NCBI GenBank assembly: GCA_016288855.1
Contig: JAEELJ010000020.1
Coordinates: 1-44,717, forward strand
Length of the DNA stretch: 44,717 bases
Reading direction: 5' to 3'
Origin: Acholeplasmatales bacterium
Lineage (GTDB): Bacteria; Bacillota_I; Bacilli_A; Acholeplasmatales; Anaeroplasmataceae
Shown here: piece by piece, positions 1 to 44,717 of the stretch
Numbering within the stretch: position 1 is the stretch's first letter
How the letters are laid out: every line of letters starts with the position of its first letter
Made by a program: the position numbers and the translations under genes
The notes under the pieces: model-generated
Told to the model about the DNA's origin: nothing
The model's input: only the letters and a program-made list of their open reading frames with translations
Database searches by the model: none

Positions 1-43
1 AAACTAAAAAAATTTTGAAAACTACGGTTTTCCTTTTAAGTAT

Positions 44-65
44 GCCCAAAAATGGGTGTTTTTTA
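44..65 (+). terminator. Intrinsic terminator of a gene upstream of the window
   Basis: A short stem (CCCA/TGGG, with a G-T pair at its base) with an AAAA loop is followed by a T-rich run. It probably ends a plus-strand gene lying before position 1. Confidence 0.6.
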
Positions 66-89
66 TTATTTAAGTCTTTGGGTAAAAAG

Positions 90-147
90 AAAAGAGCTGT
101 AAGCTCTAAATCTTCGCATGAAAATTTATTTCTTTACAGCTTCTTTT
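90..147. other. Imperfect hairpin in the first intergenic region
   Basis: AAAAGAGCTGTAA pairs with TTACAGCTTCTTTT across about 31 nt, and an inner AGAGC/GCTCT alternative overlaps it. The 3' arm is T-rich, so this may be a second weak terminator. No coding region or known RNA family was recognised in positions 1-204. A TATAAT at 176-181 is the probable -10 box for the gene at 205; its -35 box is poor. Confidence 0.35.
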
Positions 148-204
148 AATTATGTTAATTTATTATAAAATGTTGTATAATTAAAATACATTTAAGGAGT
201 TATT

Positions 205-534
205 ATGTGGTGGATAATTATTATTGCAATAATCTTAATACTATTCATAATAGGTTTTATTGCGAAATATCGCCATTATTTAGAGGATAAAGCGGATAAA
301 TCTAAGATTTATCATGCTATTAAATTTGAAAAAGGAACTCCATTAAGTGAGGTTAAAGAAAAGCTTGGTTCAAATTATGAGACTGTAAGTAGAAGTGGTA
401 TTCTTTTAAGAATTAGATTTAAAATATCAGAAGATGATATTAAGAATTATAAAAGAAGACTATATAAAAATTCAAAATTCATTCAAATGGATTTTGATAG
501 TAAAAATTTATTACTTAAGGTTAATGTAATATAG
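205..534 (+). CDS. Small membrane-anchored hypothetical protein
   Basis: This 109-residue protein has one hydrophobic segment at residues 2-20 (rich in I, L and F), followed by a basic, hydrophilic domain with alternating lysine and acidic residues. This suggests a single N-terminal membrane anchor with a small cytoplasmic domain. The ATG is preceded by AAGGAG at good spacing, and a TATAAT lies at 176-181. The gene is 10 nt upstream of the next hypothetical gene, which is itself close to gmk, so the three are probably one transcription unit. I do not recognise the family; the function is unknown. Confidence 0.75.
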   Translation: MWWIIIIAIILILFIIGFIAKYRHYLEDKADKSKIYHAIKFEKGTPLSEVKEKLGSNYETVSRSGILLRIRFKISEDDIKNYKRRLYKNSKFIQMDFDSKNLLLKVNVI

Positions 535-544
535 GGGTGGCACA

Positions 545-937
545 ATGGGCCTTTTTGGAATGTTTTCAAAATCATTAGAAGACAAAATTAATAAGTATTT
601 TAAAGAAAATAAATTATCTTTAAAAAAACAAGGTGATAAGTTCTATTTTGATCTTTATTTTCCAAATGAAAAATATACTCTTACACCATATTTTGAATTA
701 GGTACAGGTAATTTAGTTGTATTTATGGTAAACATAAAAAAATATGATGATGTTACATTAGATATTTTAAATAAGGTTAATGATTTTAATTTGAAAAGCG
801 AATTTTTTAAAGCTCAAATTAAAAATAATGTATTATATCTTCACTACGAATGCTATTTAGATGGTAGTGAAAAAGAAACTTTTGGTGTTATATTATCAAG
901 CTTAAATCCACTAAGCGGATTAATTGATGAATTTTAG
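545..937 (+). CDS. Hypothetical protein with a YbjN-like look
   Basis: This 130-residue soluble protein starts MGLFGMFSK and alternates short predicted helices and strands. The order is an N-terminal helix (SLEDKINKYF), beta-strand stretches with many aromatic residues, a middle helix (VTLDILNKVNDFN) and a C-terminal helix ending in DEF. This resembles the general fold of YbjN or type III-chaperone-like proteins, but that is an impression from pattern only. The start is preceded by AGGGGTGG. The gene lies 13 nt before gmk and is probably co-transcribed with it. No catalytic motif is visible and the role is unknown. Confidence 0.7.
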   Translation: MGLFGMFSKSLEDKINKYFKENKLSLKKQGDKFYFDLYFPNEKYTLTPYFELGTGNLVVFMVNIKKYDDVTLDILNKVNDFNLKSEFFKAQIKNNVLYLHYECYLDGSEKETFGVILSSLNPLSGLIDEF

Positions 938-950
938 GAGGTAATGGTAT

Positions 951-1565
951 ATGAATATTAAACAGAAAGGTTTATTAATTGTTTTATCAGGTCCTTCTGG
1001 AGTTGGTAAAGGAACAGTTAGAAAAGAATTATTTAAACATGTAGATAATTTAAAATATTCTATTTCTATGACAACAAGACCAATGAGACCTGGTGAAGAA
1101 AATGGTAAGGATTATTATTTCGTAACTAAGGATGAATTTATTAAAAGAATTGAAAAGGGTAAATTCCTAGAGCACGCACAATTTGTTGGAAATTTTTATG
1201 GTACACCTTTAGATAAAATTGAAGATTGTATTAACAATGGCGACGATATGCTTTTAGAAATAGAAGTAAATGGTGCAACTCAGGTTAGACATAAGCTACC
1301 TGAGGCTGTATTAATATTCTTAGTACCACCTTCAAAGAAAGATTTATATGAAAGATTAAAGAGTCGTGGTACAGAGGATGAGGAAGTAATTCAAGCTAGA
1401 ATTCAAAAGGCTGATTCAGAATTCCCTGAAGCTAGATTCTATGATTATATTGTTGTAAATGATAAGGTTGAGGATGCTGCAAAAAGAATTTTAGAAATTA
1501 TTAACGCAGAGCATTCTAAGCGTATTAGAGTTTATGATGAATATTTAAAAATTCTAAATAAGTAA
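951..1565 (+). CDS. gmk: Guanylate kinase
   Basis: Gmk phosphorylates GMP or dGMP to the diphosphate with ATP, in the cytoplasm. The 204-residue length is normal for the family. The Walker A P-loop GPSGVGKGT is at residues 14-22, followed by the GMP-binding stretch SMTTRPMRPGE and the YYFV...F..EFLEHA region. The lid and C-terminal nucleotide-binding region (RLKSRGTE, YDYIVVND) are intact. The start follows GGAGG by 8 nt. The next gene is rpoZ, a gmk-rpoZ order that is common in Firmicutes. Nothing unusual was seen, and identification is firm. Confidence 0.97.
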   Translation: MNIKQKGLLIVLSGPSGVGKGTVRKELFKHVDNLKYSISMTTRPMRPGEENGKDYYFVTKDEFIKRIEKGKFLEHAQFVGNFYGTPLDKIEDCINNGDDMLLEIEVNGATQVRHKLPEAVLIFLVPPSKKDLYERLKSRGTEDEEVIQARIQKADSEFPEARFYDYIVVNDKVEDAAKRILEIINAEHSKRIRVYDEYLKILNK

Positions 1566-1572
1566 AAAAATA

Positions 1573-1602
1573 TTTACTAGTTTGGCTTTTATGTGTTATA
1601 AT
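1573..1602 (+). promoter_or_regulatory. Promoter for rpoZ
   Basis: A TTTACT -35 box and a TATAAT -10 box are separated by 18 bp, about 30 bp upstream of the rpoZ ATG. rpoZ can therefore be transcribed independently of gmk. Confidence 0.6.
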
Positions 1603-1630
1603 AACAAAATGTAAATGGAGGATTATTAGA

Positions 1631-1882
1631 ATGGATACTAAAGAAAAAGAATATGATGGAATGCGTTATCCTTCAATTGATGAATTATTAGAAAAGATTG
1701 ATTCAAAATATAAGCTAGCTTATGCAGCTGCACGTCGTGCAAAGATTATTGAAGAGGAAGATGGCTATACACCACTTGGCCTTACTGATGGAACTGAAGA
1801 TCCATTATGCTATAAGCCAATCGGTATTGCTCTTGAAGAAATTCTTCAGGATCAAACAAAGATAACATTCAAGAAGAACTAA
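1631..1882 (+). CDS. rpoZ: RNA polymerase omega subunit
   Basis: This 83-residue protein matches the omega subunit in size. It has the conserved MRYPSIDELLEKIDSKY start and the AAARRAKIIEEE helix that binds the C-terminal tail of beta'. The later residues, including KPIGIALEEIL, follow the family pattern. Omega assists assembly of RNA polymerase and helps form a ppGpp site in some bacteria. The ATG follows TGGAGG. The gene is immediately followed by a strong terminator at 1890-1918, so it is the last gene of its unit. Confidence 0.93.
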   Translation: MDTKEKEYDGMRYPSIDELLEKIDSKYKLAYAAARRAKIIEEEDGYTPLGLTDGTEDPLCYKPIGIALEEILQDQTKITFKKN

Positions 1883-1889
1883 TTAAAAT

Positions 1890-1918
1890 AAAGTGGTCCA
1901 TTGACCACTTTATTTTTC
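1890..1918 (+). terminator. Intrinsic terminator after rpoZ
   Basis: AAAGTGGTC pairs with GACCACTTT around a CATT loop, followed by a T-run. An ATG inside this hairpin opens the frame of uvrC early, but the true uvrC start lies downstream. Confidence 0.9.
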
Positions 1919-1933
1919 TATAAGGGGTATTAT

Positions 1934-3700
1934 ATGGGAATAATAGAAGAAAAGCTAAAGCTTTTACCTGATTCTCCAGGTTCTTATCAAATGCGAGATA
2001 AGGATGGAGAAATTATATATGTTGGTAAAGCAAAAAATTTAAAAAATAGAGTTAGAAGCTATTTTCATGGCGTTCATAATGCTAAAACTACTAAGCTAGT
2101 CTCTGAGATTAGAGATTTTACATATATAATCACTGAATCTGAAAGAGAAGCTTTAGTTTTAGAAATAAATTTGATAAAGCAATATAACCCTAAATATAAT
2201 ATTCAGCTTACTGATGATAAAACATACCCATATATTGCTTTAACAAATGAAGAGCACCCAAGAATAATTGTTACAAGAACAAAAAGAAGAAAAGGTGTTG
2301 CAAGATACTTTGGACCTTATCCAAATGTATTTGCTGCAAGACAAACAGTAGATTTATTAAATAGATTATATCCATTTAGAAAATGTAATCATATTCCAGA
2401 TAAAACATGCCTATATTATCATATGCATCAATGTTTAGCACCATGTATTAATAAAGATATTGACTATAAAAATTATAGGAATGAGGTTGCATCATTCCTT
2501 AATGGTAATGCACAAGAGGTAATAGATTCTCTAAAAGAAAAAATGAATAATGCCTCAATGGAATTACAATTTGAGCTTGCTGCTGAATATAGAGATCAAA
2601 TTAAATCTGTTGAATATACTATCTCTAAACAAAAGATTGCAATTAATGACTTAACAAGCCGTGATTATATTGCTATTTATGAAGATGATGATGAAATATC
2701 TTTAAATATAATTGTTACAAGATTAGGAAATATTATTTCTAATCATCAATCTATTTTTTCAAAATATGATGCAAAAGAAGAAATTGTATCTTCATATTTA
2801 GCTCAATTTTATGACCAAACAACAAAGCCTAAGGAAGTTGCAATTATTGGCATAGAAATTGAAAATTTAGGCGATATTACAGGTGCAGAGACTATTACAC
2901 CACAAATTGGTAGAAAAAAAGAATTACTTGATATGGCATTATATAATGCTAAATTTAATTTAGAAAATAGAAGAAATATATATAAGAATCAGGTATTAAA
3001 AAGAAATGAAACGATTGATAGATTAGGTGAACTTTTAGGTATTAAAACACCTGAGGTAATTGAGGCATTTGATAACTCAAATTTATTTGGTGAATACCCT
3101 GTTTCAGGAATGGTTGTTTATAAGCATGGTAGACCAAGTCCTAATGATTTTAGAAAATATCATATTAAAACTGTAGTTGGTGCAAATGATTATGAATCTA
3201 TGAAGGAAGTTGTTTATAGAAGATATTATAGATTATTAATGGAAGATCAAAAGATGCCTGATTTAATTATTATGGATGGTGGTGAAATTCAGGTTCATGC
3301 AGCAACTGATGTTATTTCATCACTTGGTCTTGAAATACCAATTTTGGGTATTCAAAAGGATGATCATCATAAAGCAACAATCCTATATTTTAATGATAAA
3401 TTCATTAAGATAGATAAAAATGATCCAATATTCATATTAATATCTGATATTTCTCAAAGAGTACATGATTATGCAATTTCATTCTTTAGAAGTCAAAAGG
3501 CTAAGGGCTTCTTTTCTTCATATCTTGATGGTGTAAAGGGATTAGGAGAAAAAAGAAAGGAAATATTGATAAAAAAATTTGTTACAATAGATGCTATTAA
3601 AAAAGCATCATTATGTGATATAATAGATTTAGGTATACCCGAAAACGTGGCATTAAACCTAATTGAACATTTAAATAATAAGGATAATATTGAAAAATAA
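1934..3700 (+). CDS. uvrC: Excinuclease ABC subunit C
   Basis: UvrC makes the dual incisions around DNA lesions in nucleotide excision repair, acting with UvrA and UvrB. The 588-residue protein has the GIY-YIG nuclease domain at the N terminus (PGSYQM, IIYVGKAKNLKNRV) and a UVR helix pair near residues 190-230. A central RNase H-like nuclease domain follows (YPVSGMVVY, LIIMDGG), and a C-terminal helix-hairpin-helix (GVKGLGEKRKEIL). The frame is open from 1901, but that earlier ATG lies inside the rpoZ terminator. The ATG at 1934 has AAGGGG upstream and gives the expected MGIIEEKLKLLPDSPG start. Confidence 0.95.
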   Translation: MGIIEEKLKLLPDSPGSYQMRDKDGEIIYVGKAKNLKNRVRSYFHGVHNAKTTKLVSEIRDFTYIITESEREALVLEINLIKQYNPKYNIQLTDDKTYPYIALTNEEHPRIIVTRTKRRKGVARYFGPYPNVFAARQTVDLLNRLYPFRKCNHIPDKTCLYYHMHQCLAPCINKDIDYKNYRNEVASFLNGNAQEVIDSLKEKMNNASMELQFELAAEYRDQIKSVEYTISKQKIAINDLTSRDYIAIYEDDDEISLNIIVTRLGNIISNHQSIFSKYDAKEEIVSSYLAQFYDQTTKPKEVAIIGIEIENLGDITGAETITPQIGRKKELLDMALYNAKFNLENRRNIYKNQVLKRNETIDRLGELLGIKTPEVIEAFDNSNLFGEYPVSGMVVYKHGRPSPNDFRKYHIKTVVGANDYESMKEVVYRRYYRLLMEDQKMPDLIIMDGGEIQVHAATDVISSLGLEIPILGIQKDDHHKATILYFNDKFIKIDKNDPIFILISDISQRVHDYAISFFRSQKAKGFFSSYLDGVKGLGEKRKEILIKKFVTIDAIKKASLCDIIDLGIPENVALNLIEHLNNKDNIEK

Positions 3701-3737
3701 TTTAAACGTTTTCAAAAAAAATAAAGTGATTTTTGCC

Positions 3738-3765
3738 TTGATTATATATTTTATATATGTATAAT
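3738..3765 (+). promoter_or_regulatory. Promoter for the gene at 3815
   Basis: TTGATT and a perfect TATAAT are separated by 16 bp, about 50 bp upstream of the ATG. The spacer is an AT-alternating stretch. Confidence 0.65.
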
Positions 3766-3814
3766 ACGTATTGGTAAAATTTAGAATAGTTTAAATTTTT
3801 TTAGGAGGATTAAT

Positions 3815-4153
3815 ATGCAGGACAATTATTATAATCACATGTTAGAATCAGTATTAAGAGAATTAAAAGAAATGATTACTTATGATGACAAAGAAACAAT
3901 GGAACAATATAAGTCATTAGACCCTAAAGCTTGGGCTAAAATTGAACCTTTCTTTGATCCTCTAAATGAATATGTAATGCCTAATGGTAAGAGAAACCAA
4001 TTAATGAAGCATTATTCAGAAAAGTTATATCCTATTCTTAAGACAGCAGAATTAAGAAAAACAGGATTTATGAAGAAATTAATCTTAGTTAAGACTGATG
4101 ATTTTGATTTCCGTCAGATACTTGCTAAGTGTGATGATTTAATGAATTTATAA
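3815..4153 (+). CDS. Hypothetical protein, 112 residues
   Basis: This is a small soluble protein with mostly helical composition. It begins MQDNYYNHMLESVLRELKEM, has a central Pro- and aromatic-rich stretch (EPFFDPLNEYVMPNGKR) and ends in an acidic segment. No signal peptide, membrane segment or metal motif is seen. It has its own promoter, an AGGAGG ribosome site and a terminator at 4168-4220, so it is a monocistronic unit that converges on the purF operon. The family is not recognised. Confidence 0.75.
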   Translation: MQDNYYNHMLESVLRELKEMITYDDKETMEQYKSLDPKAWAKIEPFFDPLNEYVMPNGKRNQLMKHYSEKLYPILKTAELRKTGFMKKLILVKTDDFDFRQILAKCDDLMNL

Positions 4154-4167
4154 TTCTAAAAAATAAC

Positions 4168-4220
4168 GGCTCTACACAACAATAGGAGTTTATCCCCCTA
4201 TTTGTGTAGAGCCTTTTTTA
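4168..4220. terminator. Bidirectional terminator between the 3815 gene and purF
   Basis: GGCTCTACACAA pairs with TTGTGTAGAGCC, and the stem continues imperfectly through AATAGGAG/CCCCCTATT. A T-run follows on the plus strand, and a shorter interrupted U-tract lies on the minus strand, where it would end the glnN-amt-asnB-purF transcript. Its loop does not contain the A..G.. hexanucleotide seen in the glnN and glutamate synthase leaders. Confidence 0.85.
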
Positions 4221-5660
4221 TTAATTGTTTTTTGATTCTGAAATCTTTTGTTCGAATTTATTCTTTTCTATGTTAGTAGGTACTTCAACTGGGTATTTAC
4301 CTGTGAAGCAACCATCACAGAAATCACATTTAGAGTTTGTTGCAAGCTTATGTGCTGCATCAAGTGATAAATATGCAAGTGAGTCAACACCGATTATTTT
4401 TGCGATGTCTGAAACATTATCATATTTACATGCAATTAAGTTTTCTTTTGAATCTACATCTGTACCAAAATAACATTGAGAGATAAATGGTGGCGCTGAA
4501 ATTCTCATGTGAACCTCTTTTGCGCCAGCTTCTCTAATTAATTTAACGATACGCTTTGAAGTAGTACCACGTACTATTGAGTCATCAATTAAAATAACTC
4601 TTTTTCCTTCAACTGTTTCTTTTATAACATTTAATTTAATTCTAACTGCGTTTTCTCTTTGTGCTTGACTTGGTTTAATGAATGAACGTCCAATGTATTT
4701 GTTTTTTAGGAATCCAATTCCATATGGGATTCCTGATGCTTGTGAATAACCTAATGCTGCATCAAGTCCTGAATCAGGAACACCAATTACAACATCAGCA
4801 TCAACACCAGATTCTTCATATAAGTATTTACCAGCTGTAATTCTTGCATGATGAACAGAAGAACCTTCAATAACTGAGTCAGGTCTAGCAAAATATATGA
4901 ATTCAAATACGCATAATTTATGTGGTGCTTCATTACAATGATCTTTTATAGATGTAATACCATCTTTAGTTATTACAACAATTTCACCTGGTAATATATC
5001 CCTTATGAATTTACCACCAATTGAATCAATAGCACATGATTCTGATGCAACTACATATCCATTGTCAGCAGTATATCCAATACATAATGGACGGAATCCA
5101 TTAGGATCACGGAATGCGATAAGCTTTGTTGCGGACATTGCGATACATGAATATGCACCTTTAATATCTGACATAGCATGATTAATTGCTTCCTCAATAG
5201 AAGAAGAATTAATTCGTTCTCTTACAATTGCGTAAGCAATAGATTCAGTATCTGATGTTGCATGGAATATTGCGCCATTCATTTCGAATGATTTTCTTAA
5301 TTCATCAGCATTAGTTAAATTACCATTATGTGCTAATGCTAAATTTCCTTTAACATGTCTTACTGTAAGAGGCTGAATGTTATTAGGGTTATCTCCTCCT
5401 GTAGTAGAATATCTTACATGACCAATTGCCATATTTCCTTTTCCAAGAGAATCAAGGCTTTCTTTAGTAAATACATTCTCTACAAGTCCTTTGCCCTTGT
5501 AGTGTCTAAAGATACCATCATCACATACTGCAATACCTGCAGATTCCTGTCCTCTATGTTGTAAGGCAAAAAGTCCAAGATAGGTTGTTTGTGCTACATT
5601 TGTTGTCTTATTTTCAAAAACTCCAAAAACGCCACATTCTTCATGAATAGAATTAAACAT
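4221..5660 (-). CDS. purF: Amidophosphoribosyltransferase
   Basis: PurF uses glutamine and PRPP to make 5-phosphoribosylamine, the first committed step of purine synthesis. The 479-residue protein starts MFNSIHEE, a short propeptide, followed by the catalytic CGVFGVF with Cys9 as the Ntn nucleophile. The PRPP loop VILIDDSIVRGTTS and the C-terminal cysteines (CDFCDGCF, with others upstream) for the [4Fe-4S] cluster are present, so this is the Bacillus-type iron-sulfur enzyme. The gene is the last of the minus-strand nitrogen operon, 15 nt after asnB, and not in a purine cluster. AGGAG precedes the ATG. This placement suggests that expression follows nitrogen or glutamine status. Confidence 0.96.
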   Translation of the reverse strand: MFNSIHEECGVFGVFENKTTNVAQTTYLGLFALQHRGQESAGIAVCDDGIFRHYKGKGLVENVFTKESLDSLGKGNMAIGHVRYSTTGGDNPNNIQPLTVRHVKGNLALAHNGNLTNADELRKSFEMNGAIFHATSDTESIAYAIVRERINSSSIEEAINHAMSDIKGAYSCIAMSATKLIAFRDPNGFRPLCIGYTADNGYVVASESCAIDSIGGKFIRDILPGEIVVITKDGITSIKDHCNEAPHKLCVFEFIYFARPDSVIEGSSVHHARITAGKYLYEESGVDADVVIGVPDSGLDAALGYSQASGIPYGIGFLKNKYIGRSFIKPSQAQRENAVRIKLNVIKETVEGKRVILIDDSIVRGTTSKRIVKLIREAGAKEVHMRISAPPFISQCYFGTDVDSKENLIACKYDNVSDIAKIIGVDSLAYLSLDAAHKLATNSKCDFCDGCFTGKYPVEVPTNIEKNKFEQKISESKNN

Positions 5661-5675
5661 AAATAATCTCCTTTA

Positions 5676-7259
5676 TTACTTACCAGAAGCTCCGTAATTT
5701 GAAAGTACTCTAGCGGAAGGGTCATTAACATTGCATCCTTCCCAACTCTTATTAGGCATCCAGAAATCTTTAACCATCTTGGCTTGTCCATGGTAGTACT
5801 TTTCGAAAATTTCTCTATATAATAGAGATTCCTTAGTGAAGGGCTTTGAATAAGAATACAGAGAAGATTTTATCATAAATTCTTCATCTGTGTAAAGATT
5901 ATTAGCGTATTCTTTTAAATAATCTACCATAGAGTGACCAACTGCATCACTAAATGCGGCTTTATCACGCATTAAAATCTCATATGGTATTAAATTATCC
6001 TTTTCAAAAGCATGTCTTAATAGGTATTTACCCATATTATATTTATTCATCTTCATCTCTGGATTAATAGACATAACGTAGTTAACGAAATCTAAATCTC
6101 CAAATGGAACTCTAGCTTCAAGTGAATTTACAGCAATACATCTATCAGCACGAAGTACGTCATACATATGTATTTCATCAATTCTCTTTTTAGCTTCAGC
6201 CTGGAATTCTTTTGCGTTAGGTGCAAAATCTGTATATTTGTAACCGAATAATTCATCTGATATTTCACCTGTTAAAATTACTCTTAAATCAGTATTTTCA
6301 TGAATATACTTACATACTAAATACATACCAATAGAAGCACGTATTGTTGTAATATCGTATGTTCCTAAAGAATATATTACATGCTCTAGTGCATCAAAAA
6401 TATCCTTTTTAGTAAATATAACTTCAGTATGATCAGAACCAATATATTCAGCAACCTTTTTAGCATATTTTAAATCAATTGCATCAGTATCCATTCCTAT
6501 TGCAAAAGTCTTTAATGGTTTATTTAAAAGCTTAGTTGAAATACCACATACTAAAGAAGAATCAAGACCTCCTGATAATAAGAAGCCAATAGGAGAATCT
6601 GAATCAAGTCTTTTTTCTACAGCTTTAATAAGCTTATCGTGGATGTTTTTGCATACATCCTCTAAAGGATCATTAATTACTTCATCAACTTTTGTAGGAT
6701 CATAGTAACGATAAAACTTTCCATCAGTATAGTAATGTCCTGGAGGGAATGGAAGTATATTATCACATATATCTATTAAGTTTTTAGGCTCTGATGCAAA
6801 TACTATTTCATTATTTTTATTGTAACCATAATATAGAGGTCTAATACCAATAGGGTCACGTGCAGCTATGAATGAATTTGTTGTGCCATCATATATTATC
6901 ATTGCGAATTCGGCATCAAGCATTTTAAACATATCTGTACCATATTCATTATATAGTGGAAGTATTATTTCGCAGTCGGATTCACTTTTAAATGTATATC
7001 CTTTACTTATTAATTCTTCCTTTAGTGGTCTAAAACCATATAATTCACCATTACAAACTACTTTTCTATTACTCATTTCAAAAGGCTGCATACCTTCTTC
7101 ATTTAAACCCATTATGGCTAGTCTATGAAAGCCTAAAAAACCACCATGTGGTAGGTTAATAATTCTAGTCATATCTGGTCCTCTAGAAATAGTATTTTTA
7201 AAGTCTTTTAGGTAGATGTCTAAACTAGCATCTCCTATATATCCCATTATTGAACACAT
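5676..7259 (-). CDS. asnB: Asparagine synthase (glutamine-hydrolysing)
   Basis: AsnB transfers glutamine-derived ammonia to beta-aspartyl-AMP to form asparagine. The protein has 527 residues. The start at 7259 puts the nucleophile Cys at position 2 (MCSIMGYIG), as class II glutaminase domains require; the longer frame from 7301 would bury it and begins inside a hairpin. AAAAAGGAG lies upstream of this ATG. The N-terminal glutaminase half contains the SRGPD and CNGELYGF motifs, and the C-terminal synthetase half has the PP-loop SGGLDSSLV and a GEISDELFGY motif. It lies between amt and purF in the minus-strand operon. Identification is firm; asparagine as product is inferred from the family. 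Confidence 0.93.
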   Translation of the reverse strand: MCSIMGYIGDASLDIYLKDFKNTISRGPDMTRIINLPHGGFLGFHRLAIMGLNEEGMQPFEMSNRKVVCNGELYGFRPLKEELISKGYTFKSESDCEIILPLYNEYGTDMFKMLDAEFAMIIYDGTTNSFIAARDPIGIRPLYYGYNKNNEIVFASEPKNLIDICDNILPFPPGHYYTDGKFYRYYDPTKVDEVINDPLEDVCKNIHDKLIKAVEKRLDSDSPIGFLLSGGLDSSLVCGISTKLLNKPLKTFAIGMDTDAIDLKYAKKVAEYIGSDHTEVIFTKKDIFDALEHVIYSLGTYDITTIRASIGMYLVCKYIHENTDLRVILTGEISDELFGYKYTDFAPNAKEFQAEAKKRIDEIHMYDVLRADRCIAVNSLEARVPFGDLDFVNYVMSINPEMKMNKYNMGKYLLRHAFEKDNLIPYEILMRDKAAFSDAVGHSMVDYLKEYANNLYTDEEFMIKSSLYSYSKPFTKESLLYREIFEKYYHGQAKMVKDFWMPNKSWEGCNVNDPSARVLSNYGASGK

Positions 7260-7281
7260 ATTTTTCTCCTTTTTATAAATG

Positions 7282-7315
7282 CATAATGTGTCTAGCATCA
7301 CCTAGACACACTATG
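7282..7315 (-). other. Strong hairpin between amt and asnB
   Basis: A 14-bp stem (one G-T pair) closes a 6-nt loop, read GTGATG on the mRNA strand, between the amt stop and the asnB ribosome site. No U-run follows, so it is not a standard terminator. It could set differential stability or processing of the amt and asnB parts of the mRNA. The loop lacks the A1/G4 pattern of ANTAR targets. Confidence 0.7.
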
Positions 7316-7329
7316 ATTATTATTTGTTT

Positions 7330-9138
7330 TTATATTTCTTGAGCGTCCTGTAAAGCGGCATAGCCTTCTTCACCAGTTCTAACCTTTATAGCATTTACTA
7401 CGTTATATACGAAAATCTTACCATCACCAATGTGACCTGTATATAATGTTTTCTTAGCTGTTTCAATAACCTGTCTTACAGGTACCTTAGCAACTACTAC
7501 ATCTACTTGAACCTTAGGAAGAAGTGTTGCTTCAACCTTAACACCTCTATAGAATTCAGGTTGACCCTTTTCAGCACCACAACCCATAACGTGTGTAACT
7601 GTCATACCAGTAATACCAATAGCCATTAAAGATTCTTTTAATGCTTCAAGCATTCTTTCTTTACATATAATTGAAACTTTTGAGAATCCTGTCTTAGCTT
7701 CAACTGAATCATCTACATCTGTAACAACAGAAACAGGAACTGCCTCAGGCTCTGGTGTATCACCAGTTACTGTAATAGCCTTCTTATATTCAGGATCCTG
7801 AGAATAATCAATAGGATCAACTGCAGGAACGAAATCTGCATAAGGAGAAAGTAGACCATGTTCAGAAATATCTAAGCCCTTGATTTCGTCTTCAACAGAG
7901 CAACGAATACCAATAGTCTTCTTTAAGATGAAGAATGTTATGAAGATTAATGTTGCAGTCCATGCAAGAATTGCAATAATACCAATGAATTGAATTCCAA
8001 GTACTGCCATACCATGAGCGAAGTCTGTACCATGAACTAATGCATAGATAGGACCATCAACTCCTAAATATGAATGAGATGTTGCAAATAAACCTGCAGC
8101 AATTGTACCAAATACACCATTTACGAAGTGTACTGAGATAGCACCAGCTGGGTCATCGATATGTAACTTCTGATCAACGAATATAACAGAACCATAAACT
8201 AAAGCACCAGAAATAGCACCAATAATTGCAGCACCTAAGCCATCAACTGCATGACATCCAGCTGTAATAGCAACCAAGCCAGCAAGTGAAGCATTTAAGC
8301 ACATAGAAACATCTGGTTTACCGTTCTTGATCCAAGTAATTAAAAGACATACACATGTTGCAACTGCTGGAGCAATTGTTGTTGTAGCGAAAATCTGAGC
8401 AACTTCTTCAATAGTAGAAGCAGGAGCTGAGTTAAATCCATACCAACCGAACCATAAAATGAATACACCTAAAGCGCCAAGTGGAATTGAGTGTGCTTGG
8501 AAAGCATTAATTTTAGTAACCTTTCCTGCATCGTCTCTAATATATTTTCCTGTTCTTGCGCCAATCATCCAAGCACCAATTAAAGCACAAATACCACCAA
8601 CTGAGTGAATAGCAGCAGAACCTGATAAATCAATGAAACCTAACCAGTTTGCCTGTTCGATTCCCCATTCAACTGCAAGGTCAGATAACCAACCTCCACC
8701 CCAAACCCAGTGAGCTTCAATAGGGTAAATAACTAATGAAATAATAGCTGAATAAATGCAATATGCACTAAACTTTGTACGTTCAGCAACTGCACCAGAA
8801 ACAATTGTTGCAGCTGTTGCACAGAATAATAAGTTAAAAATAAATGATAACCAGTCAAAATTTGCAAAATCTGACCATAATCCTAATGTAGGAATACCGA
8901 TGAATCCGCCTAAGGCGTCTTCACCTAATAGTAATCCTCCACCAAGAATTGTAAATGTTACAGTACCAATACAGAAGTCCATTAGGTTCTTCATCATGAT
9001 ATTACCAGCATTCTTTGCACGAGTGAAACCTGTTTCAACCATTGCAAATCCGGCTTGCATGAAGAAGATTAATGCACATCCGATTAAAGCCCAAAGGCCA
9101 GTACCGCCAAATATGCCATCAATGTTGTTAATGTTCAT
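7330..9138 (-). CDS. amt: Ammonium transporter fused to a PII signalling domain
   Basis: Residues 1 to about 415 form an Amt/Mep/Rh channel with about eleven hydrophobic segments. The twin pore histidines lie in SAAIHSVGG and AISVHFVNG, and the signature DDPAGA is present. A linker of about 60 residues rich in Pro and acidic residues follows. Residues from about 490 to 602 form a complete PII domain (SKVSIICKERMLEAL, YRGVKVEA, GHIGDGKIF, VRTGEEG). The T-loop position equivalent to Tyr51, the uridylylation site, is valine. The fused PII probably senses ATP/ADP and 2-oxoglutarate and gates its own channel. The gene lies 34 nt after glnN, with GAGGG before its ATG, and is co-transcribed with glnN. 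Typical stand-alone Amt proteins are 400-450 residues. Confidence 0.95.
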   Translation of the reverse strand: MNINNIDGIFGGTGLWALIGCALIFFMQAGFAMVETGFTRAKNAGNIMMKNLMDFCIGTVTFTILGGGLLLGEDALGGFIGIPTLGLWSDFANFDWLSFIFNLLFCATAATIVSGAVAERTKFSAYCIYSAIISLVIYPIEAHWVWGGGWLSDLAVEWGIEQANWLGFIDLSGSAAIHSVGGICALIGAWMIGARTGKYIRDDAGKVTKINAFQAHSIPLGALGVFILWFGWYGFNSAPASTIEEVAQIFATTTIAPAVATCVCLLITWIKNGKPDVSMCLNASLAGLVAITAGCHAVDGLGAAIIGAISGALVYGSVIFVDQKLHIDDPAGAISVHFVNGVFGTIAAGLFATSHSYLGVDGPIYALVHGTDFAHGMAVLGIQFIGIIAILAWTATLIFITFFILKKTIGIRCSVEDEIKGLDISEHGLLSPYADFVPAVDPIDYSQDPEYKKAITVTGDTPEPEAVPVSVVTDVDDSVEAKTGFSKVSIICKERMLEALKESLMAIGITGMTVTHVMGCGAEKGQPEFYRGVKVEATLLPKVQVDVVVAKVPVRQVIETAKKTLYTGHIGDGKIFVYNVVNAIKVRTGEEGYAALQDAQEI

Positions 9139-9172
9139 ATATTTCCCTCCTCAAAATAATCTCTTTAATTTT

Positions 9173-11257
9173 TTATCTTACACCAAATAGTAAATCACCA
9201 TATGTTGGATAAGGCCAGTTTTCCTTAGAAACATGTCCTTCAAGTGAATCGATAACTGTTCTTAAATCTTCAATCTTAGGTAAGATATCATTTCTATAAT
9301 ATAATGATGTCTTTGCAACATCCTCTTCAGGTACATTTCCTAAAGCATCCTTTAGTGAATTAACTACTGCTAAAGCATTCTTTAATCCTAAAGATAATGT
9401 ATTTAATTCATATTCTTCATATGTTGTGTCAACACCAAGTGACTTCTTAGCTTCAATTGTTTTAGCTAAAGAAGAAGAATATTTTGAAATTGCTGGTAAA
9501 TAGCCCTTTGTTGCCATATCAATTGCAGTTAATGCTTCAATATTAACAACCTTTGCATAATGTTCCTGACCAATTTCATAACGAGCATGGATTTCAGTTT
9601 CACTATAAATACCATTTGATGTGAATAATTTAATATTCTTTGGAGCAATATAGTAAGGTAATGCTTCTGGAGTAGACTTTAGATTTAATAAGCCTCTCTT
9701 TTCAGCTTCAACTACCCAAGATTGATCATATCCATTACCATTGAAAATAATTCTCTTATGTTCAATAATAGTCTTCTTAATTAATTCATGTAAATCCTTA
9801 TCAAAGCTCTTTGAAGTTTCTAAGATATCAGCAAACTGCTTTAATTCTTCAGCAACTGCAGTATTTAACATAATGTTGCAGCAAGAAATTGAATCAGAAG
9901 ATCCTAATGCACGGAATTCAAATTTGTTTCCTGTGAATGCGAATGGAGATGTTCTATTTCTATCTGTAGAATCCTTTGGTAGAGGAGGTAATACATCAGC
10001 ACCAATCTTTAAGAATGTCTTACCATCACAGTTTAGAGGCTTACCTGTTTCAATATGATCTAATACAGCCTGTAATTCAGAACCTAAGAACATAGAAATA
10101 ATTGCAGGAGGTGCCTCGTTTGCACCTAAACGGAAGTCGTTTGAAGCTGAAGCACAGCTAATTCTTAATAAATCCTGATATTCATCAACAGCCTTAATAA
10201 CTGCAACTAAGAATAATAAGAATTGTGCATTATCAGCAGGAGTAGCACCTGGTTCTAATAGATTTAGGCCGGTATTTGTAGACATAGACCAGTTATTGTG
10301 CTTTCCGCTTCCATTAACTCCCTTGAATGGCTTTTCATGTAATAAGCATACTAAACCATGCTTACTTGCAATCTTTTGCATTAATTCCATTGTGATTTGG
10401 TTATGATCTGCAGCTACATTTGTAGTTGAGAAAATAGGAGCTAGCTCATGCTGTGCAGGAGCAACTTCATTATGTTCAGTTTTTGCAAGAATTCCAAGCT
10501 TCCATAATTCTTCATTTAATTCATTCATGAATTCTTGAACTCTTGTTTTAATAGTTCCGAAATAATGATCATCTAATTCCTGACCCTTAGGAGACATTGC
10601 GCCAAATAATGTTCTACCTGTATAAATAAGGTCTGGTCTTTGATCATAATATTTCTTATCAATAATGAAATATTCCTGTTCAGGACCAACTGTAGTCTTT
10701 ACAGTTTTAACTTCATTATGTCCGAATAGTTTTAATACTCTAATTGCTTGCTTTGATAAAGCCTGCATTGACCGTAGAAGTGGAGTTTTCTTATCTAGTG
10801 CTTCACCACCATAGCTACAGAATGCAGTTGGAATGCATAAGCATTTATCCTTGATGAAAGCATAAGAAGTTGGATCCCATGCTGTATATCCTCTAGCTTC
10901 TGCAGTTGCTCTTAATCCACCTGATGGGAATGAAGATGCATCTGGTTCACCTTTTACTAATTCCTTTCCCTTGAATTCCATAATAACTCTACCATCAGCA
11001 TCTGGTGAAATAAAACTATCATGCTTTTCAGCAGTAGTGCCTGTCATTGGTTGGAACCAATGTGTATAGTGTGTAGCACCATTTTCAACTGCCCAATCCT
11101 TCATTGCTTGAGCAACTGAATTTGCAACTGATAAATCAAGTTCTTCATCATTATCAATTGTCTTTCTTAATGATTTATAAATATCACTAGAAAGTCTTGA
11201 CTTCATTACTTTGTCGTCAAATACTAAACAACCAAAATAATCCTGTACCTGTTTCAT
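9173..11257 (-). CDS. glnN: Glutamine synthetase type III
   Basis: This enzyme makes glutamine from glutamate, ammonium and ATP. The 694-residue length and sequence are those of GSIII, the large dodecameric form found in Bacteroidota, Clostridia and others. The start [15 protein letters not shown] is typical. The N-terminal GSIII domain contains THWFQPMTG, and the catalytic beta-barrel includes [10 protein letters not shown] and the ATP/glutamate segment [16 protein letters not shown], followed by FRALGSSDS. It is the first gene of the minus-strand operon, directly behind a strong promoter and a leader terminator that overlaps a hairpin of ANTAR-target type. AAGGAGG precedes its ATG. Regulation by antitermination is likely. 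The symbol glnN is the one usual for GSIII. Confidence 0.96.
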
Positions 11258-11280
11258 AAATTCTTTTCCTCCTTAACAAT

Positions 11281-11335
11281 AAAAAAGAGGCAAGGGAACG
11301 CATGGATAAATAGTATATCCAGGCTCCTTTGCCTC
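11281..11335 (-). terminator. Leader terminator (attenuator) of glnN
   Basis: On the mRNA strand GAGGCAAAGGAGCCTGGATA pairs with TATCCATGCGTTCCCTTGCCTC, with small bulges, and is followed directly by six U residues. It lies between the glnN promoter and its ribosome site, so transcription must read through it to express the operon. Confidence 0.88.
11321..11334 (-). promoter_or_regulatory. Candidate ANTAR-binding antiterminator hairpin of glnN
   Basis: On the mRNA strand AGGC-AAAGGA-GCCT forms a 4-bp stem with a hexanucleotide loop that has A at position 1 and G at position 4, the published signature of ANTAR target hairpins. It lies entirely within the 5' arm of the leader terminator, so the two structures exclude each other. 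Assignment is by pattern and by the ANTAR gene at 16255. Confidence 0.62.
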
Positions 11336-11356
11336 GCAATTTTTATTTACACGCTT

Positions 11357-11385
11357 ATTCTAATTCAAAAAAATTGTCTTGTCAA
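11357..11385 (-). promoter_or_regulatory. Promoter of the glnN-amt-asnB-purF operon
   Basis: TTGACA and TAGAAT on the minus strand are separated by exactly 17 bp. Transcription should begin near 11350, giving a leader of about 90 nt that holds the attenuator. Confidence 0.85.
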
Positions 11386-11478
11386 TCACTATTTTCAAAT
11401 TTTATTTTAAAAATCGGCCAAATTTTAATAAATCTTTTATATAAAATAGGATGAATTGAATTTTATTTCAAAAAAATG

Positions 11479-11507
11479 TTGACTATTAAATATAAAAGTG
11501 ATAAATT
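11479..11507 (+). promoter_or_regulatory. Promoter of the glutamate synthase operon
   Basis: TTGACT and TAAATT are separated by 17 bp. Transcription would start near 11512-11514, immediately at the antiterminator hairpin. A less likely alternative -10 box (TATAAA at 11491-11496) would start about 10 nt earlier. Confidence 0.65.
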
Positions 11508-11513
11508 ATAGAG

Positions 11514-11527
11514 GAACAAAGGCGTTC
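11514..11527 (+). promoter_or_regulatory. Candidate ANTAR-binding antiterminator hairpin of the glutamate synthase operon
   Basis: GAAC-AAAGGC-GTTC forms a 4-bp stem with a hexaloop that again has A1 and G4. It shares the string CAAAGG-N-G with the glnN leader hairpin and has the same C-G closing pair. Its 3' half is the start of the terminator 5' arm (11521 onwards), so the two structures exclude each other. Confidence 0.6.
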
Positions 11528-11582
11528 ACCTATTATTAGGGGTTTTTAGCTATCCCCCAATATTAGGTGAGCGTCTTTTTTT
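11521..11582 (+). terminator. Leader terminator (attenuator) of the glutamate synthase operon
   Basis: GGCGTTCACCTA pairs with TAGGTGAGCGTC, the stem continues imperfectly into GGGG/CCCC, and seven T residues follow. It lies about 50 nt before the first gene of the operon. An ATG within it is in frame with the first gene but is not a credible start. Confidence 0.88.
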
Positions 11583-11632
11583 GTTTTTTAAAATATTTTA
11601 TTTTATTAAACATATTGTTAAGGAGGAAGGTT

Positions 11633-12727
11633 ATGAAAAGAGAAGGGGAAGTTAGAATTCCAGCAGGATGTGCAATTGCTGCAATGGTATCAAGAGATGG
11701 AAAACTAGTATCAGGTAAAGCTATTGTTGATGCTATGAGAACTATGCACGATAGATCTAACGGTCTAGGTGGTGGATTTGCTGGATATGGTATTTATCCA
11801 GAATATAAGGATTATTATGCATTACATGTATTTTATGACAGTAATACAGCAAAGGTTTCAACAGAAACATATTTAGATGAGGCTTTTGATATTGTAGATT
11901 ATTCAAAAATACCTACAAAGAAAATACCTCAAATTACTGATGAGCCATTAATTTGGAGATATTTCGTTAAACCAAATGCGAACAGATTAAGAGAAGCTCA
12001 GTTAACAGAAGATGAATATACAATGAGAGCTGTTACTAAGGTTAATGATACTATTTCAGGTGCATTCGTATTCTCAAGTGGAAAGAACATGGGCGTATTT
12101 AAGGCAGTTGGTTATCCAGAAGAGGTTGGGGAATTCTATAGATTAGAGGATTATAAAGGATACATGTGGACAGCACATGGTAGATATCCAACTAATACTC
12201 CAGGCTGGTGGGGAGGAGCTCACCCATTTGGCTTATTAGATTATACTATTGTTCATAATGGTGAAATTTCAAGCTATGATGCAAATAGAAGATTTATTGA
12301 AATGTTTGGTTATAAATGCTCATTACAAACAGATACAGAAGTAATAACATATATTGCAGATTTTTTACTTAGACGTGAAAAATTAACATTAACTGAATTT
12401 GCAACAGTTGTTGCCGCACCATTCTGGGAACAAATTGATGCAATGGAAGATTTAAAGAAAAAAGAAGAAATTACATTCTTAAGAAATAATTATGCATCTT
12501 TATTAATCACAGGACCATTCTCTATTATATTAGGATTTAATGGTGGTCTTATGGCTTTAAATGATAGATTAAAGCTAAGAAGCTTAGTTGTTGGTGAAAA
12601 AGGTAATATGACATATATTGCAAGTGAAGAGTGTGCATTAAGAAGTATGTCTAAGGATTTAGATAATGTATGGGCACCTAAGGGTGGAGAGCCTGTTATT
12701 GTAAGAGTAAAGGAGGGTAAGTTCTAA
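11633..12727 (+). CDS. Glutamate synthase, glutaminase (GATase II) subunit
   Basis: This 364-residue class II amidotransferase corresponds to the first domain of the glutamate synthase large subunit (the GlxB/archaeal-type split form). It releases ammonia from glutamine for 2-oxoglutarate amination. The likely nucleophile is Cys13 in IPAGCAIAAM, after a short propeptide; other visible family features are DRSNGLGGGFAGYGIYPEY, TAHGRYPTNTPGWW and the HNGEISS motif. The start at 11633 follows AAGGAGGAAGG. The longer frame from 11567 begins inside the attenuator. The stop overlaps the next start by one base, so translation is coupled. It heads the operon that also encodes the ANTAR regulator. Confidence 0.9.
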   Translation: MKREGEVRIPAGCAIAAMVSRDGKLVSGKAIVDAMRTMHDRSNGLGGGFAGYGIYPEYKDYYALHVFYDSNTAKVSTETYLDEAFDIVDYSKIPTKKIPQITDEPLIWRYFVKPNANRLREAQLTEDEYTMRAVTKVNDTISGAFVFSSGKNMGVFKAVGYPEEVGEFYRLEDYKGYMWTAHGRYPTNTPGWWGGAHPFGLLDYTIVHNGEISSYDANRRFIEMFGYKCSLQTDTEVITYIADFLLRREKLTLTEFATVVAAPFWEQIDAMEDLKKKEEITFLRNNYASLLITGPFSIILGFNGGLMALNDRLKLRSLVVGEKGNMTYIASEECALRSMSKDLDNVWAPKGGEPVIVRVKEGKF

Positions 12728-14238
12728 TGAGAGATTATAGTGGATATTATTATCCAAAGTTTGAAATAGTTAGAAATAATGATATTTGCTCAAGATGTCG
12801 TTTATGTGAACGTGAATGTGCAAATGAAGTTCATTACTATAATGAAAAGGGACATATTATGCTAGCACATAATGAAAAATGTGTTTCATGTATGAGATGT
12901 GTTGCTGTATGCCCTATGAAATGCTTAAAGATAGTTGAATCTGATTGTAATATTAGAAGAAATGCTAACTGGACATCTTCTTTAGTAGAAGAAATTTATA
13001 AGCAATCAGATACTGGTGGAGTTTTATTATCATCAATGGGAAATCCTAATCAAATGCCTTCATATTTTGATAGAATTTTGATTAATGCTTCTCAGGTAAC
13101 AAACCCTTCTATTGATCCATTAAGAGAACCAATGGAAACAAGAGTATTCTTAGGCAAGAAGCCAACTCATGTTAAAAGAAATAAAGATGGTTCAATAGAT
13201 ACAACTATGAAACCACAGCTAAAAATCGATACCCCAATTATGTTTGGTGGTATGTCTTATGGTGCAATTTCATTAAATGCACATAAGGCTTTAGCTGGCG
13301 CAGCTAAGGAATTAGGTACATTCTATAACACTGGTGAAGGTGGATTACATGAAAGCCTAAAGGGTTTTAAGGATAATACAATTGTTCAGGTTGCATCAGG
13401 TAGATTTGGTGTATATAAAGATTATTTAGAAAGTGGCGCTGCAATTGAAATAAAGATGGGACAAGGTGCAAAGCCTGGTATTGGTGGACACTTACCTGGA
13501 AAGAAAATGGTTGGAGATGTTTCAAAGACAAGAATGGTTCCTGAGGGAAGTGATGCTATATCACCTGCACCACATCATGATATTTATTCAATTGAGGATT
13601 TAAAACAATTAGTTGATTCACTTAAGGAAGCAACTGATTATAAAAAGCCTATTATAGTTAAGGTTGCAGCAGTACATAATATTTCAGCAATCGCATCGGG
13701 TATTGCAAGAAGTGGTGCTGATATTATTGTAATTGATGGTTATAGAGGTGGTACTGGTGCTGCACCTACAAGAATAAGAGATAATGTTGGTATTCCTATT
13801 GAATTAGCTTTAGCATCAGTAGATAGTAGATTAAGAGAAGAAGGAATTAGAAATAACATTAGCTTAGTTGTTGCTGGTTCAATTCGTTCATCTGCAGATG
13901 TAATTAAAGCAATTGCGTTAGGTGCTGATGCAGTATATATCGGTACTGCCGCATTACTTTCAATGGGATGTCATTTATGTAGAAATTGCCAAAGTGGTAA
14001 GTGTAACTGGGGTATTGCAACACAAGACCCTAACTTAACAAAGAGATTAGATCCTTTAGTTGCTGAAGAAAGATTAGTCAATTTAATTAATGCTTGGACT
14101 CGCGAAATAAAAGAAATGATGGGTGGCATGGGTATTAATTCACTTGAAACATTAAAGGGTAATAGATTAATGCTTAGAGGATTAGGCTTAAATAAGGTTG
14201 AGCTTGATATTTTAGGAATTAATCATGCTGGAATGTAG
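12727..14238 (+). CDS. Glutamate synthase, FMN-binding subunit with two [4Fe-4S] ferredoxin motifs
   Basis: This 503-residue protein is the synthase domain of a split glutamate synthase. It reductively aminates 2-oxoglutarate to glutamate on FMN. Residues from about 18 to 65 carry two CxxCxxCxxxC motifs (CSRCRLCEREC and CVSCMRCVAVC), a bacterial ferredoxin-like module. The FMN barrel follows, with MFGGMSYGAIS, TGEGGLHE, KMGQGAKPGIGGHLPG, DGYRGGTGAAP and the cluster-binding GCHLCRNCQSGKC. No NADPH-oxidising small subunit (GltD) is encoded nearby, so the electrons may come from ferredoxin or an unlinked partner. It overlaps the GATase gene by 1 nt. Confidence 0.92.
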   Translation: MRDYSGYYYPKFEIVRNNDICSRCRLCERECANEVHYYNEKGHIMLAHNEKCVSCMRCVAVCPMKCLKIVESDCNIRRNANWTSSLVEEIYKQSDTGGVLLSSMGNPNQMPSYFDRILINASQVTNPSIDPLREPMETRVFLGKKPTHVKRNKDGSIDTTMKPQLKIDTPIMFGGMSYGAISLNAHKALAGAAKELGTFYNTGEGGLHESLKGFKDNTIVQVASGRFGVYKDYLESGAAIEIKMGQGAKPGIGGHLPGKKMVGDVSKTRMVPEGSDAISPAPHHDIYSIEDLKQLVDSLKEATDYKKPIIVKVAAVHNISAIASGIARSGADIIVIDGYRGGTGAAPTRIRDNVGIPIELALASVDSRLREEGIRNNISLVVAGSIRSSADVIKAIALGADAVYIGTAALLSMGCHLCRNCQSGKCNWGIATQDPNLTKRLDPLVAEERLVNLINAWTREIKEMMGGMGINSLETLKGNRLMLRGLGLNKVELDILGINHAGM

Positions 14239-14248
14239 GAGGTATTTT

Positions 14249-14971
14249 ATGCTAATTGATGCAAAGAATTATGAATCTTATCAAGCGCTAAATCATGCAA
14301 TAAAAACATCTTCTGATAAAGATATTGAATTAGTAAATTTATTAGGTGATAGATATATTGGTGATGCACTTGTTGATAAAAATATTAAAATAACTTCTGG
14401 TATTCCAGGTAATGCATTAGCTGCTTATATGGATGGAGCAAGAATAGAAGTATTTGGTAATACTTCTGATGCAACAGGTGATACTATGAATAATGGTGAA
14501 GTAATTATTCATGGTAATGCTGGTGATACTTGTGGATATGCTATGCGTGGTGGAGAAATATATGTAAAAGGTAATACAGGATATCGTAGTGGTATCCATA
14601 TGAAGGCATATATGGATAAAAAACCTGTTATGATAATTGGTAACAAGGCTGGTTCATTTTTAGCTGAGTATATGGCAGGTGGATATATAGTTGTATTAGG
14701 ATTAGATAATCCAAAAGAAATAGTTGGTGACTTTAGCTTTAAAGGAATGTATGGTGGCAAGGTTTTTATTAGAGGTGATTTTAAATCTGAATCTAATAGA
14801 ATTTGTGTGAATAAGGCTACAGAAGAAGATATTTTAGAAATTGAGGAATATCTAAAGAAGTTTTCTTCATATTTCAATTATGATTACAATGATTTAATTA
14901 AAGATGGATTCAGTGTTGTAACTCCAAACAGCAATAATCCTTTTAAAGCACATTATGTTGTAAATTTATAA
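14249..14971 (+). CDS. Glutamate synthase, GXGXG (alpha) domain subunit
   Basis: This 240-residue protein is the structural GXGXG beta-helix that forms the C-terminal domain of full-length glutamate synthase. Repeated glycine-containing turns are visible (SGIPGNALAAYMDGARIEVF, GNTSDATGDTMNNGEVIIHG, GNAGDTCGYAMRGGEIYV, GNTGYRSG). The start at 14249 has AGGAGG upstream; the longer frame from 14225 would overlap the preceding gene and lacks a better ribosome site. GATase, FMN and GXGXG genes occur in the same order as the domains of a fused enzyme. A similar domain occurs in formylmethanofuran dehydrogenase, but the context settles the role. Confidence 0.88.
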   Translation: MLIDAKNYESYQALNHAIKTSSDKDIELVNLLGDRYIGDALVDKNIKITSGIPGNALAAYMDGARIEVFGNTSDATGDTMNNGEVIIHGNAGDTCGYAMRGGEIYVKGNTGYRSGIHMKAYMDKKPVMIIGNKAGSFLAEYMAGGYIVVLGLDNPKEIVGDFSFKGMYGGKVFIRGDFKSESNRICVNKATEEDILEIEEYLKKFSSYFNYDYNDLIKDGFSVVTPNSNNPFKAHYVVNL

Positions 14972-15033
14972 TATATTCTTTTAGAAATTAATTATATAAT
15001 ATTAACATTATAGGATTTATAGGAGGTATTCTT

Positions 15034-16221
15034 ATGTACGATAAGGAATCAGTAATTGAATATTGCAGGGAAGAGGATGTTAAATTCATTAGACTTGCAT
15101 TCACAGATGTTTATGGTGAGCAAAAGAATATATCAATAATGCCCCATGAACTAGAAAGAGCTTTTAACTATGGTATTTCAATTGATGCGCTTGCCATAGA
15201 TGGATTTGCTATGGGAAAAAGATCAGATTTATTCTTATTCCCTAATCCAGCAACTTTAACATTACTTCCATGGAGACCTTTATCAGGTAAGGTTGTAAGA
15301 ATGTATTGTGATGTTAAAAATCCAGATGGTACACCTTTTGTTAATGATACAAGACAGATACTTAAAAAGGCTTGTGATCTTGCAGCAAAGGAAGGAATTG
15401 AATTTAAGTTTGGTTCTGAAATTGAATTCTATTTGTTTAAAACAACAGAAGATGGCGAGCCTACAAAAATTCCATATGATAATGCAGGTTATATGGATAT
15501 TGCACCAAAGGATAAGGGTGAAAATGTTAGAAGAGAAATTTGCTTAACATTAGAAGAAATGAATTTGGTTCCAGAAGGATCACATCATGAAGAAGGACCT
15601 GGTCAGAATGAAATTGACTATATGTATTCTGATCCTTTATGTGCTGCAGATGATGCAACAACATTTAAGGGTGTTGTTAGAACTGTTGCTGAAAGAAATG
15701 GTCTTTATGCTTCATTTGAACCAAAACCATTAGAAGGAAGACCTGGTAATGGCTTCCATATCAATTTTAGCTTATCAAAGAATAAGAAGTCTTTAAATGA
15801 GGCTGGAACTGCTGGTGTTTTAAAGCATATTAAAGAGATTACTGCATTCTTAAATTGTAAGGATGACTCATATAATAGATTAGGTAAGATGCATGCTCCA
15901 AAGTATATTTCATATGGAGAAGAGAATCGTACTGTTTTAATTCGTATTCCTGCTGCAAAGGATATTTATAAGAGAAGCGAATTAAGAAGTGCTGATTCTA
16001 CATGTAATCCTTATATAGCATTTGCATTAATTATTTATGCTGCATTAGATGGAGTTAAAAATAATTTAACTCTTCCAAAGGAATTAGATGCAAATGATGA
16101 AAAGAATAATCAATTTGAAGTATTACCTTTAAGCTTAGATGAAGCAAAAACAATTGCTAGAACATCAGATTTTATAAAAGAATACCTTCCAAAAGAAATA
16201 TTTGAGTATTATTTAAAGTAG
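15034..16221 (+). CDS. glnA: Glutamine synthetase type I, short form
   Basis: This is a second, unrelated-length glutamine synthetase. At 395 residues it is shorter than the usual 440-470, yet the active-site motifs are all present. These are KFGSEIEFYLF (metal-binding Glu pair), HHEEGPGQNEIDY, GNGFHINFSL with the metal-binding His, ENRTVLIRIP, and ELRSADSTCNPY. The Asp of the D50 region is retained (SIDALAIDGF, in place of the classical FDGSSIEGF). The adenylylation Tyr region is absent. The gene follows the GXGXG subunit by 62 nt, with AGGAGG before the ATG, and precedes the ANTAR regulator by 33 nt. A gamma-glutamyl ligase role is possible, but the glutamate synthase neighbours favour ammonium assimilation. 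Confidence 0.88.
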   Translation: MYDKESVIEYCREEDVKFIRLAFTDVYGEQKNISIMPHELERAFNYGISIDALAIDGFAMGKRSDLFLFPNPATLTLLPWRPLSGKVVRMYCDVKNPDGTPFVNDTRQILKKACDLAAKEGIEFKFGSEIEFYLFKTTEDGEPTKIPYDNAGYMDIAPKDKGENVRREICLTLEEMNLVPEGSHHEEGPGQNEIDYMYSDPLCAADDATTFKGVVRTVAERNGLYASFEPKPLEGRPGNGFHINFSLSKNKKSLNEAGTAGVLKHIKEITAFLNCKDDSYNRLGKMHAPKYISYGEENRTVLIRIPAAKDIYKRSELRSADSTCNPYIAFALIIYAALDGVKNNLTLPKELDANDEKNNQFEVLPLSLDEAKTIARTSDFIKEYLPKEIFEYYLK

Positions 16222-16254
16222 TATTTTATAAAAATCTTTGAAAGGAGGCCTTTT

Positions 16255-16857
16255 ATGAAGGAATTTACATATAGTGTACTTTTAGTATCACAATTTAATA
16301 AATTTAATGAAACAATAAAGGGTCTTCTTGATAATACATTTGATCCTTTAATTATTGTTTCTAATGCTAATGAGGCTAGAAGATTATTGCTAGAACGAAA
16401 GATTGATATTGTTGTTGTTAATACACCTTTAAAGGATGAGCTTGGTGTACTTTTTGCTATTGATGCATCAACAAGACACAGCACAGGTGTATTAGTTTTA
16501 GCAAATGAAAATATTTATTCTGATGTTTATCATAAAACAAATGAATTCGGTATTTTAACTATTTCTAAACCGACTTCAAAGGAGATGTTTTTACAATCAT
16601 TAAGATTAATAACATCAACCCTAGAAAAGATAAATATTAGTAAAAATAATGAAACTAAAATGTCCATGGAAGATAGAATGAAGGAGATAAGAATTATAAA
16701 TGAAGCCAAACTCCTTTTAATGAAGCATAAGCATTATACAGAAGATGAAGTGCATAAATGGCTTGCAAAAACTAGCATGGACTTAAGAATAAAAAAAATA
16801 GATTTGGCAAAAAATGTAATAGAGATATATCACAAAAAGGACGATGAGGTAAAATGA
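16255..16857 (+). CDS. ANTAR-domain antitermination regulator (NitR/NasT-like)
   Basis: This 200-residue protein has an N-terminal receiver-like domain (about residues 5-125) and a C-terminal ANTAR RNA-binding three-helix domain (about 137-190, [16 protein letters not shown]...[10 protein letters not shown]...). ANTAR proteins bind paired hexaloop hairpins in leader RNA and prevent terminator formation. The phospho-acceptor position holds Asn56 (DIVVVNTPL) instead of Asp, and the acidic pocket is not evident, so control by phosphorylation is unlikely. It sits between glnA and pyrG, overlapping pyrG by 4 nt (ATGA), with AAAGGAGG before its start. Likely targets are the leaders at 11281-11335 and 11514-11582, so it may autoregulate its own operon. 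Confidence 0.88.
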
Positions 16858-18464
16858 GTAAATTTATATTTGTTACGGGTGGAGTTGTTTCAGGACTTGG
16901 AAAGGGTATAACAGCAGCAAGCTTGGGTAGATTGCTTAAGGCTAGAGGATTACATGTTGCTTCACAAAAGCTAGATCCATATATTAATGTGGATCCAGGT
17001 ACAATGTCACCATATCAGCATGGAGAGGTTTTCGTAACTGATGATGGTGCTGAAACTGACCTTGATTTAGGACATTATGAAAGATTTATTGATGAGGATT
17101 TAAATAAATATTCTAACTTAACTACTGGTAAGGTTTTTTCTAATGTTATTGGTAAGGAAAGAAGAGGAGAATATTTAGGCTCAACAGTACAATATATTCC
17201 TAATATAACAAATGAAATTAAGGAATTCATTTATAAATTATCTGATAAAACAAAGGCAGATGTTGTTATAACAGAAATTGGTGGTACAACTGGTGATATT
17301 GAATCCCAACCATTCCTAGAGGCAATAAGACAAATAGGTAGAGAGGTTGGAGAGGGGAATGCATTATATATTCATGTTGTATTAGTTCCATATCTTAAAG
17401 CTTCTCATGAACATAAGAGTAAGCCTGCACAGCATTCTGTAAAGGAATTAAGAGGAATGGGTATTTCTCCTAATATTATTGTCTTAAGAAGTGATGAAGA
17501 AATAGAAGATGAATCTATATTTAAGAAGGTTGCATTATTCTGTGATGTAAATGAGGATTGTGTTATTTCAAATGTAACATTACCTTCATTATATGAAGCA
17601 CCTTTAATGCTAGAGGATAGTGGATTTTCTGATATAGTATGTAGAGAATTACATTTAGATTGTGGTAAGCCTGATTTAACTGAATGGAAAAATTTAGTTA
17701 ATAGAATTAATAATTTAAAGCATAAGGTTAATATTGCCTTAGTTGGTAAATATACAGAATTACATGACGCATATTTATCAGTTGTTGAGGCATTACATCA
17801 TGCTGGGTTTGAAAATGAAAGTGAAGTTGAAATCAATTGGGTAGATTCAGAATCTTTAACTGAAGATAACGTTGATGAAATCTTAGGTAAGTCTAGTGGT
17901 ATTTTAGTACCTGGTGGATTTGGTGATAGAGGAATTGAAGGTATGATTTTAGCTTGCAAGTATGCAAGATTAAATCATATCCCATATTTTGGAATTTGCT
18001 TAGGTATGCAGATTTTTACAATTGAAGTTGCAAGAGATATTTTAGGATATAAGGATGCTAATTCAAATGAATTTGCCCCTAATTCAAAGCATAAGGTTAT
18101 TGACTTTATGCCAGGTCAAAATGATGACATTAATAAGGGTGGTACATTAAGATTAGGTGCATATCCTTGTATTATTAAAAATCAAAATACTACAATGTAT
18201 AAATGTTACCAAGAAGAAATTATTAAAGAACGTCATCGTCATAGATATGAATTTAATAATGATTATAGAACTGAGTTTGAAAATAATGGTATTACAATTT
18301 GTGGTACTTCATTAGATAATTTACTTGTTGAAGCAATTGAAATATCTAGTGAACCTTTCTTCTTAGGTGTTCAGTACCATCCAGAATTTAAATCAAGACC
18401 TAATAAGGCTCATCCATTATTTAAGAAGTTCGTTTACGAGAGTTTAAGAAAGAAAGGTTTATAA
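16854..18464 (+). CDS. pyrG: CTP synthase
   Basis: PyrG converts UTP to CTP using ATP and glutamine nitrogen. The 536-residue protein has the synthetase P-loop [20 protein letters not shown] at the start. The class I glutaminase domain has the nucleophile in FGICLGMQ and the His-Glu of QYHPEF near the C terminus. The start overlaps the ANTAR stop by 4 nt, so translation is coupled. Its presence links this amidotransferase to the nitrogen operon. I see no leader for the CTP-sensing reiterative-G attenuation known in Bacillus. Confidence 0.97.
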
Positions 18465-18465
18465 A

Positions 18466-19311
18466 ATGGCAATAAAGTTTACTAAAATGCATGGGTGTGC
18501 AAATGATTATATTTATATAAATTGTATTGATGAAGAAATTAGTAATCCAGAAAAGCTTGCAGTAGAAATGTCAAGAAGACATTTCAGTGTTGGTTCTGAT
18601 GGATTAGTATTAATTTGTTCAAGCAAGATTGCTGACTATCAAATGAAAATGTATAACCTAGATGGTTCTATTGGAAACATGTGTGGTAATGCAATTAGAT
18701 GTGTTGGTAAATATTTATATGATGAAGGATATGTAAAAGATACTAATGTTAAGATTGAAACTAGAAGTGGAATTAAAACATTAGCATTATATCCAAATTC
18801 TTCTAATAAAATAGATTCTGTTAAGGTTGATATGGGTAAGGCATCATTTAATCCAAAAGACATCCCTTTAGCAGAAGATAAAGAATATATTAATTCTAAA
18901 TGCTTTGTCAATGGAGATTTCTATGATATTACTGCAGTATCTATGGGAAATCCACATTGTGTTATTTATGTAAATAATGTTAATGAATTAGATTTAGAAA
19001 AGAATGGCCCTGCATTTGAGCATAACAAATTATTCCCAACTAAAGTAAATACAGAATTTATTGAGGTAGTTGATGATACTCACCTTAACATGAGAGTTTA
19101 TGAAAGAGGTAGCGGTGAGACTTATGCATGCGGTACAGGTGCTTGCGCAAGTGTTGCTGCATCTTGTAGAAATGGTATAACTCCATTTAATCAGGTTATT
19201 TATGTTAATTTAATTGGTGGTACCTTAGAAATTACTTGTGATAAAGAATATAACATTACTATGAAGGGGCCTGCAAAAAGGGTTTATGATGGTGTATATT
19301 ATGAAGATTAA
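18466..19311 (+). CDS. dapF: Diaminopimelate epimerase
   Basis: DapF interconverts LL- and meso-diaminopimelate for lysine and peptidoglycan. The 281-residue protein has both catalytic cysteine motifs: NMCGNAIRC in the first half and ACGTGACAS in the second. It begins MAIKFTKMHGCANDY, typical for the family. The start lies 1 nt after the pyrG stop. It is followed by, and slightly overlaps, dapL, so the pair supplies meso-DAP by the LL-DAP aminotransferase route. Confidence 0.96.
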   Translation: MAIKFTKMHGCANDYIYINCIDEEISNPEKLAVEMSRRHFSVGSDGLVLICSSKIADYQMKMYNLDGSIGNMCGNAIRCVGKYLYDEGYVKDTNVKIETRSGIKTLALYPNSSNKIDSVKVDMGKASFNPKDIPLAEDKEYINSKCFVNGDFYDITAVSMGNPHCVIYVNNVNELDLEKNGPAFEHNKLFPTKVNTEFIEVVDDTHLNMRVYERGSGETYACGTGACASVAASCRNGITPFNQVIYVNLIGGTLEITCDKEYNITMKGPAKRVYDGVYYED

Positions 19312-20488
19312 TATTAACAAGAATTATTTAAATTTAAAAGAAAGCTATTTATTTAGTGATATAAATAAAAAGGTTAAAGCTTATAAGGAATTAAATCCTA
19401 ATGCAGATATTATTAGATTAGGTATTGGTGATGTCACAAGACCATTACCTAAGGTGATTTCTGATGCAATGTCTAAGGCTTCACTTGATATGTCAGAAAA
19501 AGATACATTCAAGGGATATCCACCTGAGTTTGGTTATGACTTCTTAAGAGAAAGAATCAAATCATATTATGAAAGATATAATGTATCATTAAATTTAAAT
19601 GATATATTTGTATCTGATGGTGCTAAATCTGATATTGGTAATTTATTAGATATATTTGGTAATAATACTATCTTAATTCCTGATCCAGTTTATCCAGTAT
19701 ATGTAGATACTAATATTATGAAGAATAATAATGTCATATTTATCAATGGTAATAAGGAAAATAAATTCTTACCACTACCAGATGACTCATTAGAGAATAA
19801 ACCTTATATTATATATATATGCTCACCAAATAATCCAACAGGTGCAGCATATAATTATAAGGAATTAGCATTATGGGTTTCTTTTGCAAAAAAGACTGGC
19901 TCATTAATTATTTATGATGCAGCATATGAAGCATTTATTCAATCTAGTGATATTCCTCATTCAATTTATGAAATTGAAGGTGGAAAGGATGTTGCGATTG
20001 AGGTATGCTCATTTTCTAAGTTTGCTGGATTCACAGGTATTAGATGTGGATATACAGTAGTACCATCTAATATTGAAGTAGATGGCGTATATTTAAATAA
20101 GCTTTGGGGAAGAAGACAATCTACTAAATTTAATGGTGTATCTTATATCACTCAAGCTGGTGCTTATGCATGTTTATCTGATGAAGGCATTTTAGAATGT
20201 AAGAAGAATCTTTCTTATTATATGGAGAATGCAAAGCTATTAAAGGACTTCTTCTTAGAGAAGGGATTATGGTTTACAGGTGGTATTTCATCACCATATA
20301 TTTGGTTAGAATGTCCAAATGGAATGTCAAGCTGGGAATTCTTCCAGTTCTTGTTAGAGAAATGTAATGTTGTTGGAACTCCAGGTGCTGGATTCGGTAA
20401 GAATGGGGAAGGATTCTTTAGAATTACATCATTTGGTACACATGAGGCAACAAAAGAAGCTATAGAGAGAATGAAAAAAGTTTTATAG
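19301..20488 (+). CDS. dapL: LL-diaminopimelate aminotransferase
   Basis: DapL forms LL-DAP directly from tetrahydrodipicolinate with glutamate as amino donor, bypassing the acylated intermediates. The 395-residue fold-type I aminotransferase has IIRLGIGDVTRPLP near residue 40, the ICSPNNPTGAAY segment, and the PLP lysine in CSFSKFAGFTGIRCG. The start at 19301 gives the family-like MKININKNYL and has GATGGTG upstream; ATGs at 19286 and 19289 would add a few residues and have AAAAAGGG close by, so the start is uncertain by up to 5 codons. It overlaps the end of dapF and is the last gene before the terminator at 20494-20525. Confidence 0.93.
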   Translation: MKININKNYLNLKESYLFSDINKKVKAYKELNPNADIIRLGIGDVTRPLPKVISDAMSKASLDMSEKDTFKGYPPEFGYDFLRERIKSYYERYNVSLNLNDIFVSDGAKSDIGNLLDIFGNNTILIPDPVYPVYVDTNIMKNNNVIFINGNKENKFLPLPDDSLENKPYIIYICSPNNPTGAAYNYKELALWVSFAKKTGSLIIYDAAYEAFIQSSDIPHSIYEIEGGKDVAIEVCSFSKFAGFTGIRCGYTVVPSNIEVDGVYLNKLWGRRQSTKFNGVSYITQAGAYACLSDEGILECKKNLSYYMENAKLLKDFFLEKGLWFTGGISSPYIWLECPNGMSSWEFFQFLLEKCNVVGTPGAGFGKNGEGFFRITSFGTHEATKEAIERMKKVL

Positions 20489-20493
20489 AAAAA

Positions 20494-20525
20494 ATTATCC
20501 TTACAAAAAAGTAAGGATTTTTTTT
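20494..20525 (+). terminator. Intrinsic terminator after dapL
   Basis: ATCCTTAC pairs with GTAAGGAT around an AAAAAA loop, followed by a run of seven T. It ends the glutamate synthase to dapL operon. Confidence 0.92.
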
Positions 20526-20623
20526 GTTAAAAATAGTCTAAATTTTGTAATAATTTAAAAATTTATTAAATATTATTTTTATATAAAAGATGTTTATATA
20601 AGTGTGAAAAGGTTATTTTCATA

Positions 20624-20651
20624 TTGATTATTATTAAAATAATGATAGAAT
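20624..20651 (+). promoter_or_regulatory. Promoter of carAB
   Basis: TTGATT and TAGAAT are separated by 16 bp. The start point should be near 20658, leaving an 89-nt leader before the carA ATG. Confidence 0.65.
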
Positions 20652-20657
20652 AGGTAT

Positions 20658-20746
20658 AAGGGTATTTTTGCAGATACAATCTATATATACAAAGTATATA
20701 TGATACTGCAAATATGCCAAAATTTGATAGATCGGCAGGGGAAAAG
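20658..20746 (+). promoter_or_regulatory. Structured leader of carA
   Basis: TTTGCAG (20667-20673) pairs with CTGCAAA (20706-20712). Within it TATATATAC pairs with GTATATAT around an AAA loop. Downstream, GCC (20717-20719) can pair with GGC (20734-20736), and CTGC at 20706-20709 can instead pair with GCAG at 20735-20738, which runs into the AGGGG ribosome site. The two pairings of CTGC exclude each other, which suggests translational control. I recognise neither a PyrR-binding loop nor a named riboswitch. Confidence 0.45.
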
Positions 20747-21817
20747 ATGAAAGCATTTCTGATTTTACAAGATGGAACAGTATTCGAAGGCACAAGCATC
20801 GGTGCCCAAAAAGAAGTTATTAGTGAGATTGTTTTCAATACATCAATGACTGGATATTTTGAGGTTTTAACAGACCCTTCTTATGCAGGACAGGCAGTAT
20901 GTATGACATATCCATTAATTGGCAATTATGGTATTTGCTATGACGATATGGAATCAAGACAATCATTTGTTGATGGCTTCATTGTTAAGGAGTTAGCTAA
21001 ATTTGCTTCTAATTTTAGAAACTTTGACTCAGTAGAAAATTTCTTAATTAAGCAAAATATTACTGGTATTGAAGGAATTGATACTAGAAAGCTTACTAAG
21101 ATGTTAAGAGATGAAGGAACTATGAACGGCATGATCACAACAAATGCTGATTTCAAGTTAGAAGAAGTATTACCTAAGATTAAGGCTTTTAAGGCTACTG
21201 ATGTTGTTGAGAAGGTAACTTGTAAAGCTAAGTATGTTTTAGAAGGTACAGGCAAGAAGGTTGCATTATTAGATTTTGGTGCAAAGGCTTCAATTGCTAA
21301 GAACTTAAATAAGAGAGGCTGCCAGGTAACTATTTATCCTGCACATACAACTGCAGCTGAAATTTTGAATGACAATCCAGACGGAATTATGTTATCTAAT
21401 GGTCCAGGAGACCCTAAGGATAATGTAGAAATCATTAAGGAAATCAAGAAACTTTATGATTCTAATGTTCCTATTTTTGCTATTTGTTTAGGACATCAGT
21501 TAATGGCCCTTGCTACAGGAGCTGATACTAAGAAGCTTAAATATGGTCATAGAGGCGGAAATCACCCAGTAAAAGATCTAATTAATAATAGAGTATATAT
21601 TACTTCCCAAAACCATGGATATTATGTTGATACAACATCACTTAATCCAAAGGTTGCAGTAGAAGCATTCATAAACGTTAATGATAAGACAAATGAAGGA
21701 TTAAAGTATGTTGGTAAGAACATTTTTACAGTACAGTTCCACCCAGAAGCTTGTCCAGGTCCACTTGATTCAGGATATTTATTTGACGAATTCATTAAGA
21801 TGATGGGAGGTAAGTAA
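20747..21817 (+). CDS. carA: Carbamoyl-phosphate synthase small (glutaminase) subunit
   Basis: CarA hydrolyses glutamine and passes ammonia to CarB for carbamoyl phosphate, the precursor of pyrimidines and arginine. The 356-residue protein has the CPSase small-chain N-terminal domain (DGTVFEG, TSMTGYFEVLTDPSYAGQ). Its class I glutaminase domain carries the nucleophile in FAICLGHQLMA and a catalytic His in FHPEACPGP. The ATG at 20747 follows CAGGGGAAAAG and gives the typical MKAFLILQDG; the frame open from 20714 starts inside the structured leader. carB follows 1 nt later. Confidence 0.96.
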   Translation: MKAFLILQDGTVFEGTSIGAQKEVISEIVFNTSMTGYFEVLTDPSYAGQAVCMTYPLIGNYGICYDDMESRQSFVDGFIVKELAKFASNFRNFDSVENFLIKQNITGIEGIDTRKLTKMLRDEGTMNGMITTNADFKLEEVLPKIKAFKATDVVEKVTCKAKYVLEGTGKKVALLDFGAKASIAKNLNKRGCQVTIYPAHTTAAEILNDNPDGIMLSNGPGDPKDNVEIIKEIKKLYDSNVPIFAICLGHQLMALATGADTKKLKYGHRGGNHPVKDLINNRVYITSQNHGYYVDTTSLNPKVAVEAFINVNDKTNEGLKYVGKNIFTVQFHPEACPGPLDSGYLFDEFIKMMGGK

Positions 21818-21818
21818 G

Positions 21819-24800
21819 ATGCCTAGAATTGAAAGTATTAAAAAGGTATTAGTAATTGGTTCAGGTCCAATCATCATTGGTCAAGCTGCAGAATTTGACT
21901 ATGCTGGTACTCAGGCCTGCCGTGCTTTAAAAGAAGAGGGCGTTGAGGTTGTTTTATTAAACTCTAACCCTGCAACAATCATGACAGATAAGGATATCGC
22001 TGATAGAGTTTATATCGAACCTATTACAGTTGATGTCGTAAGAGAAATAATTGAAAAAGAGCATCCAGATTCAATTCTACCTACATTAGGTGGACAAGCA
22101 GGTTTAAACCTTGCTATGGAATTATGGGATTCAAAGTTCTTTGATGAACATCCAGATGTAAAAATCATTGGTACAACAGCTCAAACTATTTATAAGGCTG
22201 AAGACCGTGAAGCTTTTAAAGAAACTATGGAAAAGCTAGGTGAACCTATTGCTGAATCTTTAGTTGTTGATAATGTTCAAGATGGTATTACATTCGCTAA
22301 CAAAATTGGATACCCAGTTGTATTAAGACCTGCCTATACATTAGGTGGTTCTGGTGGTGGTATTGCTGCTAATGAAGCTGAATTAGTTGAAATCTTAACT
22401 AATGGTTTAAGATTATCAAGAGTTGGTGAAGTATTAGTTGAAAGATCTATCGCTGGTTGGAAGGAAATTGAATACGAAGTAATGCGTGATAGAAATGGTA
22501 CATGTATTACTGTTTGTAACATGGAAAACCTTGACCCAGTTGGTGTTCATACAGGTGACTCAATCGTAGTTGCTCCATCACAAACTTTATCTGATAAGGA
22601 ATACCAGATGTTAAGAACATCTGCATTAAGAATTATTACTGAATTAGGAGTTACAGGTGGATGTAACGTTCAATATGCCTTAAATCCTGATTCATTTGAA
22701 TATTGTGTAATCGAAGTAAACCCAAGAGTTTCTCGTTCATCAGCATTAGCATCTAAAGCAACAGGTTACCCTATTGCTAAGGTTACTGCTAAGATGGCAT
22801 TAGGTTATACATTAGATGAAATTCCAAATGCAATTACTAAGAAGACATTTGCATCATTTGAACCAATGCTTGACTACTGTGTAGTTAAGATGCCACGTTT
22901 ACCATTTGATAAATTCATCACTGCTAAGCGTACATTAACAACACAAATGAAGGCTACTGGTGAAGTTATGTCAATTTGTACTAACTTCGAAGGTGCATTA
23001 ATGAAGGCTATTCGTTCATTAGAACAGCATGTTGAATCATTAATGTCTTATGATTTTACTTCATTAACATTAGAACAATTAAATGAAGAACTAGAAATTG
23101 TTGATGATAGAAGAATTTGGAGAGTTGCTGAAGCATTAAGACGTCATGTTGATTATGATACAATCTTCAAGAAGACTAAAATTGACAAGTGGTTCATTGA
23201 TAAGTTAAATAATATTGTTAAATTAGAATATCAATTAAAAACTCAACCTTTAACAGTTGAATTATTAAAAGAAGCAAAGAGAATGGAATTCCCAGATCAT
23301 TTCATTGCTAAGTTAACTTCTAAGCATGAAAATGAAGTTAAGAAGATGCGTTATGCTAATAACATTACTGCAAGATTCAAGATGGTTGATACATGTGCTG
23401 GTGAATTCGAAGCTCATACACCATATTATTATTCTACATTCGATGGTGAAGAAGAAGTTAAAGAACAAGCTCCTTCTAAGAAGAGAGTATTAGTATTAGG
23501 CTCAGGCCCAATTCGTATCGGTCAAGGTATTGAATTCGACTTCTGTTCAGTTCATTCAGCATGGGCATTTGAAAAGGAAGGTTATGAAACAATCATCGTT
23601 AATAATAACCCTGAAACAGTTTCAACTGACTTCGATATTGCATCAAAGCTATACTTTGAACCATTAACACCAGAAGATGTTGAATCAATTGTAAATATTG
23701 AACATCCTACAGGAGCTGTTGTTCAATTTGGTGGACAAACAGCTATTAAGTTAACTCAAGCATTAATGCAAATGGGAGTACCTATTTTAGGTACTGATGC
23801 TAAGGATGTTGATGCGGCAGAAGATAGAGAAATATTTGATGAAATTCTTGAATCAAATAATATTCCTCGTGCAAAGGGTCATACTGTATTCACAGTTGAA
23901 GAAGCTTTAGCTGCAGCACATGAATTAGGATACCCAGTATTAGTTAGACCTTCATATGTATTAGGTGGTCAGGGTATGAGAATTGCAATTAATGATCAAG
24001 ATATGGAAAAATATATCAATATCATTAACCAGATTGCACAAGAACACCCAATCCTAGTTGATAAGTATTTAATGGGTAAGGAATTAGAAGTAGATGCTAT
24101 TTGTGATGGCAAGGATATCTTAATCCCTGGTATTATGGAACACATCGAAAGAACTGGTATTCACTCAGGAGACTCTATTTCAGTTTATCCAGCTGAACAA
24201 ATTACTAAGAAGGCTAGAGAAAGAATAGTTGAATATACAGAAATCTTAGCTAAGGCATTACATGTATTAGGTATGATTAATATCCAATTCATCGCAATTG
24301 GTGATGATGTATATATCATCGAAGTTAACCCTCGTTCAAGCCGTACAGTACCATATATTTCTAAGGTTACAGGTATTCCTATTGTTGACCTTGCAACAAA
24401 GGCAATTTTAGGACATTCAATCCGTGAAATGGGTTACCAACCAGGCTTACAGCCAAATGCTGGTTATTATGCAATTAAGATGCCAGTATTCTCATTTGAA
24501 AAGATTCGTGGTGCAGATATTAATCTAGGACCTGAAATGAAGTCAACAGGAGAATGCTTAGGTATTTCAGCAAATTATAACGAAGCATTATATAAGGCAT
24601 TCTTAGGTGCTAATATTCGCTTACCAAAATATAAGAATATGATTATTACTGTTTGTGATGATGATAAGAAGGAAATCTTACCTATCGCAAAGAGATTTAA
24701 TAAGTTTGGTTATACAATCTATTCTACAGAAGGAACATATAATTTCTTAACTCAGAATGGTTGTCCAGCAATTAAGGTTAATAGAATTGCAGATGGAGAA

Positions 24801-25046
24801 AATACAGTATTAGATTTAATCTTAGCTCATCAGCTAGACTTAGTAATCGATACTCCAAAGAAGGGTCAAGAACATCATAAGGATGGTTTCTTAATCAGAC
24901 GTAATGCAATTGAAACAGGTGTAACTGTTTTAACTGCAATCGATACTGCAGAAGCTTTAATTACTTCACTAGAAAATAGAGAAGATGAAAAGCGTCTTAA
25001 CCTTGTTGATATTTCTAAATTAAAGAACAAAGGCTATAATGCATAA
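21819..25046 (+). CDS. carB: Carbamoyl-phosphate synthase large subunit
   Basis: CarB makes carbamoyl phosphate from bicarbonate, ATP and glutamine-derived ammonia. The full 1075 residues include two homologous ATP-grasp halves: the first starts VLVIGSGPIIIGQAAEFDY and the second VLVLGSGPIRIGQGIEFDF near residue 560. The oligomerisation domain lies between them, and a C-terminal MGS-like allosteric domain extends from about residue 935. The ATG lies 1 nt after the carA stop, with GGGAGG inside the end of carA. A strong terminator follows. The pair carries no other pyrimidine genes with it. Confidence 0.97.
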   Translation: MPRIESIKKVLVIGSGPIIIGQAAEFDYAGTQACRALKEEGVEVVLLNSNPATIMTDKDIADRVYIEPITVDVVREIIEKEHPDSILPTLGGQAGLNLAMELWDSKFFDEHPDVKIIGTTAQTIYKAEDREAFKETMEKLGEPIAESLVVDNVQDGITFANKIGYPVVLRPAYTLGGSGGGIAANEAELVEILTNGLRLSRVGEVLVERSIAGWKEIEYEVMRDRNGTCITVCNMENLDPVGVHTGDSIVVAPSQTLSDKEYQMLRTSALRIITELGVTGGCNVQYALNPDSFEYCVIEVNPRVSRSSALASKATGYPIAKVTAKMALGYTLDEIPNAITKKTFASFEPMLDYCVVKMPRLPFDKFITAKRTLTTQMKATGEVMSICTNFEGALMKAIRSLEQHVESLMSYDFTSLTLEQLNEELEIVDDRRIWRVAEALRRHVDYDTIFKKTKIDKWFIDKLNNIVKLEYQLKTQPLTVELLKEAKRMEFPDHFIAKLTSKHENEVKKMRYANNITARFKMVDTCAGEFEAHTPYYYSTFDGEEEVKEQAPSKKRVLVLGSGPIRIGQGIEFDFCSVHSAWAFEKEGYETIIVNNNPETVSTDFDIASKLYFEPLTPEDVESIVNIEHPTGAVVQFGGQTAIKLTQALMQMGVPILGTDAKDVDAAEDREIFDEILESNNIPRAKGHTVFTVEEALAAAHELGYPVLVRPSYVLGGQGMRIAINDQDMEKYINIINQIAQEHPILVDKYLMGKELEVDAICDGKDILIPGIMEHIERTGIHSGDSISVYPAEQITKKARERIVEYTEILAKALHVLGMINIQFIAIGDDVYIIEVNPRSSRTVPYISKVTGIPIVDLATKAILGHSIREMGYQPGLQPNAGYYAIKMPVFSFEKIRGADINLGPEMKSTGECLGISANYNEALYKAFLGANIRLPKYKNMIITVCDDDKKEILPIAKRFNKFGYTIYSTEGTYNFLTQNGCPAIKVNRIADGENTVLDLILAHQLDLVIDTPKKGQEHHKDGFLIRRNAIETGVTVLTAIDTAEALITSLENREDEKRLNLVDISKLKNKGYNA

Positions 25047-25047
25047 T

Positions 25048-25076
25048 AAAGAGAGACTTTTGTCTCTCTTTTCTTT
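25048..25076 (+). terminator. Intrinsic terminator after carB
   Basis: AAAGAGAGAC pairs with GTCTCTCTTT around TTTT, then a T-rich tail. Confidence 0.92.
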
Positions 25077-25084
25077 ACTATTAT

Positions 25085-25113
25085 TTGAATTTAGGATACT
25101 AATATGTTATATT
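25085..25113 (+). promoter_or_regulatory. Promoter for the gene at 25147
   Basis: TTGAAT and TATATT are separated by 17 bp, about 35 bp upstream of the ATG. Confidence 0.6.
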
Positions 25114-25146
25114 ATATTAGTGTATTTTAGTTAAAGGGGTTTTGTT

Positions 25147-25554
25147 ATGAAAATATGTAGTAGATGCCATCATGAAAATGCTGATGATGCAATAATTTGT
25201 GTTAATTGTGGCGATAATATGAACGATGATGAAACTAAGGTATTTGGTAACAAAATTGTTAGACCACAAAAAAATAGAACTACATTTCAAGGTAAAATGA
25301 AAGTAGTAAATGGAATATTTTCTGTATCATTTTTCTTTGTTTTTATATCTATTTTTATTGTTGCATTTTTTGAAAATAAATATTCATATATTGGCTTAAC
25401 AGTATTTGGTGTTTCTTTAATAGTAGAAATTACAACATATATAATGCTATTAGCTAATAATGAAAGTAGACGTACTTCCTTAAAATCATTACCAGCAGTT
25501 ATTTTTACAAATATTGTTGCAATTATTGTTATATCATTATTAATGACAGTATAG
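25147..25554 (+). CDS. Zinc-ribbon membrane protein, 135 residues
   Basis: The protein begins with a zinc-ribbon (MKICSRCHHENADDAIICVNCGDN: two CxxC pairs). A short linker of about 30 residues follows, then three hydrophobic segments at about residues 55-78, 82-102 and 112-134. The architecture, an N-terminal zinc-ribbon followed by membrane helices, is widespread in Bacillota but has no settled function. It has its own promoter and the terminator at 25566-25597, so it is monocistronic. Two further proteins of the same plan are at 37693 and 38686. AAAGGGG precedes the ATG. Confidence 0.82.
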   Translation: MKICSRCHHENADDAIICVNCGDNMNDDETKVFGNKIVRPQKNRTTFQGKMKVVNGIFSVSFFFVFISIFIVAFFENKYSYIGLTVFGVSLIVEITTYIMLLANNESRRTSLKSLPAVIFTNIVAIIVISLLMTV

Positions 25555-25565
25555 CTATATCTCAT

Positions 25566-25597
25566 AAAAAGATTGTATAATTATACAATCTTTTTTT
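25566..25597 (+). terminator. Intrinsic terminator after the 25147 gene
   Basis: AAAGATTGTATAA is followed by its inverted copy and a T-run. The symmetric sequence could work in both directions. Confidence 0.9.
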
Positions 25598-25634
25598 ATT
25601 AGTCCAAAAATGTCTTATATAGAGACTGGATTTA

Positions 25635-25663
25635 TTGATTTATTTTCATAAATATATTATAAT
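25635..25663 (+). promoter_or_regulatory. Promoter of the c-di-GMP gene
   Basis: TTGATT and TATAAT are separated by 17 bp, about 46 bp upstream of the ATG at 25709. Confidence 0.75.
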
Positions 25664-25708
25664 ATATTAAATAAATGTGTTTAAAAGTTTAGAAAGGTGG
25701 GGATTATC

Positions 25709-28700
25709 ATGGATAAAAAATTATTAATCCTTACAAAATTTGATGATGAAATAACGAATTATTTGAGTAAAGAATTTGATGCTGTTATAACAGCAGATTA
25801 CAATAAAATAATTGAAGAACATGCCTTTTTTTCATTGATTCTTTTTTATTCAGACAATAAAAAGGATTCAATTAAAGTTATAAAAAAACTAAAGGAAACT
25901 ACTTTTTATCGTTATACTCCTATAGTCTTATTAAATCGTGATTTAGATAATGATTTTATGCATGAAGCTTTAATGTGTGGCGTTATTGATGTTATTTCAT
26001 TACCTACTTCACAAGAAAAAATATCAAATAGAATTAAAGGTATAATTAATAGATTTACACATCCTTCAAACTTAAATGATACTATTTATTATGATTCTAA
26101 TTTGAAATTATATACTCGTGATTTTTTTATAGCTGAATGCGAAAAAGCTTTAGGGCTTGATGTTGAGCATAAAGAAAATTATCACATTATTAGAATGTCT
26201 ATAATTAATTTCTTAATTTTATCATATACCTTAGGTAAGAAAAAAATTGATAAATTAATAGAAGGATTATCTAAGGAATTAATAGATTTATCTAAAGGAT
26301 ATGATATTAGAGTATGTAAGGTTAAAAGTGATGAATTTTATATATTATTTGATGGTGTAAAGAATGATGTAATTTCATTTATTACAAATCTTACAAAAAA
26401 TATTGATGAAAATTTCCCAGATGTTTGTCCTGAATTATCATTTGGTATAGTTGAATGTAATGATTATGAACAAACAATTGTAGAATATATGGCTGAAGCC
26501 AATCAAGCTTTAGATGAAATAAATAATGATGATGAGATAAAATATAACTTCTATGATGAAGCTATAAAAGAAAAAATATCTATGCAGCAAGAATATTTAT
26601 CTCATTTTGAATCTGCTATTAAGAATAATGAATTCTTAGTATATTATCAGCCAAAAATTGATATTATTAATAATGTTATTTCTGGTGCAGAAGCTTTAGT
26701 TAGATGGAAATATAATGGTAAGATTTTATTTCCTGGTGTATTTATTCCTATATTTGAAAGTAATGGTAATATTGCAATCCTAGATTATTATGTATGGGAA
26801 CAGGTATGTATATTCTTGTCTAAAAGAATTAAGGCTAATTTAGAGGTATTCCCTATTTCAGTAAATGTTTCTAGATTATTTTTAACTATGCCTGATTTTG
26901 TTGAAACTTTAGAAAACTTACTTAAGAAATATGATTTATCTCCTAAGTATTTAGAACTTGAAATAACTGAAACAATATTTACTGATGTTAAGGTAATTAA
27001 AAATGCTGTATCTAAATTAAGAGAGCTTGGATTTAAGATATTAATGGATGATTTTGGTTCTGCCTATTCATCACTTAATGTTTTAAAGGAAATTGATTTC
27101 GATGTTTTAAAAATCGATATGAGATTCTTTTCAACAAATAATAGTAAGAAGGGCTTAAATATTATTAAGTCTGTTCTTGATATTGCAAATGCGCTTGACG
27201 TACCTGCAATAGCTGAAGGTGTTGAAGAGGAAGAATACGTTAAACTTTTACGTACATATGGATGTAATTTTGTTCAAGGTTATTTCTTTTCAAAACCATT
27301 ACCAGAAGAAGAATTTAATGAGTTCATTACTAAAAATACTCGTAATGGTGATAAGGGAAAGTTTGTTAATTTCTATCACTTAAATGAGGCAGTTCGTGAA
27401 TTCCAAATTAATACAAAGAATTATATTGAGGTTACTAAAAAGGATATATCTAAATTATTGAAGAAATTCTTAAAGGAATTAGATGTTGATTCAATTGGTG
27501 TTGCGGTTACATCTGCAGATAATTTATTCTTTGAATATACAATGGAAGAAACTGTTTTTGCAATAAAGCCAGTTTTAGGTAAGCAAATTAGAATGGATGA
27601 TGGTTCTAATGTTGATGAAATACATCATGGTGAGGATGAAGTATTCTTTACATATAAGGAAGGTGAAATTCCTCAAATTAAATGTAAGGGTGCTTTAATG
27701 TTCCCTATTTCTAATGTTAATACTCTAATTGGTGGTGTTGTTTTATTTAGGTTCAATGAAGATAAAATATTCACTGATGAAGAAAAAAGAGCTTTAACAT
27801 TGCTTGCAGCAAACTTAAATTTACCTATTTATAGGGAGCATACATCAAAGGTTAGAGAGGTATTAGATAGTCGAAATCAAAAATTATCATATGCATTAGA
27901 GGTAGTAAATGAATATAGACAAAATGTATCACATTTACAGGCTTTATTTATTAATTCATTAAAAATGTATCCTACTGTATGTATTAGATATAATTATAAA
28001 GAAGAAATTGGTTGGGCATATACTACTGATGATAAAGGTCATCTAATAGTACATGATAGACCCAAGATGAAGCAAAGAATTTTAAAATTTATTAGCTTAA
28101 TTGTTAATGAAAAGGATAAGCAAATAATAAGTGATGCATTTAATAAAAAGGAATTATCAAAAATACCTCATAAAATAGATGTTTTATTTGATATAATTAC
28201 TAAAAAGCAAACATTAACTCCAAGAAGAATTGAGTTAAATATTGCTGGCTACATGGTTACTGGTGATGATGTATTTATGTGCACAGTAATTGATAGAACA
28301 AGTGAATATGAGGAAATAAAGAAGCAGCAAGAAGAGGTTAATAATATAAGAGGATTATTCTTAAAATTCTTAATGGATGATTTTGTTTCCTTAACAACAT
28401 ATGCCCTAGATACAAAAGAAATTACAACATATTATAGAGAAGGTAATGATTTTAAGACTAATATTGTATCTAATGGGGACTGGATTAAGCATAGGAATAT
28501 AAGACTTGCACCAATTAATGAATCTGAGGATAAAGCTAGATTTATTAATGATTCTTCAATAGAAAACTTGAGAACAATGGAAATTGATAAGGCCATTAAT
28601 TATAAGTTTAGTTTAGGTAGTGGTGATAAAGAAATATTTATTGTCGCAAGATTACTTGTCACAGAAACTGATGGTAAAAGAATTTCATCATTCCTTGTTC

Positions 28701-29257
28701 GTGATGTTACATCAGAGGTAAAAAAGGAGCAATTATTAAATTATAATATTGATGTTTTAACTGATAAGGTTGGAAAAGATCCATTAACTCAGCTTTATAA
28801 CCGTAATGGTTTAATAGATAATATTAATGAAATTAAAGAAATGCTACAGGATGGTAGTGATGATCATTTCTTAGTGTTCTTAGATGCTGATTTATTTAAA
28901 CAAATAAATGATGGATTTGGACACATTGAAGGAGATAAAGCTTTAACAGCTATTGCAGAAGAATTAAAGCAATTAGCACGTAACGCAAATGGTTTTGCAT
29001 ATAGATTTGGTGGAGATGAATTTATTTTAATTCTAAATTACCCAACTTTAGATGGTTTAGTTAAGGCATTAGAAAATGTCAATGAAACATTAAAAAATAA
29101 AAATGATAAGTATTTAATTAGAATATCTTACGGAATTGAGGTTTTCTCATCAAAAACGTTAGCTTCATTAAATGAAGACGTATTAAAAGAAATAATTGAT
29201 AAGGCTGATAAAAAGCTTATCGAAGTAAAAAAAGAAAATAATTCATCTAGACATTAA
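25709..29257 (+). CDS. Multidomain c-di-GMP turnover protein (receiver-like, degenerate GGDEF, EAL, GAF/PAS-like, GGDEF)
   Basis: This 1182-residue cytoplasmic protein starts with a receiver-like fold (residues 1-115). A degenerate GGDEF domain follows, in which the motif reads KSDEF (about residue 205). Next is an intact EAL phosphodiesterase domain (about 290-535) with EALVRW, NVSR, EITET, MDDFGSAYSSL, LKID, AEGVE and VQGYFFSKPLP all present. About 470 residues of GAF/PAS-like and helical sequence precede a C-terminal GGDEF (about 1020-1175) with DPLTQLYNRNGL and an intact FGGDEF. It could both make and degrade c-di-GMP. No membrane segment is seen. The start at 25709 follows AGAAAGGTGGGG; a GTG at 25697 lies within that ribosome site. 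It has its own promoter and terminator. Confidence 0.92.
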   Translation: MDKKLLILTKFDDEITNYLSKEFDAVITADYNKIIEEHAFFSLILFYSDNKKDSIKVIKKLKETTFYRYTPIVLLNRDLDNDFMHEALMCGVIDVISLPTSQEKISNRIKGIINRFTHPSNLNDTIYYDSNLKLYTRDFFIAECEKALGLDVEHKENYHIIRMSIINFLILSYTLGKKKIDKLIEGLSKELIDLSKGYDIRVCKVKSDEFYILFDGVKNDVISFITNLTKNIDENFPDVCPELSFGIVECNDYEQTIVEYMAEANQALDEINNDDEIKYNFYDEAIKEKISMQQEYLSHFESAIKNNEFLVYYQPKIDIINNVISGAEALVRWKYNGKILFPGVFIPIFESNGNIAILDYYVWEQVCIFLSKRIKANLEVFPISVNVSRLFLTMPDFVETLENLLKKYDLSPKYLELEITETIFTDVKVIKNAVSKLRELGFKILMDDFGSAYSSLNVLKEIDFDVLKIDMRFFSTNNSKKGLNIIKSVLDIANALDVPAIAEGVEEEEYVKLLRTYGCNFVQGYFFSKPLPEEEFNEFITKNTRNGDKGKFVNFYHLNEAVREFQINTKNYIEVTKKDISKLLKKFLKELDVDSIGVAVTSADNLFFEYTMEETVFAIKPVLGKQIRMDDGSNVDEIHHGEDEVFFTYKEGEIPQIKCKGALMFPISNVNTLIGGVVLFRFNEDKIFTDEEKRALTLLAANLNLPIYREHTSKVREVLDSRNQKLSYALEVVNEYRQNVSHLQALFINSLKMYPTVCIRYNYKEEIGWAYTTDDKGHLIVHDRPKMKQRILKFISLIVNEKDKQIISDAFNKKELSKIPHKIDVLFDIITKKQTLTPRRIELNIAGYMVTGDDVFMCTVIDRTSEYEEIKKQQEEVNNIRGLFLKFLMDDFVSLTTYALDTKEITTYYREGNDFKTNIVSNGDWIKHRNIRLAPINESEDKARFINDSSIENLRTMEIDKAINYKFSLGSGDKEIFIVARLLVTETDGKRISSFLVRDVTSEVKKEQLLNYNIDVLTDKVGKDPLTQLYNRNGLIDNINEIKEMLQDGSDDHFLVFLDADLFKQINDGFGHIEGDKALTAIAEELKQLARNANGFAYRFGGDEFILILNYPTLDGLVKALENVNETLKNKNDKYLIRISYGIEVFSSKTLASLNEDVLKEIIDKADKKLIEVKKENNSSRH

Positions 29258-29262
29258 ATAAG

Positions 29263-29317
29263 AAAAGTCCATTATTATTGTTATCACTATATAAGTGTTC
29301 AATAATTTGGACTTTTT
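29263..29317 (+). terminator. Intrinsic terminator after the c-di-GMP gene
   Basis: AAAAGTCCA...TTATTG pairs with CAATAATTTGGACTTTT. The loop holds a further small hairpin (CACT/AGTG). A T-run follows. Confidence 0.88.
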
Positions 29318-29341
29318 ACTTTTAAAATACAACAAAATGAT

Positions 29342-29392
29342 TTAAAAGGGAATTTTATTTTGAAATATTATCTTAAAAGGGAATTTTATTTT
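29342..29392. repeat. 20-bp direct repeat upstream of ddh
   Basis: TTAAAAGGGAATTTTATTTT occurs at 29342-29361 and again, identical, at 29373-29392, with a 31-bp period (about three helical turns). Both copies lie upstream of the ddh promoter (29423-29451), at about -80 and -50 from the -35 box. The downstream edge also takes part in an imperfect palindrome around AGCGCT at 29398-29403. The arrangement suggests two operator half-sites on one DNA face. Confidence 0.75.
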
Positions 29393-29422
29393 AATAAAGC
29401 GCTATTTTTATAAAATAAAATA

Positions 29423-29451
29423 TTTACAATAGAGTTAGTATATGCTAAAAT
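29423..29451 (+). promoter_or_regulatory. Promoter of ddh
   Basis: TTTACA and TAAAAT are separated by 17 bp, about 32 bp before the ATG. Confidence 0.75.
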
Positions 29452-29483
29452 AATTTTGTTTTAAGAAAAGAGGTTAGTTATAT

Positions 29484-30461
29484 ATGATTAAAATTGGTAT
29501 TTTTGGCTATGGAAACTTAGCTAGAGGTGTTGAGGCTGCAATAAAGAAGAATGATGATTTAGAATTAGTTGCAGTATTCACAAGAAGAGATGCTTCAAGC
29601 GTTAAAATTAATACAAAGGGCGTTAATGTTTATAACGCTAAGGATGTATTATTATTTAAAGATAAAATTGATGTTATGATTCTATGTGGTGGTTCTGCAA
29701 CAGATTTACCTGAACAGACTCCTGAATTAGTAAAAGCATTCAATGTTGTTGATTCATTTGATACTCATGCAAGAATTTATGAGCATTATCAAGCCGTTGA
29801 TAAGAATGGTAAGGCAAATAGCCATGTTGGTATTATTTCAACTGGTTGGGATCCAGGTATGTTCTCTTTAAATAGAGGTGTTATGGAAGCTATTCTACCA
29901 GATGGAAAGACTTATACATTCTGGGGCAAGGGTGTATCACAAGGACACTCTGATGCAATTAGAAGAATTAAGGGTGTAGTTGATGCAAGACAATATACAA
30001 TCCCTGTTGATTCTGCCTTAGCTTCAGTAAGAAATGGTGAAAACCCAGTATTATCTACACGTCAAAAGCATACAAGAGAATGCTTTGTTGTTGCAGAAGA
30101 TGGTGCAGATAAGGCAAGAATCGAAAGAGAAATTAAGACAATGCCTAACTATTTTGATGAATATGACACAACAGTACATTTCATTTCATTAGAAGAATTA
30201 AAGAAAAACCATAATGGTATTCCTCATGGTGGATTTGTTATTCGTTCTGGTGAAACATCTAATGGTGTTAAGCATGTTATTGAATATAATTTAAAGCTTG
30301 ATTCAAATCCTGAATTTACAGGTTCTATCTTAGCAGCATATGCAAGAGCTGCATATAGAATTGCAAATCGTCGAGATTTTGGTTGTAAGACAGTATTAGA
30401 TATTTCAGCATCTGATATATCTCGTTATACAACAGAAGAATTATTAAAGCATACTTTATAA
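29484..30461 (+). CDS. ddh: meso-Diaminopimelate dehydrogenase
   Basis: Ddh makes meso-DAP from tetrahydrodipicolinate in one step with NADPH and free ammonium. The 325-residue protein starts with a Rossmann motif GIFGYGNLARGVE and shows the family segments LCGGSATDLPEQ, DSFDTHARI, STGWDPGMFSLNR, FWGKGVSQGHSDA and HGGFVIRSGE. It stands alone with its own promoter, the repeated element upstream, and a terminator at 30470-30500. The same window encodes the alternative DapL-DapF route. GAGG precedes the ATG. Confidence 0.96.
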   Translation: MIKIGIFGYGNLARGVEAAIKKNDDLELVAVFTRRDASSVKINTKGVNVYNAKDVLLFKDKIDVMILCGGSATDLPEQTPELVKAFNVVDSFDTHARIYEHYQAVDKNGKANSHVGIISTGWDPGMFSLNRGVMEAILPDGKTYTFWGKGVSQGHSDAIRRIKGVVDARQYTIPVDSALASVRNGENPVLSTRQKHTRECFVVAEDGADKARIEREIKTMPNYFDEYDTTVHFISLEELKKNHNGIPHGGFVIRSGETSNGVKHVIEYNLKLDSNPEFTGSILAAYARAAYRIANRRDFGCKTVLDISASDISRYTTEELLKHTL

Positions 30462-30469
30462 TACTTAAT

Positions 30470-30500
30470 AAAGTGGTTACTATCTTAGTAACCATTTTTA
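30470..30500 (+). terminator. Intrinsic terminator after ddh
   Basis: AAGTGGTTAC pairs with GTAACCATTT around TATCTTA, and the T-rich tail continues. Confidence 0.88.
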
Positions 30501-30576
30501 TTTTCATTTATTGTTTCATAGGCTAATATTATTCTTTTATGTTAAAATATTAAATACTATTAAAGGAGGTATATAA

Positions 30577-31842
30577 ATGGAAAAGCAATATCTAATAATT
30601 GATTTAAAAACATTTTATGCCTCTGTAGAATGTGCTGAAAGAGGATTAGATCCTTTTAAGACTAATCTAGTTGTTGCGGATGCATCAAGAGGTAAAGGTG
30701 CCATTTGTCTTGCTATAACACCAAAATTAAAGGCAATGGGGATACATAATAGATGTAGATTATATGAAATACCTGATGGTGTTGAATATATTGCTGCGAT
30801 GCCTAGAATGAAAAAATATATGGAATATTCAGCAAGAATATATCAAATATATTTATGCTATTTCTCTGAAGAAGATATTCACCCATATTCAATTGATGAA
30901 ATGTTTATAGATGTAACTGAATATTTAAAATTATATAATACTACTGCTGAAAAGCTTGCGAAAGCTTTAATGAGAAAGATATATAATGAATTACATATAA
31001 CTGCAACTGCAGGTATTGGTACTAATTTATTCTTAGCTAAAATTGCATTAGATATTTATTCAAAACATGTAAAAAGTAATATTGGAATATTAAATGAAGA
31101 AACATTTAGAGAAAAATTATGGTATCATAAGCCAATTACTGACTTTTGGATGATATCTACTGGTACTGCAAAAAGATTACAGAAATTCCATGTAGAATGT
31201 ATGAGAGATATATTATCTGTACCAGAAGATTTATTATATAAGGAATTTGGTGTAAATGCTGAAATAATAATTGATCATGCTAAAGGTATTGAGCCTGTTA
31301 CAATAAAAGACATTCATAATTATAAAAGACAATCTAAATCTATATCTCAATCACAATTATTACATTGTGGATATAATTATACAAAAACAAGAATAGTATT
31401 ATCTGAAATGGTTGAATCATTATGCTTAGATTTAGTTAGAAAAAAGCTTGTTTCTAATACTATATCCTTATATGTTGGATATAGGTCATATCCAGGTACT
31501 GGTGGTTCTAAATCTATTTCTATTTTAACTAATGCTTATACAAAAATATTACCTTATTTCCAAGAAATATATGATAAAACTACCCTAAGAGGAGAAGAAA
31601 TTGTAAGGCTTGGAATTGGATTCGGTAATGTTTATCCTGAGGATGAAGAACACCTAGATTTATTTACATCATATGAAGACATAGAAAAAGAAAGAAATCT
31701 AAGTCGTACAATAAATAGCTTAAAGGATAAATATGGTAAAAATAGTGTATTAAAGGCAGTTGATTTAGTTGATGGTGCAACACAAAGACAAAGAAACTGT
31801 CTAATAGGAGGACATAATGCAACAACAGAAGATGCCGATTGA
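30577..31842 (+). CDS. Y-family DNA polymerase (UvrX/UmuC-like)
   Basis: This 421-residue translesion polymerase begins YLIIDLKTFYASVECAERG (first catalytic Asp, with the FYASVE motif). It has the palm motif HPYSIDEMFIDVTEY, containing the catalytic Asp-Glu, and a helix-hairpin-helix region. The C-terminal little-finger domain ends RNCLIGGHN. It matches the Gram-positive UvrX/YqjW group more than canonical DinB. An AAAGGAGG ribosome site and an extended -10 (TGTTAAAAT, 30541-30548) lie upstream. It overlaps the YolD gene by 26 nt, and the pair is a common functional unit. I see no LexA operator upstream. Confidence 0.93.
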   Translation: MEKQYLIIDLKTFYASVECAERGLDPFKTNLVVADASRGKGAICLAITPKLKAMGIHNRCRLYEIPDGVEYIAAMPRMKKYMEYSARIYQIYLCYFSEEDIHPYSIDEMFIDVTEYLKLYNTTAEKLAKALMRKIYNELHITATAGIGTNLFLAKIALDIYSKHVKSNIGILNEETFREKLWYHKPITDFWMISTGTAKRLQKFHVECMRDILSVPEDLLYKEFGVNAEIIIDHAKGIEPVTIKDIHNYKRQSKSISQSQLLHCGYNYTKTRIVLSEMVESLCLDLVRKKLVSNTISLYVGYRSYPGTGGSKSISILTNAYTKILPYFQEIYDKTTLRGEEIVRLGIGFGNVYPEDEEHLDLFTSYEDIEKERNLSRTINSLKDKYGKNSVLKAVDLVDGATQRQRNCLIGGHNATTEDAD

Positions 31843-32170
31843 AAAAAGAGCAAAGATATTCCTACCATTTGATGCACTAGAGGGATTTAGAGATTTGTTA
31901 AAATCAAAGGTAGAAGAAAAGAAGGAAGTAGAAAAAAGAATACTATCTCAAGATATGATAGATATTATAAATGATACTCTATCAAACTTAAAAAAGGGTA
32001 TGTTAATTAAAGTAACATATTATAATGAAAATGATAGAGTATATGAGGTGAAAACTGGTGTTTTTACTAAAATGAATATTAACGAAAGAATAATAATGGT
32101 AATTAAAGATAAAATAATTATAGATAATATATCTGAAATAATAATTATTAATGATGAATTAGATATATAA
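31817..32170 (+). CDS. YolD-like protein
   Basis: This 117-residue protein fits the YolD-like family, which is typically encoded next to UvrX/UmuC-type polymerases and may regulate or assist them. It has an N-terminal helical part (EKRAKIFLPFDALEGFRDLL) and a beta-rich C-terminal part ending in repeated isoleucines (IIIDNISEIIIIN). The start lies inside the polymerase gene in another frame, with its own TAGGAGG, so translation is probably coupled. The family assignment rests on length, composition and context. Confidence 0.85.
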   Translation: MQQQKMPIEKRAKIFLPFDALEGFRDLLKSKVEEKKEVEKRILSQDMIDIINDTLSNLKKGMLIKVTYYNENDRVYEVKTGVFTKMNINERIIMVIKDKIIIDNISEIIIINDELDI

Positions 32171-32205
32171 TTATGCTATACTTTTATAATGTTTAGGAGC
32201 ATTAT

Positions 32206-33096
32206 ATGATAACAAAAGAAGAATTTATTAATTTAATCAAAAATGAATACCCATCTTGTTATCAAGAGATTATAGATAATATGATGTTAAAAAGAAGTAA
32301 TGCATTTAGAATTAATACATTACTTTCTAAAAAAGAATATGTTTTAAATGAATTAGATAAATTAGGTATTAAATATTATAAAAGTGATATTAGTGATTTC
32401 TCATATTTAGTAGATGCTAATAATGAAACCTTAATGTCACTAGATTTATTTAAGGAAGGTAAGATATATTTACAATCATTATCATCACAAATCCCTCCTC
32501 TTGCCTTAAATTTAGGAGAAAACATTGATATTCTAGATATGTGTGCCGCTCCTGGAGGTAAGACATCTGAGATTGCACAAATGGTTAATAACAAATCTAA
32601 TATTATGGCTTGTGAAGAAAATAAGATTAGATTAGAAAAGCTAAAATATAATTTATGTCATTTAGGATGTAAGAATATAAATGTCATACATACAGATGCA
32701 AGAAAGCTTGATTCTTTTTTTAGATTTGATTCTATCTTACTTGATGCACCATGTAGTGGCGCTGGTACTATTAATATAGAAAATCCTAAGGATTTATCAT
32801 ATTTTTCTATGCTTTTGGTTAAGAATTCAGCTAAAACTCAAAAGCAATTACTAAAAAAGGCAATTGAAATATTAAAGCCAGGATGTAGTTTAGTTTATTC
32901 TACATGTTCAATTCTAAAGGAAGAAAATGAAGAGGTAGTAAAAACTATATTAAATAAAAATATCATATTAGAGGATATGAATATAAATATTAGTAATGAT
33001 TGCTTATTAGAATCAACCCTAGATAAGGTTTTAACAATAAAGCCATCAAAGGAATATGAAGGATTCTTTATAGCAAAAATAAAGAAATTAAGATAA
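32206..33096 (+). CDS. RNA (cytosine-C5) methyltransferase, NSUN/RsmF type
   Basis: This 296-residue S-adenosylmethionine-dependent enzyme has the NOL1/NOP2/Sun signature. Visible are the N-terminal AFRINTLL region, the SAM site DMCAAPGGKT, the first cysteine motif LLDAPCSGAGT and the second LVYSTCSI, which supplies the catalytic cysteine. Length is short: the C-terminal PUA-like RNA-binding domain of RsmF is absent. The target (16S, 23S or tRNA) cannot be told. A TATAAT lies about 25 nt upstream and GGAG precedes the ATG. The terminator at 33095-33124 overlaps its stop codon. Confidence 0.9.
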   Translation: MITKEEFINLIKNEYPSCYQEIIDNMMLKRSNAFRINTLLSKKEYVLNELDKLGIKYYKSDISDFSYLVDANNETLMSLDLFKEGKIYLQSLSSQIPPLALNLGENIDILDMCAAPGGKTSEIAQMVNNKSNIMACEENKIRLEKLKYNLCHLGCKNINVIHTDARKLDSFFRFDSILLDAPCSGAGTINIENPKDLSYFSMLLVKNSAKTQKQLLKKAIEILKPGCSLVYSTCSILKEENEEVVKTILNKNIILEDMNINISNDCLLESTLDKVLTIKPSKEYEGFFIAKIKKLR

Positions 33097-33124
33097 AGAC
33101 AATATTTATTAATTGTCTTTTTTC
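33095..33124 (+). terminator. Intrinsic terminator after the RNA methyltransferase
   Basis: AAAGACAAT pairs with ATTGTCTTT, then a T-run. Confidence 0.88.
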
Positions 33125-33183
33125 TTATTTTTAAGGATTTATAAATATGTTATAATTAAATTACTTTTTTGGAGGTTTATTCG

Positions 33184-36060
33184 ATGTATAAAAATTATGA
33201 GTTTATTAAAAAAGAGCATATTGAAGAAATAGATAGTGATGTTGAGATATATAAGCACATTAAGACTGGTGCTAGAATATGTCTTGTTAAAAACGATGAT
33301 GACAATAAGGTATTTACTATTGGATTCCGTACACCACCTATTAATAACTGCGGCTTAACACATATCCTAGAGCATTCAGTATTATGTGGTTCTAAAAAGT
33401 ATCCTGTTAAGGATCCTTTTGTTGAAATGCTAAAGAAAAGCTTAAATACATTCTTAAATGCATTTACATTCCCAGATAAAACATGTTATCCTGTTGCTTC
33501 TAAAAATACTAAGGATTTTAATAACTTAATGGATATTTATATGGATGCAGTATTAAATCCACAAATATATCTACATAAGGAAATATTTATGCAGGAAGGC
33601 TGGCATTATGATATTGATTCAGTTGATTCTGAATTAAAATATAATGGTGTTGTTTATAATGAGATGAAGGGGGCATTTAGTGACCCTAATGATGTTTTAT
33701 TTAGAAATATAATGCATTCATTATTTAAGGATACTGCATATGGATTAGAATCAGGTGGAGATCCTAAATACATTCCTGAATTATCTTATGAGGAATTTAT
33801 TAATTTCCATAAGAAATATTATCATCCATCTAATTCATATATTTATTTATATGGTAATATGGATTTTAATGAAAGAATGGAATATTTAGATAAAGAATAT
33901 TTATCAAAATATGATCATATAGATTTTGATACTACTTTGAAGTATCAAGCTCCATATACTAATAATGTACGTGAATATTTCCCATCAGAAGATATTAATG
34001 ATAATACATTCTTATCATATAATATCGCAATGAAATCTACTCTTAATATTAAAGAATGTCTTGCGATGGGATTACTTACTAAGCACTTACTAGGACTTCC
34101 TGGTTCTCCATTACATGATAAATTATTATCACTTAATATTGCTAAGGATATTGATTATATTTTTGAAGATGGAATATTACAGCCAATACTTGCAATTGAG
34201 GCAGTAGGGTCAAATGAATCTAGTCTAGATTTATTTAAAGCGACAATAGAAGAGGCATTAAATGATTTAGCAACTAACGGCTTAGATCATGATGCGATTC
34301 TTTCTATAATTAATAATGCTGAATTTAAGGCAAGAGAAGCTTATTATACTGGTTCTTTCCCTCGTGGATTAGATATTGGTATTAACCTACTTTCAAGCTG
34401 GTTATATGATGATAATATGCCTTTTGATAAGCTTATAATGCTAAAATATTTTAAGGAATTAAAGGAAGATTTATCAAATGGTTATTTTGAAGAATTAATT
34501 AAAAATAATATATTAGATAATAACCATAAGTCTATTGTTGTATTAGTGCCATCTAATACTTATCAGGCTGAACAGGATAAGCTATTAAAAGAAAAACTAG
34601 AAAATTATAAGAAGTCTTTATCTAAAGAAGAATTAGAAACTTTAGTAAATGAAAAGAAGAATTTATTAAAATATCAAAGTGAGGAAGTATCTGAAGAAGC
34701 CTTAAATACTCTACCTATGCTAAAGAAGGAAGATATTAATCCTGAACCTGATAAATATAACCTAGAGGTATTTGATAAGGCATATAAGGTATTATTTAGT
34801 GATTATCATACAAATGGAATTATTTATAATACATATTATATAGATATTACAGGACTTGATACTAAATTATTACAATATGTATCATTATATTGTGATTTAG
34901 TAAAATATTTATCTACAAATAAATATAATTATCAAGAATTAAATAATAAGATATTAAATGAAACTGGTGGTATCTCATTTGGATTAAATATTACAACTGA
35001 TAAGGATTTTAAACCTTTAACTTATTTAGTTTTATCATTCTCAGCTGTAAAAGAAAAAGCAATTGTTGCAGAAGAATTATTAGAAAATATCGCATTTGAT
35101 TCTAAACTTGATGATTATTCAAGAATTGAAGAAAAGCTAAAACAAATTAAAACACAATTATCTTATAGTGTTTCTGGTGCTGGACACAAAGTATCTTCTT
35201 TAAGATGTTTATCTCGTATTAGTCAAAATGCATATAATAAGGATATGACTTCTGGTATTGGATATTTAGATTTCATATCTAGCCTATTAGATAATTTTGA
35301 TTCAGTAAAAGAAGAGATTTCATATAATCTAAATGAAGTATTAAGATTATATTCTAAGAAAGGCTTACTTGTTGGTATAACATGTAAGAAGGATGATATT
35401 GATTATGCTGGTAAGGCTTCAAATTCATTCTTTAAAATGTTATTTGATAATTCAAAGTATGAATTACAAGAATATAAGGAGAATCCTTCAAAAGAAGCAA
35501 TTTTAACTGATTTTGATGTAAACTTTAATGCACAAGCGGGTAAGTTTAAGATGGAATATAATGGTTCTATGGCATTAATTAATAATATTATTTCTATGGA
35601 TTATTTATGGAATAATGTTAGAGTTAAGTCTGGGGCATATGGATGCTTCATGCAGATAACAAGAAATGGTTATTTAGTATTTATGTCATATAGAGATCCT
35701 AAGGTAAAGGATACTTATGATACATATAATAATATTTCTTCATATATTAAGGAATTAGAAAACTTAGATGAAGAAGAATTAATGAGCTATAAGATTGGTA
35801 CTTTTGGTAATATGCAACAGGTATTACATAATAGAAGTAAAGGTAGTAAAGCTCAACAGGATTATATTTCTGGTGTAACTTATGAAGATGAATTAAGAAT
35901 AAGAAAAGAAATATTAGAAGCAACATCAAAAGATTTAAAGAAGTTAGAAGAAATATTTACTGAAGCATTATCATACAATAATATTTGTACAGTAGGTAAT
36001 AAGAAATCTATTGAAGATAATAAAGAATTATTTGATGAAGTAAGAAATTTAAATATTTAA
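33184..36060 (+). CDS. M16C-family zinc metalloprotease (presequence protease/insulinase-like)
   Basis: The 958-residue size and sequence fit the M16C (PreP/Cym1-like) peptidases, which degrade unstructured peptides inside a closed chamber. The inverted zinc motif HxxEH is visible as THILEHSVLCGS near residue 58, with the second metal-binding Glu expected in NEMKGAFSDP near residue 160. Regions such as GFRTPP, FVEMLKKSLNTFLNAFTFPDKT and YHPSNSYIYLYGN follow the family. No signal peptide is present, so the enzyme is cytoplasmic. The start at 33184 follows GGAGGTT at 33171; an ATG at 33169 would precede the ribosome site. Confidence 0.94.
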   Translation: MYKNYEFIKKEHIEEIDSDVEIYKHIKTGARICLVKNDDDNKVFTIGFRTPPINNCGLTHILEHSVLCGSKKYPVKDPFVEMLKKSLNTFLNAFTFPDKTCYPVASKNTKDFNNLMDIYMDAVLNPQIYLHKEIFMQEGWHYDIDSVDSELKYNGVVYNEMKGAFSDPNDVLFRNIMHSLFKDTAYGLESGGDPKYIPELSYEEFINFHKKYYHPSNSYIYLYGNMDFNERMEYLDKEYLSKYDHIDFDTTLKYQAPYTNNVREYFPSEDINDNTFLSYNIAMKSTLNIKECLAMGLLTKHLLGLPGSPLHDKLLSLNIAKDIDYIFEDGILQPILAIEAVGSNESSLDLFKATIEEALNDLATNGLDHDAILSIINNAEFKAREAYYTGSFPRGLDIGINLLSSWLYDDNMPFDKLIMLKYFKELKEDLSNGYFEELIKNNILDNNHKSIVVLVPSNTYQAEQDKLLKEKLENYKKSLSKEELETLVNEKKNLLKYQSEEVSEEALNTLPMLKKEDINPEPDKYNLEVFDKAYKVLFSDYHTNGIIYNTYYIDITGLDTKLLQYVSLYCDLVKYLSTNKYNYQELNNKILNETGGISFGLNITTDKDFKPLTYLVLSFSAVKEKAIVAEELLENIAFDSKLDDYSRIEEKLKQIKTQLSYSVSGAGHKVSSLRCLSRISQNAYNKDMTSGIGYLDFISSLLDNFDSVKEEISYNLNEVLRLYSKKGLLVGITCKKDDIDYAGKASNSFFKMLFDNSKYELQEYKENPSKEAILTDFDVNFNAQAGKFKMEYNGSMALINNIISMDYLWNNVRVKSGAYGCFMQITRNGYLVFMSYRDPKVKDTYDTYNNISSYIKELENLDEEELMSYKIGTFGNMQQVLHNRSKGSKAQQDYISGVTYEDELRIRKEILEATSKDLKKLEEIFTEALSYNNICTVGNKKSIEDNKELFDEVRNLNI

Positions 36061-36062
36061 CG

Positions 36063-36097
36063 AAAAAGTGAGGAAACAAAATTCCTCACTTTTCTTT
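36063..36097 (+). terminator. Intrinsic terminator after the M16C protease
   Basis: AAAAGTGAGGAA pairs with TTCCTCACTTTT, followed by CTTT. It converges with the ilvE terminator next to it. Confidence 0.9.
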
Positions 36098-36131
36098 ATA
36101 AAAAAGAAGTGGTTGTATGATGCAACCACTT
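36098..36131 (-). terminator. Intrinsic terminator of ilvE
   Basis: On the minus strand AAGTGGTTG pairs with CAACCACTT around a 7-nt loop, then a C and a U-run. Confidence 0.88.
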
Positions 36132-36139
36132 AATAATTA

Positions 36140-37222
36140 TTACTTAACTTCAACAGTCCAGTTGAACTTGTCTTCTAATCTACCCCATTGAATACCAGTT
36201 AATTCATCAAATAACATTTGTGAAACAGGTCCAATGTTTTCGTTGTTGAAGAATACCTTATCTTGGTATGCTAAAACACCGATAGGTGAGATAACTGCGG
36301 CAGTACCAGTACCGAATGCTTCTTCAAGCTTTCCTTCCTTTGCAGCCTTAAGTAAGTCATCAATAGATACTCTATCTTCTTCAGTATCATGTACCTTATA
36401 ACCCTTAGCTCTTAATAATTTAATCATAGAGTCACGAGTTACACCAGGTAATACTGAACCCTTACCTAATTCAGCTGGTGCAGTATAGATTTCACCATCT
36501 ATTTTGAACATAACGTTCATTGTACCAACTTCTTCAATGTATTTCTTATTTACACCATCAAGCCATAATACTTGAGAATATCCCTTAGCTTCAGCTTCAA
36601 TCTGAGCTAGGATAGAAGAAGCATAGTTACCACCACACTTAGTAAAACCAGTACCACCTGTTACAGCACGTACCATGTTTTCTTCTACATAAATCTTAAC
36701 TGGCTTTAAGCCTTCCTTATAATAAGAACCAACTGGTGATAAGATTACCATAAATAAATAATGATCAGCATCATGTACACCAAGCTTTGGTTGGTATGCA
36801 AACATAAATGGTCTAATATATAATGATGTATTAGGTGCGCTTGGTACCCAATCTTGTTCAACCTTAACTAATTCCTTAACAGCCTGTACGAAATCTTCAA
36901 CAGGTACTTCAGGCATACATAAACGACGGTTAGATGTTTGGAATCTCTTTGCGTTCATTTCAGGACGGAATAATAAAATTCTATTATCCTTTGTTCTATA
37001 AGCCTTCATACCTTCAAATGTTTCTTGTGCATAGTGTAATACTAAGCAAGCAGGATCCATTGGAATTGGAGAATATGGAACGATTCTTGGATCAGTAAAT
37101 CCTTTACCCTTAAACCAGTCCATAACGAACATATAATCTGTATAATATTTACCAAAGCCTAGGTTATTTTGATCTGGCTTTTCTTTAAGCTTATCTGCTT
37201 TTTCAAATCTAATATTTAGCAT
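36140..37222 (-). CDS. ilvE: Branched-chain amino acid aminotransferase
   Basis: IlvE exchanges amino groups between glutamate and the 2-oxo acids of leucine, isoleucine and valine. The 360-residue fold-type IV PLP enzyme is of the longer, eukaryote-like BCAT2 type. It contains the YAQETFEGMKAYR segment, the PLP lysine in TKCGGNYASS, the EVGTMNVMF motif and the GTGTAAVISPIG phosphate-binding loop near the C terminus. GAGG precedes the ATG. It is monocistronic, with a TATAAT -10 box upstream on the minus strand (37257-37262) but no clear -35 box, T-box or leader peptide. Confidence 0.96.
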   Translation of the reverse strand: MLNIRFEKADKLKEKPDQNNLGFGKYYTDYMFVMDWFKGKGFTDPRIVPYSPIPMDPACLVLHYAQETFEGMKAYRTKDNRILLFRPEMNAKRFQTSNRRLCMPEVPVEDFVQAVKELVKVEQDWVPSAPNTSLYIRPFMFAYQPKLGVHDADHYLFMVILSPVGSYYKEGLKPVKIYVEENMVRAVTGGTGFTKCGGNYASSILAQIEAEAKGYSQVLWLDGVNKKYIEEVGTMNVMFKIDGEIYTAPAELGKGSVLPGVTRDSMIKLLRAKGYKVHDTEEDRVSIDDLLKAAKEGKLEEAFGTGTAAVISPIGVLAYQDKVFFNNENIGPVSQMLFDELTGIQWGRLEDKFNWTVEVK

Positions 37223-37398
37223 ATCATCTTACCTCTTTTTCCAAAAAACTATACTCTTATTATACTACTATGAAAATAAAATAAAAGTGCTTATTTTAAA
37301 ATTAAGATAAAAAAGTTTTAATATTTATTAAAATATGCTAATATTATTGTGGTTTTAAAAAGAAAAATCAAAAAAAATTAGAAAAAACGAGGATTTTT

Positions 37399-37665
37399 AT
37401 GAATTATTTTTATAATGTTGCCTCTATAGTGATAGGCATAATTTTATTAATTTACAGTACGATTAATATTGCAAATAAAAAGGATTTGTTATTAAATATT
37501 CTTGTGATAATTTTTGGAGTTGTTTTTATCACATTAGGAGTACTATTTTTAACAGTTATTCCATCACAATTTGAATGGATATCAACTGTAATTTTAGCCA
37601 CTCTTTCTATTATATTAGTAATAATGTTTTTAGTTGCTAATAAAAATACAAAAACCAAAAAATAA
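37399..37665 (+). CDS. Small membrane protein, 88 residues
   Basis: Almost the whole protein is hydrophobic, with three predicted membrane segments (about residues 6-25, 30-52 and 60-80). A Lys-rich C-terminal tail (NKNTKTKK) suggests a cytoplasmic end. There is no recognised family. The ATG has only a weak ribosome site (ACGAGG). It lies 27 nt upstream of the zinc-ribbon gene at 37693, so the two are probably expressed together. Confidence 0.65.
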   Translation: MNYFYNVASIVIGIILLIYSTINIANKKDLLLNILVIIFGVVFITLGVLFLTVIPSQFEWISTVILATLSIILVIMFLVANKNTKTKK

Positions 37666-37692
37666 TTTTGTTTATTGTACGGGGTAGTATAA

Positions 37693-38640
37693 ATGAAATT
37701 TTGCAAAAAGTGTGGTAAGTTAAACGAGGGTAGTAATCAGTTATTTTGTGTTTCTTGTGGCGCAAGTTTAATTGATGATGATACTAATGATTTATTATCA
37801 AGCGATATTGAGGTTGATGAAACATTAAATAATCTATCATTTGATAATATAGATGATATATCTGATTTTACTCCACAGGATAATAATACAAGTTTTAATC
37901 AGGATTTTAATAATACATTTGATGATATTAATAAGAATAAAGATAGTATGGATGAAGTATATCCTAACCTAGATAAAAATATATATGTTGGTTTAGGTAA
38001 GGACTTAAATAATAAAGCTAGTAATAATGAAGATATAAAAGAAGATATTAAAGATAATAAAGCTAATAAAGATAATCAAAAATTTAGTAATCATATATCT
38101 AATGATGATTATGTTAAGCATACATCTCATGAAGCATATGATAATACTAATTTAAATAATACTAACATAGGTAAAAAGAAAAAGTCTATTGTAAGGACTA
38201 TATCTATAATAGGTATTGTACTTATATTTGCATTACCAATCTTGTTTGGTCTTTTTAATAGCATTCATATTGTTGATGCTAACAATGCTGAAGTTGTTTA
38301 TGGAACAGTTGTTAATTCAACAGAAGAATCATATAGCTCTTATGATTTTGATAAAGAAAGTTATGTGAATAAATATAGGTATAGGAATAAGGTTAGATAC
38401 ACGTATGAGGGTTTAGGATACTACTATATTACTTATACATCTAACTCGAAAGAATTGGGTAAAGAAGTTGCAGTATATATTACTGATCACGATCCTTCTA
38501 ATGCAAGGTTAACGCCATATAGTGGAACAATGGACAATTTATTTGCTGTTTTCACTATTGTTATTTTTGTAGTTATATATGGTGGTGTGATTGCAGCATT
38601 TATAGTTATAGGTGTTAAGATTGCAAAAAGAAAGAAATAA
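37693..38640 (+). CDS. Zinc-ribbon membrane protein with a low-complexity linker, 315 residues
   Basis: An N-terminal zinc-ribbon (MKFCKKCGKLNEGSNQLFCVSCGAS) is followed by about 125 residues of Asn-, Asp- and Lys-rich low-complexity sequence. A membrane segment lies near residues 165-190. A predicted outer domain follows, with several Tyr and Ser residues (STEESYSSYDFD, YTYEGLGYYYITY), then a second membrane segment near the C terminus ending in RKK. The outer part resembles a small DUF3592-like beta domain, but this is only suggestive. No function is assigned. Confidence 0.78.
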   Translation: MKFCKKCGKLNEGSNQLFCVSCGASLIDDDTNDLLSSDIEVDETLNNLSFDNIDDISDFTPQDNNTSFNQDFNNTFDDINKNKDSMDEVYPNLDKNIYVGLGKDLNNKASNNEDIKEDIKDNKANKDNQKFSNHISNDDYVKHTSHEAYDNTNLNNTNIGKKKKSIVRTISIIGIVLIFALPILFGLFNSIHIVDANNAEVVYGTVVNSTEESYSSYDFDKESYVNKYRYRNKVRYTYEGLGYYYITYTSNSKELGKEVAVYITDHDPSNARLTPYSGTMDNLFAVFTIVIFVVIYGGVIAAFIVIGVKIAKRKK

Positions 38641-38685
38641 AGTGCAAAATAATTTAATAATGTAGTTTTAGTGAGGAAATTTAAT

Positions 38686-39114
38686 ATGAAAATTTGTACA
38701 AAGTGTGGAAAAGTATTTAAGGATGAATCATTATTTTGTGATAAGTGTGGTTTAGAATTAGAAATCAAGGAAAATAATTCTGGAATTAATCAAGATGAAT
38801 TATTAGTAAGACAAAGACTTTTAAATAATATATTTGTTATTGTATTTAGCTTTTTGACATTTATATGGATGTTTATTGAACTTCTATATTTATGGGGTGA
38901 AGGTAATACCTATAAAGCGGTGCTTGTTGGTATACATAGTGGCTTTACTGTATTACCTATTCTTACACTTATATTAAGTCTTATTGGCTTAGTATTAAAA
39001 AAATCAAATAAAGTAATTGCAATTATTGGATTAGTTATATCTTGCTTAGCAGTGTTGCTAATATTTATATCAGCTTCATTAATTGCAACAGGTGTTTTAC
39101 GCTTATATTATTAG
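38686..39114 (+). CDS. Zinc-ribbon membrane protein, 142 residues
   Basis: The protein begins with a zinc-ribbon (MKICTKCGKVFKDESLFCDKCGLE) and then has about three hydrophobic segments (about residues 48-68, 80-105 and 112-138). The start at 38686 follows GTGAGGAAA; a GTG at 38671 would place the start within the ribosome site. It follows the related gene at 37693 by 45 nt and ends before the terminator at 39116-39140. It belongs to the same architectural class as the proteins at 25147 and 37693. Confidence 0.8.
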   Translation: MKICTKCGKVFKDESLFCDKCGLELEIKENNSGINQDELLVRQRLLNNIFVIVFSFLTFIWMFIELLYLWGEGNTYKAVLVGIHSGFTVLPILTLILSLIGLVLKKSNKVIAIIGLVISCLAVLLIFISASLIATGVLRLYY

Positions 39115-39115
39115 T

Positions 39116-39140
39116 AAAAAGGGATCTCAATCCCTTTTTT
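39116..39140 (+). terminator. Intrinsic terminator after the zinc-ribbon genes
   Basis: AAAAAGGGAT pairs with ATCCCTTTTT around CTCA; the 3' arm is T-rich. Confidence 0.88.
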
Positions 39141-39204
39141 ATTTTGGTTTATTTGAGTGTAAAAAGATTAGTATGTTTCAACATCTTTATGGTTACAAAT
39201 TAAA

Positions 39205-39239
39205 ACAAAAAAAGAGGTCAAAAGACCTCTTGTTTTTTT
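39205..39239 (-). terminator. Terminator of tRNA-Arg
   Basis: On the minus strand AAGAGGTC pairs with GACCTCTT around TTTT, then a U-run. The A/T runs on both sides mean it could work in both directions. Confidence 0.88.
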
Positions 39240-39242
39240 AGA

Positions 39243-39319
<77 letters not shown>

Positions 39320-39332
39320 ATCACGCCCGTTC

Positions 39333-39361
39333 ATTATATCTCATAAAAAATTATTTTTCAA
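39333..39361 (-). promoter_or_regulatory. Promoter of tRNA-Arg
   Basis: TTGAAA and TATAAT on the minus strand are separated by 17 bp, 13 bp before the tRNA 5' end. Confidence 0.8.
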
Positions 39362-39479
39362 GTAGAAAATTAAAAACTTTTTAAACTATTTTAAAAAAGT
39401 CATTTAGTATGTTTTTTTTAACCATTTTTGTGATACAATTATTACGGTATTACTATTCTAGTAAGTGGAGGTGTTTAAT

Positions 39480-40868
39480 ATGGAAAGAGATTATCAAACT
39501 GAAATTAAAGAAATATTGGACTCCGAGCTACCGGAAGAAGAAAAACGTGAAAAATTATTACAATATCATGAGAGTGATATCGCTGATATTATTGATGATA
39601 TGGATGAGACTGAACGTAAGGAGATATTTAGAATTTTAGGTTCTGAGGCTGCCGGTGACGTTTTACTTCACACTGATGATATTGGAGATGTCGTTTCTGA
39701 CTTAAAGCCTGACCAGGCTGCAGATATCATTGAATCAATGGATGCTGATGATGCGATTGACGTACTTGATGAGCTAGAAGATGAGCAAAAGGAACAAATT
39801 GTTGCCTTAATGGATAAGGAAGCAGTTGAAGATATTCGTGACATCATCAAATTCGATGATGATATGATTGGTTCTGAAATGACTAATAACTATATAACTA
39901 TTTTTGAAACTGATTCTGTTAAGACTGCAATGAAGAAGGTTATTGAGCAAGCTGCAGATAATGATAATGTTTCAAATATATATGTAGTTGATAAGGAAGA
40001 ACACTTACTTGGTGTTATTGAATTAAGAGATTTAATTATTGCAAGAACAGGCACAGATATTAAATCTATTATGAAACATAATTATCCAAAGTTTTTAGCA
40101 ACAACTAAGATTGAGGATTGTATTGAGGATTTAAAGGAATACGCTATGGATACATATCCTATTGTAGATGAGGCTAATGTATTACTTGGTGTAATTACAC
40201 AAGATGACGTTACAGAAATTTCTAATGCTGAAATCCAAGAAGACTATGCAAAACTTGCAGGTTTAACAAATCAGGAAGAAGCAGGTGAAAGTGTATTCCA
40301 ATCTGTAAAGAAAAGAATCCCTTGGCTATTAATATTATTAGTATTAGGATTAATCCAATCATTTACAATGTCTGGATTTGAGGCTGTTGTTGCAGCGTTA
40401 CCTATTATTGTATTCTTCCAAACAATTGTATTAGATATGGCTGGTAACTCAGGTACTCAGTCACTAGCAGTTACAATTCGTTTGATTTCTACAAATGAGA
40501 TTTCAAAGAAACAGGTTGCTGCTGCAATATTTAAGGAATTAAGAGTAGGATTTATTAATGGATTAATCTTAGGTGTATTATCTTTTGGATTTGTATTATT
40601 ATATTTATTTATTACAAAGAATGGTGTTGTTCAAACTGCAGAAGCATTTGAATGGGGTAACGCAGTTAATGGTGCTGGAATTGTAGGGTTCTCACTTTTA
40701 ATCGCAATGACTGTATCATCAATGATTGGTACAATTATGCCTTTATTCTTCATGAAGATTCATGTAGATCCAGCAGTTGCATCAGGACCATTTATTACAA
40801 CAATTAATGATATTACTGCATTATTAATTTATTATGGTCTTGCAGGTTTATTATTTAGTTTATTTTAG
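39480..40868 (+). CDS. mgtE: Magnesium transporter MgtE
   Basis: MgtE is a homodimeric Mg2+ channel gated by cytoplasmic Mg2+. The 462-residue protein has the acidic helical N domain (about 1-130, ESDIADIIDDM and repeated DELEDEQK-like turns) and a CBS pair (about 130-250). Five membrane helices from about residue 280 follow, with the DMAGNSGTQSLAVTIR pore signature near residue 320. The ATG at 39480 follows GGAGGTG; the GTG at 39465 lies before the ribosome site. An extended -10 box (TGATACAAT, ending 39439) is upstream. The leader is short, with no M-box riboswitch. A coiled-coil gene follows by 8 nt. Confidence 0.94.
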   Translation: MERDYQTEIKEILDSELPEEEKREKLLQYHESDIADIIDDMDETERKEIFRILGSEAAGDVLLHTDDIGDVVSDLKPDQAADIIESMDADDAIDVLDELEDEQKEQIVALMDKEAVEDIRDIIKFDDDMIGSEMTNNYITIFETDSVKTAMKKVIEQAADNDNVSNIYVVDKEEHLLGVIELRDLIIARTGTDIKSIMKHNYPKFLATTKIEDCIEDLKEYAMDTYPIVDEANVLLGVITQDDVTEISNAEIQEDYAKLAGLTNQEEAGESVFQSVKKRIPWLLILLVLGLIQSFTMSGFEAVVAALPIIVFFQTIVLDMAGNSGTQSLAVTIRLISTNEISKKQVAAAIFKELRVGFINGLILGVLSFGFVLLYLFITKNGVVQTAEAFEWGNAVNGAGIVGFSLLIAMTVSSMIGTIMPLFFMKIHVDPAVASGPFITTINDITALLIYYGLAGLLFSLF

Positions 40869-40876
40869 GAGTAGTT

Positions 40877-41647
40877 ATGATAAAAAAAGAATTTCAGGAA
40901 TTGAAGGAAGAATTTGCAGCTGTAACTTGTAAGTTCGAACAATTTAATAAAAAAATAAATGAGATACGTGCTAAATATAATAAGTATTTCTTTGATCAGA
41001 TTCAAACAACAAAGCATATTATGGCAGAAACTGTATTATTAACTAATCTTGTTTCATTAAAAACTAAGGGTGAAAGTGATGATACAATAGAAAAAACAAA
41101 GAATGATTTTGTTAATAAGGTTTTATCTGAAGAAAAAGAAGATATCTTAAATCATACTAAGCTTACAAGAATTGCAGATAATTTTGAAAATACTTCAAAA
41201 GAGGATAATGAAAAATTTGAATTTTTAGTTGAAAATTTCATATTAGATTATCATCCTTATGTTAATATAAATATGAATCCAAATGTTCAAAATGTTTTTA
41301 AATTATTAATGAAGTTCTATTATGAAAACAACATTGGTGGATTTGAAGAAGTATTTGAAATGAATAAGCAAGCCTTATCTCATCCTGAGCTTGCTGAAGA
41401 AGATTATAATAGAGCTCAAACTCTATACAATCAATTCAAGATGTTCTATCAAAAGAACTATAATGATAATAAAAATAAATTCCCTCTTAATAAGCAAATC
41501 GTATTCTTAAACGATGTTGCCTTAGATTCTGAAAGAGATGAATTAGAAATTGCAATTAAAAAAGAATTAAAAATGAATGAAGCAATTCATAAAGATTATG
41601 TTGCTACATTCGGTAGTGATTATAAAATTCCATTTGTTATTAGATAA
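40877..41647 (+). CDS. Hypothetical helical protein, 256 residues
   Basis: The protein is hydrophilic and mostly helical, with a likely coiled coil at residues 1-35 (KKEFQELKEEFAAVTCKFEQFNKKI) and further charged helices. No signal peptide, membrane segment or catalytic motif is visible. It starts 8 nt after mgtE with GGAG upstream and is followed by a terminator, so it is the second gene of the mgtE unit. This suggests a role tied to Mg2+ transport or simple co-expression. The family is not recognised. Confidence 0.78.
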   Translation: MIKKEFQELKEEFAAVTCKFEQFNKKINEIRAKYNKYFFDQIQTTKHIMAETVLLTNLVSLKTKGESDDTIEKTKNDFVNKVLSEEKEDILNHTKLTRIADNFENTSKEDNEKFEFLVENFILDYHPYVNINMNPNVQNVFKLLMKFYYENNIGGFEEVFEMNKQALSHPELAEEDYNRAQTLYNQFKMFYQKNYNDNKNKFPLNKQIVFLNDVALDSERDELEIAIKKELKMNEAIHKDYVATFGSDYKIPFVIR

Positions 41648-41653
41648 AAAATA

Positions 41654-41687
41654 TGCTCTATATCACAAGCTGATATAGGGCTTTTTT
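41654..41687 (+). terminator. Intrinsic terminator after the mgtE unit
   Basis: GCTCTATATCA pairs with TGATATAGGGC around CAAGC, then six T. Confidence 0.92.
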
Positions 41688-41742
41688 GTTCTTGTTTTAC
41701 TTTTATTTATCCTTCCTAAATTACGTAACTATTCATTATAAT

Positions 41743-41771
41743 TTGACAAAAAATAAACAAAAGGTTATAAT
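41743..41771 (+). promoter_or_regulatory. Consensus promoter far upstream of the lipoprotein gene
   Basis: TTGACA and TATAAT are perfect and 17 bp apart. It lies about 310 nt before the lipoprotein ATG, so it would give a long leader, or it serves the small frame at 41790. Confidence 0.85.
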
Positions 41772-41789
41772 AAGTTTAGATTGAAGTGT

Positions 41790-41951
41790 TTGTGTATAAA
41801 AATTTATATTTATTGGGTTCTAATTCACTGGCTTTACGATAAGGGTTTATTTAGTGAAAAAGCATCTTTTTTAACGAAGAAAGGGAGAAATGAGCTTCGT
41901 TATATTTTATGCTATCCTAAGGAAGAAAAAATTGTATTCCATCTATATTAA
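41790..41951 (+). other. Possible small reading frame or gene remnant in the lipoprotein leader
   Basis: A frame of 53 codons from a TTG reads plausibly as protein (…HWLYDKGLFSEKASFL…, …NELRYILCYPKEEKIVF…), with Trp, Gly, Pro and His residues that random AT-rich DNA gives less often. It has no ATG and no ribosome site, and the upstream end runs into the promoter. It could be a decayed fragment of a larger gene, or chance. The rest of the 41688-42082 gap holds two promoters and a structured ribosome site; I see no other gene. Confidence 0.2.
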
Positions 41952-41975
41952 ATTAAATAATTCTATCCGATGTTT

Positions 41976-42003
41976 TTGAAATGTGAAATCCAAAGGTTAT
42001 ATT
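41976..42003 (+). promoter_or_regulatory. Proximal promoter of the lipoprotein gene
   Basis: TTGAAA and TATATT are separated by 16 bp. The string AAAGGTTATA spans the spacer end and -10 box, as in the distal promoter. Transcription would start near 42010, giving a leader of about 73 nt. Confidence 0.6.
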
Positions 42004-42034
42004 GTACTTATAACCAAAACATTATTTATTTAAG

Positions 42035-42071
42035 AAAGGGGAGAATAATAATAAGTACAATTTTATTATTC
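42035..42071 (+). promoter_or_regulatory. Distant Shine-Dalgarno bridged by a hairpin
   Basis: AAAGGGGAG (42035-42043) is the only good ribosome site before the ATG at 42083 but lies about 40 nt away. Between them GAATAATAA (42043-42051) pairs perfectly with TTATTATTC (42063-42071), leaving 11 nt to the ATG. Folding would restore normal spacing. A TAA at 42077-42079 excludes any earlier in-frame start. Confidence 0.55.
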
Positions 42072-42082
42072 AAAAATAATTT

Positions 42083-44717
42083 ATGAAGAAAAAGGTCGGT
42101 TTAATTTCATTGTTTTTGGCAGGTGCATCTGCACTTGTTTTAACTGGATGTAATTCTAGCGAAGTAGAGCAAAATTCATCTGATATTAAAAAAATTACTC
42201 AGAAGATTTCTGCCCTAGAAGATAGAATTTCAACAGTAGATACAACATTATCCCAAGCTATTCAGGAAGAAATAGCTAAGATTAATGCCGCAATCGCTAA
42301 GGCTGATGAATCTAATGAGGCTGCTATTGAAGAAGCAGTTGGAGTGTTAAGAGCTGAAATGGCTTTAGCTGATGCAGATGCAAAGAAAGAAGTTCTTGCA
42401 ACATTAAATGCTACAAAAGATGCAATTGATGCTGAGATTGAAAAGAAAGCTTCAAGCGCAGCAGTTGCTGAAGAAGTTGCAGAATTACAAGGACAAATTG
42501 ATGATTTAAAGGCTGAGAACACAGCTAAGACAACAAAGTTAACTGAACTTGAAGAAACATTAGCTACAAAGGCAAGTTCAGAAGATGTTACAGCTATTCA
42601 AGCTGAAATTACTACTATTAAGGCTGATATTGCAGCAAACACTGAAAAGATTACTGCATTAGAAACAAGCTTAGCTGATTATGCAACAGTTGAAGCTTTA
42701 AATGCAGCTAAGGCAAGAATTACTACATTAGAAGAAGAAGTTCAAGAGCTTGATGCTGGTACAGTTACTGACCAGGAATTAGCCGCTGTTGTTACTGAAC
42801 TTAATGGAGTAAAAGAAGATTTAACAGCTTTAACTACTAGAGTTTCTGATTTAGAAACAGCAAAGACAACTATTGAAGGCTCTATTGAAACTATCAATGC
42901 GACTATTACAGATCATGATACTAAGATTTCTAACCTTCAAACTACAGTTTTAAGTTTAACTAGTACAACTACAACAATGCAGCAAAAGATTACTGCATTA
43001 GAGCAGGCTAAGACTGATTTTGCTAATACAATCGCATTAATGAATCAAAATTTAGCAACTAAGGCAGCTTTAGCTGAAAATGTTGCTGAACTTGAAGCTG
43101 CAGACGAAGCATTCGATGAATTAATTGCTCAAATTAAGTCAGAACTTGAAGCTAAGGATACTGAAATTTCTGATGATATCGATGAAATTAATGCAACATT
43201 AGAAGCTCAAGCTCAACAGATTACAGAACTTATAGAGACTGTATCTCAGGACGCTTCAGGAGTTGCTAAGGCTCTAGAAGACTTCTATGGAGAAGAAGCT
43301 CAAGCTACAAAAGCTGATTATGTATATCAACTTTCACAAATTTATGCTAACTTCCAAGAAAACCTTGATGAAGTTAGATTAGAAATGCTTGAAGCATTTA
43401 CAATTGATAGTGTTTTATCTGATGAAGATAGAGCATTCGTTGAAAATATTTATAGAGGATTATATAACAAGTCTAACCATGAAATGGTTGGTTATTTATG
43501 GAAGGGTGTAGAATATATTTCATTAGCAGCAGATGTTGAATCAGCAGAAGTGGCATTTAATGAATATAAAGCAAAACTTGAATCATTCATTAATGAAGCT
43601 GAATTCACTATTTCTAAAGAATTAGCAAGACAATCTGTTGAAAAATTAACATATATTCCTGAAAATACTGAAGAGGCTATCCTTCAAGCAATTGAAGCAA
43701 TTACATATAATACTGATGAAACACTAGAAATGACTGCTGAAGAAGTTCAAACATATCTAGCAATTAGAACTACTAAGCTAAGTTTATTAAATGCAAAAGC
43801 ACAAACTATCGATGATACTTATAAGGCTAAAGCAACAGCTAAGACTGCAATCGATAATTTAGCAAATATTACAAGTTCAGAAAAGACAAGTTTAAAGAAT
43901 TTAGTTGATAGTTATGTTACACTTACAAATTACACTGCTGTTGGTGCAGATATTGAAGCTGCAACAACTGAATTAGCTCCTACAACATTTGCAGTGGCTA
44001 AGGCACAGCTTAATGAATTAAATGTAACTGATTCAGCTGAAATTGCTTTATTAGTAAAGCAAGCAACTGGATATGATACAGCAAGAGGCTATGATAAGTC
44101 TAAAGAATTTACTGCAGAAACATTAGCTAATATTAAGAATGAAACAGTTAAGGTTGATAATGTTGATGTAAATGTTGTTGCACGTATTAACGCGTTAATC
44201 GCTGGTGTAGCTCAATATGATGATTATATTGAAGCAGAAACATTAGTAGGCCAAGATGAAATTACTGCAAAAGTTAATGCAGATAAGGCAGCAATGGATT
44301 TATTAGTATCTCAAGCAACTGCATACAATACAGCAAGAGGCTTTGATGTAACTAAGGAAGCTGTTATTACAGCATTAGAAAATATTACAAGTGATGAAAA
44401 GACATCAATCAATACTTTAATTGCAGCTGTACCTGCATACGCAGATTATATTGATGCAGAAGATTTAACAACATCTCAATTAGTTGCAGCTAAGTTAACT
44501 GCTGATGCAGCAGCAATTAATGTTATAGTATTACAGGCTCAAAAGTATGATACAGCAAGAGGCTATGAACACGGATACGAATTCACAGCAGAAACATTAG
44601 CTAATATTAAGACTGAAACAGTTAAGGTTGGCGAAGAAGATGTAAATGTAATTGTACGTATTAATGATTTATTACATGCAATACCTCAATATGGCGATTA
44701 CATTGGTTCTGAATTAA
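42083..44717 (+). CDS. Large coiled-coil lipoprotein with C-terminal repeats (3' end outside the window)
   Basis: The visible 878 codons start with a lipoprotein signal peptide (MKKKVGLISLF…, lipobox LTGC, lipidated Cys23). Residues from about 30 to 420 are Ala-, Glu-, Thr- and Lys-rich heptad sequence with recurring ITALE/LETSL motifs, predicted as a long coiled coil. A mixed helical region lies at about 420-660. From about residue 665 a repeat begins whose units share Y[DN]TARG[YF][DE] and a downstream A…Y.DYI.AE.L stretch. The frame runs open to the last base. It is probably a surface-anchored, rod-like protein for adhesion or cell-wall interaction (inference). It has no near ribosome site: see the hairpin-bridged site at 42035-42071. 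Confidence 0.88.
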   Translation, partial: MKKKVGLISLFLAGASALVLTGCNSSEVEQNSSDIKKITQKISALEDRISTVDTTLSQAIQEEIAKINAAIAKADESNEAAIEEAVGVLRAEMALADADAKKEVLATLNATKDAIDAEIEKKASSAAVAEEVAELQGQIDDLKAENTAKTTKLTELEETLATKASSEDVTAIQAEITTIKADIAANTEKITALETSLADYATVEALNAAKARITTLEEEVQELDAGTVTDQELAAVVTELNGVKEDLTALTTRVSDLETAKTTIEGSIETINATITDHDTKISNLQTTVLSLTSTTTTMQQKITALEQAKTDFANTIALMNQNLATKAALAENVAELEAADEAFDELIAQIKSELEAKDTEISDDIDEINATLEAQAQQITELIETVSQDASGVAKALEDFYGEEAQATKADYVYQLSQIYANFQENLDEVRLEMLEAFTIDSVLSDEDRAFVENIYRGLYNKSNHEMVGYLWKGVEYISLAADVESAEVAFNEYKAKLESFINEAEFTISKELARQSVEKLTYIPENTEEAILQAIEAITYNTDETLEMTAEEVQTYLAIRTTKLSLLNAKAQTIDDTYKAKATAKTAIDNLANITSSEKTSLKNLVDSYVTLTNYTAVGADIEAATTELAPTTFAVAKAQLNELNVTDSAEIALLVKQATGYDTARGYDKSKEFTAETLANIKNETVKVDNVDVNVVARINALIAGVAQYDDYIEAETLVGQDEITAKVNADKAAMDLLVSQATAYNTARGFDVTKEAVITALENITSDEKTSINTLIAAVPAYADYIDAEDLTTSQLVAAKLTADAAAINVIVLQAQKYDTARGYEHGYEFTAETLANIKTETVKVGEEDVNVIVRINDLLHAIPQYGDYIGSEL
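44075..44717 (+). repeat. Tandem repeats within the lipoprotein gene
   Basis: The coding motif for Y[DN]TARG[YF] starts at 44075, 44327 and 44549, so the units are 252 and 222 nt (84 and 74 codons) long. Units 1 and 3 are closer to each other than to unit 2: both contain FTAETLANIK, followed by ETVKV and a DVNV…RIN stretch, which unit 2 lacks. This gives an A-B-A' pattern with a 474-nt super-period. The array continues past the window end. Confidence 0.8.

Follow-up and report, generated by a model that had tools for sequence, protein, structure and literature searches.

Single-hexaloop leaders as probable ANTAR-dependent attenuators of divergent glutamine synthetase and glutamate synthase operons in relatives of Anaeroplasma

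Two divergent nitrogen operons in the stretch of DNA analyzed here (44,717 nt, hereafter the window) each begin with a leader in which one short hairpin overlaps an intrinsic terminator, and comparison of sequences makes it quite probable that both operons are controlled by ANTAR attenuation at a single hexaloop, with one hexaloop replacing two. Published ANTAR targets, as presented in PMC8934654 and PMC3369931, are dual hexaloops consisting of P1 and P2. What sets the present leaders apart is the single hairpin; ANTAR control of nitrogen genes is already known and widely predicted (PMC3369931).

The window is contig G000:C24 of a 1.77-Mb genome that belongs to the same genus as Anaeroplasma bactoclasticum ATCC 27112 (G018); the genomes compared are mostly metagenome assemblies. 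A 375-bp intergenic region separates the operon of type III glutamine synthetase (GSIII) from that of glutamate synthase (glt), and the features are as follows.

4221-5660 (-), purF, in the minus-strand operon
5676-7301 (-), asnB (asparagine synthase), in the minus-strand operon
7330-9138 (-), amt-PII fusion (ammonium transporter plus PII), after GSIII
9173..11257 (-), type III glutamine synthetase (GSIII/GlnN), first gene of the minus-strand operon
11281..11335 (-), intrinsic terminator of the GSIII leader: stem 11335-11287, U-tract 11286-11281, about -26 kcal/mol
11321..11334 (-), hexaloop hairpin of the GSIII leader, AGGC-AAAGGA-GCCT, proposed ANTAR site and antiterminator
11357..11385 (-), predicted promoter of the GSIII operon: -35 TTGACA 11385-11380, 17 nt, -10 TAGAAT 11362-11357
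11479..11507 (+), predicted promoter of the glt operon: -35 TTGACT 11479-11484, 17 nt, -10 TAAATT 11502-11507
11514..11527 (+), hexaloop hairpin of the glt leader, GAAC-AAAGGC-GTTC, proposed ANTAR site and antiterminator
11518..11582 (+), intrinsic terminator of the glt leader: core about 11521-11575, model extending to 11518, U-tract from 11576, about -33 kcal/mol
11633-12727, 12727-14238 and 14225-14971 (+), glutamate synthase as three split-domain genes
15034..16221 (+), short glutamine-synthetase-like protein, 395 aa, candidate partner or sensor
16255..16857 (+), ANTAR protein of class A, a receiver-like domain without acceptor Asp plus an ANTAR domain

The glutamate synthase ATG at 11633 is preceded by AAGGAGGAAGG, and downstream of the ANTAR gene the plus-strand operon continues with pyrG, dapF and an aminotransferase gene. 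The division of glutamate synthase among three domain genes is shared with a few relatives; in other relatives it is a single gene of about 1500 aa, divergent from GSIII and with the same leader type.

Both window hairpins have a 4-bp stem, a closing C-G pair and an A1/G4 hexaloop; the GSIII hairpin lies within the 5' arm of its terminator, the glt hairpin overlaps its terminator, and the distance from the -10 box to the hairpin is 22 nt in the GSIII leader and 6 nt in the glt leader. The sequence-only reading of this DNA had placed a strong terminator before the first gene of each operon, overlapped by a 4-bp hexaloop hairpin (AAAGGA or AAAGGC, closed by C-G), and both elements held up, with the terminators located at 11335-11281 (-) and about 11521-11582 (+). 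A dedicated scan found an A1/G4 hexaloop hairpin with an overlapping terminator exactly twice in 44.7 kb, in these two leaders, and not once in 20 first-order Markov shuffles of the window. The loop had also been described as the signature of ANTAR targets, of which half is present: the A1/G4 hexaloop is there, the second hexaloop of the described dual targets is not. A generic terminator scan reported neither leader terminator, probably because their loops or internal loops exceed its limits, and an Rfam scan of the window returned tRNA only, with no leader match.

Folding of the growing transcript, with its start assumed from the predicted promoter, indicated that the hexaloop forms first, from about +30 in the GSIII leader and +16 in the glt leader, and is displaced at about +56 to +60, when the terminator stem is complete. 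Taken alone, the hairpins amount to -4.4 kcal/mol (GSIII) and -1.6 kcal/mol (glt), compared with about -26 to -33 kcal/mol for the terminator-containing folds, so that something must hold the hairpin for it to win. In the mechanism we propose, polymerase would start at the promoter and the hexaloop hairpin would be the first RNA structure to emerge; an active ANTAR protein would capture this single hairpin (closing C-G, loop AAnGnn) and hold it, and as the held hairpin shares bases with the terminator 5' arm, the terminator would be blocked and the GSIII and glt operons transcribed. With no active ANTAR protein, the completed terminator would displace the weak hairpin and transcription would end. 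Because the ANTAR gene lies inside the plus-strand operon, the control loop would be self-reinforcing. In this scheme, ANTAR binding, read-through, the direction of control and the transcription start are what we infer.

To see how general the arrangement is, we considered the 25 GSIII genes whose leaders could be read in the window genome and its nearest 60 genomes. Exactly one A1/G4 hexaloop in the terminator was present in 22 of them; two leaders, those of paralogues in G005 and G007 (about 50% identity), have the canonical two hexaloops, and one, in a genome where no ANTAR gene was found (G012), has neither a hexaloop nor a dual pair. The 13 glt leaders follow the same design as GSIII with a different stem, GAAC/GTTC, and the divergent GSIII/glt pair of single hexaloops is kept in 13 genomes including the window genome. 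TTGACA/TATAAT-like promoter boxes are conserved in all 22 orthologous GSIII leaders.

These data bear on the reading that the leaders are canonical dual targets after all, with P1 further upstream or in the form of a non-standard hairpin and no new architecture, which we consider unlikely. It would agree with the single system tested, E. faecalis, where P1 is essential, its deletion having abolished EutV-dependent induction and antitermination (PMC3369931), and with the presence of P1 in the glnA leaders and the two GSIII paralogues of the same group. However, in 32 of 35 leaders (22 GSIII and 13 glt) the hairpin starts 6-12 nt past a -10 box that is well conserved, the exceptions being 22 nt in the window GSIII leader and its closest relative and 24 nt in one glt leader, and in all 35 the stretch from the -35 box to the hairpin was free of a second A1/G4 hexaloop. 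A scan of the 400 nt upstream of GSIII genes was essentially empty of P1 as well. P1 is thus missing from single-hexaloop leaders, and there is no room for it, as the hairpin begins so close after the -10 box.

Single-hexaloop terminators are also found upstream of GSIII in Clostridia and Treponema, and allowing a G-U pair in the scan yielded more leaders in these groups, beyond the relatives of Anaeroplasma. Several leaders, including that of Treponema ruminis, contain tandem attenuators, each with its own hexaloop and terminator. Tandem GSIII leaders of Treponema and Clostridia include L243, L232, L226 and L265.

Selection on the hairpin was assessed with 49 hairpins (47 distinct) from Anaeroplasma relatives, Clostridia and Treponema. 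Loop positions A1, A2 and G4 and the closing C-G pair are invariant in all 49, and the next two stem pairs are always paired while switching between GC and AU on both sides (30/17 and 28/19). Covariation scored 0.540; shuffles gave 0.241 (sd 0.025), and slid registers did not exceed 0.172. Since the hairpins from outside the family were picked by scan, their pairing is partly by construction; the 22 GSIII leaders are orthologues with readable leaders. A further reading is that the conserved bases serve the terminator alone, with the hexaloop a by-product of its pairing and ANTAR uninvolved. The loop does lie within the terminator 5' arm, and terminator pairing accordingly constrains some of its bases, but the hairpin strand that the terminator leaves unused (3' GCC in GSIII, 5' GAAC in glt) also shows conservation and covariation from leader to leader, A2 persists even in leaders whose terminator has it mismatched or bulged (e.g. 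G024, G026), and the element is missing from all ANTAR-less genomes of the comparison below, which makes this reading very improbable. The covarying stems with fixed A1, A2 and G4, taken together with the co-occurrence with ANTAR, support selection acting on the hexaloop itself.

Co-occurrence was examined outside the home family, within the same class, from the GSIII leaders of 57 genomes whose ANTAR status was clear; leaders were also read in 2 genomes where the ANTAR call was weak. The element was present in 8 of 12 ANTAR-bearing genomes and in 0 of 45 ANTAR-less genomes (Fisher p=3e-7, ancestry ignored), with contrasts of presence and absence inside families f12, f17, f22 and f23; in the other 4 ANTAR-bearing genomes, the GSIII gene that was read had no recognized element. 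A leader that keeps the terminator but has lost the hexaloop, the case that the sequence-only reading had named as refuting, did not occur among the ANTAR-less leaders inspected by eye, where the two are missing together. This pattern, combined with the fact that in both window leaders the hairpin overlaps the terminator and not the ribosome-binding site, argues against ANTAR binding the single hexaloop with a different outcome, such as repression or an effect on RNA stability or translation; mycobacterial ANTAR proteins are reported to act in translational repression (PMC8164766), and we give such an outcome here only a slight chance. The least probable reading, in which the divergent nascent RNAs supply P1 and P2 in trans to one ANTAR dimer, could draw on the conserved divergent pair and on a mention of two-nascent-RNA contact as possible and deemed unlikely (PMC8934654), but single-hexaloop GSIII leaders occur in distant taxa and opposite the ANTAR gene instead of glt (G006, G009, G013, G017, G019, G023), and obligatory pairing of this kind is ruled out by single leaders that exist without that partner.

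Dual targets exist in the same group of bacteria and serve as an internal control. The ordinary glnA (GSI) of about 14 relatives has a classic dual hexaloop pair, with P1 AGC-AAnGnn-GCT and P2, often TGC-AAAGTC-GCA, in the terminator; in G007, it is the GSIII paralogue immediately preceding glnA that has the dual leader. A dual leader was found in 14 of 14 genomes with a class B ANTAR protein and in 1 of 10 without (Fisher p=8e-6, ancestry ignored), as if the dual hexaloop and class B ANTAR had been lost or gained together. G003 (L089), G024 (L087) and other relatives without class B ANTAR have a glnA leader that lacks the dual hexaloop. Class A ANTAR genes lie in the glt operon or adjoin GSIII; the window genome encodes only this class, and its glnA has no hexaloop. 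Tyr164 of EutV stacks on G4 (PMC8934654); at the corresponding position, class A proteins have His (20/20) and class B proteins Tyr (11 of the 12 on the tree). Strict specialization, with class A reading single and class B dual leaders, is ruled out by G015, G018 (A. bactoclasticum) and G034, which are 96-99% complete and show class B only, yet keep both leader types; one ANTAR protein would thus probably read both. The idea that a longer distance from the hairpin to the U-tract compensates for the missing P1 was also dropped, as inspection by eye revealed no clear difference from the dual leaders. On balance, we lean towards the view that an obligatory second hexaloop is not universal: the GSIII/glt attenuators of Anaeroplasma relatives, Clostridia and Treponema would use one, and in Anaeroplasma relatives class A (His against G4) would be the usual reader, class B (Tyr) going with dual targets.

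The gene at 16255, which the sequence-only reading had taken for an ANTAR gene, indeed encodes a protein that matches PF03861 (E=4.5e-13, 49.2 bits vs a curated cut-off of 27.3) and, by sequence, the Rv1626 and EutV structures. It is the one ANTAR gene found in the genome, which fits the suggestion that a single protein serves both arms, and no convincing intrinsic terminator with a U-tract was seen between the glt leader and this gene, making the suggested autoregulation plausible. The first plus-strand terminator with a clear U-tract past the leader is at 20497, behind the aminotransferase gene, so the ANTAR gene is probably part of the operon it would control. In relatives, the ANTAR gene is likewise found within the glt operon or divergent from GSIII, and a side observation suggests translational self-control by ANTAR. 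Unlike receivers of the EutV type, which are activated by phosphorylation and have an acceptor Asp and an acidic pocket, the receiver-like domain reads VVVNTP where the acceptor should be, and its first strand is followed by no acidic pair. Given the missing acceptor Asp, the protein is more likely to be controlled by a partner than by phosphorylation, and the adjacent glutamine-synthetase-like protein is perhaps that partner. The glutamine-synthetase-like protein is a constant neighbor of ANTAR (395-401 aa in 10 genomes); in 10 of 10, both the G(Y/F)EAP flap motif and the C-terminal segment found in ordinary glutamine synthetase are missing, with the other catalytic motifs mostly retained; it may be a degenerate enzyme serving as a sensor.

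A search of the window genome with a covariance model of promoter plus hairpin, in which 150 of 7,112 candidates were scored, gave convincing matches at the window leaders only. The glt leader, which was included in building the model, was the best match, and the GSIII leader scored E=0.2, a weak value attributable to its 22-nt spacing. A match on C11 with E=0.04, better than that of the GSIII leader, has no overlapping terminator and was discounted.

EutV binds isolated single hexaloops, and the 2022 structure paper defines the minimal binding site as one hexaloop, both hexaloops still being obligatory for antitermination; the need for two hairpins, though the dimer binds one at a time, is posed there as an open question, and the paper does not settle to what extent single hexaloops function (PMC8934654). 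The many natural leaders apparently without P1, found beside dual leaders in the same genomes, offer matched pairs for tests of this question. Two-hairpin search models would miss the motif, and a literature search of open-licence papers retrieved no report of single-hexaloop attenuators. The leaders also suggest that, in gut bacteria, nitrogen assimilation comes under ANTAR control more widely than has been recorded.

The closest known system is EutV/eut of E. faecalis, which shares with the window the ANTAR domain and the short A1/G4 hairpin closed by C-G, and in which P2 similarly overlaps the terminator 5' arm in a leader preceding nitrogen-related genes. The window leaders differ in having one hexaloop, at the very 5' end of the predicted transcript, and the window protein differs from EutV in having His at the Tyr164 position and no acceptor Asp, with no kinase gene noticed beside it. 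In the predicted ANTAR regulons with glutamate and glutamine synthase genes, e.g. in Desulfotomaculum, several nitrogen-assimilation operons likewise share one ANTAR-type motif; those regulons were found with a two-hairpin search model (PMC3369931), which leaders of the window type would fail, and the text read there describes no GSIII leaders from Anaeroplasma, Clostridia or Treponema. AmiR, as described in PMC8934654, resembles the window protein in its receiver-like domain without an acceptor residue. Unlike AmiR and NasT/NasS (PMC3795266), however, no AmiC- or NasS-type neighbor was seen beside the window protein, whose constant neighbor is glutamine-synthetase-like.
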